Shown in pieces: positions 1-64,000 of a stretch of DNA of 64,000 nt; positions within the stretch are counted from its first letter, which is position 1; the number at the start of each line of letters is the position of its first letter. The stretch spans positions 700,984 to 764,983 of the forward strand of contig NZ_BBXE01000013.1 in the NCBI RefSeq assembly GCF_001570565.1, given 5' to 3'. The notes below the pieces were generated by a model. That model had not been told where the DNA came from, searched no databases, and saw only the letters and a list, made by a program, of their open reading frames with translations. Position numbers and translations under genes: made by a program. Origin of the DNA: Herbidospora yilanensis (lineage in GTDB: Bacteria; Actinomycetota; Actinomycetes; Streptosporangiales; Streptosporangiaceae).

Positions 1-806
1 ACCGACTTCTCCTCCTGCCAGCCGAACAGCACGCCGGAGGCGGCGGTCTGGTACCACGCCTGGTTGCCCTGGAGGTCGTAGCGGGCCACGCCGCCGGAGT
101 GCCCGTGGTAGACGGCGTCGCCGTCGCAGCGCACCATCCACCCGGAGCGGCCGCCGCCGGTGCGGGCCCAGAGGAACTCGTCTTCGTAGTCGATCGTGGT
201 GATCCGCCCGGAGTCGTCGGAGACCCCCAGCACGCCGTCGGCGATGTCGAGCCAGAAGATGTCGACGTCGGAGGCGATCTCGTACGCCGCCCGCGGCACC
301 TTCCCGCTCAGGTCGTAGACCTTGCCGTCGTCGCAGCCCGCGTAGATCCAGAAGTCGTCGGCGACGATGCACTTGACCCCGTCGGGCAGCTTGTAGCGCC
401 CGGTCATCTCCCCTTCGGGGGTCAGCGTGTAGACCTGCCCGGCCTGGTTGCCGACCCAGCAGCGCTCCCGGTCGACGAAGATGCCGAACGCCGCCGAGCC
501 GCTGGCGAAGCGCCAGAGCACCGGCGCCTGCTGGGCGGTGGAGCGGGTGCTGACGATGGCCCGCCGGGTGACCGCGCGGCGCTGCCGCACGCCCCGGACC
601 GCCGGGGCGTAGCCCTTCTTGGTCTTCTCCGCGATCTTCTTGGCCGCCGCCGCCCGCGCCTTCTCCTCAGTAGGGAAGTCGGCGACCTTGACCTGCCCGT
701 TCTCCCCGATCCGGCCGTACGTGACGGTCACCCGCGTCCCCGAGACCACGGCCTCGTAGAACTTGTGCGCCCCGCCGCCTTCCTCGGACAGCTCCAGGTA
801 CGTCAT
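1..806 (-). CDS. WGR-domain / beta-propeller-like protein (partial, 3' end outside window)
   Basis: The reading frame starts with an ATG at 806 behind a GGGAGG-type ribosome binding site and stays open to base 1, so the C-terminus lies outside the window. The first ~70 residues look like a WGR domain (TYGRIGENGQVKVADFP followed by an Ala/Lys-rich helix), a nucleic-acid-associated module of PARPs and some bacterial regulators. From about residue 90 the protein becomes repetitive, with short Trp/Tyr/Asp strands such as CWVGNQAGQVYTL and YAGCDDGKVYDL, which suggests beta-propeller (PQQ/WD-like) blades. No signal peptide is visible, so it is probably cytoplasmic. The domain pairing is a reading of motifs; the exact function is unknown. 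Confidence 0.75.
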   Translation of the reverse strand, partial: MTYLELSEEGGGAHKFYEAVVSGTRVTVTYGRIGENGQVKVADFPTEEKARAAAAKKIAEKTKKGYAPAVRGVRQRRAVTRRAIVSTRSTAQQAPVLWRFASGSAAFGIFVDRERCWVGNQAGQVYTLTPEGEMTGRYKLPDGVKCIVADDFWIYAGCDDGKVYDLSGKVPRAAYEIASDVDIFWLDIADGVLGVSDDSGRITTIDYEDEFLWARTGGGRSGWMVRCDGDAVYHGHSGGVARYDLQGNQAWYQTAASGVLFGWQEEKS

Positions 807-936
807 ATCCCCATTTCCTCCCTTTGATGAGTGATCGCGAGCGTAGGGGAAGTGGCGGACATTTTTTCTTGGTACGCATGTAGAGAACCCGCGCCCGGCT
901 CCGACCCACTGCTGAAACGACGACTGAGGAGCGGAC

Positions 937-1500
937 ATGCGAAAGATCGTTTACTACGTCAACACGTCGCTCGACGGCTACATCGACGGCCCCGGCGCCT
1001 TCGACTGGGCCGAGATGGGCCCCGAACTGTCGGCCTTCTCCGAGGAGCAGACCGACGCCACCGACATCCTGCTCTACGGCAGAGTCGTCTACGGCTGGAT
1101 GGCCTCCTACTGGCCCACCGCCGACCAGGTCAGCGACCACCCGCACGACATCGCCTACGCCCCCAAGTGGCGGTCGAAGGCCAAGGTCGTCGTCTCCGAC
1201 ACCCTGACCGAGGTCCCGGACGACACCCGGATCGTCCGGGGCGCCGACCTGGCCGCCGACCTGACCGCCCTGAAGGGCGAGGGCGACGGGAACATCATGC
1301 TGACCGGCGGCAACGCGCTGGCCTCCACGCTGGCCGGCCTGGGCCTGCTCGACGAGATCGTCGTCGCCGTCCACCCGGTGATCCTCACCGGCGGCACCCC
1401 GCTGCTCAGCGGGGTCAAGGACCGCCTGCGGCTGCGCCTGATCGAGTCCCGGACCTGCGGCTCGGTGACCGTGCACCGCTACGCCCCCGCCGGTTCCTGA
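937..1500 (+). CDS. RibD C-terminal / dihydrofolate reductase-like family protein
   Basis: A 187-residue protein with an ATG start behind GAGGAGCGG. The N-terminus (MRKIVYYVNTSLDGYIDGP), the LLYGRVVYGWM motif and the glycine-rich IMLTGGNALASTL segment are typical of the RibD C-terminal/DHFR-like reductase fold that binds NADPH. Small stand-alone members are common in actinobacteria and mostly have unknown substrates. It lacks the deaminase domain of RibD, so a role in riboflavin synthesis should not be assumed. It precedes the SIS/nagA pair by only 18 bases but has no obvious functional link to them. Confidence 0.85.
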   Translation: MRKIVYYVNTSLDGYIDGPGAFDWAEMGPELSAFSEEQTDATDILLYGRVVYGWMASYWPTADQVSDHPHDIAYAPKWRSKAKVVVSDTLTEVPDDTRIVRGADLAADLTALKGEGDGNIMLTGGNALASTLAGLGLLDEIVVAVHPVILTGGTPLLSGVKDRLRLRLIESRTCGSVTVHRYAPAGS

Positions 1501-1518
1501 GGGGCCTGCCTGGATAAA

Positions 1519-2391
1519 GTGCCGGTTGTGACGCACACCGAATCGGAAATCGCCTCACAACCGGCTCTCTGGGCCAGGGCCGCCGACCTGGCCGCGAACG
1601 CCCCGCTCCCGCGGCCGGGGGAACGGGTCGCCGTGGTCGGCTGCGGCACGTCCTGGTTCGTCGCCCAGGCGTACGCGGCCCTGCGGGAGTCCGCCGGCCT
1701 GGGCGAGACCGACGCCTTCGCCGCCTCGGAGTTCCCGCTGGGGCGCGGCTACGACCGTGTCCTCGCGCTGACCCGGTCGGGCACCACGACCGAGGTCCTG
1801 GCCCTGCTGAACGCGGTGGAGACGCCGACCGTGGCGATCACCGCCGACCCGGCCACGCCCGTCATGACGGCGGCGGGCGAGGTGATCGTGCTCGACTTCG
1901 CCGACGAACGATCGGTCGTCCAGACCCGCTTCGCGACCACCCAGCTGGCCCTGCTCCGCGCCCACCTGGGCGAAGACCTGACCGGGCCGATCGCCGACGC
2001 CGAACTCGCCCTCTCCGACGACCTCGGCGACCTGGCCGGCGCCGAGCAGTACACCTTCCTCGGCCGGGGCTGGACCACCGGCCTGGCGGCCGAGGCGGCG
2101 CTGAAGATGCGCGAGGCCGCCCGCGCCTGGACCGAGAGCTACCCGGCGATGGAATACCGCCACGGCCCGATCTCGATCGCGGGCCCGGGGCGGGTGACGT
2201 GGCTGCTCGGCGACGCCCCCGAGGGCCTGGCGGCGGAGGTGCTCGACTGTGGTGGCACGTTCGTCGATTCGGCCCGCGACCCGATGGCGGAACTGGTGAA
2301 GATCCAGCGTGTGGCCGTCGCCCGCGCCCTGGCCCACGGCCTGAACCCCGACGAACCGCGCCACCTCACGAGATCGGTGATCCTGCCTTGA
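1519..2391 (+). CDS. SIS-domain sugar isomerase/deaminase-like protein
   Basis: A 290-residue SIS (sugar isomerase) domain protein. The phosphosugar-binding signatures are VVGCGTSWFVAQAYAALRE near residue 40 and LTRSGTTTEVLALL near residue 90, with a second SIS-like half holding FLGRGWTTGLAAEAALKMRE. Its stop codon overlaps the TTG start of nagA, so the two are translationally coupled. NagA releases glucosamine-6-phosphate, so this protein is plausibly the next step, a NagB-II/AgaS-type deaminase-isomerase giving fructose-6-phosphate; that is inferred from context. The start is uncertain: GTG at 1519 or GTG at 1528 (MTHTESEIASQP) are both possible and neither has a strong ribosome binding site. 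Confidence 0.8.
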   Translation: MPVVTHTESEIASQPALWARAADLAANAPLPRPGERVAVVGCGTSWFVAQAYAALRESAGLGETDAFAASEFPLGRGYDRVLALTRSGTTTEVLALLNAVETPTVAITADPATPVMTAAGEVIVLDFADERSVVQTRFATTQLALLRAHLGEDLTGPIADAELALSDDLGDLAGAEQYTFLGRGWTTGLAAEAALKMREAARAWTESYPAMEYRHGPISIAGPGRVTWLLGDAPEGLAAEVLDCGGTFVDSARDPMAELVKIQRVAVARALAHGLNPDEPRHLTRSVILP

Positions 2392-3509
2392 GCACGACCC
2401 TCGTCAACGCCCGGATCGTCACCGGACACGCGGTCGCCGACGGCTGGCTCTCCATCGAGGAGGGCCGCATCACCCACATCGGCCACGGCACCGCCCCGCG
2501 CGACGGCGAATCGCTGAATCACCACTTCGTGGTCCCGGGGTTCGTCGACATGCACGTCCACGGCGGCGGCGGCGCGGGCTACCCGACCGGCCTGGCCCCC
2601 GAGGCGAGACGCGCCTTCGCCTTCCACCTGTCCCACGGCACGACCACGGCCGTGGCCAGCCTGGTCACCGCCCCGCTCGACCACCTCCGCCGGGTCGCCG
2701 GCGAACTGGCCGAACTCTGCCGCGAGGGCCTGCTGGCGGGCATCCACTTCGAGGGCCCGTACATCTCCGCCGCGAAGTGCGGAGCCCACCGCCCCGCCCT
2801 CCTGCGGGAGCCGTCGGTCGCCGAGTTCCTCGACCTCATCAAGTCGGCCCACGGCCACGCCCGCATGTTCACCATCGCCCCCGAACTCCCGAACGCCCTC
2901 GACGCCGTCGCCGCCTGCGTCGCCAACGGCGTGATCGCCGCGATCGGCCACACCGACGCGACCTACGACGAGGCCCGCGCGGCCATCGACGCGGGCGCCA
3001 CGGTGGCCACCCACCTGTTCAACGCCATGCGCCCCCTGGGCCACCGCGACCCCGGCCCGATCACGGCGGCCCTGGCCGACGAACGGGTGACCGTCGAACT
3101 GATCAACGACGGCTTCCACCTCCACGAGGCGGTCATCGACCTGGCCCTGCGCTCGGCCAGGGGCGGCGTCGCCTTCGTCACCGACGCGATGGACGCGGCC
3201 GGCATGCCCGACGGCGACTACGACCTCGGCCCGATGCGCGTGGAGGTCAGAGGCGGCGAAGCCCGCCTGGAGGGCGGCGGCTCGATCGCGGGCAGCACGC
3301 TGACCATGGACAAGGCCTTCCGGCGCGGCGTGAAGCTCAACGGCTTGACCCTCCCGCAGGCCACCGAGGTCACCTCCCTCAACCCCGCCAGAGCCCTGGG
3401 CCTCGACGACGAGGTCGGCTCGATCGCGGTCGGCAAACGCGCCGACCTGGTGGTCCTGGACGACGATCTGGAGGTCCACCGGGTCATGCGCCACGGCGAG
3501 TGGGTCTGA
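2388..3509 (+). CDS. nagA: N-acetylglucosamine-6-phosphate deacetylase
   Basis: A 373-residue amidohydrolase that removes acetate from GlcNAc-6-phosphate in chitin and peptidoglycan-sugar catabolism. Visible motifs are the metal-binding DMHVHGGGG, the EGPYIS loop, IGHTDATYDEA, ATHLFNAM and FVTDAMDAAG holding the catalytic Asp. The C-terminus GKRADLVVLDDDLEVH closes the composite beta-sandwich. Translation most likely begins at a TTG (2388) that overlaps the TGA of the upstream SIS gene; the family's usual N-terminus fits this start, and a longer in-frame extension to 2199 would run inside the SIS gene. I see no DasR-like palindrome in front of the pair. Confidence 0.92.
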   Translation: MSTTLVNARIVTGHAVADGWLSIEEGRITHIGHGTAPRDGESLNHHFVVPGFVDMHVHGGGGAGYPTGLAPEARRAFAFHLSHGTTTAVASLVTAPLDHLRRVAGELAELCREGLLAGIHFEGPYISAAKCGAHRPALLREPSVAEFLDLIKSAHGHARMFTIAPELPNALDAVAACVANGVIAAIGHTDATYDEARAAIDAGATVATHLFNAMRPLGHRDPGPITAALADERVTVELINDGFHLHEAVIDLALRSARGGVAFVTDAMDAAGMPDGDYDLGPMRVEVRGGEARLEGGGSIAGSTLTMDKAFRRGVKLNGLTLPQATEVTSLNPARALGLDDEVGSIAVGKRADLVVLDDDLEVHRVMRHGEWV

Positions 3510-3563
3510 GACGACGAACCGATGCCTACTCGCCAGCCCCTGCTCCGCGCGCGCCCACGCGCC

Positions 3564-3687
3564 GAGGCCCGAATCCGGCCTACGCGACCACCATCGGGTG
3601 CAAGTGCCGAAATTTCGGCATACGCGACCAGCCGAACGGGAGCCGGACGCAAGGGCCGGTAACCGGCCATCCGGCGCAAGCGCCGGA
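3564..3687. repeat. degenerate tandem repeats with palindromes downstream of nagA
   Basis: Three units beginning GCAAG lie at 3600, 3649 and 3676. The first contains the perfect 16-base palindrome TGCCGAAATTTCGGCA (3605-3620), the second GGCCGG-TAA-CCGGCC (3654-3668), the third TCCGGCG-CAAG-CGCCGGA (3670-3687). The block TACGCGACCA occurs twice (about 3581 and 3621). The units look like diverged copies of one element in the 259-base gap between convergent nagA and guaB3. No coding potential is evident. Confidence 0.5.
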
Positions 3688-3715
3688 AATCTCGCCATAT
3701 GCGCCGGCCGCACCG

Positions 3716-3756
3716 AAAAACGCGGCAGGGCGCCGGGAAAGATCTCGGCGCCCTGC
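3716..3756 (-). terminator. intrinsic terminator of guaB3
   Basis: An 11-base-pair perfect stem (GCAGGGCGCCG at 3725-3735 with CGGCGCCCTGC at 3746-3756) has a 10-base loop. Read on the minus strand it is followed by CGCG and a run of five T (3716-3720). It lies 12 bases beyond the stop codon of the minus-strand guaB3 gene. Confidence 0.8.
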
Positions 3757-3768
3757 GTCAGAACGTCG

Positions 3769-4887
3769 TCACGGCTGCGGCGGGGCGACCACGACCTCGA
3801 CGCGCTGGAACTCCTTGATGTCGCTGTAGCCCGACGTCGCCATCGTGCGCTTCAGGGCGCCCATCAGGTTCATCGAGCCGTCGGCCACCGACGACGGGCC
3901 GTGGAGGATCTCCGCCAGGGTCCCGATGGTGCCGAACTCCACGCGACGTCCGCGGGGAAGGTCGGGGTGGTGGGCCTCGGAGCCCCAGTGGAAGCCGCGG
4001 CCGGGGGCCTCGGCGGCGCGGGCCAGGGGCGAGCCGACCATGACCGCGTCGGCGCCGCAGGCGATGGCCTTGGCGATGTCGCCCGAGCCGCCCATGCCGC
4101 CGTCGGCGATGACGTGGACGTAGCGGCCGCCCGATTCGTCCATGTAGTCACGTCGTGCCGCCGCCACGTCGGAGATCGCGGTCGCCATCGGCACCACGAC
4201 GCCCAGCACGTTGCGGGTCGTGTGGGACGCGCCGCCGCCGAAGCCGACCAGGACGCCGGCCGCGCCGGTCCGCATCAGGTGCAGGGCCGCCGTGTAGGTC
4301 GCGCAGCCGCCGACGATCACGGGGACGTCGAGCTCGTAGATGAACTGCTTCAGGTTCAGCGGCTCGGCCCTGCCCGAGACGTGCTCGGCCGAGACGGTCG
4401 TGCCGCGGATCACGAAGATGTCGACGCCGGCGTCGATGACGGCCTTGTGGTGCTGGACGGTGCGCTGCGGCGACAGCCGGACCGCCGTGGTCACCCCGGC
4501 CGCGCGGATCTCCTCGATGCGGCGGCCGATCAGGTCGTCTTGGATCGGCGCCGTGTAGATCTCCTGCAGCCGGCGGGTCGCGGCGGCCGTGCCGAGTTCG
4601 GCCACCTCGTCGAGCAGCGGCTGCGGGTCGTCGTAGCGCGTCCAGAGACCTTCGAGGTCGAGGACGCCCAGGCCGCCCAGCCGGCCGATCTCGATCGCCG
4701 TGCGGGGTGAGACCACGCTGTCCATCGGGCTGACCACGAGCGGCAGGTCGAAGCGGTAGGCGTCGATCTGCCAGGAGATCGACACCTCCTCGGGGTCGCG
4801 GGTGCGCCGCGAGGGAACGATGCCGATCTCGTCGAGGGCGTAGGCGCGCCGCCCGGTCTTGCCGCGCCCGATCTCCACCTGAGTCAT
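3769..4887 (-). CDS. guaB3: GuaB3-family IMP dehydrogenase-related protein
   Basis: A 372-residue TIM-barrel protein of the GuaB3 group, which sits beside guaB in most actinobacteria. It has the barrel motifs VVSPMDSVVSPRTA (residues ~51-64), IADGGMGGSGD and ADAVMVGSPLARA, and lacks the two CBS domains of true IMP dehydrogenase. The catalytic loop that reads GSICTTR in GuaB reads GGGASHTTR here (217-225), so the nucleophilic cysteine is absent at that place. Some GuaB3 proteins in other phyla have been described as GMP reductases; the activity here cannot be told from sequence. ATG at 4887 follows ACAGGAAAC. It is 26 bases downstream of guaB and surely co-transcribed. Confidence 0.9.
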   Translation of the reverse strand: MTQVEIGRGKTGRRAYALDEIGIVPSRRTRDPEEVSISWQIDAYRFDLPLVVSPMDSVVSPRTAIEIGRLGGLGVLDLEGLWTRYDDPQPLLDEVAELGTAAATRRLQEIYTAPIQDDLIGRRIEEIRAAGVTTAVRLSPQRTVQHHKAVIDAGVDIFVIRGTTVSAEHVSGRAEPLNLKQFIYELDVPVIVGGCATYTAALHLMRTGAAGVLVGFGGGASHTTRNVLGVVVPMATAISDVAAARRDYMDESGGRYVHVIADGGMGGSGDIAKAIACGADAVMVGSPLARAAEAPGRGFHWGSEAHHPDLPRGRRVEFGTIGTLAEILHGPSSVADGSMNLMGALKRTMATSGYSDIKEFQRVEVVVAPPQP

Positions 4888-4913
4888 GTGTGTTTCCTGT
4901 TGGTCGATAGAGG

Positions 4914-6807
<1,894 letters not shown>

Positions 6808-7797
6808 ATGACCACCTCTGCCGACCCTTTGGAACGCCTGGGCCTCACCAGGGCCCAGACGGCGGTGTACGAAACCGTCCTGCGGCTGCACCGCGCCACC
6901 CTCCCCGAGATCGCCCAGGCCGCCGACGAGCCCGCCGACGAGGTGGCCGCCCGGCTGGCCGGCCTGGTCCGGCTGGGCGCGGTCGACGAGCAGGCGGGCG
7001 AATACCTGGCCCGCCACCCCGCCGCCGCCATCGGCCGCCTGATCGCCGCCCGCCTCGACCGCCTGGCCGAGGAGAGCCGCCAGATCGACGAGGTGCTCGC
7101 CTCGGTGGGCGGGCTGACCCTGACCTACGACGCCGGGCGCGATTATCAGGACCGCCGGTTCCCGGTGGAACTGGTGAACGGCGCCGACGAACTCTACGAG
7201 AGCGTGATCGGGCTGGCGCTCCAATCGCCGCCTTCTGATCTGGTGACCGCGATCCCCGATGAACGCAGTTTGACGGATTTCATCCGAAAATATGCCGACA
7301 CGTGGATCGAGGCGCTCAAAAGCGATCTCCTTTCCGCCCGTGCGGTGATCCCCTCGTCCGCCCTCTCGATGCCCGGAATGCGCGACTCGCTCGACCGGCT
7401 CGCCGCCGCGGGGGCGGGCATCCGGGCCCTCGACCGTGTACCGAGCTGGTTCTTCGCGATCGGCCACGACGCCGCCGGCCTCCCGGCCGACTGGGGGGTG
7501 TCGTTGCCCGGCAGCGCATACAACTGTTACCTGGTCAGGGCCCCGATCGTGGTGGGCGCGCTGCGGGCGCTGTTCGACGAGATGTGGCAGCGGGCGGTGC
7601 CCGTCCGGCACTCTCCGGGGGCCGTTCAGGTCCTCAGGCTGGCGTCCCAGGGGATCTCCGACGACACCATCGCCCGGCGCCTGGGGCTCTCGGTCCGGAC
7701 CGTCCGGGCCCGCTTCGCCGACGCCATGGCGGAGCTGGGGGCCCAGACCCGCTTCCAGGCCGGGGTGGAGGCCGCCCGCCGGGGCTGGTTGTCCTGA
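6808..7797 (+). CDS. TrmB-like / LuxR-type transcriptional regulator
   Basis: A 329-residue regulator with two helix-turn-helix regions. The N-terminal ~75 residues (LGLTRAQTAVYETVLRLHRATLPEIAQ) resemble the TrmB winged helix. The C-terminal ~60 residues (VLRLASQGISDDTIARRLG, then SVRTVRARFADAMAELGA) form a LuxR/GerE-type HTH. The middle ~180 residues, with FIRKYADTWIEALKSDLLSA and a PLD-like fold seen in TrmB relatives, may bind a ligand or receive a signal. Such TrmB-LuxR fusions are numerous in Streptosporangiales and usually of unknown target. It is divergent from guaB and followed by a DUF5319 gene. Confidence 0.82.
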   Translation: MTTSADPLERLGLTRAQTAVYETVLRLHRATLPEIAQAADEPADEVAARLAGLVRLGAVDEQAGEYLARHPAAAIGRLIAARLDRLAEESRQIDEVLASVGGLTLTYDAGRDYQDRRFPVELVNGADELYESVIGLALQSPPSDLVTAIPDERSLTDFIRKYADTWIEALKSDLLSARAVIPSSALSMPGMRDSLDRLAAAGAGIRALDRVPSWFFAIGHDAAGLPADWGVSLPGSAYNCYLVRAPIVVGALRALFDEMWQRAVPVRHSPGAVQVLRLASQGISDDTIARRLGLSVRTVRARFADAMAELGAQTRFQAGVEAARRGWLS

Positions 7798-7845
7798 CCC
7801 GGCCTTTGAGCACACCGGGGGCGATGGGAGTCATATGGTGGTTAC

Positions 7846-8223
7846 GTGCTGGAAGACGTCCCCCGCGACCCGTTCGCGGACGACCCCAACGACCCCGCCG
7901 TGGAGCTGGGCGAGCTCGACGACCCCGAGCCGCTCACGATGGCCGAGCGCGACGAGGCCCTGACCGACCTCGCCGACGTGGAGGTGTTCCGCTCCCTGCT
8001 CGAACCGCAGGGGGTGCTCGGTCTCGTGCTCGACTGCCCGGAATGCGGCGAACAGCACTACTTCGACTGGGACCTGCTCCGGGGCAACCTGCGCCAGATG
8101 ATCGACAACGGCCGGCCCCAAGTCCACGAGCCCGCCTTCCAACCCGACCCCGCCGACTACGTGAGCTGGGAGTACGCCCGGGGCTACGTCGACGGCGTCA
8201 TCGACACCGAAGAGAGCCGCTGA
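7846..8223 (+). CDS. DUF5319 family protein
   Basis: A 125-residue acidic protein with GTG start. It matches the DUF5319 family, whose mycobacterial member (Rv3412) occupies the same place beside guaB and sigD. It has a Cys-x2-Cys pair (LDCPECGEQHYFDW, residues ~64-77) that may be a half zinc site. The C-terminal segment reads [19 protein letters not shown]. No membrane segment is seen and its function is unknown. Its last 40 bases overlap, in the opposite direction, the end of the 53-codon mini gene downstream of the sigma factor. Confidence 0.85.
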   Translation: MLEDVPRDPFADDPNDPAVELGELDDPEPLTMAERDEALTDLADVEVFRSLLEPQGVLGLVLDCPECGEQHYFDWDLLRGNLRQMIDNGRPQVHEPAFQPDPADYVSWEYARGYVDGVIDTEESR

Positions 8224-8345
8224 GCTTCCTGAATGCTGTCAACATCGGCGATCAGGGTCTTCAGAACCAGGATCGCCGGATCGGCTGACCGCACCACCTC
8301 GCGCCGGGCCAACGCGTCGAGCACGGCGTCAACGTCGATTGTCAC
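8184..8345 (-). CDS. 53-residue RsdA-like mini protein, candidate anti-sigma peptide
   Basis: A GTG at 8345 overlaps the TGA of the sigma factor gene (GTGA), the coupling usual for sigma/anti-sigma pairs, and the frame ends with TAG at 8184. The product has 53 residues. Its core, [14 protein letters not shown] followed by [15 protein letters not shown], resembles what I recall of the sigma-D-binding N-terminal region of the anti-sigma factor RsdA (Asp-rich start, LDALA-R helix, ADP turn, second helix). In mycobacteria the gene at this place (Rv3413c) is a ~300-residue membrane protein. Here there is no transmembrane helix and no outer domain. The homology rests on memory of the family and needs a profile search. 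The 3' 40 bases overlap the DUF5319 gene tail to tail. Confidence 0.65.
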
Positions 8346-8986
8346 GCAATCGACTCTAGCTCCGCCATCTGACGGAGCCGGGCAAGAGCACGATGCTGGG
8401 CCACTCTGACCGCGCCGGGTGACATGCCGAGGACGTTGCCCGTCTCCTCCGCCGACAACCCCGAGACCACCCGCAAAATCAGCAGCTCCCGCTGGTTCTC
8501 CGGCAGCCGCGACAGCAGCGCGCGGGCGTGTTCGGCCTCGATGTAGCGCACCACGGTCTCCTCGGGCCCGGGACCCTCGTCGGGCCCGTCGGGGAGATCC
8601 TGGGTCGGCACGGCCGACCGCACCGAACTGCGCAGCGCGTCGGCCACCTTGTGGGAGGCGATGCCGAAGACGAACGACGCGAACGGGCGGCCCATGTCCC
8701 GATAACGCGGCAGCGCCGAGAGCACCGCGATGCAGACCTCCTGGGCCACGTCGTCGGCGTTGTGGTAATGCCCCGAAACCCGGCCGAGCCTGGCTCGGCA
8801 ATAGCGCACGACCATCGGCCGGAGCTGCGTCAGCAGCCTCTCGATGGCGGTGCGGTCCCCTGTCACGGCCAGACTGGTCAGCTCCCTGAGGTCGGACTCC
8901 TCCGGCCTCACGTCGACTCTGGACCCAATCGCAAGCCTTACCCCAGTTGCGGCGTCGGCGACGCATCCCTCGGTCACGTTAGGCAT
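8342..8986 (-). CDS. RNA polymerase sigma factor, SigD/ShbA-like ECF family
   Basis: A ~214-residue ECF-type sigma factor. Region 2 contains [34 protein letters not shown] and [19 protein letters not shown]. Region 4 contains [18 protein letters not shown] and [17 protein letters not shown]. Sequence and position (next to guaB, DUF5319 and groEL) match SigD of Mycobacterium and ShbA of Streptomyces; ShbA drives transcription of the principal sigma factor gene hrdB. The start is uncertain: ATG at 8986 gives a length like SigD (212 aa), while GTG at 8911 ([11 protein letters not shown]) is a shorter option and in-frame ATGs exist further upstream. No strong ribosome binding site decides. It is coupled to the mini gene downstream. 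Confidence 0.85.
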
Positions 8987-9122
8987 GATGCCCGCCACAC
9001 AGAGAACTGTCGTCATGGTGAACGGATACGGATTGGTCACATTGGGGCGGCGATAACCATAAGTAATCGCACGAACACCCGACGGTTTTGGACATTTCAC
9101 TAATACGTTGAAATTGCTGTAT

Positions 9123-9178
9123 TTCTGTCAGATGTTCTGACAGCTCAGACCCATTGGGCGTACAGCTTCTATATAGAA
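9123..9178. promoter_or_regulatory. repeat/palindrome cluster upstream of the sigma factor gene
   Basis: Within 60 bases lie the palindrome CTGTCA-N7-TGACAG (9125-9143), which is also read as a direct repeat TTCTGTCAG / TTCTGACAG with a 12-base period (9123 and 9135), and the 12-base palindrome TTCTATATAGAA (9167-9178). The stretch is AT-richer than its surroundings. The position fits an operator or promoter region for the minus-strand sigma factor gene, but no binding protein can be named. Confidence 0.4.
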
Positions 9179-9180
9179 CT

Positions 9181-9213
9181 ACGGCCCCCACCCCGGAATG
9201 GGGTGAGGGCCGT
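9181..9213 (-). terminator. groEL terminator hairpin
   Basis: ACGGCCC-C-CACCCC (9181-9194) pairs with GGGGTG-A-GGGCCGT (9200-9213) around a 5-base GGAAT loop, a 13-pair stem with one mismatch. It begins 17 bases after the groEL stop codon. No T run follows on the minus strand, which is common for actinobacterial terminators. Confidence 0.6.
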
Positions 9214-9229
9214 AGAACGGCAACCGTTA

Positions 9230-10852
<1,623 letters not shown>

Positions 10853-10873
10853 TTAACAAGTCCTCTCAGCGTC

Positions 10874-10908
10874 GAAGACCCCGGGCGCTCGTCGCGCCCG
10901 GGGTCTTC
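10874..10908 (-). other. perfect intercistronic hairpin between groES and groEL
   Basis: A 15-pair perfect stem, GAAGACCCCGGGCGC (10874-10888) with its complement (10894-10908), closes a TCGTC loop. It lies right after the groES stop and before the groEL ribosome binding site. No T run follows on the minus strand, so it is more likely an mRNA-processing/stability or partial-termination element than a full terminator. Confidence 0.75.
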
Positions 10909-10915
10909 TCACGGC

Positions 10916-11227
10916 TTACTTCTCGATGATGGCGAGCACGTCACGGGCGGAGAGCACGAGGTACTCCTCGCCGCCGTACTTGACCTCGGTGCCGCCGTAC
11001 TTGCTGTAGAGGACGACGTCGCCCTCGTTGACGTCGAGCGGAACCCGCTTGCTGCCGGACTCGTCCCAGTTGCCGGGGCCCACCGCGAGGACCTTGCCCT
11101 CCTGGGGCTTCTCCTTCGCGGTGTCCGGGATGACCAGGCCGGAGGCGGTGGTCTGCTCGGCCTCAAGCGGCTGGACCACGATGCGGTCGCCGAGCGGCTT
11201 AACGGGAACCTTGGTGGCGGTCGTCAC
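10916..11227 (-). CDS. groES: co-chaperonin GroES
   Basis: A 103-residue GroES that caps GroEL rings. It has [21 protein letters not shown] at the start, with the mobile loop, followed by the [20 protein letters not shown] strand region and the C-terminal [18 protein letters not shown] at 11227 follows a GGGGAGGTCC ribosome binding site. It is the first gene of the groESL operon and is preceded by a canonical promoter and CIRCE operator. Length and motifs are normal for actinobacteria. Confidence 0.97.
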
Positions 11228-11316
11228 GATCGGACCTCCCCTTCAGATTGCGATGAATGAGCTGAAGAGGCGACCAGCGGCCTGCCGTCGCGGGTGTCAG
11301 ACCTATCTGCGTCGCA

Positions 11317-11343
11317 TTGGCACTCTCACTAGGCGAGTGCCAA
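11317..11343 (-). promoter_or_regulatory. CIRCE operator (HrcA site) of groESL
   Basis: TTGGCACTC (11317-11325), nine spacer bases and GAGTGCCAA (11335-11343) form the inverted repeat of CIRCE (consensus TTAGCACTC-N9-GAGTGCTAA), with a compensating A-to-G / T-to-C pair that keeps the dyad perfect. It begins 6 bases after the -10 box, so HrcA bound here would cover the transcription start. Confidence 0.93.
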
Positions 11344-11349
11344 CACGAC

Positions 11350-11378
11350 ACAGTATGCACCTTCCCCGAGCACGTCAA
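11350..11378 (-). promoter_or_regulatory. groESL promoter
   Basis: On the minus strand TTGACG (11373-11378) and TACTGT (11350-11355) are separated by 17 bases, an almost ideal vegetative promoter. The CIRCE element follows directly downstream, as in HrcA-regulated groESL operons. Confidence 0.8.
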
Positions 11379-11477
11379 CACGAGCGGGACCGCACCTCAG
11401 GCGAGTGTTGACAGCCGGTGGCCCCAGTCGTTCATTGATCTCGCCCTCGCTTGTGCCACCAATCGAAGGGATGGGCA

Positions 11478-12551
11478 ATGCGCAGATTGTTGACGGCCCT
11501 CACGGGCCTCCTGCTCACGGCGGGTCTCCTGACCACACCCGCCCACGCGGAGTCGAACGGCGGCGTGCGGGTCATGCCGCTGGGAGACAGCATCACCGAC
11601 GGGTTCAACGTCCCCGGCGGCTACCGCGTCAATCTATGGCAGCGAATGGTCCAGGCAGGTCACACGGTCGACTTCGTCGGCTCGGGGTTCAACGGGCCGG
11701 CGAGCCTGGGCGACCACGACCACGAGGGCCACTCGGGCTGGCGGATCGACCAAATCGACGCCCAGATCGTGGGCTGGCTCCAGGCGTACGGCCCCCGGAC
11801 GATCCTGCTGCACATCGGCACCAACGACATGGGCCAGCAGTTCCAGGTGTCCACGGCGCCCGCGCGGCTGTCGGCCCTGATCGACAAGATCCGGGCCAAC
11901 GCCCCTCAGGTCGAGCTGTTCGTCGCACAGATCACGCCGTCCGCCGATCCCGCCTTCAACGCGCGGATCCAGACCTTCAACGCCGCGATCCCCGGCATCG
12001 TGGCCTCCAAGGGCCCGCTGACTCACCTCGTCGACATGAACACCGGCTTCACCACCGCCGACCTGGCCGACGGCCTCCACCCCAACCAGACCGGCTACGA
12101 CAAGATGGCCGCCCGCTGGTGGACCGCCCTCCAGTCGGTCCCCGGCAGCCTCGTGCCCACGGCCTCCACCACGGTCAACCTGGTCAACGGCGCGAGCAAC
12201 CGCTGCATGGACGTCAACGGCGCCAGCCAGGCCCAGGGCGCCCAGATCATCACGTGGGACTGCCACACCAACCCCAACCAGCGCTGGACCCGCACCGCGG
12301 CCGGCGAGTACCGCGTCTACGACGGGACCCGCTGCCTGGACGTCAACGGCAACGGCTCCGCCAACGGCACCAAGATCCAGATCTGGCCCTGCAACGGCAG
12401 CCCGGCGCAGCGCTTCAGCCACAACGCCAACGGCTCGATCACGGCGGCGGGCTCCGGCAAGTGCCTGCACTCCACCGGCACCGGCAACGGCGCCCTGGTG
12501 GAACTCCGCGACTGCGACGGCACCACGGCCCAGCGCTGGACCACGCGATAG
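11478..12551 (+). CDS. secreted SGNH/GDSL hydrolase with C-terminal ricin-type lectin domain
   Basis: A 357-residue exported protein starting at ATG 11478 behind GAAGGGA. Residues 1-24 form a signal peptide ending in AHA. The catalytic domain shows VMPLGDSITDG with Ser38, the block III HIGTNDM (Asn116) and block V ADGLHPN with Asp198 and His201, the complete SGNH triad. Residues ~232-357 are a ricin B-type beta-trefoil (CBM13-like) with NRCMDVNGAS, RCLDVNGNGSANGT and GKCLHSTGTGNGA repeats ending in QRWTTR. It probably deacetylates or de-esterifies polysaccharide outside the cell; the substrate is unknown. It is divergent from groES. Confidence 0.92.
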   Translation: MRRLLTALTGLLLTAGLLTTPAHAESNGGVRVMPLGDSITDGFNVPGGYRVNLWQRMVQAGHTVDFVGSGFNGPASLGDHDHEGHSGWRIDQIDAQIVGWLQAYGPRTILLHIGTNDMGQQFQVSTAPARLSALIDKIRANAPQVELFVAQITPSADPAFNARIQTFNAAIPGIVASKGPLTHLVDMNTGFTTADLADGLHPNQTGYDKMAARWWTALQSVPGSLVPTASTTVNLVNGASNRCMDVNGASQAQGAQIITWDCHTNPNQRWTRTAAGEYRVYDGTRCLDVNGNGSANGTKIQIWPCNGSPAQRFSHNANGSITAAGSGKCLHSTGTGNGALVELRDCDGTTAQRWTTR

Positions 12552-12585
12552 CCGACCAGTGAGCGGCGGGCGCTAGCGTCTCCGT

Positions 12586-13737
12586 GTGGACCTGGAGAGC
12601 TTCGCCCGCCTGCTCACTCCCGGCGGCCAGACGGCCCTGGCCGAGGCCGGCGCGACGCTGGCCTCGGGCGCGGGCCAGGTCGAGGCCGTGACCACGCTGC
12701 GCCGGCGCTTCGACGCCGACCTGGTCTCCGCCGCGCTCACCCAGGCGGGCCTGCGCCGCCGCGCGGTCGCCAAGTTCGGCCCCGACGCCGAGGTGATGTA
12801 TTTCACCCCCCACGGCCTGGAGCAGGCCACCCGCCCCGAGGTCGCCGAACACCGCGCCCGGCGGCTGGCGGGCCGGTCGGTGGCCGACGCCTGCTGCGGC
12901 ATCGGCGGCGACCTGATCGCCCAGGCCCGTGCGGGCTGCGCGGTCGACGCGGTCGACCTCGACCCCCTGACCGTGGCCGTGGCGACGGCGAACGCCCACG
13001 CTCTGGGCGTAGACGCGGAGGTCCGCGTCGCCGACGCCGCGAAGCTCGACCCGTCGGCCTACGACGCCCTGTTCGCCGACCCCGCCCGCAGGACCACGAA
13101 GGGCCGTGTCTTCGACCCCGCCGCCTATTCGCCGAGCTGGGAGGTGATCCTCGACCTGATCTCCCGGGCCCGCACCGCGTGCCTGAAGGTGGCCCCCGGC
13201 ATCCCCTACGAGTACATCCCCGAGGGCATGGAGGCCGAATGGGTCTCGTTCCGGGGCGAGGTCAAGGAGGCGGTCCTCTGGTCCGGCGCCGAGGGGCGCC
13301 GGGCGACCCTGTTGCCGTACGGCGAGACGATGACGGCCCGCGGCGTCGAGGCCGACGTCGCCCCCATCGGGCGCTACCTGTACGAACCCGACGGCGCGGC
13401 GGTCCGCGCCCACCTGGTCGGCGAGGTCGCCGAGCTCGTCGGGGGCTGGCTGATCGACCCCCAGATCGCCTACCTGTCCGCCGACGACCACGTGCCCACG
13501 CCGTGGGCGGCCGGCTATCTCGTCGAGGAGGTCATGCCGTTCTCGCTGAAGAGGCTCAGGGCCGCGCTGCGGGAGCGCGGGGTCGGCGCGGTCACGATCA
13601 AGAAGCGCGGTTCGGCGGTCGACGTGGAGAAGCTCCGTCACGATCTGCGACTGTCCGGGGACAGGTCGGCGGTCGTCGTGCTGACCCGTCTCGGCACCCG
13701 TCCCGTGGCCGTGCTGGCCTCGGAAATGGGCAGGTAA
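12586..13737 (+). CDS. class I SAM-dependent methyltransferase with THUMP-like C-terminal domain
   Basis: A 383-residue protein starting at GTG 12586. The Rossmann core is at residues ~100-200, with the SAM-binding VADACCGIGGDLIAQA motif followed by AVDLDPLTVAVATANA and LFADPARRT, the last resembling the DPPR/NPPY catalytic loop of nucleic-acid methyltransferases. The N-terminal helices (FARLLTPGGQTALAEA) and the C-terminal VTIKKRGSAVDVEKLRHDL region match the THUMP-like module, suggesting an RNA substrate. The substrate is not known. It is co-directional with the SGNH hydrolase 34 bases upstream, without other evidence of a link. Confidence 0.85.
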   Translation: MDLESFARLLTPGGQTALAEAGATLASGAGQVEAVTTLRRRFDADLVSAALTQAGLRRRAVAKFGPDAEVMYFTPHGLEQATRPEVAEHRARRLAGRSVADACCGIGGDLIAQARAGCAVDAVDLDPLTVAVATANAHALGVDAEVRVADAAKLDPSAYDALFADPARRTTKGRVFDPAAYSPSWEVILDLISRARTACLKVAPGIPYEYIPEGMEAEWVSFRGEVKEAVLWSGAEGRRATLLPYGETMTARGVEADVAPIGRYLYEPDGAAVRAHLVGEVAELVGGWLIDPQIAYLSADDHVPTPWAAGYLVEEVMPFSLKRLRAALRERGVGAVTIKKRGSAVDVEKLRHDLRLSGDRSAVVVLTRLGTRPVAVLASEMGR

Positions 13738-13864
13738 AGCCGCCAGTCCGGGCAATCCATCGGGAACCCCGATGTTTCCCTGTCCCCGGGAAAGTGGCAG
13801 CGCCGAGGGTTATCGTTCGGTGACATTACGTGTTCACGTCTTCCTCTTGATCCGGAGCTCCTCG

Positions 13865-15094
13865 GTGGAAAACCACACCCTCCTTCAAGCGGGCGGTCAG
13901 GCCGCAGTGTCCGACCGGATGCGCGAGCTGCTGGCCCGCGCGGCCCAGGACCATGTCTACGAGCAGCGCACCCAAGGGGCGGTGCTCGACGAGATCCGCC
14001 AGCGCATGGAGGGCATGGAATGGCTGCTCCGCGAGGTCCGCGAGCGCGAGCTCGGCGGCATCAGCGCGACCATGGAGGCGGTCGGCGGCCGCCTCGAGGA
14101 CCTGACGGGCCGCCCGCCCGCCTGGGCCGAGGGCCTGGCCCAGCACATCGAGATGGTCCGTGACCACGTCGACACCGTCGGCGAGAAGGTCACCCCCATC
14201 GGCGAGCTCCCCAGCCTGTGGGCCGACGTCGGCACGATGGGCGAGAGCGTCGAGGAGTCCCTCACCCGGCTGGCCTCGGTCACCGACCGCCTCACCCAGA
14301 TGCAGACCGGCATGGAGGCGGCCGCCGCCCGCTTCAGCCGCATCGACAAGGCCGTCACCGACCTCACCGAGCGCCTCGACCGCCTGGAGGCCGACTTCAC
14401 CGAGTCCCTCACCACCGGCCTCGACAACGTGGTCACCCGCCTGACCGCGACCCTCGATCAGATCGCGACCCGCATCTCCGGCGTCGAGGGCCAGCAGTCG
14501 GCCAGCAACGCCCGCCTGAGCGCCATCAGCGAGGCCCAGTCGGGCGCCAAGGCCCAGTTCCACGCCCTGGAGGGCCAGGTCGCGGGGGTGACCGCCCGCC
14601 TCGACCGCATCGACGCCCGCATCGAGACGGCCGACGAGTGCCTGGCCGACATCGACACCCGCGTGACGGGCGTCGAGGCCAAGCTCACCGAGAACGGCGA
14701 GAAGCTCGACGGCACCGACCGCGCCGTCAGCGCCCTCGACGAGCGCCTGGGCGCCTGCGTGGGCGACTCGGAGAGCCGCCTGAGCTCGAAGGTCGAGGCC
14801 CTGGAAGAGCAGCTCGGCGAACGCTTCGACGGCGTCGACGACCGTGTCGAGTCGATCAACCAGCGGCTCGGCCAGCTCCCCGCGACCCTGGAGATCGGCG
14901 AACTCCACCGTCTGGTCGGCGAGATCGCCCCGCTGGTCGAGACCCGCCCCGACCGCGAGGCGGTCCGCGAGGCCCTGTCGACCACGGTGGAGCCCGCCCA
15001 CACCGACCTGACCAGAAGGCTGGGGGCGCTGGAGGAAACGATGCTGGCGCTGGCTGAGGCCCTCCTGAGGCCAACCAGGGGCTCCAAGGACTGA
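13865..15094 (+). CDS. long coiled-coil protein of unknown function
   Basis: A 409-residue protein starting at GTG 13865 (GGAG eight bases upstream). From about residue 60 to 400 it is almost wholly helical with heptad-like repeats, for example TDLTERLDRLEADF, VTARLDRIDARIE and VEALEEQLGERFDGVDDRV. Recurring x-LD-RI/L-x motifs are spaced by 7 or 11 residues. It contains few cysteines and no membrane segment or signal peptide. Such apolipoprotein/SMC-like coiled coils occur in Streptosporangiales with no assigned function; a cytoskeletal, scaffold or chromosome-associated role is possible but unsupported. The gene ends before a strong bidirectional terminator. Confidence 0.8.
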   Translation: MENHTLLQAGGQAAVSDRMRELLARAAQDHVYEQRTQGAVLDEIRQRMEGMEWLLREVRERELGGISATMEAVGGRLEDLTGRPPAWAEGLAQHIEMVRDHVDTVGEKVTPIGELPSLWADVGTMGESVEESLTRLASVTDRLTQMQTGMEAAAARFSRIDKAVTDLTERLDRLEADFTESLTTGLDNVVTRLTATLDQIATRISGVEGQQSASNARLSAISEAQSGAKAQFHALEGQVAGVTARLDRIDARIETADECLADIDTRVTGVEAKLTENGEKLDGTDRAVSALDERLGACVGDSESRLSSKVEALEEQLGERFDGVDDRVESINQRLGQLPATLEIGELHRLVGEIAPLVETRPDREAVREALSTTVEPAHTDLTRRLGALEETMLALAEALLRPTRGSKD

Positions 15095-15106
15095 CAACGC
15101 CTCATA

Positions 15107-15150
15107 CGCGAGAAGGGCCGGGCCACTTCGGTGGCCCGGCCCTTCTCGCG
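15107..15150. terminator. bidirectional terminator between coiled-coil gene and tsaD
   Basis: A perfect 20-pair stem (15107-15126 with 15131-15150) is closed by a TTCG tetraloop. It lies between the convergent coiled-coil gene (plus) and tsaD (minus), 12 bases from each stop codon. T runs are absent, but stem strength and position make a shared terminator likely. Confidence 0.85.
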
Positions 15151-15161
15151 TCGCGAAGCGG

Positions 15162-16184
15162 TCAGACGCTGACCGTGGTGACGGGCATCGACGAGTCGGC
15201 CGGGATGTCGAGCAGCGAGGGCGTCGCCCCCGCCGCGACCAGGTTGGACCCCAGAGCGGCCACCATCGCCCCGTTGTCGGTGCAGAGCCCCGGCCGGGGC
15301 ACCCGCAGCCGGACCCCGGCCGCGTCGCAGCGCTCCTGGGCCAGCGCCCGCAGCCGCGAGTTGGCCGCCACGCCGCCGCCGATCAGCAGGTCTTCCACGC
15401 CGTGCGCGCGGCACGCCTGGAGCGCCTTCCTGGTCAGCACGTCGACCACGGCCTCCTGGAACGAGGCCGCCACGTCGGACACCGACACGGAGTCGCCCTG
15501 CTTCTCCACATATCGGGCCACGGCCGTCTTCAGGCCGGAGAACGAGAAGTCGAGCGTGCCGTCGTCGACCTTGCCCCGGGGGAACGGGATCGCGTCGCCG
15601 CGCCCCTCGCGGGCGGCCCGGTCGATGTGGGGGCCGCCGGGGAACGGCAGCCCGAGAACCCGGGCGACCTTGTCGAACGCCTCGCCGGCGGCGTCGTCGA
15701 CGGTCGAACCGAGGGAGATCACCTCCCGGGTCACGTCGGGCACCAGCAGCAGGGACGAGTGGCCGCCCGACACCAGCAGGGCCATGCACGGCTCGGGCAG
15801 CGGCCCGTGTTCGAGCTGGTCGACCGCCACGTGGGCGGCGAGGTGGTTGACCCCGTAGAGGGGCACGCCGAGACCGACCGAATAGGCCTTGGCGGCGGCC
15901 ACGCCGACCAGCAGCGCGCCGGCCAGGCCGGGGCCCGCCGTGACGGCGATGGCGTCGATGTCGGAGAACTTCAGGCCCGCCTTCGCCAGGGCGCTGTCGA
16001 CCGTGGGGGCCATCGCGTCGAGGTGGGCCCGGGAGGCCACCTCGGGGACGACTCCCCCGAAGCGGGCGTGTTCGTCCATGCTGGAGGCGATCGTGTCGGC
16101 CAGCAGGGTGTGGCCGCGTACGATGCCGACGCCCGTCTCATCGCAGGACGTCTCGATTCCCAGGACGATCGGCTCGTCAGCCAT
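15162..16184 (-). CDS. tsaD: tRNA N6-adenosine threonylcarbamoyltransferase
   Basis: A 340-residue Kae1/TsaD protein that transfers threonylcarbamoyl onto A37 of ANN-decoding tRNAs, together with TsaB and TsaE. It has the ASKHA nucleotide-binding [13 protein letters not shown] start, the iron-binding His pair in [10 protein letters not shown] (His114 and His118), [11 protein letters not shown] and the [10 protein letters not shown] motif. Its start overlaps the end of rimI by 8 bases, so it is the last gene of a tsaB-rimI-tsaD run. Length is normal for the family. Confidence 0.96.
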
Positions 16185-16632
16185 CGAGTTTCCTCACCAT
16201 CGTGATCGCGTCGGTTCCGTCGTCGTAGTAGCCCCGCCGGAGGCCGAGCTGGTGGAAGCCGAACCGTTCGTACATGGCCTGGGCGGGGGCGTTGTCGGCC
16301 CGGACCTCGAGGAAGACCGCGGAGGCCCCGCGGCGGCCGGCCTCGTCGAGCAGGGCGTTGAGCATCAGGGCGCCGACCCCGGCCCGCCGGTGTTCGGCCA
16401 GGACGGCGATGGTCTGCACGTCGCCCTGGTCGCCCGCCACGGCCAGGCCGGCGTAGCCCACGATCCGGCCGTCGCGTTCGGCCACGATGTAGTGGCGGGT
16501 GCGGGGCTGGTCGGCGAGCTCGCCGAGCATCATGCGCTCGCTCCACGCGTCGGCGGGGAACGTGGCGCGTTCGAGCTCCATGACGGCCGGCAGGTCGTCG
16601 ACGCCCATGCCGCGCAGCGTCACCACGCTCAC
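16177..16632 (-). CDS. rimI: ribosomal protein S18-alanine N-acetyltransferase
   Basis: A 151-residue GNAT acetyltransferase. It has the N-terminal [20 protein letters not shown], the acetyl-CoA-binding [18 protein letters not shown] (motif A, R/Q-x2-G-x-G/A) and C-terminal [17 protein letters not shown] with the RimI-type tyrosine. Start is GTG 16632, overlapping the tsaB stop by four bases (GTGA). Location between tsaB and tsaD is the common actinobacterial arrangement and supports the RimI call over a generic GNAT. Confidence 0.9.
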
Positions 16633-17330
16633 GCCGTCACCTTCTTGGGCGCCCCCGGGATCTGCGCGTCGGGGCGCCGCAGGTAGATCGGCACGGGCGG
16701 TCCTAGGATGGCCCGGTTCTGGGCGGCCTCGACCGAGTCGATGCGCCCCTCGGGCAGCTTGGCCGCCGCGGCGGCCTCCTCGGGCGACAACCGGCCCAGT
16801 TCGACGGCGGCCAGCGCGGCCAGCGCCCCGGCCGACGGGTGTTCGGGACCGGTCACGCCGTCGAGGTGGAGCCGGGCGCCCACGACCGTGCCGCGCGCCG
16901 GCACGTCGGCGGGCTTGTCGACCCGGGGGCCGTCGAGCCGGGTCGAGCCGTCGGCGTAGGTCGCCCAGAAGAGTTCCTTGCGGCGCGCGTCGGTGATCAC
17001 CGTGAACGGGCCGGGCACCCCGGCGGCGTAGGCGATGGCGTCGAGGGTGCAGATGCCGTAGGCGGGCACCCCGAGCGTCGTCGACAACGCCCGCGCCGTG
17101 ATCAGGCCGACCCGCAGCCCGGTGTAGGGCCCGGGACCCGCCCCCGCCACGACGGCGGTGACGTCGTGGACGGTCACGCCCGCTTCACGCAGGACGGTCT
17201 CGATCGCCGGCGCGAGCAGTTCCCCGTGGCGCCGGGCGTCGATGGTGGTGGATTCCGCCAGCACGCGTGTTCCGTCGTGCACCGCGGCGGTCACGGCAGG
17301 GGTCGCCGTGTCGAAGGCCAGGACCAGCAC
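16629..17330 (-). CDS. tsaB: t6A biosynthesis dimerisation protein TsaB
   Basis: A 233-residue TsaB, the non-catalytic ASKHA partner of TsaD. It starts at GTG 17330 (VLVLAFDTATPAVTAAV). It carries VVAGAGPGPYTGLRVGLITA, the family signature, and an interface helix RRHGELLAPAIETVLREAG. A longer in-frame extension upstream runs through the sortase gene and is not credible. Its stop overlaps the rimI start. The sortase gene directly upstream separates it from tsaE, with which it acts. Confidence 0.92.
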   Translation of the reverse strand: MLVLAFDTATPAVTAAVHDGTRVLAESTTIDARRHGELLAPAIETVLREAGVTVHDVTAVVAGAGPGPYTGLRVGLITARALSTTLGVPAYGICTLDAIAYAAGVPGPFTVITDARRKELFWATYADGSTRLDGPRVDKPADVPARGTVVGARLHLDGVTGPEHPSAGALAALAAVELGRLSPEEAAAAAKLPEGRIDSVEAAQNRAILGPPVPIYLRRPDAQIPGAPKKVTA

Positions 17331-17362
17331 AAAAAGCAAGCCTAGCCCTACAGGGCGTGTGC

Positions 17363-17902
17363 TCAGGTGCGGGAGGCGTACACGATGACGTTGTCCTTGT
17401 ACTCGTGGGCGTCCCAGTCGAACTGCCCGCCGCAGGTGATCAGGCGCAGGCCCTCGCCGAGGTAGACCTTCTCGGCGGGGAAGGACTCCTTGGGGATCTG
17501 CTCGATCGCGTCGACCTTGTAGGAGACCGTCTTCCCGTCGGACCTGACGACCTTGACGGCCGCGCCCTTCTTCAGCTCCCGGAGCCGGTAGAAGACGGCG
17601 GGCGCGGTCTTGGTGTCGACGTGGCCGATGATCACGGCCGCGCCCTCGTCGCCGGGCACGGAACTGCCCTCGTACCACCCGGCGATCTTGGGTTTCTCGT
17701 ACGGCGGCAGCTCGACCTCCCCGTCGCCGGTGAGGCCGAGCTTGATCAGCGGCGCCTTCATCCGCAGCACGGGGATGTCGATGCGTTCGGGCACCGCGCT
17801 GCTGCGCGCGCCCTCGACCTCGGCCGTGTCGGGCTTGGTCATCGCGAACAGGACGAACCCCGAGACGATCGCCGCGACGACCATCCGGGTGGAGACGGCC
17901 AA
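17363..17902 (-). CDS. sortase (class E/F-like)
   Basis: About 179 residues. It begins with an N-terminal membrane helix (RMVVAAIVSGFVLFAM) and a sortase fold. The catalytic His is in AVIIGHVDTK, the Cys in RLITCGGQFD, and the Arg is probably in the C-terminal VYASRT. Substrate-entry strands such as IDIPVLRMKAPLIKLGL are typical of actinobacterial class F/E sortases. The start is uncertain: TTG at 17902, three bases after the upstream stop, or ATG at 17884. It is coupled to a lipoprotein gene and lies inside the tsaE-tsaB interval, so the pair probably forms its own cell-surface unit. Confidence 0.82.
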   Translation of the reverse strand: MAVSTRMVVAAIVSGFVLFAMTKPDTAEVEGARSSAVPERIDIPVLRMKAPLIKLGLTGDGEVELPPYEKPKIAGWYEGSSVPGDEGAAVIIGHVDTKTAPAVFYRLRELKKGAAVKVVRSDGKTVSYKVDAIEQIPKESFPAEKVYLGEGLRLITCGGQFDWDAHEYKDNVIVYASRT

Positions 17903-17906
17903 GGCG

Positions 17907-18542
17907 TCAGCCCCGGGCGCGCCTGCGGGCCACCGCGATGCCGAGACCGGCCGCGGCCAGCAGCCCGACGGCGAACGGAGCGACCGGGATGCCCGACTCG
18001 TCGGCGGGACCGCCGGCGGCCGTGCCGCCGCCGCCCGCGCCGGGCGCCTTGGTCGGGAAACGCGTCTCGTCGGCGGTGTTGCCGCTGCGCAGCACCTGGA
18101 GACGGGCGTTGCCGGTGTCGTTGGTGGCCGAGCAGCGCACCTCGACGCGGTAGCCACCGGCCTTCGCGCTGGCCTTGAGCACGGCCACGCCGGTCAGCCG
18201 GGGCGCGGGGGCCGGGGACGGCGCGGGCGTCTCGGCCGCCGGGGCCAGCAGGCTCACGATGCCGGTGAACGCGTCGGAGTGGGCGCTGGCCTGGTAGCTG
18301 GTGCCCGGCAGCGCGGGCGGGCAGTAGGCGGTGATCCGGATGTTGCGGGACTGCCCACCCTGGATCTCGTCGGGGTTGAGCGTGACCCGGACCTCCTGCC
18401 GGGGCGGGACGCTCGCCGTGACCGTCGGCACCGGTGGCGTCACCGTGATGGACGGCTCCGGGACGATGCCCGCCTCCGCAGAACAGCCGGCGACTCCGAG
18501 TAGCAGCACCCCGGCCAACGCGGCCTTCGATAACGCGTTCAT
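17907..18542 (-). CDS. predicted lipoprotein with C-terminal membrane anchor, sortase neighbour
   Basis: A 211-residue exported protein starting at ATG 18542 behind GGGAGGGG. The lipobox is LLGVAGC (residues ~15-21), followed by a Pro/Thr/Val-rich linker. A domain with two cysteines follows (RITAYCPPALPG and YRVEVRCSATND). The C-terminus has a Gly/Ala linker, a hydrophobic helix (PFAVGLLAAAGLGIAVA) and the basic tail RRRARG. This helix-plus-basic end resembles a sorting signal, but no LPxTG is visible; SGIPVAP stands in its place. It may be double-anchored or an atypical sortase substrate. Function unknown. Confidence 0.75.
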   Translation of the reverse strand: MNALSKAALAGVLLLGVAGCSAEAGIVPEPSITVTPPVPTVTASVPPRQEVRVTLNPDEIQGGQSRNIRITAYCPPALPGTSYQASAHSDAFTGIVSLLAPAAETPAPSPAPAPRLTGVAVLKASAKAGGYRVEVRCSATNDTGNARLQVLRSGNTADETRFPTKAPGAGGGGTAAGGPADESGIPVAPFAVGLLAAAGLGIAVARRRARG

Positions 18543-18659
18543 CGGCCCCACCCCTCCCACCGCCGACCATTACCCAGAAAATCTAGGCCAATCCATTAGT
18601 AAAGATCTTCATTTTCTAACGAATCGGCGGCGGTGTGGAAGGCTCCAAGCGGGACCGTA

Positions 18660-19118
18660 CTAGATCGTCCCTGCGGGAATATCGGACCAACGATCACCAA
18701 CACCCCGAAGCAGGACATACCTACTCTCGTCGGTGTCGTCCCGGTCGATCACGATCTCAAGGCGCTCGTCCGACAGACCCTCGACGAGGCCCTCGCCCCA
18801 CTCGACCACGGTGACCGAGTCGGCCAGCGAGGCGTCGAGGTCGAGGTCGTCGACCTCCAGCGCGCCGCCCAGGCGGTAGGCGTCGGCGTGGACGAGGGCC
18901 GGGCCCCCGGACAACGACGGATGCACCCGGGCGATCACGAAGGTCGGGGAGGTGATCGGGCCGCGTACCTTCAGGCCCTCGCCTATCCCCTGGGTGAGAG
19001 TCGTCTTCCCCGCTCCCAGCGGGCCGGTCAGCACGACCAGATCGCCCGCGCGCAGCAGCCCGGCGATCTTCACGCCGAGTGAGCGCATGTCCTCGGCCGT
19101 GGCCGCAGGCTCCTTCAC
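18660..19118 (-). CDS. tsaE: tRNA threonylcarbamoyladenosine biosynthesis ATPase TsaE
   Basis: A 152-residue P-loop ATPase that drives the TsaBD t6A cycle. The Walker A is LTGPLGAGKTTLTQGI, followed by SPTFVIARVH, HADAYRLGG and VVEWGEGL, the standard TsaE motif set. GTG at 19118 overlaps the stop of the upstream hydrolase (GTGA). It is the last gene of a coupled nnr-alr-hydrolase-tsaE series. About 117 bases without a gene separate it from the lipoprotein/sortase pair. Confidence 0.94.
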   Translation of the reverse strand: MKEPAATAEDMRSLGVKIAGLLRAGDLVVLTGPLGAGKTTLTQGIGEGLKVRGPITSPTFVIARVHPSLSGGPALVHADAYRLGGALEVDDLDLDASLADSVTVVEWGEGLVEGLSDERLEIVIDRDDTDESRYVLLRGVGDRWSDIPAGTI

Positions 19119-20167
19119 CTGTCCCCCAGTTCCGCCCGGTCGATCAGGTCGATCAGGGCATCGTTCACGATTCCCGGACACTCGAGCTGCACCAGGTGGG
19201 AACTGTCGGTCACCATGGTCAGCGTCGCCGTCGGCACGGCCGCCGCGATCGCCCTGCTGTGCTCGGGCGGGGTCAGCCAGTCGCGGTCGCCGACGATGAT
19301 CGACGTGGGCACCTTGTTGAGCACGTCGAGCGCCTTCAGCTTGTCATGGGACATGAGCGCCGGGTAGAAACCGGCGATCACGTCGGCGGGCGTGGCCCGG
19401 ATCATCGACTCGGCGAAGTCGACCAGGGTCGGGCTGACCCGGCCGGAGTCGCCGAAGCCGAGGTGGCGCAGCAGCAGGAACGCGATGTCGTTCCCGGCCT
19501 GACGCCCCCGGTCGACCAGCGCGGCCTTCTTCTTCATGACCGCGACGGCCGTCGGCGTGGCCTTGTGGACCAGCTTGGCCGCCAGCGCGGGCAGGCCCAG
19601 GCTGAGCTCGGCCAGCTTACCCGCGGAGGTCGAGATGAGCGCGACGCCCTTGACCTTGTCGCCGAACAACTCGGGCCGGCGGTCGGCCAGCGCCATGATG
19701 GTCATGCCGCCCATGGAATGGCCGACCAGCACGCACGGCCCCGGCACCAGGTCGTCGATCACCTGCGCGAGGTCTTCGCCCAGCCGGTCGATCGACTGGT
19801 CGACGTCGACCACCCGCTCCGACCGGCCGTGGCAGCGCTGGTCCCAGACGACCACACGGTATTTCTCGCGCAGCAGCCGCCACTGGTAGTGCCAGGAGTC
19901 GGAGGTCAGGCAGTAGCCGTGGCAGAGCACGATGGTCAGCGGGGCGTCGGGCGGCCCGTCGACCTCGGCGGTGATGGTGAGGTTGTCGGAGGTGACGACC
20001 TGGGCGGTCGTGCCGTGGAGTTCGCCGAAGGGTTCGCTGGCCTCCAGGTCGGGCCGCAACCGGATGCGGCCCACGGCGTAGCGCTTGGCCAGGGCGGCCA
20101 CCGCCACCCCCGCGGAGGCCGCGCCGACCACGATCCCCGCGATGCCGGCTGTGCGCCGTACTGTCAT
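19115..20167 (-). CDS. alpha/beta-fold hydrolase
   Basis: A 350-residue alpha/beta hydrolase. The N-terminal ~28 residues form a hydrophobic helix (AGIAGIVVGAASAGVAVAAL) that may anchor it in the membrane. The oxyanion strand reads IVLCHGYCLTSDSW, the nucleophile elbow VLVGHSMGGMT, the acid loop SIIVGDRDWLTPPEH and the catalytic His sits in TDSSHLVQLE, so the triad is complete. The substrate is unknown; similar proteins sit between alr and tsaE in many actinobacteria. Both ends overlap neighbouring genes by four bases. Confidence 0.88.
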   Translation of the reverse strand: MTVRRTAGIAGIVVGAASAGVAVAALAKRYAVGRIRLRPDLEASEPFGELHGTTAQVVTSDNLTITAEVDGPPDAPLTIVLCHGYCLTSDSWHYQWRLLREKYRVVVWDQRCHGRSERVVDVDQSIDRLGEDLAQVIDDLVPGPCVLVGHSMGGMTIMALADRRPELFGDKVKGVALISTSAGKLAELSLGLPALAAKLVHKATPTAVAVMKKKAALVDRGRQAGNDIAFLLLRHLGFGDSGRVSPTLVDFAESMIRATPADVIAGFYPALMSHDKLKALDVLNKVPTSIIVGDRDWLTPPEHSRAIAAAVPTATLTMVTDSSHLVQLECPGIVNDALIDLIDRAELGDR

Positions 20168-21291
20168 TCCCGATCTCCTTGCCGCACGTGCACACGTGGC
20201 ACCCGGGTGCCGATCCTGGTCACGATCTCATGAGTGATCGTGCCGAGGGAATCGGCCCATTCCTGACATGTGGGTTCATTTCTATCGCCTGGGCCGAAAA
20301 GGACAACTTCGTCCCCTTCTGTGGCGGGGTGGTCACCCAGGTCGATGGTGAACTGATCCATGCAGACGCGTCCGGCGATGGTGAAGCGTTGGTCGTTGAC
20401 GAGGACTTGGGCACGGTTGGTGGCGTTTCGCATGATTCCGTCCGCGTACCCGAGCGGAACCAGGCCAAGCGTCGTGTCCCTGCCGGTGACGTAGAGGTGG
20501 CCGTAGGAGACCCCCGTGCCCTTCGGGACCTTCTTGACGAGGGCGAGCCTGGCCGTGAGGGTCATGGCGGGCCGCAGGCCGAAGCCGCCCATCTCGGGGA
20601 TCGGGCTCAGCCCGTAGAGGGCGATGCCGGGCCTGACCAGGTCGTAGCGGGCCTGGGGCAGGGTGACGATCGCGGCGGAGTTGGCGATGTGCCGCCGGAC
20701 GCCCGGCAGGCTTCCGGCCGCCTCGTCGAAGGCGGCCAGTTGCCTGTCGATGGACGGATGGCCGGGGATGTCGGCGCAGGCGAAGTGGGACCAGACCCCG
20801 TCGACCACGATCACGCCCTCGGCCTGCGCCTTCAGGGCCGCGTCGACCAGGTCGGGCCAGGCCTCCGCGGTCGCCCCGCCCCGGGAGATGCCCGTGTCGA
20901 CCTTGAGGTGGACGTTCACCGTCCTTCCGGTACGCCGTGCGGCGGCCGCGATCTCGTCGATCAGCCACGGCGCTCCGGCCGAGAGGTCGACGCCCTTGGC
21001 CACGGCTTCGTCGAGCGGCTCCCCCGGCGGGATCAGCCAGGCCAGCACCGGCGCGACGACCCCGGCGTCTCTGAGGGCGACGGCCTCGCGGACCGTGGCG
21101 ACCCCCAGCCCGGACGCCCCGCCCTCCAGGGCCGCCATCGCGCACGGCACCAGACCGTGGCCGTAGGCGTCGGCCTTGACCGCCGCCAGCATCTCGGCCC
21201 CGCCGGCGGCCTCCTTGAGGAGGGCGGCGTTGTGACGGATGGCCGAAAGGTCGACCGTGGCCTCGGCAGGAGTGACGAAGCTGCTGCTCAT
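20164..21291 (-). CDS. alr: alanine racemase
   Basis: A 375-residue PLP enzyme that makes D-alanine for peptidoglycan. The PLP lysine is Lys39 in AAVKADAYGHG, and the second catalytic residue is the Tyr of GVSYGHLYVTG. The C-terminal beta domain has RVCMDQFTIDLGDHP. It overlaps nnr upstream and the hydrolase downstream by four bases each, so the run is translationally coupled. Length and motifs are normal. Confidence 0.96.
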   Translation of the reverse strand: MSSSFVTPAEATVDLSAIRHNAALLKEAAGGAEMLAAVKADAYGHGLVPCAMAALEGGASGLGVATVREAVALRDAGVVAPVLAWLIPPGEPLDEAVAKGVDLSAGAPWLIDEIAAAARRTGRTVNVHLKVDTGISRGGATAEAWPDLVDAALKAQAEGVIVVDGVWSHFACADIPGHPSIDRQLAAFDEAAGSLPGVRRHIANSAAIVTLPQARYDLVRPGIALYGLSPIPEMGGFGLRPAMTLTARLALVKKVPKGTGVSYGHLYVTGRDTTLGLVPLGYADGIMRNATNRAQVLVNDQRFTIAGRVCMDQFTIDLGDHPATEGDEVVLFGPGDRNEPTCQEWADSLGTITHEIVTRIGTRVPRVHVRQGDRE

Positions 21292-22748
21292 GCCTCCATA
21301 TTTGCAGCCGTCCGGAGGTGCCGGATCACATCCGGCAACGAGATGGCCACATCGAGTGCGGCGATCGGCCCGCCCTCGGCGGCCTTCCGGGCGGCCAGGC
21401 CGTGGAGGAAAGCGGCCACGCTCCCGGCGTCGTAGGGGGCCAGTCCGGCGGCCAGCAGCGTCCCCGAGATGCCGGACAGGACGTCGCCGGTGCCCGCCGT
21501 GGCCAGCCAGGGGGTGCCGGTCATGTTCACCCTGACCGGCCGGCCCCGCTCGGCGATCACCGTGGTCGACCCCTTGAGCAGAACCGTCACCTGGAGTTCC
21601 TCGACCGCCCTGCGGACGTGCTCGATCCGTCTGGCCTCGATGTCCTTCGGGTCGGCGCCCAGGATCCGGCCCAGCTCACCGGCGTGCGGAGTGATCAGCG
21701 TGGGGGCCTGGCGGTGCAGCAGCTCGGGGTTCTTCGCGACGATGGTGAGCGCGTCGGCGTCCACGATCACCGGCAGGCCGGTGGCGAGCACCTCGGCGGC
21801 GATCCGCTGGGCACGCTCGTCGGTGCCCATGCCGGGGCCGAGCACCCACGCCTGGACCCGCCCGGCCTCCTCGACCGGATCCTCCCTCAACATGGTCGTC
21901 ACGGCCTCGGGCCACCGGGCCCTGACCTGGTGGACGGCGTCTTCCGGCCCGGCGAACCGGACCATCCCCGCCCCCGACCTGACGGCCCCGCCCACCGCGA
22001 GGACGGCCGCCCCCGCGAACCGATCGCTCCCGGCCAGGACGCCGACGACGCCCCGGCGGTACTTGTCCGACTCGAACCCCGGCACCGGCAGCAGCCCGGC
22101 CACGTCCGCGGCGGTCAGCGCGGTGATCTCCGGCTCCGGCAGGTGGCCGGTCAGCCCGATGTCGACCAGTTCGACGATCCCGGCCCGTTGGGCTCCCGGG
22201 TCGACGAGCAGCCCGGCCTTCCGCGCCCCGAACGTGACGGTGACCTGGGCCTTCACCGCCTCTCCCGGGACCTCGCCGGTGCCGGAGTCGACCCCGCTCG
22301 GCAGGTCGACGGCCACCACCATGGCCCCCGACTCCGCGGCGATCCGGGCGAGCGTGGCATAGGGCTCCCGCAGACCGCCCTTGCCGCCGATCCCGAGCAG
22401 CCCGTCGAGGATCAGATCGGGCACGCCGACCTCTCCGGCCTCGATCACCCGCCCACCGGCCCTCTTCAGGGCCGCGAGGCCGCCTTCATGGGTCCTGCTC
22501 CCCGCGAGCACCGCCTCGACCCGGGCGCCCCGCGCGGCGAGCCGCGCCCCGGCGTAGAGGGTGTCCCCGCCGTTGTCCCCGCCTCCGACGAGCAGGACGA
22601 CCCGGGAGCCGTAGACGCCCGGCAGGAGCCGCGCGCAGACGGCGGCGAGCCCGGCGGCGGCACGCTGCATGAGCTCGCCGTCGGGCACGAGGGCCATCAG
22701 GGCGTGCTCGGCCTGCCTGACCTGATCGCTGGTGAAAGCAGTCCACAT
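21288..22748 (-). CDS. nnr: bifunctional NAD(P)H-hydrate epimerase / ADP-dependent dehydratase
   Basis: A 486-residue fusion that repairs hydrated NAD(P)H. The N-terminal half (~1-210) is the YjeF_N epimerase, with LVGGGDNGGDTLYAGARLA and AVDLPSGVDSGTGE. The C-terminal half is the carbohydrate-kinase-like dehydratase, with LITPHAGELGRILG, VLLKGSTTVIA and the GTGDVLSGISG signature. ATG at 22748 (MWTAFTSDQVRQAEHAL) matches the family's usual N-terminus; longer in-frame starts exist up to 22787. The stop overlaps the alr start. Often annotated as yjeF. Confidence 0.94.
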   Translation of the reverse strand: MWTAFTSDQVRQAEHALMALVPDGELMQRAAAGLAAVCARLLPGVYGSRVVLLVGGGDNGGDTLYAGARLAARGARVEAVLAGSRTHEGGLAALKRAGGRVIEAGEVGVPDLILDGLLGIGGKGGLREPYATLARIAAESGAMVVAVDLPSGVDSGTGEVPGEAVKAQVTVTFGARKAGLLVDPGAQRAGIVELVDIGLTGHLPEPEITALTAADVAGLLPVPGFESDKYRRGVVGVLAGSDRFAGAAVLAVGGAVRSGAGMVRFAGPEDAVHQVRARWPEAVTTMLREDPVEEAGRVQAWVLGPGMGTDERAQRIAAEVLATGLPVIVDADALTIVAKNPELLHRQAPTLITPHAGELGRILGADPKDIEARRIEHVRRAVEELQVTVLLKGSTTVIAERGRPVRVNMTGTPWLATAGTGDVLSGISGTLLAAGLAPYDAGSVAAFLHGLAARKAAEGGPIAALDVAISLPDVIRHLRTAANMEA

Positions 22749-22853
22749 GATGACGACGCTATCCCGGGGCCTCCTGCGATCACCCACCCCGTATGGCGAA
22801 ATTCCGGGCGTCGCGGCGCTTCGCCTGAGCGGCGATCCGGGGACGAGCGGCGA

Positions 22854-23312
22854 TCAGCCCTCGGCGATCACGTAGGCGACCGCGAAGCCCCCGTCGTGGC
22901 TGAGCGACAGGTGCCACCTGCGCACTCCGAGTTCCCCGGCGACCTCTCCGGCCCGGCCGCTGACCGTCAGCACCGGCCGGCCGTGGTCGCCGACGACGAC
23001 CTCGGCCTCGCGGTGGGCCAGGCCGGGCGGGCCGCCCAGCGACTTCGCCACCGCCTCCTTGGCGGCGAAGCGGGCCGCCAGGGAGGCCACCGGGACCTCG
23101 CGGCCCGCGTCGGCGAAGGTCTCGCCGCAGAGTTCGTCTCCGGCGTGGCCGGTGCACAGGGCACCGGCCTGGCCGGAGACCAGCCCGGTCGAGACCGAGC
23201 GGCCCTGGAGTTCGACCTCGGTGAAGAGGCGTTCGCGCAGGGCGGGCCGGCGTTCCAGGGTGGCCGCGAACCGCGCGACGTCCACCAGGTCGACCCCGAT
23301 ACCGACGATCAC
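22854..23312 (-). CDS. acpS: holo-[acyl-carrier-protein] synthase with an enlarged loop
   Basis: A 152-residue 4'-phosphopantetheinyl transferase that loads CoA's arm onto acyl carrier proteins. It starts at GTG 23312 (VIVGIGVDLVDVARF with the metal-binding Asp). The second metal ligand is the Glu of ARFAAKEAVAKSLGG, and the C-terminus has RRWHLSLSHDGGFAVAYVIAEG. Typical members have ~120-130 residues; here ~30 extra residues with two cysteines (ALCTGH and ELCGET) lie between the first helix and the catalytic helix. Catalytic residues are intact. It overlaps the ABC permease gene upstream (GTGA). Confidence 0.9.
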   Translation of the reverse strand: MIVGIGVDLVDVARFAATLERRPALRERLFTEVELQGRSVSTGLVSGQAGALCTGHAGDELCGETFADAGREVPVASLAARFAAKEAVAKSLGGPPGLAHREAEVVVGDHGRPVLTVSGRAGEVAGELGVRRWHLSLSHDGGFAVAYVIAEG

Positions 23313-24025
23313 TCGTCCCCCGTGAGTGAGAGCACACGTAGCCGCTGACCGGCCCACAACACCGATCCCACCACGACGATGACCATGGCCGGGACGGCGA
23401 AGCTCAGCGCCACCTCCGACTTCAGGAAGGCCGAGGTCGTCACCTGGTCGGCGATCGACTGGGCCCACTGCTGGATGGAGAAACGCCGGGCTCCGGGCAC
23501 ATACCCCCCGATGAGGCCTTCCCACACCAGCGCGTAGATCACGCCGATGGTGACGGCGTGCCGGGAGACGACTCCGAGGAGGAGGAACACGGCGGCGTAG
23601 GCGATCCCGGCGAACAGGGCGCCCAGGGCGAAACCGCTGGCGATCCCCGACTCGGTGCCGATCAGGATGTAGGCCGCCGCATAGGTCGGGATCACCGAGA
23701 AGCCCACCATCAGCGAGGCCGCGACGACGAACTTGGTGAACGCGATCACCGGACGGGAGATCGGCTTCGACAACAGGTGGATGATCGTGCCGTCTTCGAT
23801 CTCGGGCGCGATCACGCCGGTTCCGGCGATGAGGCCCAGCAGGGGCAACATCGTGCCGATGGCGAAGGTGGTCATGAGCCGCACCGCGACGCTCTCGTCG
23901 CCGCCCCCGATGAAGCGGAACAGGAGGGCGAACGCGATCAGCGCGATGGGCAGCAGGGCCAGCAGCCAGATCCGCTTGCGGCCCAGCATGGCCCGGTAGG
24001 TGATGGACGCGACGACGGTGTTCAT
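23309..24025 (-). CDS. ABC-2 type transporter permease
   Basis: A 238-residue membrane protein with about six hydrophobic segments, starting at ATG 24025. The first helix is WLLALLPIALIAFALLFRF, then an ABC-2 signature-like GTGVIAPEIEDGTIIHLLSKPISRP, the stretch that couples to the ATPase in ABC-2 exporters. It overlaps both the ATPase gene upstream and acpS downstream by four bases. With that ATPase it should form an exporter; the substrate is unknown. Confidence 0.85.
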   Translation of the reverse strand: MNTVVASITYRAMLGRKRIWLLALLPIALIAFALLFRFIGGGDESVAVRLMTTFAIGTMLPLLGLIAGTGVIAPEIEDGTIIHLLSKPISRPVIAFTKFVVAASLMVGFSVIPTYAAAYILIGTESGIASGFALGALFAGIAYAAVFLLLGVVSRHAVTIGVIYALVWEGLIGGYVPGARRFSIQQWAQSIADQVTTSAFLKSEVALSFAVPAMVIVVVGSVLWAGQRLRVLSLTGDE

Positions 24026-24930
24026 GATCGGCCGCTCAGGTAGGAGAAGACGCTTTCCAGGTCTTCGTCGGTCGGGGACACCTGCCACAGGCGCACGCCC
24101 AGGTCGCGGGCGAGCCTCGGGAGCTGGTGGGTGAAGCGCCGGAAGTCGACGGTGCGGACCTCCAGGCCCTGCGGCGTGAACGACACCCCGCCCGACGCGG
24201 TGTCGGCGATCAGCGCCGCCGCCAGCCGGCGGTCGTCGGAGGAGCGCACCCGGAACAGGTGGGGCCGGTCTGTCATCCGCCGCCGGATCTCCCGGTAGTC
24301 GCCGGAGGCGGCGTGCCGCCCGGCGACCATGACCTCGATCTGCTGGGCGACCCGTTCGACCTCTTCGAGGATGTGGGAGCTGAACACGATGGTCTTGCCG
24401 GCCGCGCCGAGGTCGCGGACCAGGTCCATCAGATGGAGCCGCTGGCGCGGGTCCATGCCGTTGAACGGCTCGTCGAGCAGCAGCACCGAGGGTTCGTGGA
24501 CGAGCGCCCCGGCGACCTTGATGCGCTGCCGCATGCCCTTGGAGTAGGTCTCGATCCGCCGATCCTGGGCGGCGGCCATGTCGACCTGGGCGATGGCCCG
24601 GTCGGCCGCGTCGATCCCGAGGCCGTGGAGGCGGGCGGCCGACTGCACGAACTGCCGGCCCGTGAGGAAGCCGTAGACGCCCTCCTTCTCGGGCACCAGG
24701 CCGATCGTGCGGTAGACGTCCTGGTTCTTCCAGATCGGCTTGGCGTCGAGGGTGGCCGTGCCGCCCGACGGCTGGAGGAAACCGGCCATCAGGTGCAGCA
24801 GGGTCGACTTCCCGGCGCCGTTGGGGCCGAGGAGGCCGGTCACGCCGGGGCCGATCGTCATCGTCACGTCGTTTACCGCGACGACGTCACCGTACCAGCG
24901 GCTGACCTGCCGGATCTCGATCACGCTCAT
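24022..24930 (-). CDS. ABC transporter ATP-binding protein
   Basis: A 302-residue ABC ATPase. Walker A is GLLGPNGAGKSTLLHLMAG, the signature is TYSKGMRQRIKVA and Walker B is VLLLDEPFNGMDP, with the switch His in FSSHILEEV. The C-terminal ~80 residues form a DUF4162-like tail usual in ABC-2 exporters. Start at ATG 24930 overlaps the stop of the second permease gene. It is one of two ATPases in a five-gene coupled run, ATPase-permease-ATPase-permease-acpS in transcription order. Confidence 0.9.
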   Translation of the reverse strand: MSVIEIRQVSRWYGDVVAVNDVTMTIGPGVTGLLGPNGAGKSTLLHLMAGFLQPSGGTATLDAKPIWKNQDVYRTIGLVPEKEGVYGFLTGRQFVQSAARLHGLGIDAADRAIAQVDMAAAQDRRIETYSKGMRQRIKVAGALVHEPSVLLLDEPFNGMDPRQRLHLMDLVRDLGAAGKTIVFSSHILEEVERVAQQIEVMVAGRHAASGDYREIRRRMTDRPHLFRVRSSDDRRLAAALIADTASGGVSFTPQGLEVRTVDFRRFTHQLPRLARDLGVRLWQVSPTDEDLESVFSYLSGRS

Positions 24931-25793
24931 GCGGTCAGCGCCTTCCGGTAACGGGCGTAGAGGCCGGTCACGGCCAAAGCCACCACGGCGAGGAGGATCA
25001 GCGCCGGACCCGCCCCGGACGGGAAGGGGAGACCCTCGGTGGGCTGGGTCCCGAACAGATTGCTCTGAACGGCGTTGACCAGGAAGAACGGGTTGAGCAG
25101 GATGCTCCACGAGGACGCGTCGCGGTAGCCCTCGCTCTCCAGCACCCCGGTGAGCACCGCCGAGGCGGCCAGCGTGAACATGTAGAACGCGATCACCGAG
25201 GCGACCCCGAGCCCCCGGCGCGGCGTGAACGACGCCAGCGTCAGCCCGATCGCCGTCAGCAGCACCGCGTTGAGCAGCGAACCGCCGAGCGCGGCCAGGT
25301 ATTCGTGGGTGTGCAGCGGCATCGGCAGGTCGATCAGCAACTCGCCGGCGAACTGCACGGTGAGCGGCACGACCATCAGGATCAGCAGCGCCGCGATCAT
25401 CGCCACGAGCTTGGCCCCGATGTAGTCGACGATCGTGATGGGCCGCGACAGGTAGAGCGGGATCACCCGGTGGCGCAGGTCGGGCGCCACGAGCACGGGC
25501 GACTGCGCGGCCAGGAAGATCGCGATGACCGGCTGCATGAAGACCGCGTAGTCGGTGTAGCCCATCGGCACCTGCTTCAGCAGCGCCATGATCGTGATCG
25601 ACACCACGGCCGGCAACATCATGGTCCCGAACAGCAGGAACGGCATGATCTTCGACTTGAACGTGCGGCCGAGCCCGAAGGCGCCGCGCAGGCTGTGCAC
25701 ACCGAGGGCGACGGCGGCGGCGCCCCGCCCGAGCCGGGGCCCGTCGTAGTGGCGGTAACCGATGTCGTGGATGACGCCGGTGGGCTGGCTCAT
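24927..25793 (-). CDS. ABC-2 type transporter permease
   Basis: A 288-residue membrane protein with about six hydrophobic segments. The N-terminus holds the conserved IHDIGYRHYDGPRLGR motif found in a family of actinobacterial ABC-2 permeases. The loop DLRHRVIPLYLSRPITIVDY is the coupling region, and a helix-rich C-terminal half ends in LILLAVVALAVTGLYARYRKAL. ATG at 25793 overlaps the stop of the ATPase at 25790. Substrate unknown. Confidence 0.86.
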   Translation of the reverse strand: MSQPTGVIHDIGYRHYDGPRLGRGAAAVALGVHSLRGAFGLGRTFKSKIMPFLLFGTMMLPAVVSITIMALLKQVPMGYTDYAVFMQPVIAIFLAAQSPVLVAPDLRHRVIPLYLSRPITIVDYIGAKLVAMIAALLILMVVPLTVQFAGELLIDLPMPLHTHEYLAALGGSLLNAVLLTAIGLTLASFTPRRGLGVASVIAFYMFTLAASAVLTGVLESEGYRDASSWSILLNPFFLVNAVQSNLFGTQPTEGLPFPSGAGPALILLAVVALAVTGLYARYRKALTA

Positions 25794-26680
25794 CGAAACA
25801 CATCCTCAATGCGGGCGTGGCGCTGCTCCAGGCGGACCAGGTTGAGATCGAGGTCGACGACCGCGTCTCTGAGCAGGTCGTAGGTCTCGTCGGCGCGCAC
25901 CTGCACCGTCAGGGAGCGGCCCTCGACGACGACGGTCTCGCCCGTCTCGGTCAACCGGGCGGCCAGCTTCTCCAGGCCCTCCTCGACCTCCACGGAGATC
26001 ACCTGCGAGGCCTGGGTGAGCTCGCCGATCGCCGAGGAGCGCAGCAGCCGCCCGGCGTCGATGACGATCACGTGGTCGCAGATGCGTTCGAGCTCGCCCA
26101 GCAGGTGGGAGCAGACCAGGACGCTGATGCCGAACTCGGTGCCGATCCGGTGGACCAGGCGCAGCATCTCGTCGCGGCCCTGGGGGTCGAGGCCGTTGGT
26201 CGGCTCGTCGAGGAAGATCACCTTGGGGTCGTGGACGAGCGCCTGGGCCAGCTTGACCCGCTGCTTCATGCCGGTCGAGTAGCCCCCGATCGGCCGGTAG
26301 CGCTCCTCCTGGAGCCCGACGTGGCGCAGCGTGTCGGCGGCCCGTTCACGGGCGGCGATGCGCGGCAGGCCGGACATCCGGGCCATGTGGACGATGAACT
26401 CGGTGGCGGACTGGTCGGGCGGCAGGCAGTCGTGTTCCGGCATGTAACCGACGGAACGCCTGATCTCCTGCCCCTGCGTGACCGGGTCGAGGCCGAGCAC
26501 CCGGGCCGAGCCCTCGCTCGCCGGGACCAGCCCGAGAAGGATCTTGATCAGCGTGGACTTGCCCGCGCCGTTGGCGCCCACCAGCCCCGTCACCCCGGTG
26601 CCGACGTCGACCGTGAGCTGGTCGAGCGCGGTGACCCGGGGATATCGCTTGGTGAGCGCCTCGGTGGCGAGGATGGTCAT
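25790..26680 (-). CDS. ABC transporter ATP-binding protein
   Basis: A 296-residue ABC ATPase, first gene of the coupled five-gene run. Walker A is GLVGANGAGKSTLIKILLG, the Q-loop region is VGYMPEHDCLP, the signature GYSTGMKQRVKLAQ and Walker B VIFLDEPTNGLDPQ; the switch His is in CSHLLGELE. The PEHDCLP segment is typical of the ATPases that pair with the HYDGPRLGR-type permeases. The C-terminal extension may dimerise or regulate. Substrate is unknown. Confidence 0.9.
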   Translation of the reverse strand: MTILATEALTKRYPRVTALDQLTVDVGTGVTGLVGANGAGKSTLIKILLGLVPASEGSARVLGLDPVTQGQEIRRSVGYMPEHDCLPPDQSATEFIVHMARMSGLPRIAARERAADTLRHVGLQEERYRPIGGYSTGMKQRVKLAQALVHDPKVIFLDEPTNGLDPQGRDEMLRLVHRIGTEFGISVLVCSHLLGELERICDHVIVIDAGRLLRSSAIGELTQASQVISVEVEEGLEKLAARLTETGETVVVEGRSLTVQVRADETYDLLRDAVVDLDLNLVRLEQRHARIEDVFR

Positions 26681-26733
26681 GATCGGGACAGTACCCCTTC
26701 ACCTGTCGACGGGTCGTCGCCCATAAGAACGAG

Positions 26734-27690
26734 TCATCGGTCAGACCGTGGTCGCGGACCGACGCGTTCGCCGTACTTCCCCCAGAGGAGCCGCTGGACC
26801 ATGAGGGTGAGGGTGCCCGCGATGACCATGCCGAGGATGTTCACCCCGAGTTGCAGCCCGGCGTGGCCCACCTCGGCCCACTCGCCGAGGGCGACCGCGA
26901 CGGCGGCGTATCCGGCGGCCGGCACGGTGGTGACCGAGATGAACACACCGACCAGCGACGACGACTTCCCGGCCGTGATCGACAACACCCCCGCCACCCC
27001 GGCCAGCAGGGCCACGATGAACGACCACCGGTCGGGCTTGACGATGAAGTTCACCTCTTCGGTGTTCCCATCGGCGATCATGGCCGGTTCGATCCAGCCG
27101 AGCCCCCGGGCCACCAGCGCGCACGCCAGCGTGACCGCGATGGCGGCGGCGAACCCGATGACCAGGTTGCGGACCGCGGCCCCGATCAGCCCGTACTCCC
27201 GTTGCATGAGCCCGAAGCAGACGGCCGCGATCGGCCCGAACTCCGGCCCGAGCACCATCGCCCCCACGATCAGGATCGGCGAGTTGAGCAGCACCCCGAT
27301 CGCGGCGAGTTGCGCGGCGATGGCGAGGAAGACGATGAACGCCCACGTCATGCGGCTGTCGTCGGCCACCCGCGCGGCGAGTTCCTCCCACACCACCGCG
27401 TCGTCGCTCTCACCGGGCGCCTCCTCACGGGCCCGGTCGGCGGCCTCGGAGATGGCGAGGTCGATCTTCTCGACGGCGATCGACCCGCTGGTCTCGATCC
27501 CGAGCCCGCGCAGGCTCTCGATGACCCCGTTGGCGGCCTCCCGGGCGACGTCGAACTCGACGAGATCACCCTCGGGAGAACGCGCCACGCCAGGGAGAAC
27601 CACGAGGTTGGTGACCCCCGTCGCCTCCGCCAGGCACCCCATGACCGCGTCGGTGGCAGGGGCGGGGCTGATGACCCGAATATGCAGCAC
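26734..27690 (-). CDS. DUF389 family membrane protein
   Basis: A 318-residue protein. The first ~110 residues are soluble with an ACT-like pattern (MLHIRVISPAPATDAVMGCL). The rest holds six or so membrane helices including WAFIVFLAIAAQLAAIGVLL and the conserved PILIVGAMVLGPEFGPIAA motif that defines DUF389. The C-terminus is basic (GERVGPRPRSDR). Function of the family is not established; it occurs in many actinobacteria. It is separated by 53 bases from the ABC operon and by 130 from coaA. Confidence 0.88.
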   Translation of the reverse strand: MLHIRVISPAPATDAVMGCLAEATGVTNLVVLPGVARSPEGDLVEFDVAREAANGVIESLRGLGIETSGSIAVEKIDLAISEAADRAREEAPGESDDAVVWEELAARVADDSRMTWAFIVFLAIAAQLAAIGVLLNSPILIVGAMVLGPEFGPIAAVCFGLMQREYGLIGAAVRNLVIGFAAAIAVTLACALVARGLGWIEPAMIADGNTEEVNFIVKPDRWSFIVALLAGVAGVLSITAGKSSSLVGVFISVTTVPAAGYAAVAVALGEWAEVGHAGLQLGVNILGMVIAGTLTLMVQRLLWGKYGERVGPRPRSDR

Positions 27691-27765
27691 CCGACCGATT
27701 ATGGCCGCAGCCGTCGAACGCGGTTTCGCATCTCGCGGAACCTGTGGAAAACCCGCACGAGAAGA

Positions 27766-27802
27766 GGGGACACCGGCTTACCCGCGCATATCCGGCGTCC
27801 CC
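27766..27802 (-). terminator. possible coaA terminator hairpin
   Basis: GGGGAC-A-CCGG (27766-27776) pairs with CCGG-C-GTCCCC (27792-27802) around a 15-base loop. It lies 18 bases after the coaA stop codon on the minus strand. The stem has one mismatch and no good T run, so the call is tentative. Confidence 0.4.
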
Positions 27803-27820
27803 GCGCGGCGACGACGGGGT

Positions 27821-28753
27821 TCAGATCCGGCGCAACCGGATCCTCCTGATCGAGTGGTCGGGCCCCTTCTGCAGGATGAGTCCCGCCCGCCCCCGCGTGG
27901 GGGCGATGTTCTCCACGAGGTTGCGCTCGTTGATGTCGCGCCACACGTTGCGCGCGAAGACGGTCGCCTCGTCCTCCGACAACTCGGCGATGTGCCTGAA
28001 GTAGGACTTCGGGTCGGCGAAGGCGGTGCGCCGGAGCTTGTGGAAACGGTCGACGTACCAGCCGCGGATGTCTTCCACGCGGGCGTCGACGTAGATCGAG
28101 AAGTCGAAGTAGTCGTTGACCGCCAGCGCCGTGGGCGGCGCGGGCTGCAGGACGTTCAGGCCTTCGACGATCAGGATGTCGGGCCGCTTGACCACCTGCC
28201 GCGCGCCCGGCACGACGTCGTATTCGAGGTGGGAGTAGACCGGGGCGTGGACCTCGGGCATGCCGCGCTTGACGTCGGCCACGAACTTGACCAGGGCCCG
28301 GCGGTCGTAGCTCTCGGGGAAGCCCTTGCGGTGCATGATGTCGCGCTCGGCGAGGACCGCGTTCGGGTAGAGGAAGCTGTCGGTGGTGATCAGGTCGACG
28401 CGCGGGTGCTCGGGCCAGCGGGCGAGCAGGGTGTGGAGCAGGCGCGCCGTCGTCGACTTGCCGACCGCGACGCTGCCGGCGATGCCCAGGATGTAGGGCG
28501 GCGGGGCGGCGTCGTCGCCGAGGAAGGTGCTGACGGCGGCCCCGCGCTGCCGGGCGCCGGTGAAGTGGAGGTTCAGGAGCCGGGTCAGCGGCAGGTAGAT
28601 ATCGGTCACCTCGGCCAGATCGATGGGGTCGTCGACCCCCCTGAGCTCTTCGAGCTCGGCCTCGGTGAGCGTCATCGGCGTGTTGCGCCGCAGCTCGCCC
28701 CACTGGGCCCGGCTCAGCTCGACGTACGCGTCCCGATCCGCCACGACGCCCAA
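27821..28753 (-). CDS. coaA: type I pantothenate kinase
   Basis: A 310-residue CoaA that phosphorylates pantothenate, the first step of CoA synthesis. The P-loop is [19 protein letters not shown]. Further motifs are [14 protein letters not shown], the [15 protein letters not shown] region, [11 protein letters not shown] and a C-terminal [21 protein letters not shown]. It begins at ATG 28753, divergent from glmS. Length and motifs are those of bacterial type I enzymes. Confidence 0.96.
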
Positions 28754-28837
28754 CCCTACCCCGATCTTGACCGCCGGTGGAGTTTCCAGGACTGGTGAAA
28801 TGGAATGTTCTGTCCCATACGTGATTGGGGGCGAACT

Positions 28838-30673
28838 ATGTGCGGGATCGTCGGATACGTGGGATCACGTCTCGCCATCGACGTCGTCGTCGACGGCCTG
28901 GCCCGGTTGGAGTACCGGGGCTACGACTCGGCGGGGATCGCCCTGGTCAACGGGAAGCTGAGCGTACAGAAGAGGGCCGGGAAACTCGCCAATCTCCGGG
29001 CCGCTCTGGCCGAGACCTCGCTCGTCGAGGCCACCGTCGGGATCGGCCACACCCGCTGGGCCACCCACGGGGCCCCGACCGACCAGAACGCCCACCCGCA
29101 CACCGACTGTCCCGCGCAGGTCGCCGTCATCCACAACGGGATCATCGAGAACTTCGCCGCCCTCAGGGCCGACCTGGCCGGGAAAGGGCACATCCTGGCC
29201 TCCGACACCGACACGGAGGTCGTCGCCCACCTCATCGAGGACGAACGGGCCACCGGCGCGGGCCTCGCCGAGGCCATGCGCCGCGTCTGCCGGCGGCTGG
29301 AGGGCGCGTTCACCCTGCTCGCGGTGGACACCGCCGAGCCCGACCTGGTCGTCGGGGCCCGCCGCAACTCGCCGCTGGTCGTCGGACGGGGCGTCGGGGA
29401 GAACTTCCTCGGCTCCGACGTGTCCGCCTTCATCGCGCACACCCGCCGCGCCATCGAACTGGGCCAGGACCAGGTGGTCGAACTGCGTGCCCACGACGTG
29501 ACGATCACCGACTTCGACGGCATCCCGGTCTCCTGCCGCGAGTTCGTCGTCGACTGGGACGCCACGGCCGCCGAGAAGGGCGGCCACGACCATTTCATGC
29601 TCAAGGAGATCGCCGAGCAGCCCCGGGCGGTCGCCGACACGCTGCTGGGCCGGGTCGACGAACAGGGCCGCCTGCGCCTCGACGAGGTCAGGCTGCCGCT
29701 CGGCACGGTCGACAAGATGGTCATCGTGGCCTGCGGCACCAGCTACCACGCCGGGCTGATCGCCAAGCACGCGGTCGAACGCTGGGCCGGGTTGCCCTGC
29801 GAGGTCGAACTGGCCAGCGAGTTCCGCTACCGCGACCCGATCCTGAGCTCCGGCACGCTGATCGTGGTGATCTCCCAGTCGGGCGAGACCATGGACACCC
29901 TGATGGCGCTGCGGCACGCCCGCGAACAGGGCTCGGCCGTCCTGGCCATCTGCAACGTGAACGGCTCGACCATCCCGCGCGAGGCCGACGCGGTGATCTA
30001 CACCCACGCCGGGCCGGAGATCGCGGTCGCCTCGACGAAGGCGTTCCTGACCCAGCTCGTCGCCTGCTACCTGATGGCCCTCTACCTGGCACAACGCCGC
30101 CGGACCCTACCCGAGGAGGAGATCGCCGGCATCCTCGCCCGCCTGTCGAAGGCCCCCGCCGACGTGGAGGCGGTGCTGGCCACCGTCGAGCCGGTACGCG
30201 AACTCGCCCGCACCCTGAAGAACCGGCGCTGCGTGTTGTTCCTCGGACGCCACGTCGGCTACCCCGTCGCCATGGAGGGCGCGCTGAAACTCAAGGAGCT
30301 GGCGTACATGCACGCCGAGGGCTTCGCGGCCGGGGAGCTGAAACACGGCCCGATCGCCCTGATCGAGGAGGGCCTGCCGGTCGTCGTGGTGGTCCCGTCG
30401 CCGAAAGGCGAACCGACCCTGCACGGCAAGATCGTCTCCAACATCCAGGAGATCCGCGCCCGCGGCGCGATGACCGTCGTGGTCTGCGAGGACGGCGACA
30501 CGGCCGTCGAACCCTACGCCGACGCCCTGATCCGCGTCCCGGCCGTGCCGACGCTCCTCCAGCCGCTGGTCACGACGGTCCCGCTCCAGGTGTTCGCGTG
30601 CGAACTGGCCACCGCCAAGGGCCTGGACGTCGACCAGCCCCGCAATCTCGCCAAGTCCGTGACGGTCGAATGA
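28838..30673 (+). CDS. glmS: glutamine-fructose-6-phosphate aminotransferase
   Basis: A 611-residue GlmS that makes glucosamine-6-phosphate for cell-wall precursors. ATG at 28838 is followed directly by Cys2, the glutaminase nucleophile ([13 protein letters not shown]). The N-terminal Ntn domain shows [19 protein letters not shown]. Two SIS domains follow ([17 protein letters not shown] and [20 protein letters not shown]), and the end is [16 protein letters not shown]. An in-frame ATG at 28805 is rejected because Cys must follow Met. No glmS ribozyme-like leader is apparent in the 84-base gap to coaA. Confidence 0.97.
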
Positions 30674-30714
30674 GATTAATGTGACATGAACGAAGAGTGA
30701 CCAGGGAGACCCTC

Positions 30715-32121
30715 ATGGATCGACGTTCGTTCATCGCCGGCAGCGCCGGCGTCGCCCTCTTAGGCGGCCCCTTCGCCGGAGTCGCCGCGGCCGGCACTCG
30801 CGCCACCCGCGTCCACGGAGCCGACTACGGCCCGCTGGCCCCCGTCGCCGACCTGCGCGACGGCGTGGTCCGCCTGGAACTCCCGAAGGGATTCGCCTAC
30901 CGGTCGTTCAACCCCGCGGGCAGCGACTTCACCCAGGGCGGCGTCACCCCGGGCCGCCACGACGGCATGGCCGCCTTCGCCGGGCCGCGCGGCACCGCGA
31001 TCCTGGTGCGCAACCACGAGGTCAACGGCCCGGTCGGGGCCTTCGGCGACGTGACCGCCGCCTACGACCCGGCGGCCGGCGGCGGCTGCGCCACGCTCAC
31101 CGTCACCCGCTTCGGCGAGGTCGTCAGCTCCGGCGTGTCGCTGAACGGCACCCAGATGAACTGCTCCGGCGGCCCCATGCCGTGGGGAGCCTGGGTGACC
31201 TGCGAGGAGACCGTCAACGGGCCCGACGTCGGCAACGACTTCACCGGCGCCGACAACACGCTGCTCAAGCAGAAGCACGGCTACATCTTCGAGGTGCCGC
31301 TGCGGCGGGACGCATCCCGTACACCCATCAGGAAGGCCGGTCGGTTCGCCCACGAATCGGCGGCCTTCGACCCGGGCAGCGGCGCGATCTACCTCACCGA
31401 GGACAACTTCGGCTTCCCGTCGGGCTTCTACCGCTACCTCGCGCCCAGGCACCCCGGACGGGCGGGCCGGATCCTCGACGGCGGCCGGCTCCAGATGCTC
31501 GCCGTGAAGCGCAGCCCGCGCGAGGACCTGTCGGTCGGGCTCGCGCCGGGCTCGACGTGGGAGACCACCTGGGTCGACATCGACGACCCCGACCCCACCT
31601 TCACCGTGAAACCCACCAACGACCAGGCCATCCAGTACGTCGGCGCCCAGGGCCGCGAAAAGGGCGCGGCGCTGTTCTCCCGCCTCGAAGGGGCCGTGTA
31701 CGACGACGGCGTGATCTACTTCGTCTCCACCCAGGGCGGCGCGACCGCACCCGGCGAGACGCCGCCGTCGGGGTTCGGCAAGGGCCGGGGCCAGGTCTTC
31801 GCCTACGACACCCGCTCCGGACGGCTGCGCCTGATCTACGAGTCGCCCTCGTCGCTGGCGCTCGACCTGCCCGACAACATCACCACGAGCAGCCACGGCA
31901 CGCTGGTCCTCTGCGAGGACGGCGACGGCGGCAACTACCTGCGCGGGCTCACCCGGCGCGGCCAGATCTTCGACTTCTCCCGGCTGATCAGCACCGACGG
32001 GGGCGCGGAGTTCGCGGGGGCCTCGTTCGGGCCGGGTGGTCACACCCTGTACGTCAACGTGCAGTCGTCCCAGGGCCTGTCGTTCGCCATCTGGGGACCA
32101 TGGCAGAAGGGCGGCTTCTGA
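30715..32121 (+). CDS. PhoX-like (DUF839) secreted phosphatase family protein
   Basis: A 468-residue protein with a Tat-type signal at the N-terminus (MDRRSFIAGSAGVALL, twin Arg, then Ala-rich to AAAG). The body matches the PhoX/DUF839 family of calcium/iron-dependent alkaline phosphatases: GTAILVRNHEVNGPV, GAWVTCEETVNGP, HGYIFEVPL and the C-terminal TSSHGTLVLCEDGDGGNYLRG and FAGASFGPGGHTLYVNVQ. Start ATG 30715 has CAGGGAGA upstream. Actual phosphatase activity is inferred. It is convergent with glmM, with a hairpin over its stop codon. Confidence 0.88.
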   Translation: MDRRSFIAGSAGVALLGGPFAGVAAAGTRATRVHGADYGPLAPVADLRDGVVRLELPKGFAYRSFNPAGSDFTQGGVTPGRHDGMAAFAGPRGTAILVRNHEVNGPVGAFGDVTAAYDPAAGGGCATLTVTRFGEVVSSGVSLNGTQMNCSGGPMPWGAWVTCEETVNGPDVGNDFTGADNTLLKQKHGYIFEVPLRRDASRTPIRKAGRFAHESAAFDPGSGAIYLTEDNFGFPSGFYRYLAPRHPGRAGRILDGGRLQMLAVKRSPREDLSVGLAPGSTWETTWVDIDDPDPTFTVKPTNDQAIQYVGAQGREKGAALFSRLEGAVYDDGVIYFVSTQGGATAPGETPPSGFGKGRGQVFAYDTRSGRLRLIYESPSSLALDLPDNITTSSHGTLVLCEDGDGGNYLRGLTRRGQIFDFSRLISTDGGAEFAGASFGPGGHTLYVNVQSSQGLSFAIWGPWQKGGF

Positions 32122-32139
32122 GAGATCAGAAACCGCCCT
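32108..32139. terminator. terminator hairpin between PhoX-like gene and glmM
   Basis: AGGGCGG-C-TTCTGA (32108-32121) pairs with TCAGAA-A-CCGCCCT (32126-32139) around a GAGA loop, 13 pairs with one mismatch. It includes the stop codon of the PhoX-like gene and fills most of the 34-base gap to the convergent glmM, so it may serve both. Confidence 0.65.
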
Positions 32140-32155
32140 CGCCTGATGGCCCAGT

Positions 32156-33487
32156 TCATCCGCAGGTGACTCGGACGACCTCGGCCAGTCGTTCGGCCAT
32201 CTCCGTCGCCTGGTCGTGCGAGGCCGCCTCGACCATGACGCGGATCATCGGCTCGGTGCCGCTCGGCCGGATCAGCACCCGGCCGGTGTCGCCGAGCTCC
32301 AGCTCTGCCTGCGCGACCGCCGCCAGCAGGGCGGCCTCGCCGGCGCGGTTCTTGTCGACGTTCTTCACGTTGACGAGGACCTGCGGCAGCTTCGTCATCA
32401 CCGAGGCCAGCTCGGCCAGCGGCTTGCCGGAGCGGGCCACCGCCGCGAGCAGGTGGAGCGAGGTCAGCAGGCCGTCGCCGGTGGTGGCGTGGTCGAGCAT
32501 GATGACGTGCCCGGACTGCTCGCCGCCGAAGGTGAAGCCGTCCTCCCGCATGCGCTCCAGCACGTAGCGGTCGCCGACGGCCGTCTCGACGACCGTCACC
32601 CCCGCTTCGCGCATGGCCAGCTTGAAGCCCAGGTTGGACATCACCGTGGCGACGACCGTGTCCTTGGCCAGGCGGCCCTCGGCGCGCATCTCCATCGCGA
32701 GGATCGCCATGATCTGGTCGCCGTCGATCTCGGCGCCGTCGGCGGTCACCGCGAGGCAGCGGTCGGCGTCGCCGTCGTAGGCGATGCCCACGTCGGCCCC
32801 GCGCGCCAGCACCGCCGCACGCAGCGGTCCCAGGTGAGTGGAGCCGACGCCGTCGTTGATGTTGAGGCCGTCGGGGGCGGTGCCGATCGTCTCGACCTCG
32901 GCCCCGGCGCGCAGCAGCGCCTCGGGAGCCACCATGTGGGCGGCGCCGTGGGCGCAGTCGACGACGACCCGCAGACCGTCGAGACGGTGCGGCAACGAGC
33001 TCAGGACGTGGGAGACATAGCGTTCGGTCTCGCCGTACGCCTCCCGGACCCGGCCAACGGCCGCGCCGACGGGACGTTCCCACTTCTCCCCGAGACGCCG
33101 CTCGATCTCGTTCTCCACCGCGTCGGGCAGCTTGAAGCCCTGCCGGGTGAGGAACTTGATGCCGTTGTCGGGCGCCGGGTTGTGCGAGGCCGAGAGCATG
33201 ACACCGAGGTCGGCTCCCAGCTCAGGGGTCAGATGAGCGACCGCCGGGGTGGGCAGCACGCCGAGACGGAGCACGTCCATGCCAGACGACGCGAGGCCGG
33301 CGACCACGGCGGCTTCGAGGAATTCCCCCGAAGCGCGCGGGTCCCGGCCTACGACGGCGAGCGGGCGGCTCCTCCCGGCATCGCGCAGGACGTGCGCGGC
33401 GGCCACGGACAGGTCCATGGCCAGCTCGGCGGTGAGGTCGCGACCCGCGACCCCACGTACCCCGTCGGTGCCGAAGAGGCGGCCCAA
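32156..33487 (-). CDS. glmM: phosphoglucosamine mutase
   Basis: A 443-residue GlmM that converts glucosamine-6- to glucosamine-1-phosphate. Translation most likely begins at TTG 33487 ([15 protein letters not shown]), one base after the rpsI stop; the family's N-terminus fits exactly and longer frames run into rpsI. The phosphorylated serine is Ser101 in [12 protein letters not shown]. The metal loop is YDGDADRC, the sugar loop GEQSGHVIM and the phosphate loop [12 protein letters not shown]. Order rplM-rpsI-glmM is conserved in actinobacteria. Confidence 0.95.
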
Positions 33488-33488
33488 C

Positions 33489-34010
33489 TTAACGCTTGCT
33501 GTACTGCGGAGCCTTACGGGCCTTCTTGAGGCCGTACTTCTTCCGCTCCGTGGCGCGGGCGTCACGGGTGAGGAAGCCGGCCTTCTTCAGCGGCGGCCGG
33601 TTGGTCTCCGCGTCGAGGATCGCCAGCGCGCGGGACAGGCCCATGCGCAGGGCGCCGGCCTGGCCGGTCACGCCGCCGCCGTCGATGCGGGCGATGACGT
33701 CGAACTGCTCCTCGGCGCCGAGCACCACGAAGGGCTCGTTGACGATCTGCTGGTGGACCTTGTTCGGGAAGTAGACGTCGATGCTACGACCGTTGATCGT
33801 CCACTTGCCGGTGCCCGGAACGATCCGGACCCGGGCCACGGCCTCCTTGCGGCGGCCGGTGCCGTACGAGTTGCCCGTGGTGACGGGCTTGCGCACGGGG
33901 GCGTCGGCGGCGGGGGCCGACTCGGTGGTGTACTCGGACGGGAACTCCTCGCCCGCGAATTCCTCGACGTCGCCCTCGACGAGCGTCTCGGTACCGATGG
34001 TCTCAGCCAC
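33489..34010 (-). CDS. rpsI: 30S ribosomal protein S9
   Basis: A 173-residue S9. The conserved core begins at about residue 48 ([20 protein letters not shown]) and ends with the universal C-terminus [12 protein letters not shown] that reaches the P site. The first ~45 residues are an acidic actinobacterial extension ([17 protein letters not shown]), so the protein is longer than the ~130 residues of E. coli. It follows rplM by 30 bases. Confidence 0.97.
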
Positions 34011-34040
34011 GGTTCTCCTCTTAACTTTTCTGGCTCGGCG

Positions 34041-34484
34041 TTACTGGGCGATCTGAGTGATCTCGAAGGGCACCGGGCTCTGCGCCTGGTGCGGGTGCTC
34101 CGGACCGGCGTAGACCTTGAGCTTCTTGGCCATCTTCCGGCCGAGGGCGTTCTTGGGCAGCATGCCCTTGACGGCCTTCTCGACGGCCCGGTCGGGACGC
34201 TTCTCCATCAGCTCGCCATAGGTGACCGAGCGCAGACCGCCCGGGTAGCCGGAGTGGCGGTAGGCCTTCTTCTGCTCCAGCTTGTTGCCGGACAGAGCGA
34301 TCTTGTCGGCGTTGACGATGATCACGAAGTCGCCGGTGTCGACGTGGTTCGCGAAGATCGGCTTGTGCTTGCCACGGAGCAGGACCGCGACGTGGCTGGC
34401 CAGCCGGCCGAGCACGACGTCGGTGGCGTCGATGACGTACCACTGACGCTCGACGTCGTTGGGCTTCGGGGTGAACGTGCGCAC
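34041..34484 (-). CDS. rplM: 50S ribosomal protein L13
   Basis: A 147-residue L13 starting at GTG 34484 ([20 protein letters not shown]). Core motifs are [20 protein letters not shown] and [18 protein letters not shown], with [21 protein letters not shown] near the C-terminus. The in-frame extension upstream is out of family. First gene of the rplM-rpsI-glmM operon, with a promoter about 145-175 bases upstream. Confidence 0.97.
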
Positions 34485-34629
34485 GGCAGTGCCTTCTGTC
34501 GAATGGTGAACAGTCGGAGGTCGCGCGGGCACACGGCGGCACAACCATCCGTCTCCACACATACGGGAGATGACGCCGGACGCGCCGTGTTCAGTCAGCG
34601 AAGGACTGAAGCACACACAACGATCCACC

Positions 34630-34658
34630 ACCATACCCGGTGCCGTTGACTTGAGCAA
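34630..34658 (-). promoter_or_regulatory. promoter of the rplM-rpsI operon
   Basis: On the minus strand TTGCTC (34653-34658) and TATGGT (34630-34635) are spaced by 17 bases. It would give a ~140-base 5' leader for rplM. The rest of the 34485-34777 interval shows no gene. Confidence 0.55.
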
Positions 34659-34761
34659 AACGCAACGGTCCAAAACGGAGCGCTTACTCCGCTGCCCTGA
34701 TCTGCGGGTCCGGTACCCATCCGGTCTCTCCATTCTCATTTTCAACAGGCTCTCGGATCCC

Positions 34762-34767
34762 TATATT
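34762..34767 (+). promoter_or_regulatory. possible -10 box for a near-leaderless CAP-domain mRNA
   Basis: TATATT ends 10 bases before the ATG of the CAP-domain gene, and no ribosome binding site is present in between. If this is the -10 hexamer, the transcript would start within a few bases of the ATG. The -35 region (TTTTCA) is weak. Confidence 0.35.
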
Positions 34768-34777
34768 TGGCTGCGGT

Positions 34778-35464
34778 ATGTGGCAGAACCCTCACAACCG
34801 GCATTCCCAGCCAAGCGCCCGACGCGGGACGCTGCTGGGCGTTCTGGCATGCGTGCTGGCGGTCCTGGTCCTCGGCATCGTGATCGGCAGGATCACCGTG
34901 CTGGGCAACGGCTCCAGCGAGGTCTACCTGCGCGACAACCAGCCGGCCGCCAAGGCGACCCCGTCGCCGCCGCCCCGCAACCGGCCCGGGCTGGTCCCGG
35001 TCGCTCCCGTGGGCGGCGAGGAGTCGGTGGCCCCCTCCACCCGCGGCGAAGCAGGCACCAGGCTGCCCCCGGTCAGCAGCCACGTGGCCGAGCTCGAAGC
35101 GAACGTGGTGTTCTTCGTCAACGAGGCCCGCGTCAACGCCGGCTGCCCCAAGCTGCGGATCGACCACCGGCTGGTGGCCTCGGCCCGGCAACACTCGGCC
35201 GAGATGGCGGCGACCGGGAAGTTCGTCCACGAGTCGCCCGACGGCGCGAGCCCCTGGGACCGCATGACCCGCGCCGGCTACCGGCTGGGCGGCGCCGAGA
35301 ACATCGCCAAGGGCTACCGGAACGCCGCCGACGCGGTGAAGAGCTGGCTCAACAGCCCCTCCCACCGGCGCAACATCCTCAACTGCCAGCTCACCGTGAC
35401 CGGGGTCGGCGTCACCCTCGAACCCGGCGGGCCGTGGTGGACGCAGGACTTCGGGTATTCCTGA
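34778..35464 (+). CDS. membrane-anchored CAP (SCP/PR-1) domain protein
   Basis: A 228-residue protein. Residues ~17-40 are one hydrophobic helix (GVLACVLAVLVLGIVIG), a signal anchor, followed by a Pro-rich linker to ~90. The C-terminal CAP domain has FFVNEARVNAGCPKLRIDHRL, ARQHSAEMAATGKFVHESPDG, GAENIAKGYRNAADAVKSWLNS and SPSHRRNILNC with the CAP His/Glu cavity residues. Two cysteines may pair. The fold occurs in secreted proteins of unclear biochemistry. It is first in a set of three plus-strand envelope genes. Confidence 0.9.
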   Translation: MWQNPHNRHSQPSARRGTLLGVLACVLAVLVLGIVIGRITVLGNGSSEVYLRDNQPAAKATPSPPPRNRPGLVPVAPVGGEESVAPSTRGEAGTRLPPVSSHVAELEANVVFFVNEARVNAGCPKLRIDHRLVASARQHSAEMAATGKFVHESPDGASPWDRMTRAGYRLGGAENIAKGYRNAADAVKSWLNSPSHRRNILNCQLTVTGVGVTLEPGGPWWTQDFGYS

Positions 35465-35490
35465 CCCGGTCTGCGGTTAATCTCAAGGTC

Positions 35491-36210
35491 ATGGGTTCCC
35501 CCGCCAGACGCCGGTTCGCCGGCGCCGTCCCCGCCGGTCTGGTCGCCACCCTGGTCGTCGGCCTCGTCACCGGCTGCTCCGACGGCGCCGCCCCGCCCGC
35601 CGCCACCACTTCGGCCGCGCCCAAGCCGAGCCTGCCCGTCGCCCCCGGAGGCACGTTCGGGTACGCCGCCGCGCGCGAGACCGACCCCGATCCGCTCACC
35701 CTGAACGAGATCTTCGGCCGGAGCCGCTTCAAGAGCAACGGCAGGTCCTACAAGATGACCGTCCGCGAGATGGAGAAGAAGGACTGCAAGAACGCGGTCA
35801 CCGGCGAGAAGCTGCAGAAGGCCCTGAAGTCGGCCGGCTGCAACCAGCTCGCCCGCGCCAGCTTCCACGACGCCAAGGGCACCGTGATCGGCACCGTCGG
35901 CGTCGCCAACCTGAAGACCAGCAAGGGCGCCAAGACCGTCGCCGGGGCCGGGGCGGGCAAGGAGCGCAAGGACTACCTCAAGCCCCTCGCGGGCGACGAC
36001 GACCACACCAAGGAGCTCGGCGACGGCGAGGCCTATGCCGGGGGCTGGACCCACGGGCATTATGCGATTCTGCTCTGGTTCCAGTTCAAAGACGGCCACG
36101 AACCGAAGAAAGCCGAGCTCAAGCGCCTATACCAGGCGGCCGTCGACATCACCGACGCCACCGTGTTCACCGCGCTCGACACCAGGTCAGTGCGGGGTGG
36201 CCGAGGCTAG
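35491..36210 (+). CDS. predicted lipoprotein with a domain shared by the next gene product
   Basis: A 239-residue exported protein from ATG 35491. The signal ends in the lipobox LVTGC (Cys ~28), then an Ala/Pro linker to ~60. The folded region runs from DPDPLTLNEIFG through NGRSYKMTVREMEKKDC, KLQKALKSAGC and GTVIGTVGVANLK to GWTHGHYAILLWFQF. The same order of motifs, including two Cys ~17 residues apart, occurs in the outer domain of the downstream 841-residue protein. I do not recognise the family. It starts 26 bases after the CAP gene and ends 61 before the repeat protein. Confidence 0.82.
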   Translation: MGSPARRRFAGAVPAGLVATLVVGLVTGCSDGAAPPAATTSAAPKPSLPVAPGGTFGYAAARETDPDPLTLNEIFGRSRFKSNGRSYKMTVREMEKKDCKNAVTGEKLQKALKSAGCNQLARASFHDAKGTVIGTVGVANLKTSKGAKTVAGAGAGKERKDYLKPLAGDDDHTKELGDGEAYAGGWTHGHYAILLWFQFKDGHEPKKAELKRLYQAAVDITDATVFTALDTRSVRGGRG

Positions 36211-36271
36211 CCCGATGCGGAAACGCCCATAGCGGCACGACGATCTCGCGTGCGCCGATACGCTTCCGGGT

Positions 36272-38797
36272 ATGCGTGGCCAGGATTCCGCCTCCGAGCA
36301 CGACCACGAGGGCAAGGTGCCCCCGCCCAGTTTCGGGCAGTCGGCTCGTGACGAGAACTACCCGCAGCCCGGAGAGGGCTCCGGCAACGGCTGGTTCGCC
36401 GTCCCGACGACCCGCCCTGCCCAGCCGGAGTGGCCACCCGCTCCCGCCGCCCGGCCCGCCGAGCCCCCGACGTGGCCTCCGGCCCCGGCTCGCGAGCCCG
36501 CGGAATCCGGCGGCTGGTTCGCCCCCGAAGACGCGGAACGCTCCGACGAACCCGGCTCGACCTGGCCGACGCCCCGCTCGTGGCAACCGCCCGCGCCGGT
36601 GACCGAGCACACCCCCGAGGCTCCCCCGGCGGGCCACTTCGGCTTCCCGAAGGCCTCCGCCGATCCCGTCCAGCCCTCTGCCTGGCCTCCTCCGGCCTAC
36701 GATCCGCAGACCGAGGAGACCCGCGACCCGAGGGCCCCCTGGCCGATCCCCGCCGCCCCCGAGCCGGAGATCCAGCCGGCCTGGCCGGCCTACGACCCGC
36801 AGACGGAGGAAACACGGGACCCCAGGGCCGCCTGGCCCGCCCCCGTGCCTCCCGACGAACAGGGCGACACCGGCTCGGCCTGGCAGGGAACCGAGGAGAC
36901 CCTCGACCCCAAGGCCGCCTGGCCTACCCCCGCGCCTCCCGAGGAACAGGGCCACACCCGCTCGGCCTGGCAGGGAACCGAGGAAACCCGCGACCCCCAA
37001 GCCGCCTGGCCCGCCCCCGCGCCACCCGAGGAACAGGGCCACACCCGCTCGGCCTGGCCCGCCCCCGTCTACGACCCGGGAACCGAGGAGACGCGCGACT
37101 CCCGCGCCGCCTGGCAACCGCCGCAGGAAGACGACACCCGGGCCGCCTGGGCGCCCGTCCCGGAAGGCGACATCGACACCCAGGACACCCGGGAGGCCTG
37201 GCCGCCCCCCGTCTACTCCCCTGACACCGAGGAGACCCGCGACCGCGACGCGGCCTGGCCGGTCCCCGCCTACGACCCCGAGACCGAGGAGACCCGCGAC
37301 CACGGCAAGGCCGGTTCGTGGCCGCCCGCTCCGGCGCAGCAGTGGCCCGGGTGGCCCGCCGCGCCCGCCGCGCCCACCGTGCCCACCGCGGAGCCGCCGG
37401 CGCCGGTGGAGGAGCCCGCGGCCGTCGACGCCACCGCCTCCGGTCTCCCCCCGCTCCCCGAGTGGCCCGCCGCCGAGACCGAGCGCCCGGGTGAGCCGGG
37501 TGACATCGCCGTCTGGCCGCCGCGTCTGCCGGGCGAGGAATCCGCCGCCCCCGCCGAGCCGGTCGAGTCCCACGACGACCCGCCCGTCTACCCGCGTCAC
37601 TGGCCCGCGGCCGCCCACCCGGCCGAGGCGCCCGCCGAGGCCGACACGGGGGTGGCCACCGTCCCGGGCGACCGCCCCGAGGCGACGCCGTGGCCGCCCG
37701 CGCAGCAGTGGGCCAGCGACACCGGCACCCCGTGGCCGTCGGCCGCGATCCCCGGCGAGGAGCCCGCCGAGACGACGATCCCCCGCGAGGAGCAACCGGC
37801 CTTCCAGGAGGCCCAGCATTCATCCGCCGCGGTGAACGGCACCGCGGCCGACGTCCCCACCGATCCGGAGATGCCGTTGCAGAAGGTCGACCCCAAGCCG
37901 GAGCAGACGCAGGAGAACCTGTTCACTCCCCCCGTGCCGCCGGCCGCACCGGCGTCCCCGGGGCGAGGGTTCGAGAGCCTGGGCGCCGCGCCGGTGGCCG
38001 AGGGGATCGTCCATCCGCCGCTGCCCAAGGGCTACCGCCCGGCCGAGGCCGCCCCGATCATCGAGGTGCCCGCCAAGAAGAAGGGCGGCGGCGCCAAGAA
38101 GGTGCTGATGGCCGGCGGCGCCCTCGTCGTCATCGCGGCCATCGGGGCGTCGGCCTACATGGCCTACTCGGGCGAGGAGGAGCCGGTCGGCGAGGTCGCG
38201 GCTCCCCCGGTCACCAACGCCCCGGCGGCCCCCGGCGGCGAGGCCGAGCCCGCCCCGACGGTCGAGGCGGCGATGCTCGACTCGGAGGCAACCGACCCCC
38301 GCAAGCTGACCCTCAACGAGGCCTTCCCCGACGAGAAGGTCAGCGTGAACGGCCGCACCTTCAAACGCGTCAAGGTCAACATCACCGACGACTGCGCCTC
38401 GGCCGCCGCCGGCGCGTTCGCCAAGTCCCTGACGGAGAACGACTGCCGCCGGGTGCTCCGCGCGACCTACGTCGACGGCAAGAAGCAGTACGCCGTCACC
38501 ACCGGCATCGCCGTCCTCCCCACCAAGGACGCGGCCCTGGCCGTCGACCAGACCAAGAACCTCGGCAGCAACCTGTGGTTCCGCGGCCTCAACGGCGACC
38601 CCGACTCGGGCGCCGACCGGGTCGCCATCAGCGGCGGCTACGCCGCCGGCATGGTCTGGGGCCGCTACATCGTCTTCAGCTACGCCACCTACGCCGACGG
38701 CCACACCCCGGGCGAGAAGGAGAAGGACCTCGGCCCGGTCAGCGGCGCCTTCCGCGACCAGACGGCCGAGATCATCGAGAAGCGCGTCACGAGCTGA
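36272..38797 (+). CDS. proline/tryptophan-rich repeat membrane protein
   Basis: An 841-residue protein, not recognised. Residues 1-600 are low complexity, rich in Pro, Ala, Trp and Glu, probably disordered and cytoplasmic, with seven TEETRD-type repeats at ~146-345 ([16 protein letters not shown] and variants). KKKGGGAKK then precedes one membrane helix at ~609-631 ([22 protein letters not shown]). The outer domain (~670-841) begins [21 protein letters not shown] and holds TDDC and ENDC cysteines, and resembles the lipoprotein encoded just upstream. The membrane layout resembles a signalling or scaffold protein. Its end overlaps truA by 11 bases, convergently. Confidence 0.85.
36697..37315 (+). 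repeat. coding tandem repeat (TEETRD units)
   Basis: Seven in-frame units encode TEETRD (once TEETLD) followed by a short charged stretch and, in most, AAW. Units 3-5 are very alike also at DNA level, with the [10 protein letters not shown] block repeated, which points to recent slippage or unequal exchange. Confidence 0.8.
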
Positions 38798-39596
38798 GCG
38801 TGCGCACCCGGCGGGTCATCTCCGCCCGTCCCGCGAGTTCGGCGTCGGCCGGGTAGCTGACCTCCTCCAGGGTCAGCCCGACCGCCGGCGCCACGTGCAC
38901 GCCAGAGTCGCGCACCGCGCGGCGGAGCACCTCGCCCGGCCATTCGATGGGCTGCCGCCCGTCGCCGACCATCAGCAGCGACCCCACCAGCGCCCGGACC
39001 ATCGAGTGGCAGAAGGCATCCGCGACCACCGTCGCCGTCAGGAACGTCTCGCCGCGCTCCCACGACAACCGCTGGAGTTCGCGGATCGTGGTCGCGCCCT
39101 CGCGCTTCTTGCAGAACGCCGCGAAGTCGTGTTCGCCGAGCAGTGCCGCCGAACCGGCGTTCAGCAGGCCGACGTCGAGGGGGCGCTGATACCAGAGGAC
39201 GTCCTTGCGCCGCAGCGGGTCGACTCCCCCGGCGTTGTCGCTCACGCGGTAGCCGTACCGGCGGGAAAGGGCCGAGAAGCGGGCGTCGAAACCGGGAGGG
39301 GCGACGCTGACGCGGTTCACCCGCACGTCGGGAGGCAGCACCCCCGCCAGCCGCCGCAGCAGCATGGCGGGCCCCTCGATGTCGTCGGCCAGGTCGACGT
39401 GGGCGACCTGGCCCCGCGCGTGCACGCCCGCGTCGGTGCGGCCCGCCACGGTCAGGGACGGGGGTTCGGGCAGGCGCAGGATGCGGCCCAGGGCGGCTTC
39501 GAGCTCTCCCTGGACGGTACGCCTGCCGGGCTGCTTGGCCCAGCCCGAGAAGTCGGTCCCGTCATATCCCAGATCGAGCCGCAGCCGCATCGACAC
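38787..39596 (-). CDS. truA: tRNA pseudouridine(38-40) synthase
   Basis: A 269-residue TruA that makes pseudouridine at tRNA positions 38-40. The catalytic Asp is in [14 protein letters not shown]. Other motifs are [20 protein letters not shown] at the start, [14 protein letters not shown] and [20 protein letters not shown]. It begins at ATG 39596 (AAAGGGG upstream; a second ATG at 39590 is possible), after the rplQ terminator. Its 3' end overlaps the convergent repeat-protein gene by 11 bases. Confidence 0.95.
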
Positions 39597-39607
39597 ACCC
39601 CTTTGGT

Positions 39608-39648
39608 GAAAAAGAAACGGGTCCGGCGTCCCACGGGACGCCGGACCC
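39608..39648 (-). terminator. intrinsic terminator of rplQ / alpha operon
   Basis: A 13-pair perfect stem (39619-39631 with 39636-39648, loop CACG) is followed on the minus strand by GTTTCTTTTTC. It lies 15 bases after the rplQ stop codon, between rplQ and truA. Confidence 0.88.
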
Positions 39649-39663
39649 AGAAAGCCCGAAGGA

Positions 39664-40185
39664 TCAGGCCTCGTCGTCCTTCTTGGCCTCGGTCTCGGTG
39701 ACCTCGGCCTCGTCGGCGGAAGCCGCCGCCTTGGTCTCCTCGACCTCGTCGATCTCCGCGGCCTTGGGCTCCGGCGCCGGGGCGGCGGCGGGCTCGGGGG
39801 CCTTGCGGGTCGTGGTGACGGCGTTCAGCGGCTCGCTGACGAGCTCGATGACGGCCATGGGAGCGGCGTCACCCTTACGCTGACCGATCTTGGTGATCCG
39901 GGTGTAGCCACCGGGACGCTCCGCGAAGGAGGGGGCGATCTCGGTGAAGAGGTGGTGCACGACGCCCTTGTCGCGGACGACGGTCAGCACCTGGCGACGG
40001 TTGTGGATGTCGCCCTTCTTCGCCTTGGTGATCAGCCGCTCCGCCAGCGGGCGCAGGCGCTTGGCCTTGGCCTCGGTGGTCTTGATCTTCCCGTGCTGGA
40101 AGAGCTGCGTCGCCAGGTTCGACAGAATCAGCTTCTCGTGCGCCGGGGAGCCACCGAGACGGGCGCCTTTGGTGGGCTTGGGCAT
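39664..40185 (-). CDS. rplQ: 50S ribosomal protein L17
   Basis: A 173-residue L17. The conserved core is residues 1-118 ([78 protein letters not shown]). The last ~50 residues are an Ala/Glu-rich acidic tail, longer than in E. coli but common in Streptosporangiales. Last gene of the alpha operon, 83 bases after rpoA. Confidence 0.97.
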
Positions 40186-40204
40186 GACATGCTCCTTTGG
40201 ATAA

Positions 40205-40237
40205 CCCGCCCCGGCCGTATCAGGTACCGGGGTCGGG
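40205..40237 (-). other. intercistronic hairpin rpoA-rplQ
   Basis: CCCG-CCCCGG (40205-40214) pairs with CCGGGG-T-CGGG (40227-40237) around a 12-base loop, ten pairs with one bulged T. It lies in the 83-base gap between rpoA and rplQ. No T run follows. Confidence 0.5.
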
Positions 40238-40268
40238 CCGATCAGACGATCGTTCTATCTGGGAAAAC

Positions 40269-41285
40269 TCAGTACTGCTCGGTCTCGATGAAGCCGCCGT
40301 CCTCGTCGTCGTAGCCGCCACCGGCGACAGCGGACGGGTCGAATCCGGGCGGGCTGTCCTTGAGCGCGAGACCCATCTCGTGCAGCTTCTGCTTGACCTC
40401 TTCGATGGACTTCGCGCCGAAGTTGCGGATGTCCAGCAGGTCCTGCTCGCTGCGCGCGACGAGCTCGCCCACGGTGTGGATGCCCTCGCGCTTGAGGCAG
40501 TTGTAGGACCGGACCGTGAGGTTGAGCTCCTCGATCGGCAGCGCCAGGTCGGCCGCCAGGGCGGCGTCGGTCGGCGACGGGCCGATGTCGATGCCCTCGG
40601 CCTCGACGTTGAGCTCACGGGCCAGGCCGAACAGCTCGACGAGGGTCTTGCCGGCCGAGGCCACCGCGTCGCGGGGCTTCATGCACGGCTTGGTCTCGAC
40701 GTCGAGGATCAGCCGGTCGAAGTCGGTGCGCTGCTCGACACGCGTCGCCTCGACCTTGTAGGTGACCTTGAGCACCGGCGAGTAGATGGAGTCGATCGGG
40801 ATGCGGCCGATCTCCTGGCCGGGCTGCTTGTTCTGGGCGGCGGAGACGTAGCCGCGACCGCGCTCGACGGTCAGCTCCATCTCCAGCTTCGCCTTGCCGT
40901 TCAGCGTGGCGATGTGGAGGTCGGGGTTGTGCACCTCGACACCGGCCGGGGGCGCGATGTCGGCGGCGGTGACCTCGCCGGGGCCCTGCTTGCGCAGGTA
41001 CATGACCACCGGCTCGTCGTGCTCGGAGGAGACGACCAGGTTCTTGAGGTTCAGGATGATGTCGGTGACGTCTTCCTTGACCCCGGGAACGGTCGAGAAC
41101 TCGTGGAGCACACCCTCGATGCGGATGGAGGTCACGGCCGCGCCCGGAATGGACGACAGCAGCGTGCGCCGCACGGAGTTGCCGATGGTGTAACCGAAGC
41201 CCGGCTCCAGCGGCTCGATGACGAACTTGGACCGGTGCTCCTCGAGGGACTCCTCGACGAGACTGGGACGCTGTGCGATGAGCAT
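40269..41285 (-). CDS. rpoA: DNA-directed RNA polymerase alpha subunit
   Basis: A 338-residue alpha subunit. The N-terminal assembly domain (~1-230) has [20 protein letters not shown] and [18 protein letters not shown]. The C-terminal domain (~250-315) has [20 protein letters not shown] and [19 protein letters not shown], which bind UP elements and activators. The tail is acidic. It follows rpsD by 110 bases that hold a hairpin. Confidence 0.98.
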
Positions 41286-41344
41286 GCGTGATTCCCTTCA
41301 CAGACGGCGGCGCCCGCTATTTGACGCCACTCGACAACAACCAT

Positions 41345-41383
41345 GATGCCGCACGATCCGGTCAAACCGGACCATGCGGCATC
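41345..41383 (-). other. hairpin between rpsD and rpoA
   Basis: GATGCCGCA (41345-41353) and TGCGGCATC (41375-41383) enclose a 3x3 internal loop and a second perfect stem TCCGGT/ACCGGA with a CAA loop. It starts 12 bases after the rpsD stop. It could lower rpoA relative to ribosomal protein expression or be a binding site; no T run follows. Confidence 0.65.
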
Positions 41384-41395
41384 AAGGAGCACTAC

Positions 41396-42022
41396 TTACT
41401 TGGAGTAGAGCTCGACGATGAGCTGCTCCTGGACCAGCGTGTCGATCTGCTGGCGGACCGGGAGCTGGTGCACGAGCACCCGCATGGCCTCGGGGGCGAC
41501 ACCCAGCCACGCCGGGACGGTCTTGTCACCGGCGGTGGCGCGGGCCACCTCGTAGGGCATGAGGTTGCGCGACTTCTCGCGGATCTCCACGATGTCGTGC
41601 TCGCGGACGCGGTAGGACGGGATGTCCACCTTCTTGCCGTTCACGGTCACGTGGCCGTGGCGGACCTGCTGGCGGGCGGCGTCGCGCGACTCGGCGAAAC
41701 CGGCGCGGTAGACCACGTTGTCGAGACGGCTCTCCAGGATCTGGAGGAGGTTCTCGCCGGTCTTGCCGCTCTTGCGGTTGGCTTCCTCGTAGTAGTTGCG
41801 GAACTGCTTCTCGAGGATGCCGTAGATGCGGCGGGTCTTCTGCTTCTCACGAAGCTGGAGCTGGTACTCAGACTCCTTCGGCCGACCGCGACCGTGCTCA
41901 CCCGGGGGGTAAGGACGGATCTCGATGGGGCACTTCGCGGACTCACACTTCTTGCCCTTGAGGAAGAGCTTGGTCTTCTCGCGGCGGCAGAGCTTGCAGT
42001 CCGCACCCGTGTAACGAGCCAT
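41396..42022 (-). CDS. rpsD: 30S ribosomal protein S4
   Basis: A 208-residue S4 of the zinc-binding type: Cys9-x2-Cys12 (DCKLC), Cys26 and Cys31 (KKCESAKC). The S4 RNA-binding domain is around residues 95-160 ([23 protein letters not shown] split by [14 protein letters not shown]). The end is VEQ-like [10 protein letters not shown]. Primary 16S-binding protein and, in other bacteria, a translational autoregulator. Confidence 0.97.
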
Positions 42023-42042
42023 TTTTTCTTATCTCCTGGACG

Positions 42043-42447
42043 TCAGACGCGGCGGCGCTTCGGCGGACGGCAACCGTTGTGCGGGACCGGCGTCACGTCC
42101 TGGATGGACCCGACCTCGAGCCCGGTCGCCTGGAGCGAACGGATCGCGGTCTCCCGGCCGGAACCGGGGCCCTTGACGAAGACGTCGACCTTGCGCATGC
42201 CGTGCTCCATGGCGCGGCGGGCGGCGTTCTCGGCGGCCATCTGGGCGGCGAACGGGGTGGACTTACGGGAGCCCTTGAACCCGACGTGGCCGGCGCTGGC
42301 CCAGGAGATCACGTTCCCGTTCGGGTCGGTGATCGAGACGATCGTGTTGTTGAACGTGCTCTTGATGTGGGCGTGCCCGTGAGCGACGTTCTTCTTTTCC
42401 TTGCGGCGCACCTTCTTGGGTGCGCCCTGGCGGCTCTTCGGCGGCAT
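42043..42447 (-). CDS. rpsK: 30S ribosomal protein S11
   Basis: A 134-residue S11. Diagnostic segments are [56 protein letters not shown] and the C-terminal [20 protein letters not shown] at 42447. It lies between rpsM (37 bases upstream) and rpsD (20 bases downstream) in the alpha operon. Confidence 0.98.
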
Positions 42448-42484
42448 TTAAGCGCTATCTCCTGAAATGGGCTGCAGCTAAGGA

Positions 42485-42865
42485 CTACTTCTTGCCCGGC
42501 TTCTTCTTGCCGGCCACGGTCTTCTTCTTGCCCTTGCGGGTACGCGCGTTCGTCTGCGTCCGCTGACCGTGGACGGGCAGGCCCTTGCGGTGCCGGATGC
42601 CCTGGTAGCAGCCGATTTCGATCTTGCGACGAATGTCGGCCTGAACTTCGCGGCGGAGGTCACCCTCGATCTTGAAGTTCGCCTCGATGTAGTCACGCAT
42701 GGGCACGAGCTCGGTGTCGGAGAGCTGGTGCACGCGCAGGTCGCCGGAGACGCCGGTGGCGTTCAGGATCTCGAGCGCGCGGGTACGGCCGATGCCGTAA
42801 ATGTAGGTGAGAGCGATCTCCAGCCGCTTGTCGCGGGGGAGGTCGACGCCAACCAGGCGAGCCAT
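42485..42865 (-). CDS. rpsM: 30S ribosomal protein S13
   Basis: A 126-residue S13 from ATG 42865 ([20 protein letters not shown]). It has [19 protein letters not shown], the helical hairpin and [19 protein letters not shown] followed by the basic tail [18 protein letters not shown] longer in-frame extension to 43030 has no family support. The 212-base gap to rpmJ upstream carries a structured element. Confidence 0.97.
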
Positions 42866-43016
42866 GGTCGGGCATTCTCCTTCGTTTCGCGGAGGTCCTG
42901 CGCCCCACGCCCCTCCCCAATGCCCGGGGTGAGGGCCCCGGCCTCCGACCGGGGGTCTCCCGCGTGGTTCACCCCGGAAAGGGGCGCCTTCGCGAGTGTG
43001 GCGCGCGATTACAGAC

Positions 43017-43071
43017 CCGGCCCCGCACATGCGTCGAGTCCGTCACCGTGGACGGACTCAGCAGGGGCCGG
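43017..43071 (-). other. two-tier stem-loop between rpmJ and rpsM
   Basis: An outer stem CCGGCCCC (43017-43024) / GGGGCCGG (43064-43071) encloses a perfect inner stem GAGTCCGTC (43036-43044) / GACGGACTC (43051-43059). It begins right after the rpmJ stop codon in the 212-base rpmJ-rpsM gap. It may be a leaky terminator or a leader for rpsM. The remainder of the gap (42866-43016) shows G/C-rich small dyads only. Confidence 0.55.
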
Positions 43072-43077
43072 TGGCGA

Positions 43078-43191
43078 CTAGCCCTGACGCTGCTTGTGGC
43101 GCAGGTTGTCGCAGATCACCATGACTCGACCGTGCCGGCGGATCACCTTGCACTTGTCACAGATCTTCTTGACGCTCGGCTTGACCTTCAT
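43078..43191 (-). CDS. rpmJ: 50S ribosomal protein L36
   Basis: A 37-residue L36, [20 protein letters not shown] at the start and [11 protein letters not shown] at the end, with the zinc ligands Cys11, Cys14, Cys27 and His32. It is the zinc-binding (C+) form. The gene starts with ATG 43191 and stops with TAG at 43078. It follows infA by 15 bases, as in most actinobacteria. Confidence 0.97.
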
Positions 43192-43206
43192 AGTCCTTAA
43201 TCGTTC

Positions 43207-43428
43207 CTACTTGTACCGGTAGACGATCCGGCCGCGAGTGAGGTCGTAGGGGCTAAGCTCCACGACGACCCGGTCGTCCGGGAGGATGCGGATGTAGTGC
43301 ATGCGCATCCTGCCGCTGATGTGGGCCAGGACCTTATGGCCGTTGTCGAGCTGCACCCGGAACATGGCGTTCGGGAGCGACTCGACCACAGTGCCCTCGA
43401 TCTCGATGGCGCCGTCTTTCTTGGCCAA
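43207..43428 (-). CDS. infA: translation initiation factor IF-1
   Basis: A 73-residue IF-1 (S1-like OB fold) that blocks the A site during initiation: [40 protein letters not shown] and [16 protein letters not shown]. The start is a TTG at 43428 with a strong GAGGAAC ribosome binding site at the right distance; this gives the family's exact 73-residue length, while an in-frame GTG at 43446 would add six residues and include that site. Confidence 0.95.
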
Positions 43429-43642
43429 AAGTTCCTCACGTTTCACTGATGCTCGGTCGTCTGAGGCTTCGGAACACTAATCAGCCGCGACCTTCAGGCG
43501 TACAGAGAGCGGCGGCGGCAAGGCCGCCACGCAAAAGGTCATAGTGAACCGACAAAGGAGTGTACGGCAACCCGGTGCGGAACGCGAAACGATCACGCAG
43601 AACGGGCCCTCGTACACAACCGCATTCCAGGATAGCGCAAAA
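43429..43642. other. infA leader/promoter region
   Basis: No gene is seen. On the minus strand a TACACT hexamer (43559-43564 on plus) may be a -10 box, with a poor -35. A small hairpin GGCGGC-CTT-GCCGCC lies near 43511-43527 in the presumed leader. Upstream of this region is the long hairpin at 43643-43692, so the infA operon seems insulated from the genes before it. Confidence 0.4.
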
Positions 43643-43692
43643 CCGGGCCCACCCGTCCGGCACCGCCGACATGCCGGATCGGGTGGGCCCGG
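43643..43692 (-). terminator. long hairpin upstream of infA, terminator-like on the minus strand
   Basis: CCGGGCCCACCCG (43643-43655) pairs perfectly with 43680-43692. An inner stem TCCGGCA (43656-43662) / TGCCGGA (43672-43678) stacks on it with one bulged T, about 20 pairs in all. On the minus strand the stem is followed at once by TTTTGCGC. It lies ~190 bases beyond the secreted-protein gene, whose own terminator is at 43820-43864, so what it terminates is unclear. Confidence 0.6.
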
Positions 43693-43819
43693 TGGCTTCG
43701 CGCCCGGGCGGCCCGCTCAGCCGGGACGCCCGGTGGCCGGGGGACTCCCACCCGGCCGACAAAGATCACCTACCCGGAGACAACCCGGTCAACGAGCCCG
43801 TAGGGCAAAGAGTCCGCAT

Positions 43820-43864
43820 GAAAACGAATAGGGCCCGTCCTTGTCAGGACGGGCCCCGCTTTTT
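43820..43864 (-). terminator. terminator of the small secreted protein gene
   Basis: A 10-pair perfect stem GGGCCCGTCC (43831-43840) / GGACGGGCCC (43847-43856) with a 6-base loop. On the minus strand it is followed by TATTCGTTTTC; on the plus strand by CGC and TTTTT, so it can act in both directions. It starts 15 bases past the stop codon of the minus-strand gene. Confidence 0.82.
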
Positions 43865-43879
43865 CAGGTGCGGCACGAC

Positions 43880-44344
43880 TCAGAAGGCGTCGTTCCAGCC
43901 ACCGCAGTCGTCGAACCGGTTGGTGCCCTCGCAGACCCGGAAGTCCACGTCCTTCACGAAGCCCTTCTTGAAGCCGAAGAACTTGTCGAAGTCGCCGTGG
44001 CCGAAGGACGTGTTCTTGAACCACTTCGTGTGGCTCTTGCCGAAGCGGTCGGTGTAGCGGTACCAGACGTACGACCACTGACGGTCGCGGTCGGTGTCGA
44101 AGAGGTCGCCGTAGAACCAGTACTGGTTGCCGGTCTTGGTCCAGTAGCCCTTGAAGTAGGAGCGGTGGCTCTTCTCGAACTTGTCGCCCCAGTGCGAGTA
44201 GTAAGGGCCGAAGAAGTGCTTGGACGAGGCCGCGGCGGAGCCGGCCGAAGCGGTGGCGCCGGCGGTCGCGGGGGCGGCCATGGCGCCGGCCATGAGACCG
44301 GCGGCGAGGGCGGTGCCGGCGAGAACGCGGGGGAGCTTGCGCAT
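43880..44344 (-). CDS. small secreted aromatic-rich protein of unknown function
   Basis: A 154-residue protein from ATG 44344 (GGAGGA upstream). Residues 1-~29 are a signal peptide (MRKLPRVLAGTALAAGLMAG ending near PATA). The mature part is unusually rich in Phe, Tyr, Trp, Lys and Asp, e.g. KHFFGPYYSHWGDKFEKSHR, YWTKTGNQYWFYGDLF and WFKNTSFGHGDFDKFFGF, with repeats of x-K-F/W-F. Two cysteines near the end (FRVCEGT, DDCGGW) may form a disulphide. I do not recognise the family. It is inserted between infA and the DUF1707/map genes with its own terminator. Confidence 0.8.
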   Translation of the reverse strand: MRKLPRVLAGTALAAGLMAGAMAAPATAGATASAGSAAASSKHFFGPYYSHWGDKFEKSHRSYFKGYWTKTGNQYWFYGDLFDTDRDRQWSYVWYRYTDRFGKSHTKWFKNTSFGHGDFDKFFGFKKGFVKDVDFRVCEGTNRFDDCGGWNDAF

Positions 44345-44472
44345 GTGTCTGTCCTCCAGGGAGACCGTCCGGAGATGCTGCTCATCTCCGGACACCGCTC
44401 ACATTAGGAAGGCACAACCCGCTGTTCTGTGGACGAATGCACACTCACTCGCGAGCGTGCACAACGGCACAT

Positions 44473-44916
44473 TCAGGACCCCAATTCCCGCTTTTTATCG
44501 CCATTCTGACTTTGGGCGAGCGTGGAGATGAGCAGGCCGATCCCCCACGGCCCCATCACCCACAACGGCCAGGGGTAGACCGGTCCCCCGCTCGTCATCG
44601 CGACGACCACCCAGACGGCCCAGTTGATCAGGGAGACGAGGGCCCAGGCGCTCCAGGCCCGTTTCAGGTTCTCCGACACTGGCTTGGCCTGCGGCTTCAT
44701 CGGCTCGGGACGCGCGGGGAGGTTCCGCAGGTCGATGTCCGGCAGGTCGCGGGTGAGCACCCGGAGCTCGCCGAACGTCTTGGCGGCATAGGCCGCCTCC
44801 AGTCGCTCGCCGAACTCCTCGGCGTTCAGGCGCCCTTCGACCATGTGCTCCCGAAGGGCGGCCGCGACCTTCTCCCGGTCGGCGTCAGAGGCGCGCATCT
44901 CCGGACTGAATGCCAT
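44473..44916 (-). CDS. DUF1707 (SHOCT-like) domain membrane protein
   Basis: A 147-residue protein. The DUF1707 domain is at residues 6-58 (MRASDADREKVAAALREHMV, EGRLNAEEFGERLEAAYAAKTFGEL cut across the conserved RL-EEF-ER). A linker with Pro/Lys follows, then two membrane helices (SAWALVSLINWAVWVVVAM and WPLWVMGPWGIGLLIST). DUF1707 proteins are frequent in actinobacteria with unknown role. It lies 31 bases downstream of map. Confidence 0.88.
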   Translation of the reverse strand: MAFSPEMRASDADREKVAAALREHMVEGRLNAEEFGERLEAAYAAKTFGELRVLTRDLPDIDLRNLPARPEPMKPQAKPVSENLKRAWSAWALVSLINWAVWVVVAMTSGGPVYPWPLWVMGPWGIGLLISTLAQSQNGDKKRELGS

Positions 44917-44947
44917 GGCCGAACCTCCAAATGCGTCTTTTTACCAA

Positions 44948-45751
44948 TTATGTAGTGGCGAGCCGCTCTTTGCCGCCGTCGAGCGCCGTCAGAACGAGCG
45001 GGCCTTCCGCGGTGACCGCGACGCTGTGCTCGAAATGCGCCGACGCCTTGCCGTCCTGGGTGACGACCGTCCAGTCGTCGGCCAGCACGCGGGTCTGGTC
45101 GGTGCCCAGGTTGACCATCGGCTCGATCGCCAGGCACATGCCGGCCTCCAGCTTCGGGCCCCGGCCGGGCTTGCCGTGGTTGGCCACCCACGGGTCCATG
45201 TGCATCTCGGTGCCGATGCCGTGGCCGCCGTACTCCTGGGGGATGCCGTAGCGGCCCTGGGAGCGCACGTAGCGCTCGACCTGGTGCCCGACGTCCGACA
45301 GGTGGGCGCCGACCTTCAGGGCCCGGATGCCGGCCCACATCGAGTCCTCGGTGACCCGGATCAGCTCCAGCAGCTTCGGGTCGACCTCTCCCACCGGGAC
45401 GGTGACGGCCGAGTCGCCGTGCCAGCCGTCGAGGATCGCGCCGCAGTCGATCGAGATGATGTCGCCCTCGCGGAGCGGCCGCGCGTCGGTGGGGATCCCG
45501 TGCACGACCTCCTGGTTGACCGACGCGCAGATCGTCGCGGGGAAGCCCTGGTAACCCTTGAACGACGGGATCGCGCCCTCGTCCCTGATCGCCTTCTCGG
45601 CGATGGCGTCGAGGTCGAGCGGCGTCATGCCCGGCTCGACCGACCGCCTCAGCAGGTCGAGCGTGCGCCCGACGACGAGGCCGGCCGCGCGCATCTTCAG
45701 GATCTGCTCGGGCGACTTGATCTGGATCCCGTGCTTGTTCTTCCGAAACAT
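44948..45751 (-). CDS. map: type I methionine aminopeptidase
   Basis: A 267-residue MetAP that removes initiator Met. The pita-bread fold metal ligands are in ISIDCGAILDGWHGDSAVTV (two Asp), GGHGIGTEMH (His), LAIEPMVN (Glu) and the final FEHSVAVT (Glu). The N-terminus (IQIKSPEQILKMRAAGLVVG) is normal. Start ATG 45751 with TAAGGA directly before it. In the secY-adk-map order, separated from adk by a hairpin. Confidence 0.96.
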   Translation of the reverse strand: MFRKNKHGIQIKSPEQILKMRAAGLVVGRTLDLLRRSVEPGMTPLDLDAIAEKAIRDEGAIPSFKGYQGFPATICASVNQEVVHGIPTDARPLREGDIISIDCGAILDGWHGDSAVTVPVGEVDPKLLELIRVTEDSMWAGIRALKVGAHLSDVGHQVERYVRSQGRYGIPQEYGGHGIGTEMHMDPWVANHGKPGRGPKLEAGMCLAIEPMVNLGTDQTRVLADDWTVVTQDGKASAHFEHSVAVTAEGPLVLTALDGGKERLATT

Positions 45752-45821
45752 TCCTTAGGCACCCCTTGGGTGGATCAACTTTCAGGGGCATATGCCCGAT
45801 TAATACATTGTCCACTACATG

Positions 45822-45860
45822 CGGAACGCCACCCCACGTCATCCGTGAGGTGGCGTTCCG
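45822..45860 (-). terminator. hairpin after adk
   Basis: CGGAACGCCACC (45822-45833) pairs perfectly with GGTGGCGTTCCG (45849-45860); the loop itself holds a CACG/CGTG mini stem. It starts 15 bases after the adk stop. No T run follows, so readthrough into map is possible. Confidence 0.65.
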
Positions 45861-45875
45861 AGTGGATCTTGCGGG

Positions 45876-46550
45876 TCAGCCTTCGTCTTCGGTGTGACCG
45901 CGCGTGAACTTGCGCAGTTCGCCCATCGCGCGGGCGGTCACCTCTTCGACGGGGCCGGTCGCGTCGACGCCGCGCAGGATGCCCTCGTCGGCGTAGAAGT
46001 TGATCAGCGGCGACGTCTGCTCCTGGTAGACCTCCAGGCGGTGCCTGATGGTCTCCTCGCGGTCGTCGTCACGCTGGAACAACTCGCCGCCGCAGGCGTC
46101 GCAGACGCCCTCCTTCTTGGGCGGGTCGAAGTCGACGTGCCAGACCTTGCCACACGAACGGCAGGTGCGACGACCCGCGAGGCGGCGGACCACCTCGTCG
46201 TCGTCGACCACGAGTTCCAGCACCAGGTCGAGCCCGGAGCCCAGGTCAGCCAGCATCTTCTTGAGGACCTCGGCCTGCGCCACGTTCCGCGGGAATCCGT
46301 CGAGCAGGAAACCGTCCTGCGCGTCGTCTTCCGCGAGGCGACCGCGGACCATCGCGATCGTGACCTCGTCGGGAACCAGGTCCCCGCGGTCCATGTAGGT
46401 CTTGGCCAGCTTTCCGAGCTCCGTGCCACCCGACACGTTGGCGCGGAAAATGTCACCTGTCGAGATTTTCGGGATCGACAGATGTGATGCGATGAACTGG
46501 GCCTGCGTCCCCTTGCCCGCTCCGGGGGGCCCGACCAGGACGAGACGCAC
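45876..46550 (-). CDS. adk: adenylate kinase
   Basis: A 224-residue long-form adenylate kinase. The P-loop is [13 protein letters not shown], the NMP site has [17 protein letters not shown] and [11 protein letters not shown]. The lid carries four cysteines, CRSCGKVW and CDACGG, a zinc-type lid usual in Gram-positives. GTG at 46550 shares one base with the TAG stop of secY, so the two are coupled. Confidence 0.96.
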
Positions 46551-47866
46551 TATCTCAGGAAGCCCTCGTAGTTGCGCTGCTGGAGCTGGCTCTCGATCTG
46601 CTTCACCGTGTCGAGACCGACACCCACCATGATCAGAATGCTCGTTCCTCCGAACGGGAAGTTCTGGGTAGCGCCGGCCAGCGTGAGGGCGAAGATCGGG
46701 ACCATGGAGATAAGGCCCAGATACAGCGACCCCGGTGCGGTCAACCGGGTGAGCACGTAGTTCAGGTACTCGGCGGTCGGCCGGCCCGGACGGATGCCCG
46801 GAATGAACCCACCGTACTTCTTCATGTTGTCGGCGACTTCAACGGGGTTGAAGGTGATGGACACGTAGAAGTACGTGAAGAACACGATCAGGAGGAAGAA
46901 GGTCGCCATGTAGATCGGGGTGTCGCCGGAACCGAAGTTCTGGGCGATCCACTCGACCACGACGTTGCTCTCCTGGCTGTTGGCGAACAGCGTCACCAGC
47001 AGCTGAGGCAGGTAGAGCAGCGAGGAGGCGAAGATGACCGGGATGATGCCGGCCTGGTTGACCTTCAGCGGGATGTAGGTCGAGGTGCCGCCGTACATCC
47101 GGCGGCCGACCATGCGCTTGGCGTACTGCACCGGGATGCGGCGCTGGGCCTGCTCCACGAAGACGACCGCGGCGATCATGAAGATGCCGACGATCATGAC
47201 GATCGTGAAGGTGAAGGCGCCCTTCTGCCGGAAGATGTTCATCAGTTCCGACGGGAAGACCGCGATGATCTGAGTGAAGATCAGGATCGACATGCCGTTG
47301 CCGACGCCGCGGTCGGTGATGAGCTCACCGAGCCACATGATGACGGCGGTACCCGCGGTCATCGTGATGACCATCACGACGACGGTGAAGATGTCGTCGT
47401 TGAGCAGGATCGGGAGATCGTTGGCGGAGGTGCCGAACAACTGTCCGGACCGGGCCAGCGCGACGAAGGCCGTCGACTGGAGAACCGCCAGGCCGATGGT
47501 GAGATACCGGGTGTACTGTGTGATCTTCGCAGTGCCCGCCTGGCCCTCCTTCTTGAGGGCTTCGAGGCGAGGGATCACGACAGTCAGCAGCTGCAGGATG
47601 ATGCTGGCCGTGATGTAGGGCATGATGCCCAGCGCGAACACTGAAAGCTTCAGCAACGCGCCGCCACTGAAGAGCTGGACCATCCCGTAGATGCTGCTGA
47701 GTTCGCTAGATTGAGCCGCTTCCAGAGCCTTACGGGCGTTCTCCGTGTTCACACCGGGCGTCGGCAGCACCGAGCCCAGGCGGAAGATCACAATGATACC
47801 CAGGGTGAAAAGCAGCTTCTTGCGCAGGTCCGGCGTCCGGAATGCCCGGGTAAGAGCGGTTAGCAC
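46550..47866 (-). CDS. secY: protein translocase subunit SecY
   Basis: A 438-residue SecY with ten hydrophobic helices, the membrane channel of the Sec pathway. Start GTG 47866 follows AGGAGGGACC and gives [20 protein letters not shown], the usual N-terminus. The plug/TM2 region has [20 protein letters not shown], and the cytoplasmic loops [20 protein letters not shown]. An in-frame extension to 47977 has no family support. It is separated from rplO by 215 bases with dyads, suggesting its own promoter. Confidence 0.96.
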
Positions 47867-47988
47867 GGTCCCTCCTGCGCGCCAGAGACGCGGTAACGGT
47901 GAGCGATGGTGCGGGGGTCGTCCATCGGCAGGTCTTCTTGCGGGTCTTACCAAAACAACAGGTCTTACAAATGACAAACGAGCGGTTT

Positions 47989-48012
47989 GACAGTGAGACT
48001 CGGCTCACTGTC
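47989..48012 (-). other. palindrome upstream of secY
   Basis: GACAGTGAG (47989-47997), a six-base spacer and CTCACTGTC (48004-48012) form a perfect 9-pair dyad between the rplO terminator and secY. On the minus strand TTGTCA follows about 15 bases later and could be a -35 box for a secY promoter. Operator, second terminator or mRNA structure cannot be told apart. Confidence 0.5.
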
Positions 48013-48034
48013 CAGCGAACTCTAACGCACTACG

Positions 48035-48065
48035 GGCGCGGAGGCTCATAACGAGCCCCCGCGCC
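48035..48065 (-). terminator. terminator-like hairpin after rplO
   Basis: GGCGCGG-A-GGCTC (48035-48047) pairs with GAGCC-C-CCGCGCC (48053-48065) around ATAAC, 12 pairs with one mismatch. It starts 16 bases after the rplO stop on the minus strand and probably marks the end of the spc cluster. Confidence 0.6.
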
Positions 48066-48081
48066 TCGTGATGCGTGAGGC

Positions 48082-48537
48082 CTACAGCTCCGTGGTGGAG
48101 CCGCCGGCCGCGGCGATCTTCTCCTTGGCACTGGCGGAGAAGGCGTGCGCCTGCACGTTCAACGCCACGGAGATCTCGCCGGTTCCGAGAACCTTGACCA
48201 GTTCGTTCTTCCGGACCAGACCGTTCGCCACCAGGTCGGCGACGGTCACGTCGCCACCGGAGGAGAAGACCTCGCCCAGCTTGTCAAGGTTGACGACCTG
48301 GTAGGTCGTCTTGAACAGGGAGTTGGAGAAGCCCTTCAGCTTCGGCAGCCGCCGCTGGAGCGGAACCTGGCCACCTTCGAAGCCGAGAGGCACGGTGGTA
48401 CGGGAGTGGGAACCCTTCGTACCACGACCGGACGTCTTGCCCTTGGAGCCCTCGCCGCGGCCCTTGCGGACCTTGGCCTTGTTGGCACCCGGAGCGGGAC
48501 GCAGGTCATGAATCTTCAGCGGTGCGTTCTCAGTCAT
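48082..48537 (-). CDS. rplO: 50S ribosomal protein L15
   Basis: A 151-residue L15: [20 protein letters not shown], the Gly/Arg-rich [39 protein letters not shown] and a C-terminal [20 protein letters not shown]. Start ATG 48537, two bases after rpmD. Last ribosomal gene before secY. Confidence 0.97.
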
Positions 48538-48539
48538 GA

Positions 48540-48722
48540 CTAGTCGACCTCTTCAACCTCGACGAGGTGCGTCACGACGGCGACCATCCCGCGGATCTCG
48601 GGACGGTCCTCCTTCACGACGACGTCGCCGATTCGCTTCAGGCCAAGCGAACGCAGCGAGTCACGCTGGTTCTGCTTGCCGCCGATCTTGGACCGGGTCT
48701 GCGTGATCTTCAGGCGGGCCAT
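48540..48722 (-). CDS. rpmD: 50S ribosomal protein L30
   Basis: A 60-residue L30 from ATG 48722: [40 protein letters not shown] and the acidic end [10 protein letters not shown]. It lies two bases after rpsE and two before rplO. Length is normal. Confidence 0.97.
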
Positions 48723-48724
48723 GT

Positions 48725-49357
48725 TCAGCTCCCCGCCTTCGCAGCGGCGGCGGCCTCGGCGAGACCCTCGGCGCGCGCCTTGAGCATCGCCTTGGGGGCG
48801 ACGTCCTCGATCGGCAGACCACGGCGGGCGGCGATCTCCTCGGGGCGCGAGAGGCCCTTCAGAGCCGCCACGGTGGCGTGCACGATGTTGATCGGGTTGT
48901 CCGAGCCGAGCGACTTGGACAGCACGTCGTGGATCCCGGCGCACTCCAGGACCGCGCGCACCGGGCCACCCGCGATGACACCGGTACCGGGCGAGGCCGG
49001 ACGCAGCAGGACGACGCCGGCGGCGTCCTCCCCCTGCACGGTGTGCGGGATGGTGCCCTGGATGCGCGGCACCTTGAAGAAGTGCTTCTTGGCCTCCTCG
49101 ACACCCTTGGCGATCGCCGCGGGCACCTCCTTGGCCTTGCCGTAGCCGACCCCGACGAGGCCGTTGCCGTCGCCGACGATGACCAGCGCGGTGAAGCTGA
49201 AGCGCCGACCACCCTTGACGACCTTGGCCACGCGGTTGATCTTCACGACGCGCTCGATGTACGAGACGCCCTTCTCCTGGGCGCCACCGCGGCGATCGTC
49301 ACGACGTTCCCGCCGCTCGCCACCGCCGCCGGCACCCCGACGCGGAGCTCCAGCCAT
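48725..49357 (-). CDS. rpsE: 30S ribosomal protein S5
   Basis: A 210-residue S5. The first ~35 residues are Gly/Arg-rich ([20 protein letters not shown]). Then come the double-stranded RNA-binding half, with [21 protein letters not shown], and the C-terminal half with [20 protein letters not shown] and [19 protein letters not shown]. Spectinomycin-site loop VVKGGRR is wild type. Between rplR and rpmD in the spc cluster. Confidence 0.97.
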
Positions 49358-49394
49358 CAGTGGTTCCTCTTCTCATTGCTCATAGGACGGGTCA

Positions 49395-49772
49395 TCAGAA
49401 ACTCAACCCGCCTTCACGGGCGCTGTCCGCCAGGGCCGCGATGCGGCCCGCGTAGCGGTTGCCACCGCGGTCGAAGACGACCGAAGTGATCCCGGCGTCC
49501 TTGGCCCGCTGAGCGAGAAGCTCGCCGACCTTCTTCGCCTTCTCGGTCTTGTCGGCCTCAAGGGAACGCAGCGAGGAGTCCATGGTGGACGCGCTCACGA
49601 TCGTGTGACCCTTGCCGTCGTCGACGATCTGCACGAACAGGTGCCGCGCGGACCGGTTCACGACCAGGCGCGGACGCTCCAGCGTGCCGACGACGTTCTT
49701 CCGCACACGGCGGTGGCGGCGGGCTCGCGAAATGGCGCGAGCGGCGCTGTGCTTGCCGTACTTCGCAGCCAT
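49395..49772 (-). CDS. rplR: 50S ribosomal protein L18
   Basis: A 125-residue L18, a 5S rRNA-binding protein: [40 protein letters not shown] and [23 protein letters not shown] 49772, two bases after rplF; 37 bases separate it from rpsE downstream. Confidence 0.97.
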
Positions 49773-49774
49773 GA

Positions 49775-50317
49775 CTACTTACCAGCCTTTCCGACCTTCT
49801 TGCGGACGACTTCGCCCTGGTAGCGCACGCCCTTGCCCTTGTACGGGTCGGGCTTGCGCAGCTTGCGGATGTTGGCCGAGACCTCGCCGACCTTCTGCTT
49901 GTCGATCCCGTCCACGTGGAACAGGGTCGGCTTCTCGACGCGGAAGGAGATGCCCTCCGGCGCGTCGACGATCACCGGGTGGCTGAAGCCGAGCGAGAAC
50001 TCGAGCTGCGTCGGGCCCTTGGCCTGAACGCGGTAGCCGACGCCGACGATCTCCAACGTCTTCGAGTAACCCGCGGTCACACCGGTCACCATGTTGGCGA
50101 TCAGGGTGCGGGACAGGCCGTGCAGCGCACGGACCTTGTTCTCGTCGTTGGGACGGGTGACGGCGAGATTGCCGTCGTCACCGCGCGAAACCTCGATGGG
50201 CTCGGCGACGGTGTGAGAAAGCGTGCCCTTCGGGCCCTTGACCTGGACACTCCGGCCGTCGATCGTGATGTCGACACCGCTCGGTACAGGGATGGGCAGC
50301 CGTCCGATTCGCGACAT
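49775..50317 (-). CDS. rplF: 50S ribosomal protein L6
   Basis: A 180-residue L6 with two similar domains: [36 protein letters not shown] in the first and [19 protein letters not shown] with [19 protein letters not shown] in the second. It is near the GTPase centre of the 50S subunit. ATG 50317, 18 bases after rpsH. Confidence 0.97.
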
Positions 50318-50335
50318 GCTGTGGTTCCTCCCCTC

Positions 50336-50734
50336 TTACCAGACGTAGGCGAGGACTTCCCCGCCCACTCCGCGCTTGCCGGCCTGCTTGTCGGTCATCA
50401 GGCCGCCGGACGTCGAGATGATCGCGACGCCCAGCCCGCCCAGGACTCGGGGCAGGTTGTCCTTCTTGGCGTAAACCCGCAGGCCGGGCTTGGAAACCCG
50501 GCGGATGCCGGCGAGCGAACGCTCACGGCTCGGGCCGAACTTCAGCTCCACCACGAGGTTCTTTCCGACCTTGGCGTCTTCGACGCTCCAGGACTGGATG
50601 TAGCCCTCCTGCTGGAGGATCTCGGCGATGTGCGCCTTGATCTTCGAGTACGGCATGGTCACGGTGTCGTGATACGCCGAGTTCGCGTTACGCAGACGCG
50701 TCAGCATGTCTGCGATCGGGTCGGTCATCGTCAT
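50336..50734 (-). CDS. rpsH: 30S ribosomal protein S8
   Basis: A 132-residue S8: [59 protein letters not shown] and the C-terminal [11 protein letters not shown]. In E. coli S8 represses the spc operon by binding rplE mRNA; no copy of that site is evident here. Start ATG 50734. Confidence 0.97.
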
Positions 50735-50803
50735 GATCGATGGCCCTCCTCGCCGCGGTTTCCCAAAAATGAAGGGGACCTACGGCGTAGTGATGCTCTG
50801 GAA

Positions 50804-50989
50804 TTACCAGCTGGACTTGGTGATGCCGGGCAGCTCGCCCCGGTGCGCCATCTCGCGGAAGCACACGCGGCACAGGCCGAACTTACGGTAGACGGCGCGC
50901 GGGCGGCCGCAGCGCGAACAACGAGTGTACGCCCGGACCTCGAACTTCTGCTTGCGGGCCGCCTTGACCTTCAGTGACGTCTTCGCCAT
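50804..50989 (-). CDS. rpsN: 30S ribosomal protein S14 type Z
   Basis: A 61-residue zinc-binding S14: [20 protein letters not shown] then [20 protein letters not shown] with the Cys-x2-Cys ... Cys-x2-Cys ligands (CSRC and CRVC) and the end [10 protein letters not shown]. This is the short C+ form; a zinc-free paralogue may exist elsewhere. It lies five bases after rplE and 69 before rpsH. Confidence 0.97.
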
Positions 50990-50994
50990 TTAGA

Positions 50995-51564
50995 TCAGGC
51001 CTCCTTGAACGGGAAACCGAGCAGCTTCAGCAGCGCGCGGCCCTCGTCGTCTGTGCGGGCGGTCGTGACGACCGTGATGTCCATACCGCGCTGCCGGTCG
51101 ACCTTGTCCTGGTCGATCTCGTGGAACATGACCTGCTCGGTGAGACCGAAGGTGTAGTTGCCGTGCCCGTCGAACTGCTTGGGCGACAGACCACGGAAGT
51201 CGCGGATACGCGGCAGGGCCAGCGACAGCAGGCGGTCGAGGAACTCCCACATGCGGTCGCCGCGCAGCGTGACGTGCGCGCCGATCGGCATGCCCTCACG
51301 CAGTTTGAACTGCGCGATGGACTTGCGGGCGCGGACGACGGCCGGCTTCTGGCCGGTGATGGCGGTGAGGTCGCGAACCGCGCCCTCGATCAGCTTGGAG
51401 TCGCGAGCGGCCTCGCCGACGCCCATGTTCACCTTGATCTTGGTGAGCCCGGGGGTCAGCATGACGTTCTCGATGCCGAACTGCTCGCGCAGCTGGGCCG
51501 CGATCTCCTCGCGGTACTTCTGCTTGAGACGGGGGGTCACCCGCTCAGCGGTCTGGGCAGTCAC
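50995..51564 (-). CDS. rplE: 50S ribosomal protein L5
   Basis: A 189-residue L5, which binds 5S r[62 protein letters not shown] and [20 protein letters not shown]. Its start overlaps the rplX stop by four bases. Confidence 0.97.
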
Positions 51565-51833
51565 TTGGCGTCCTCGTCCTTCGGCTTCTCGTCATCCTTG
51601 AGCTTCTTGACGTTGCTCACGTGGATGGGGGCCTCCAGGGTGGTGACGCCGCCTTCCTTGGCGCCGCGGGGACCCTGGTTGGTCTCCTTCGAGTGCTTCT
51701 TGATCATGTTCACGCCGGCGACGATCACGCGATCCTCGGTCGGCAGCGCGGCGATGACCCGGCCCTTGGCGCCCTTGTCCTTGCCCGCGATGACCTGAAC
51801 CAGGTCACCCTTCTTCACGTGCAGCTTCCCCAT
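51561..51833 (-). CDS. rplX: 50S ribosomal protein L24
   Basis: A 90-residue L24 with the KOW motif [20 protein letters not shown], then [20 protein letters not shown] and [18 protein letters not shown]. It is shorter than the usual ~105 residues, ending soon after the conserved core. ATG 51833 directly follows the rplN stop (TAAATG). Confidence 0.96.
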
Positions 51834-52202
51834 TTAGAGCACCTCCGGCGCCAGCGAGATGATGCGCATGAACTTCTTGTCACGCAGCTCGCGGCCGACC
51901 GGGCCGAAAATACGCGTGCCCCGGGGGTCGCCACTGTCCTTGATGATGACCGCGGCGTTCTCGTCGAACTTGATGTACGACCCGTCCTGACGGCGGCGCT
52001 CCTTGACGGTGCGGACGATGACGGCCTTGACGACGTCACCCTTCTTCACACCGCCGCCGGGGATCGCGTCCTTGACGGTGGCGACGATGATGTCGCCGAT
52101 CCCGGCGTAGCGACGCCCAGAGCCACCGAGAACGCGGATGCAGAGGATCTCCTTGGCACCCGTGTTGTCGGCGACCTTGAGTCGCGACTCCTGCTGAATC
52201 AC
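51834..52202 (-). CDS. rplN: 50S ribosomal protein L14
   Basis: A 122-residue L14 from GTG 52202 (AGGAG upstream): [60 protein letters not shown] and the C-terminal [18 protein letters not shown]. First gene of the spc cluster, 189 bases after rpsQ. Confidence 0.97.
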
Positions 52203-52391
52203 AGCTGAACTCCTGATGTGTCGTGCCGGTTCTCGGGGCGGGCCCCGAGCCTGGCCGAACCTACATGTCTTGTCCCTCGGCGCCAGACGAACCGCCGCCG
52301 CGGGCGAACCTCCCGTACGCGAGAGGCTCCTTGGACACCGTCATGGGGGCCGGGCCGAAGCACGGCCCCCACGAGGCGCGATCGCGTTATA
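52203..52391 (-). other. S10/spc boundary region with two hairpins
   Basis: The 189-base gap between rpsQ and rplN breaks an otherwise tight cluster. A stem TGGGGGCCG (52344-52352) / CGGCCCCCA (52363-52371) follows rpsQ, and a second, CTCGGGG (52232-52238) / CCCCGAG (52243-52249) with loop CGGG, precedes rplN. Neither has a T run. The place corresponds to the S10/spc operon boundary of E. coli, so attenuation plus a local promoter is plausible, though I find no clear promoter. Confidence 0.5.
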
Positions 52392-52697
52392 TTACTTGGC
52401 CCGCTCGAGGATCTCGACCACACGCCAGCGCTTGGTCGCCGACAGCGGACGGGTCTCCATGAGGAGGACACGGTCGCCGACGCCGGCGGTGTTCTCCTCG
52501 TCGTGAGCCTTGTACTTGGTCGTACGGCGGATGACCTTGCCGTACAGCGGGTGCTTCACACGGTCTTCGACGGCGACGACGACGGTCTTGTCCATCTTGT
52601 CGCTGACGACCAGGCCCTCACGGGTCTTGCGGTAGTTCCGCGTGGTCTTCTCGTCCGTGCTCGAAACGGTCTCGACGTTCTCAGTTGTTTCAGCCAT
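52392..52697 (-). CDS. rpsQ: 30S ribosomal protein S17
   Basis: A 101-residue S17 (OB fold) from ATG 52697: [40 protein letters not shown] and [20 protein letters not shown]. The first ~25 residues ([16 protein letters not shown]) are a non-conserved leader. Overlaps the end of rpmC by eight bases. Confidence 0.96.
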
Positions 52698-52926
52698 CGC
52701 TCGGCTCCTTCTCGACCGTGACGATTCCAAGCTCGCGCTCGCGCATCACGGTGTAGATACGGGCGATCTCGCGGCGGACGGCGCGCAGCCGCCCGTGGCT
52801 CTCCAACTGTCCGGTCGCCGCCTGGAAGCGGAGGTTGAACAGCTCCTCCTTGGCCTCCTTGAGCTTCTGGACGAGCACCTCCCCGTCCTCCACGCGCAGC
52901 TCACCGGCGGTCAGGCCCTTAGCCAT
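52690..52926 (-). CDS. rpmC: 50S ribosomal protein L29
   Basis: A 78-residue L29 helical hairpin from ATG 52926: [40 protein letters not shown] and [20 protein letters not shown]. The ATG shares a base with the rplP stop (TGATG); a GTG one codon earlier is also possible. Confidence 0.96.
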
Positions 52927-53345
52927 CACGCCTCACCCACTTCACGCTTGACGAACCGGCACTTCATGGGCAGCTTGTGCATCGCACGGCGCATCGCCTC
53001 GCGGGCGATGGGCTCGGCGACACCCGACAGCTCGAACATGACGCGACCGGGCTTGACGTTGGCGATCCACCACTCGGGCGAACCCTTACCGGAACCCATT
53101 CGCGTTTCCGCGGGCTTCTTGGTGAGGGGACGGTCGGGGTAGATGTTGATCCACACCTTGCCGCCACGGCGGATGTGCCGGGTCATGGCGATACGAGCCG
53201 ACTCGATCTGACGGTTGGTCACGTAGGAGTGCTCAAGCGCCTGAATGCCGAACTCGCCGAACACGACCCGGGTGCCGCCCTTGGCGGCTCCGCTGCGGTC
53301 AGGCCGGTGCTGCTTGCGGTGCTTGACCCTGCGCGGGATCAGCAT
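52926..53345 (-). CDS. rplP: 50S ribosomal protein L16
   Basis: A 139-residue L16: [27 protein letters not shown]-like [40 protein letters not shown] and [20 protein letters not shown]. Located near the A-site tRNA elbow on the 50S subunit. Two bases follow rpsC before its ATG. Confidence 0.97.
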
Positions 53346-53347
53346 GG

Positions 53348-54199
53348 TCAGCTCCCTTCAGCACCCGGCTGCTCCGCCGGGCCGGTCTCGGGGGCGGCCT
53401 GGGCGGCCGCCTCATTGCGGGGGGCGCGGTCGCCACGACCGGCACCGGCGCCACGGCGCGGACGGTCGCCACCGCCACGACGGGGACGCTCGGCGCCGCC
53501 GCCACGACGGTCGTTGTCGCGACGCTGGCCACCGGCGCGGGCGCCGGCAGCGGCGGCCTCACGCTCGGCGCGGCTGGTCGGGGCCTCGCCCTTGTAGATC
53601 CAGACCTTCACGCCGATGCGGCCGAAGGTCGTCTTGGCCTCGTAGAAGCCGTAGTCGATGTCGGCGCGGAGCGTGTGCAGGGGCACGCGGCCCTCGCGGT
53701 AGAACTCCGAACGCGACATCTCCGCGCCGCCCAGACGACCCGAGCACGCGACCCGGATGCCCTTGGCGCCGCTCTTCATCGCCGACTGCATCGCCTTGCG
53801 CATCGCGCGGCGGAACGAGACACGGCTGGAGAGCTGCTCGGCCACGCCCTGCGCGACGAGCTGCGCGTCGATCTCGGGGTTCTTGACCTCGAGGATGTTG
53901 AGCTGAACCTGCTTCTTGGTCAGCTTCTCCAGGTCGCCGCGGATGCGGTCGGCCTCCGCACCACGACGGCCGATGACAATGCCCGGCCGGGCGGTGTGGA
54001 TGTCGACCTGGACGCGGTCGGTCGTGCGCTCGATCTCGACCTTGGAAATGCCGGCCCGCTCCATGCCCTTCTGCAGCATGCGGCGGATCGCCACGTCCTC
54101 GGCGACGTACGACTTGTAGAGCTTGTCGGCGTACCACCGGCTCTTGAAGTCGGTCGTGATGCCGAGGCGGAACCCGTGCGGGTTAACCTTCTGACCCAC
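53348..54199 (-). CDS. rpsC: 30S ribosomal protein S3
   Basis: A 283-residue S3 from GTG 54199 ([20 protein letters not shown]). It has the KH domain around residue 60-90 ([20 protein letters not shown]), [20 protein letters not shown] and [20 protein letters not shown]. From about residue 215 a long Arg/Gly/Ala-rich tail ([20 protein letters not shown]) extends the protein, as usual in actinobacteria. The GTG overlaps the rplV stop (TAGTG). Confidence 0.97.
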
Positions 54200-54552
54200 T
54201 AGCGGGCCCTCCCCTTCGGCTCGCGGGACTCCACGATCACGGTGATGTGGCTGGTCCGCTTGTTGATCCGATAGGCGCGACCCTGGGCGCGGGGGCGGAA
54301 CCGCTTGAGCGTCGGGCCCTCGTCGACCCACGCGCGGCTCACGACCAGCGTTTCGCGGTCGAGCTTGAAGTTGTGCTCAGCGTTCGCGATCGCGGACGAG
54401 AGGACCTTGTAAACGGTCTCGCTCGCCGCCTGCGGCGCGAACTGCAGCACGGCCTGCGCCTCCGAAGCGCCCAGGCCGCGAATGAGGTCCACCACGCGGC
54501 GGGCCTTCCGGGGCGTGTGGCGCGCGTACCGCGCCTGTGCCCTGGCTTCCAT
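54199..54552 (-). CDS. rplV: 50S ribosomal protein L22
   Basis: A 117-residue L22: [40 protein letters not shown] and [20 protein letters not shown], the last forming the hairpin that lines the exit tunnel. It shares one base with rpsC and follows rpsS by 30 bases. Confidence 0.97.
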
Positions 54553-54582
54553 CGCTGTCTCCTATTGCTTTTCGAAGGACGC

Positions 54583-54861
54583 TTACCGCCGGCTGCGGCG
54601 GTCTTCCTTGACGTGGCTGCGGAAGGTCCGCGTGGGCGCGAACTCGCCGAGCTTGTGGCCGATCATCGACTCGGTGACGAACACCGGGACGTGCTTGCGG
54701 CCGTCGTGGACGGCGATCGTGTGGCCGAGCATGTCGGGCACGATCATGGAGCGCCGCGACCACGTCTTGATGACGTTCTTGGTGCCCTTCTCGTTCTGGA
54801 CGTCCACCTTCTTCTGAAGGTGGTCGTCCACGAAGGGACCCTTCTTAAGGCTACGTGGCAT
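54583..54861 (-). CDS. rpsS: 30S ribosomal protein S19
   Basis: A 92-residue S19: [40 protein letters not shown] and [20 protein letters not shown]. It sits in the 30S head beside S13. Eleven bases separate it from rplB. Confidence 0.97.
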
Positions 54862-54872
54862 ATCGGCTGCTC

Positions 54873-55709
54873 CTACCGCTTCTTCCTCTTGCTCCGACGC
54901 CGGATGATCAGGCGGTCGCTGGCCTTGTTGGCCTGGCGGGTGCGGCCCTCGGGCTTGCCCTTCGGGTTCACCGGGTGGCGACCACCGGAGGTCTTGCCCT
55001 CACCACCGCCGTGCGGGTGGTCGACCGGGTTCATGGCGACACCACGGACGGTCGGGCGCTTGCCCTTCCACCGCATACGGCCGGCCTTACCCCAGTTGAT
55101 GTTGGCCTGCTCGGCGTTGCCGACCTGGCCGATCGACGCCCGGCAGCGGATGTCGACCTGGCGCATCTCGCCGGACGGCATACGCAGCGTGGCGTACATG
55201 CCCTCCTTGGCGAGGAGCTGGATCTGCGCGCCGGCGCTGCGGCCGAGCTTGGCGCCACCACCCGGACGGAGCTCCACCGCGTGGATGAAGGTACCGGTCG
55301 GAATGTTGCGGAGCGGCAGGCAGTTGCCCGGCTTGATGTCGGCGCCGGGGCCGTTCTCGATGCGGTCGCCCTGCTTGATGCCGGTCGGCGCGAGGATGTA
55401 GCGCTTCTCGCCGTCGGCGTAGTGCAGCAGGGCGATACGGGAGGTGCGGTTCGGGTCGTACTCGATGTGAGCGACCTTGGCCGGGATCCCGTCCTTGTCA
55501 TGGCGTCGGAAGTCGATGATCCGGTACGCCCGCTTGTGGCCGCCACCCTGGTGCCGGGCGGTGACCCGCCCGTGGACGTTACGGCCGCCCTTGCTGTGCA
55601 GGGGGGCAAGCAGCGACTTCTCGGGCGTGCTGCGCGTGATCTCGGAGAAGTCCGAGACGCTCGCGCCGCGGCGACCCGGGGTCGTCGGCTTGTATTTACG
55701 GATGCCCAT
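54873..55709 (-). CDS. rplB: 50S ribosomal protein L2
   Basis: A 278-residue L2: [60 protein letters not shown] and the peptidyl-transferase-proximal [20 protein letters not shown], followed by the basic end. Unusually, 184 bases with a large inverted repeat separate it from rplW. Confidence 0.98.
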
Positions 55710-55734
55710 CTTTTTCGTTCATCCCTGTCTAATT

Positions 55735-55847
55735 GCCGCGCCTCCGGCGCGGCGGGTTTGGCCGCTTTCAGCGGCTGTCTTCCCTCGTCGCTTCGGGTCG
55801 CTTCGCTCCCCTGCGCTCCTCAGTCCAGACAGCCGCGCGGCCAAACC
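55735..55847 (-). repeat. large inverted-repeat element between rplW and rplB
   Basis: The 184-base rplW-rplB gap contains a hairpin GCCGCGCC-TCC-GGCGCGGC (55735-55753). Next to it is a long inverted repeat: GGTTTGGCCGC (55755-55765), TTTCA, GCGGCTGTCT (55771-55780), then AGACAGCCGC (55827-55836) and GCGGCCAAACC (55837-55847), 21 pairs with a 5-base bulge. The 46-base loop reads as repeated GTCGCTTCG / CGCTTCGCTCC / TGCGCTCC words. It looks like a REP- or MITE-like palindromic unit inserted in the S10 operon. No open frame crosses it in family register. Confidence 0.75.
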
Positions 55848-55893
55848 ACCTACTCGTCTTTGGCCTACCGCTACGAGTGCGGTTTGCCTTCTA

Positions 55894-56196
55894 TCAGCCG
55901 ATCTGGCCGAAGATGTCGATGCGCTCGCCCTCAGCCAGGCTGACGATCGCCCGCTTGGTGCCCGGGCGCTGGCCGTAGCCGAAGCGGGTGCGCTTGCGCT
56001 TGCCCTGGCGGTTGATGGTGTTGACGCCGGTGACCTTGACACCGAAGATCTGCTCGATGGCGATCTTCACCTGCGTCTTGTTCACACCCTGCTTGACCAG
56101 GAACGTGTACTTGTTGTGCTCGTCGATCAGGCCGTAGCTCTTCTCGGAGACGATCGGCTTGATGATGATGTCGCGCGGGTCGGTGATCTTGTCCAT
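55894..56196 (-). CDS. rplW: 50S ribosomal protein L23
   Basis: A 100-residue L23 from ATG 56196: [40 protein letters not shown] and the RNA-binding loop [20 protein letters not shown]. It lines the tunnel exit and docks trigger factor and SRP. The ATG shares a base with the rplD stop. Confidence 0.97.
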
Positions 56197-56846
56197 CAGG
56201 CGTCTTCCTTCCCGCTGTTCTCCAGGCGGGCCACGACGTCGTCGTAGGCCTCCTTGGTGAAGACGACGGCGTCGCTGCACAGCACGTCGTACGTGTTGAG
56301 CTGGCCGGCGTCCAGGAGGTGGACCTCCGGGGCGTTGCGCAGGCTCAGCCAGGTGAGCTCGTCGTGCTCGGTGACGACCACGAGCACGCTGCGCGAGCCG
56401 GTGATCTTACGGAGCGCCTCGAGCGCGGTCTTGGTCTTGGGCGTGTCGCCGGTGACCAGAGAGCTGACGACGTGCACGAGGTTGCCGCCGGCCCGGTCGG
56501 ACAGGGCCTGGCGCAGGGCCGCGGCCTTCATCTTCTTGGGCGTGCGCTGGACGTACGAGCGCGGCTGCGGGCCGTGGACGGTGCCACCGCCGGTGAACTG
56601 CGGCGCGCGGGTCGAACCCTGACGGGCCCGGCCGGTGCCCTTCTGGCGGTACGGCTTCTTGCCACCGCCGGACACCTCGCCACGGGTCTTGGTGGCGTGG
56701 GTGCCCTGGCGGCGAGCCGCGAGCTGGGCCACGACGACCTGGTGGATCAGCGGCACGTTGACCTTGGCGCCGAAGATGCTCTCGGGCAGGTCGACGGTGT
56801 CGCCGGTCTTGGCGCCGCTCGCGTCGAGGACGTCAATGGTGCTCAC
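56196..56846 (-). CDS. rplD: 50S ribosomal protein L4
   Basis: A 216-residue L4: the extended tunnel loop [20 protein letters not shown] plus [20 protein letters not shown], and the C-terminal [20 protein letters not shown]. In E. coli L4 autoregulates the S10 operon through its leader. It overlaps rplC by four bases. Confidence 0.97.
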
Positions 56847-57496
56847 TTGGCAGCCCCCTTCTTGGCAGCGGTGCGGATGAGGACCAGGCTGCCGTTCGCG
56901 CCGGGGATCGCACCCTTGATCAGGATGAGGCCCTTCTCGGCGTCGACGGCGTGCACCTTCAGGCTCTGGATGGTGGTGCGGACGTTGCCCATCCGACCGG
57001 CCATGCGCAGGCCCTTGAAGACGCGGCCCGGGGTGGCGCAGCCACCGATGGAGCCGGGCGAGCGGTGCTTGCGCTGGGTACCGTGCGAGGCGCCCAGGCC
57101 CTTGAAGCCGTGACGCTTCATGACGCCCGCGAAGCCCTTGCCCTTGCTCTTGCCGGTGACGTCGACGAACTGGCCGGCCTCGAAGGTGCCGGCGGTGACT
57201 TCCTGGCCGAGGGTGTACTCGGAGGCGTCGTCGGTGCGGACCTCGACGAAGTAGCGGCGCGGGGTGATGTCGTGCTTGCGCAGGTAGTCGCCCAGCGGCT
57301 TGTTCACCTTGCGCGGGTCGATCTGACCGAAGCCGAGCTGGATGGCGGAGTAGCCGTCACGCTCGGGAGTGCGGACCCGGGTCACCACGCACGGACCGGC
57401 CTCCACGACGGTGACCGGGACGATCCGGTTGCCGTCGTCGAAGACCTGGGTCATGCCGAGCTTCTTGCCCAGGACGCCCTTGATCTGGTTAGCCAT
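56843..57496 (-). CDS. rplC: 50S ribosomal protein L3
   Basis: A 217-residue L3: [40 protein letters not shown] and [20 protein letters not shown], the loop that reaches the peptidyl transferase centre. It follows rpsJ by 14 bases and overlaps rplD. Confidence 0.97.
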
Positions 57497-57510
57497 GTCA
57501 GTGCGTTCCC

Positions 57511-57819
57511 TCAGAGCTTGATCGAGATGTCGACGCCGGCAGGCAGGTCGAGACGCATGAGCGAGTCGACGGTCTTGGGCGTCGGGTCGATGATGTCAAT
57601 CAGCCGCTTGTGCGTACGCATCTCAAAGTGCTCGCGGCTGTCCTTGTACTTGTGCGGCGAACGGATCACGCAGTACACGTTCTTCTCGGTCGGCAGGGGC
57701 ACCGGGCCCGCGACCTTGGCGCCCGTACGCGTCACCGTCTCGACGATCTTCTTGGCCGAGCTGTCGATGACCTCGTGGTCATAGGCCTTGAGCCGAATGC
57801 GGATCTTCTGTCCCGCCAT
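57511..57819 (-). CDS. rpsJ: 30S ribosomal protein S10
   Basis: A 102-residue S10 (NusE): [40 protein letters not shown] and [20 protein letters not shown]. It also joins NusB in antitermination. First gene of the S10 cluster; a 164-base structured region separates it from tuf. Confidence 0.98.
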
Positions 57820-57886
57820 AATGGCCTCGGTGTCCTTCGCTGTCGTCTGAACAAGTAACGTGCGGCAGGTTGCCGCTATGTGTCCG

Positions 57887-57932
57887 TGATCCGGCAGTCA
57901 CTTCGGAGACCCGAAGCGGCTGCGGGATCACG
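57887..57932 (-). other. structured leader element upstream of rpsJ
   Basis: GTGATCC and GGGATCAC close an extended stem that contains GGCAG/CTGC and an inner perfect hairpin CTTCGG-AGAC-CCGAAG (57901-57916). It lies about 70-110 bases before the rpsJ start on the minus strand and is a candidate S10 leader. Which protein would bind it, if any, is unknown. Confidence 0.5.
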
Positions 57933-57948
57933 GCAGGTGGAGCAATGT

Positions 57949-57978
57949 GATGGCCGGGTCCGTGTGGACCCGGCCATC
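57949..57978 (-). terminator. hairpin after tuf
   Basis: GATGGCCGGGTCC (57949-57961) pairs perfectly with 57966-57978 around GTGT, a 13-pair stem five bases past the tuf stop. No T run follows. It probably ends most str operon transcripts, with some readthrough into the S10 cluster. Confidence 0.7.
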
Positions 57979-57983
57979 GGGTA

Positions 57984-59177
<1,194 letters not shown>

Positions 59178-59223
59178 TGGTCTGTCTCCTTAGAGATTTC
59201 TGACTGACTTCATTCGCCAGGTC

Positions 59224-59249
59224 CCACCGGCCGCGAGAGCGGCCGGTGG
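59224..59249 (-). other. intercistronic hairpin fusA-tuf
   Basis: CCACCGGCCGC (59224-59234) pairs perfectly with GCGGCCGGTGG (59239-59249) around a GAGA (TCTC on the minus strand) loop. It lies in the 84-base fusA-tuf gap, and no T run follows. It may be a processing or stability element that lets tuf mRNA exceed fusA mRNA. Confidence 0.65.
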
Positions 59250-59261
59250 TTAGCGACGGAA

Positions 59262-61355
<2,094 letters not shown>

Positions 61356-61394
61356 TGCTCTCGCGTCCTCGTCGTCTCGTCGAAATTCCGCCGA

Positions 61395-61864
61395 CTACCA
61401 GCGGTAGTGGGCGAAGGCCTTGTTGGACTCGGCCATCTTGTGGGTGTCCTCGCGCTTCTTCACGCTCGCCCCGAGGCCGTTGCTGGCGTCGAGGAGCTCG
61501 TTCATGAGGCGCTCGGTCATGGTCTTCTCGCGGCGTGCACGCGAGTACTGCACCAGCCAGCGGAGGGCCAGCGTGGTGCTGCGCGCGGCGCGGACCTCGA
61601 CCGGGACCTGGTAGGTCGCGCCACCGACACGGCGGCTGCGGACCTCGAGGGTCGGCTTCACGTTGTCCAGGGCGCGCTTCAGCGTGACGACCGGGTCGTT
61701 GCCGGTCTTGTCCTTGCAGCCCTCGAGGGCGCCGTACACGATCGACTGGGCGATCGAGCGCTTGCCGTCGAGGAGCACCTTGTTGATCAGGGCGGTGACC
61801 AGCGGCGAGTTGTACACCGGGTCGGCCATGAGCTGGCGGCGGCCAGGAGAACCCTTGCGAGGCA

Positions 61865-61865
<1 letters not shown>
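61395..61865 (-). CDS. rpsG: 30S ribosomal protein S7
   Basis: A 156-residue S7: [60 protein letters not shown] and the C-terminal [17 protein letters not shown]. In E. coli S7 is the regulator of the str operon. Its ATG shares a base with the rpsL stop (TAATG). Confidence 0.98.
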
Positions 61866-62239
<374 letters not shown>

Positions 62240-62470
62240 TACAACAACTCCGTTTCGTGCCTTGGCCGGTGAATCGTGAACATGCTTATTCGCAGGTACT
62301 GCCGGTGTCATGACCTGCTGGTTTTCCCTCTCCGCCGACCCACGCGGTCGGGCGTGTCGCGCTCTGGTGGCGCAACACCCCGGACCTGGAAATCGGGAAC
62401 CAGGGGCACACGGCGCGCTTCGCTGGCAAGCTGCGCGCACGCGTGTTGGGCCCATGAACCCATGGGCACG
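62240..62470 (-). other. long structured 5' leader of the str operon
   Basis: Downstream of the promoter at 62478-62506 the rpsL transcript would carry a ~230-base leader with no gene. Between 62403 and 62453 nested complementary blocks occur: GGGC/GCCC, ACACG/CGTGT and GCGCGC/GCGCGC around a 14-base loop. The rest shows small dyads only. It is a candidate regulatory leader. Confidence 0.55.
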
Positions 62471-62477
62471 AAAGAGA

Positions 62478-62506
62478 AGACTACCCAGCCGGTAGCGACA
62501 CGTCAA
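62478..62506 (-). promoter_or_regulatory. promoter of the str operon (rpsL)
   Basis: On the minus strand TTGACG (62501-62506) and TAGTCT (62478-62483) are 17 bases apart. A TATAGT hexamer (62593-62598 on plus) just beyond the rpoC terminator might mark a second, upstream promoter, but has no matching -35. Confidence 0.7.
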
Positions 62507-62610
62507 AACGGTCGCGAGTACGGGTCGTCGGGATTCGCACCTTGAGTCCCGCGGCCCGCCTTCAAACGCAGGCCGTGATTGAGTCCGTGTCAACTATACC
62601 GCGCGAACAG

Positions 62611-62650
62611 AGGTGAAAAAGCCGGAAGCCCGGCCGGGGCCGGGCTTCCG
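62611..62650 (-). terminator. intrinsic terminator of the rpoBC operon
   Basis: A 13-pair perfect stem CGGAAGCCCGGCC (62623-62635) / GGCCGGGCTTCCG (62638-62650) is followed on the minus strand by GCTTTTTCACC. It starts 17 bases after the rpoC stop codon. Confidence 0.9.
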
Positions 62651-62667
62651 TGATGAACCTCTGGTGA

Positions 62668-64000
62668 CTAGCGGCCGTACTGGCCGAAGTCGTACTCCTC
62701 CAGCGGGACGGCCTCGCCGCTGCCCGAACCGAAGGTGTAGTCGGCCGCGGAGCCGTCGTAGCCGCCGACCGTGTACATCGCGGCCTTGGCCTCCTCGGTC
62801 GGCTCGACCCGGATGTTGCGGTACTGGGGCATGCCCGTACCGGCCGGGATGAGCTTACCGATGATGACGTTCTCCTTGAGGCCGAGCAGGCTGTCGGACT
62901 TGGCGTGGATCGCCGCGTCGGTCAGCACCCGGGTCGTCTCCTGGAAGGACGCCGCCGACAACCACGACTCGGTGGCGAGCGAGGCCTTGGTGATGCCCAT
63001 CAGGACCGGACGGCCGGAGGCCGGCTGCCCGCCCTCGGCGACGCACTCACGGTTCATGCGCTCGAACCGAGGACGCTCGACCAGCTCACCGGGCAGCATC
63101 TCGGTGTCGCCCGACTCCAGCACGTTCACGCGCTTGAGCATCTGCCGGACGATGACCTCGATGTGCTTGTCGTGGATCGACACACCCTGCGACCGGTAGA
63201 CCTGCTGCACCTCTTCGACGAGGTGGAGCTGGACCTGGCGCGGGCCCAGGATGCGCAGCACCTCGTTGGGGTTGCGGGCACCGGCGATGAGCTGGTGGCC
63301 CACCTCGATGTGCTGCCCCTCGGAGACCTGCAGCCGCGACCGCATGGAGACCGGGTAGGCGATCTCCTCGGCGCCGTCGTCGGGCGTGATGACGATCTTG
63401 CGGGTCTTGTCGGTCTCGTCGATGCGAACCCGGCCGGTGACCTCGGAGATCGGCGCCACACCCTTGGGGATGCGGGCCTCGAAGAGCTCCTGGACACGCG
63501 GCAGACCGTGGGTGATGTCGGCGCCCGCCACACCACCGGTGTGGAAGGTCCGCATCGTCAGCTGGGTGCCGGGCTCACCGATCGACTGGGCGGCGATGAT
63601 GCCGACCGCCTCGCCGACGTCGACGAGCTTGCCGGTGGCCAGCGACCGGCCGTAGCAGGTGGCGCAGACACCGATCTTGGCCTCGCACACCAGCGTGCTG
63701 CGGGTGCGGACCGTCTCGATGCCCGCCTCGACCAGCGCGGTGACGGTGATGTCGTTGATGTCGGTGCCGACCGCGGCGACGAGCTTGCCGTCGACCTCGA
63801 CGTCCTCGGCGAGGATCCGGCCGTGCACGTTGGACTCGGCGTTCTCCGCCTTGACCAGGTTGCCCGACGCGTCGCGCTCACCGACGTGCAGCGGGACCGC
63901 ACGGTCGGTGCCGCAGTCGATCTCGCGCACGATGACGTCCTGCGCGACGTCCACCAGACGACGGGTCAGGTAACCCGAGTCGGCGGTACGCAGCGCGGTG
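62668..64000 (-). CDS. rpoC: DNA-directed RNA polymerase beta' subunit (partial, 5' end outside window)
   Basis: The last ~443 residues of beta'. The frame enters at the right edge ([20 protein letters not shown], the bridge-helix/trigger-loop area) and continues through the zinc-binding cysteines of [16 protein letters not shown] and [27 protein letters not shown] and TMRTFHTGG follow, which contain trigger-loop residues. The C-terminus has [20 protein letters not shown] and [16 protein letters not shown]. All are core beta' motifs. It ends at TAG/TGA-region 62668, followed by a strong terminator, and precedes the str operon as in all actinobacteria. Confidence 0.98.

Follow-up and report, generated by a model that had tools for sequence, protein, structure and literature searches.

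The window analyzed here is a stretch of 64,000 nucleotides of Herbidospora yilanensis. It contains a gene coding for an ECF sigma factor of the ShbA/SigD type (8342..9016, minus strand, with the ATG at 9016 as its likely start), and directly behind it, in the position of RsdA, a short RsdA-like gene of 53 codons plus stop with a GTG start (8184..8345, minus strand). The sigma gene product contains Sigma70_r2 and r4 domains and scored 283.9 bits with the ShbA family model of NCBIfam (NF007230), above its cut-off of 209; in a search of the PDB it retrieved 3vep_D, which is region 4 of SigD (E 1.1e-13). These matches bore out the assignment to the SigD/ShbA type that had been made for this neighbor of the short gene in an earlier note on this DNA. 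Convergent with the short gene lies a gene coding for a DUF5319 protein (7846..8223, plus strand; PF17252, E 3.5e-51). On that flank the neighborhood continues with a regulator gene (6808-7797, plus strand), whose product combines a TrmB-like N-terminal part with a LuxR-type C-terminal DNA-binding part, and with guaB; the other flank carries groEL (PF00118) and a frame that reads like groES (putative).

The sigma gene and the short gene overlap in the four bases GTGA (8342..8345, minus strand): the GTG start codon (8345-8343) overlaps the stop codon TGA of the sigma gene (8344-8342) within the sequence GCGTGA. At its other end, the stop codon TAG of the short gene (8186-8184, minus strand) lies inside the 3' end of the DUF5319 gene, and the two genes share 40 bases, both stop codons counted. 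The product has 53 residues and no membrane helix, the highest mean Kyte-Doolittle hydropathy over 19 residues being 1.27; both the transmembrane helix and the outer domain of RsdA are absent from it. The earlier note had claimed the start/stop overlap, the 40-base antisense overlap and the lack of a hydrophobic helix in a 53-residue product, and all of this was confirmed.

The kinship of the short product with RsdA was assessed with family models and with profiles built from the locus itself in related genomes, where the frame behind the sigma gene is either similarly short or long. PF16751 (RsdA_SigD_bd) was the sole Pfam match of the short product, with an E value of 0.0049 and 17.6 bits, below the gathering score of 26.7; this score was also missed by L072 and L164, two of the order's long forms, with 17.5 and 17.7 bits. 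At E<=1, PF16751 matched 23 of the 30 short forms, that of the window among them (best 1.7e-6), and 23 of the 41 long forms (best 4.2e-19). It was the only Pfam family recurring among the short forms, and at the same threshold the short forms of Embleya, Yinghuangia and G208 gave no match to it. A match of the short product to a PTS model of NCBIfam (E 0.023) was chance-like and was discarded. Since the PF16751 match was under the cut-off, an independent profile was built from the N-termini of 33 long frames of the same locus, all short forms being excluded; one of the 33, L096, is truncated at a contig end. With this profile the product of the window scored 25.2 bits and 29 other short forms scored 32.6-48.5 bits, whereas none of 4,729 control frames taken from these loci exceeded 10.1 bits and none of 2,060 shuffles exceeded 13.4 bits.

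Searches of the PDB pointed in the same direction. A single-sequence phmmer search (52 aa) retrieved neither RsdA nor 3vep, only a tryptophan dioxygenase (E 2.6), and a profile was therefore needed. Profiles of 30 short forms, run against 177,635 PDB sequences, placed 3vep_X first (E 0.009 for the set of named loci, 0.057 for the initial set), and the long form L108 found this chain at E 2.1e-21. Both partners point to the same PDB entry, the short-form profile to 3vep_X and the sigma factor to 3vep_D. In addition, column information in 60 long and 76 short forms was correlated over 38 columns (Spearman 0.80). AlphaFold2 predicted for the short product two helices (residues 5-13 and 23-46) followed by a loose tail, with a mean pLDDT of 81.3. 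When this model was compared with 350,542 chains by Foldseek, the RsdA chains of 3vep occupied ranks 1-3, at an E value (1.3) that is not significant alone; by VIA-align against 17 chains, 3vep_X came first with a Z of 3.6, likewise not significant alone (38 residues, 2.8 A), and below it stood unrelated needle proteins with Z of 2.5 and lower. The columns common to the long RsdA-like forms, together with the AlphaFold2 model, delimit a candidate sigma-binding core of two predicted helices (residues 5-37; 8235..8333, minus strand).

These results support that the core of the short gene shares descent with the sigma-binding end of RsdA, a kinship for which the earlier note had proposed a profile search as a check. 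That note had described the retained part as a sigma-binding helix-turn-helix: its identification with the sigma-binding segment of RsdA stands on homology, but the predicted fold is a two-helix hairpin and not a DNA-binding helix-turn-helix. The short form resembles RsdA (Rv3413c type; PF16751, 3vep) in its place behind a SigD/ShbA-type sigma gene, in its two helices and in the core D-x-LLDAL-xx-R ... DPA-xx-LL-xAL-xx-DVD, and DUF5319 often lies beyond the long forms too (38 long-form loci). It differs from RsdA in lacking the transmembrane helix and the outer domain, in staying below the Pfam gathering score and in carrying a tail that is antisense to DUF5319. As it lacks the membrane part and falls short of the Pfam cut-off, the short gene is set outside RsdA in the strict sense.

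A missing membrane part might also mean that the gene is split, with the membrane and outer parts encoded elsewhere, joining the peptide and preserving the sensing function, as is possible for a partner without RsdA sequence. No second RsdA-like stretch was seen in the genome (next E 0.63), among the 150 of 646 first-look candidates that were scored in a search blind to an outer part without an RsdA core, and we consider a split gene very unlikely. A search of the same genome with PF16751 at E<=0.001 gave nothing, and since 14 controls likewise gave nothing, it was uninformative.

The 53-residue query was then compared with 345 genomes of the order, and matches were obtained in 121 of them at E<=0.01, those in genera g1, g2 and g29 extending to the last residue of the query. 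A total of 211 loci were read behind the sigma gene (30 and 100 from genome searches, 80 named loci and the window, with several genomes repeated). A complete RsdA-like frame of <=135 residues was present in 94 of them and a longer one in 61; seven ran off a contig end, and 49 had no match, defined as nothing >13.5 bits near the sigma stop. Without duplicates the 94 short forms were reduced to 77, and to 74 after removing two from Streptomycetaceae and L110, which looks short and reads as a frame-shifted long form. The 74 unique sequences are 49-130 aa long and cover 11 named genera (Herbidospora, Acrocarpospora, Microbispora, Planotetraspora, Nonomuraea, Streptosporangium, Planobispora, Sphaerisporangium, Sphaerimonospora, Microtetraspora and Sinosporangium). 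The first start codon was located 1 base before the sigma stop (GTGA or TTGA), as in the window, in 65 of the 74, and the 3' geometry relative to DUF5319 was identical in 70.

With events placed on a sigma tree, the 74 unique sequences gave an omega of about 0.27: of the single-base events, 317 were synonymous and 186 non-synonymous, where 31% synonymous would be expected at kappa 2. The figure is flattered by the dropping of 214 multi-base events. In 45 of the 77 short forms (six groups), pN/pS was 0.10-0.47 for the short gene vs 0.02-0.06 for the sigma gene; between Herbidospora and Acrocarpospora the values were 0.34 and 0.07, respectively. The two other frames of 12 Herbidospora and Acrocarpospora sequences gave 1.2 and 2.6 and contained stops. 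Residues D22, L28, D34 and V35 were invariant in 30 aligned short-form rows. From the conserved frame, pN/pS and omega it follows that the short gene is a conserved coding gene under moderate purifying selection. The survey of the orthologous locus and of its ratio of synonymous to non-synonymous change, which the earlier note had suggested, thus found the frame kept across relatives.

The 12 residues at the C-terminus (8187..8222, minus strand) are of another kind. Comparison of loci revealed that the last residues of the short product are an antisense reading of the C-terminus of DUF5319 in 70 of the 74 short forms, this tail being absent from the other four (L046, L047, L050 and L061); the view of the short product as an RsdA remnant therefore holds for its core but fails for its tail. 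The stretch SSVSITPST in the tail was considered as a functional motif and rejected, as it is the antisense of the DUF5319 motif GYVDGVID. This motif was present in 84 of 91 short-form loci. In the long-form loci, which have no overlap with DUF5319, it was partially conserved (22 of 38). A tail dictated by DUF5319 and a 3' geometry shared by 70 of 74 short forms would fit a frame that serves only coupling or termination between the sigma and DUF5319 genes, with the peptide as a by-product. However, the selection on amino acids sits in the core, outside the overlap, and the core is kept in the four short forms with a different 3' geometry, which makes this explanation extremely improbable.

The distribution of the gene was examined in the 80 named loci. 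The short form was found in 31 of them, from the 11 genera listed above, and two further short forms belonged to Streptomycetaceae; 18 loci had a complete long form (including L145, a metagenome bin labeled Streptosporangiaceae), five ran off the contig and 24 had no match. These 24 comprise two loci that end too soon, one of Nonomuraea endophytica with a displaced core, three metagenome bins, and 18 loci of Nocardiopsis (12) and relatives. Long forms with a membrane helix occur at the same place in Actinomadura, Thermomonospora and Actinoallomurus, plus families farther off, and the form of Actinocorallia populi is intermediate, being 149 residues long and carrying a membrane helix at about 85-103. 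No RsdA-like gene was found behind the sigma gene in the 12 named Nocardiopsis loci. ShbA of Streptomyces belongs to the same sigma family (NF007230), and unlike in Herbidospora, no RsdA-like gene was found behind it in the three g87 loci analyzed (L098-L100; g87 is presumably Streptomyces). In L060, L181 and L069 the RsdA core was unrecognizable between the sigma and DUF5319 genes, with a spacing as tight as in short-form genomes. These are perhaps recent losses, and the core thus appears dispensable in some lineages. In Nonomuraea endophytica (L166 and L049), an A-, G-, P- and S-rich insert of ~190 residues precedes an intact RsdA core and tail.

In Embleya and Yinghuangia (L200, L202 and L211-L217), the ShbA gene is followed by a short RsdA-like gene peculiar to them. 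When the Embleya-type frame was compared with 249 genomes sampled from the family of Embleya, seven matches from two genera were obtained at E below 1e-10, all seven directly beside the end of the sigma gene; the other matches were chance-like (E >=0.0019), in a search whose single-sequence query would miss distant forms. DUF5319 was not found within 3 kb beyond this short gene (L200 and L202).

Several of these observations bear on the possibility that the short gene is a decaying relic, that is, codons left after a deletion that drift and do nothing. The missing core in L060, L181 and L069, the absence of the gene from the 12 Nocardiopsis and three g87 loci, and a pN/pS above that of the sigma gene would agree with decay. 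Against it stand the omega value and the four invariant residues, the -1 start in 65 of 74 sequences, the retention of core and tail behind the insert in Nonomuraea endophytica, and the separate short form in Embleya/Yinghuangia. A relic is accordingly judged quite unlikely.

A tree of the sigma factors was used to follow the reduction. It contained 102 rows after removal of near-identical ones, nine other loci of unclear state and L110 having been left out; it is a quick tree, in which 50 of 99 inner branches are open, and it carries two known label errors: hydropathy led to L058 (98 aa, short) being labeled long, and L166 was labeled empty owing to the position of its core behind the insert. 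The short forms, except L061 and the Embleya pair, fell within a 16-row set (SH-aLRT 98) that includes L181, with its lost core, and the two mislabeled rows. The pair of Embleya and Yinghuangia (99) was placed outside a 60-row Streptosporangiales set (99), and its short form is apparently a second, independent reduction. L061, a short form with another 3' junction, is perhaps a third reduction event. Judged from these sequences, reduction of RsdA seems to have happened more than once. In the simplest history, one deletion would have taken out the membrane and outer parts and run the frame into DUF5319, where it would have ended by a stop opposite a tyrosine codon. The two lineages without the gene, the Nocardiopsis group and g87, have long stems in this tree (0.37 and 0.41), which would fit a faster change of the sigma factor after the loss of its partner.

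Just upstream of the likely sigma start there is a conserved block, TGTGACCAATCCGTAT (9026..9041, minus strand), a candidate control element of the operon. Its pattern, TGTGACCAATCCGTA(G/T), was found in 91 of the 94 short-form loci (duplicates included), in 32 of the 68 loci whose form is long or cut off, and in 20 of the 49 that are empty. In the genome the exact pattern has a single occurrence, and the block was not found in the four of its six RpoD-like loci that were searched (L234-L237; given strand, with upstream parts possibly incomplete). The looser block GTRACC-N-WTCCGTWG is conserved, yet it lies closer to the likely start than would suit an ordinary -35 element. A promoter of the sigma-D type upstream of the sigma gene was also considered, using the consensus GTAAC then GAT as given in PMC6338062, and rejected: among 111 loci it was present in 1 of 69 short (a class that still included contig-end fragments), 1 of 18 long and 7 of 24 empty ones, and there was none in the window.

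Based on its kinship and conservation, we consider it highly probable that the short gene codes for a soluble anti-sigma peptide, one that descends from a membrane-bound RsdA whose transmembrane and outer parts were deleted and that would bind and inhibit the sigma factor. The earlier note had read it as an anti-sigma factor reduced to its sigma-binding part, without a sensor, and its kinship with RsdA and its conserved frame support this reading, binding being the step we infer. Just as RsdA folds on region 4 of SigD, the two helices would fold onto this region in the sigma factor translated from their own message, and the bound peptide would keep the sigma factor from RNA polymerase. Coupled translation would hold peptide and sigma factor near one to one, and release would depend on turnover of the peptide or on the sigma factor outgrowing it. 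Since sensor and anchor are absent, such a release would set a threshold, above which alone the sigma factor would be free, and would not answer an envelope signal. In Corynebacterium glutamicum, RsdA is reported to be anchored in the membrane and to be cleaved by MarP and Rip1, with ClpXP completing its removal according to the model proposed there (PMC11175481). In species with a full RsdA, regulated proteolysis releases a cytosolic fragment, to which the short form would correspond; site-1/site-2 proteolysis itself would not apply to the short form, as there is no membrane part to cut.

The absence of a sensor, coupled translation and a near one-to-one supply would also suit a permanent partner that binds the sigma factor and does not inhibit it, either a chaperone or stabilizer or an adaptor for another regulator. 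However, the homologous segment of RsdA belongs to an anti-sigma factor, and deletion of rsdA is reported to raise sigma-D activity in C. glutamicum (PMC11175481); a non-inhibiting partner is therefore rather unlikely. Among known soluble anti-sigma factors, NepR, of class II, is small, cytosolic and without a membrane part, and the short product resembles it in these features. No entry for NepR appeared in the Pfam and NCBIfam output or in the Foldseek and VIA-align lists for the short product, all of them general searches. NepR is described as embracing EcfG and being removed by PhyR (PMC8103513). The same review states, citing Pinto and da Fonseca (2020), that soluble anti-sigma factors can arise by truncation of membrane ones. 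The short gene would follow this evolutionary route in a reduction down to ~50 residues. The name RsdA has no occurrence in the text of that review consulted (PMC8103513), and a literature search, mostly of papers available without subscription, found no description of a soluble short RsdA nor of truncation for RsdA/ShbA. New here are the second short form in Embleya/Yinghuangia, the absence of the gene from 12 Nocardiopsis loci and the origin of the tail as antisense DUF5319. Such genes are small and possibly under the Pfam cut-off, and may therefore be missed in annotation.

A broader reading, whose chances we judge to be even, is that on at least two occasions, perhaps three (in the Herbidospora/Nonomuraea/Streptosporangium clade, in Embleya/Yinghuangia, and in the G208 lineage with the other 3' junction), a membrane stress sensor was reduced to a free sigma-binding peptide, and that it was then lost entirely in Nocardiopsis and Streptomyces. 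These would be stages on the way from an envelope-stress sigma factor to a growth-linked one, which in Streptomyces drives the principal sigma gene, and the peptide would act as a sensor-less homeostat fixing the level of free sigma factor. How ShbA-type sigma factors are controlled is treated as an open question in PMC9205884, and according to PMC6295645 deletion of the ortholog in S. lividans was unsuccessful and the gene may be essential. A natural inhibitor of 50 residues, if true, would offer a testable answer as to how ShbA-type sigma factors are restrained in this clade; it would also define the smallest sufficient RsdA and show a stress pathway dismantled stepwise.
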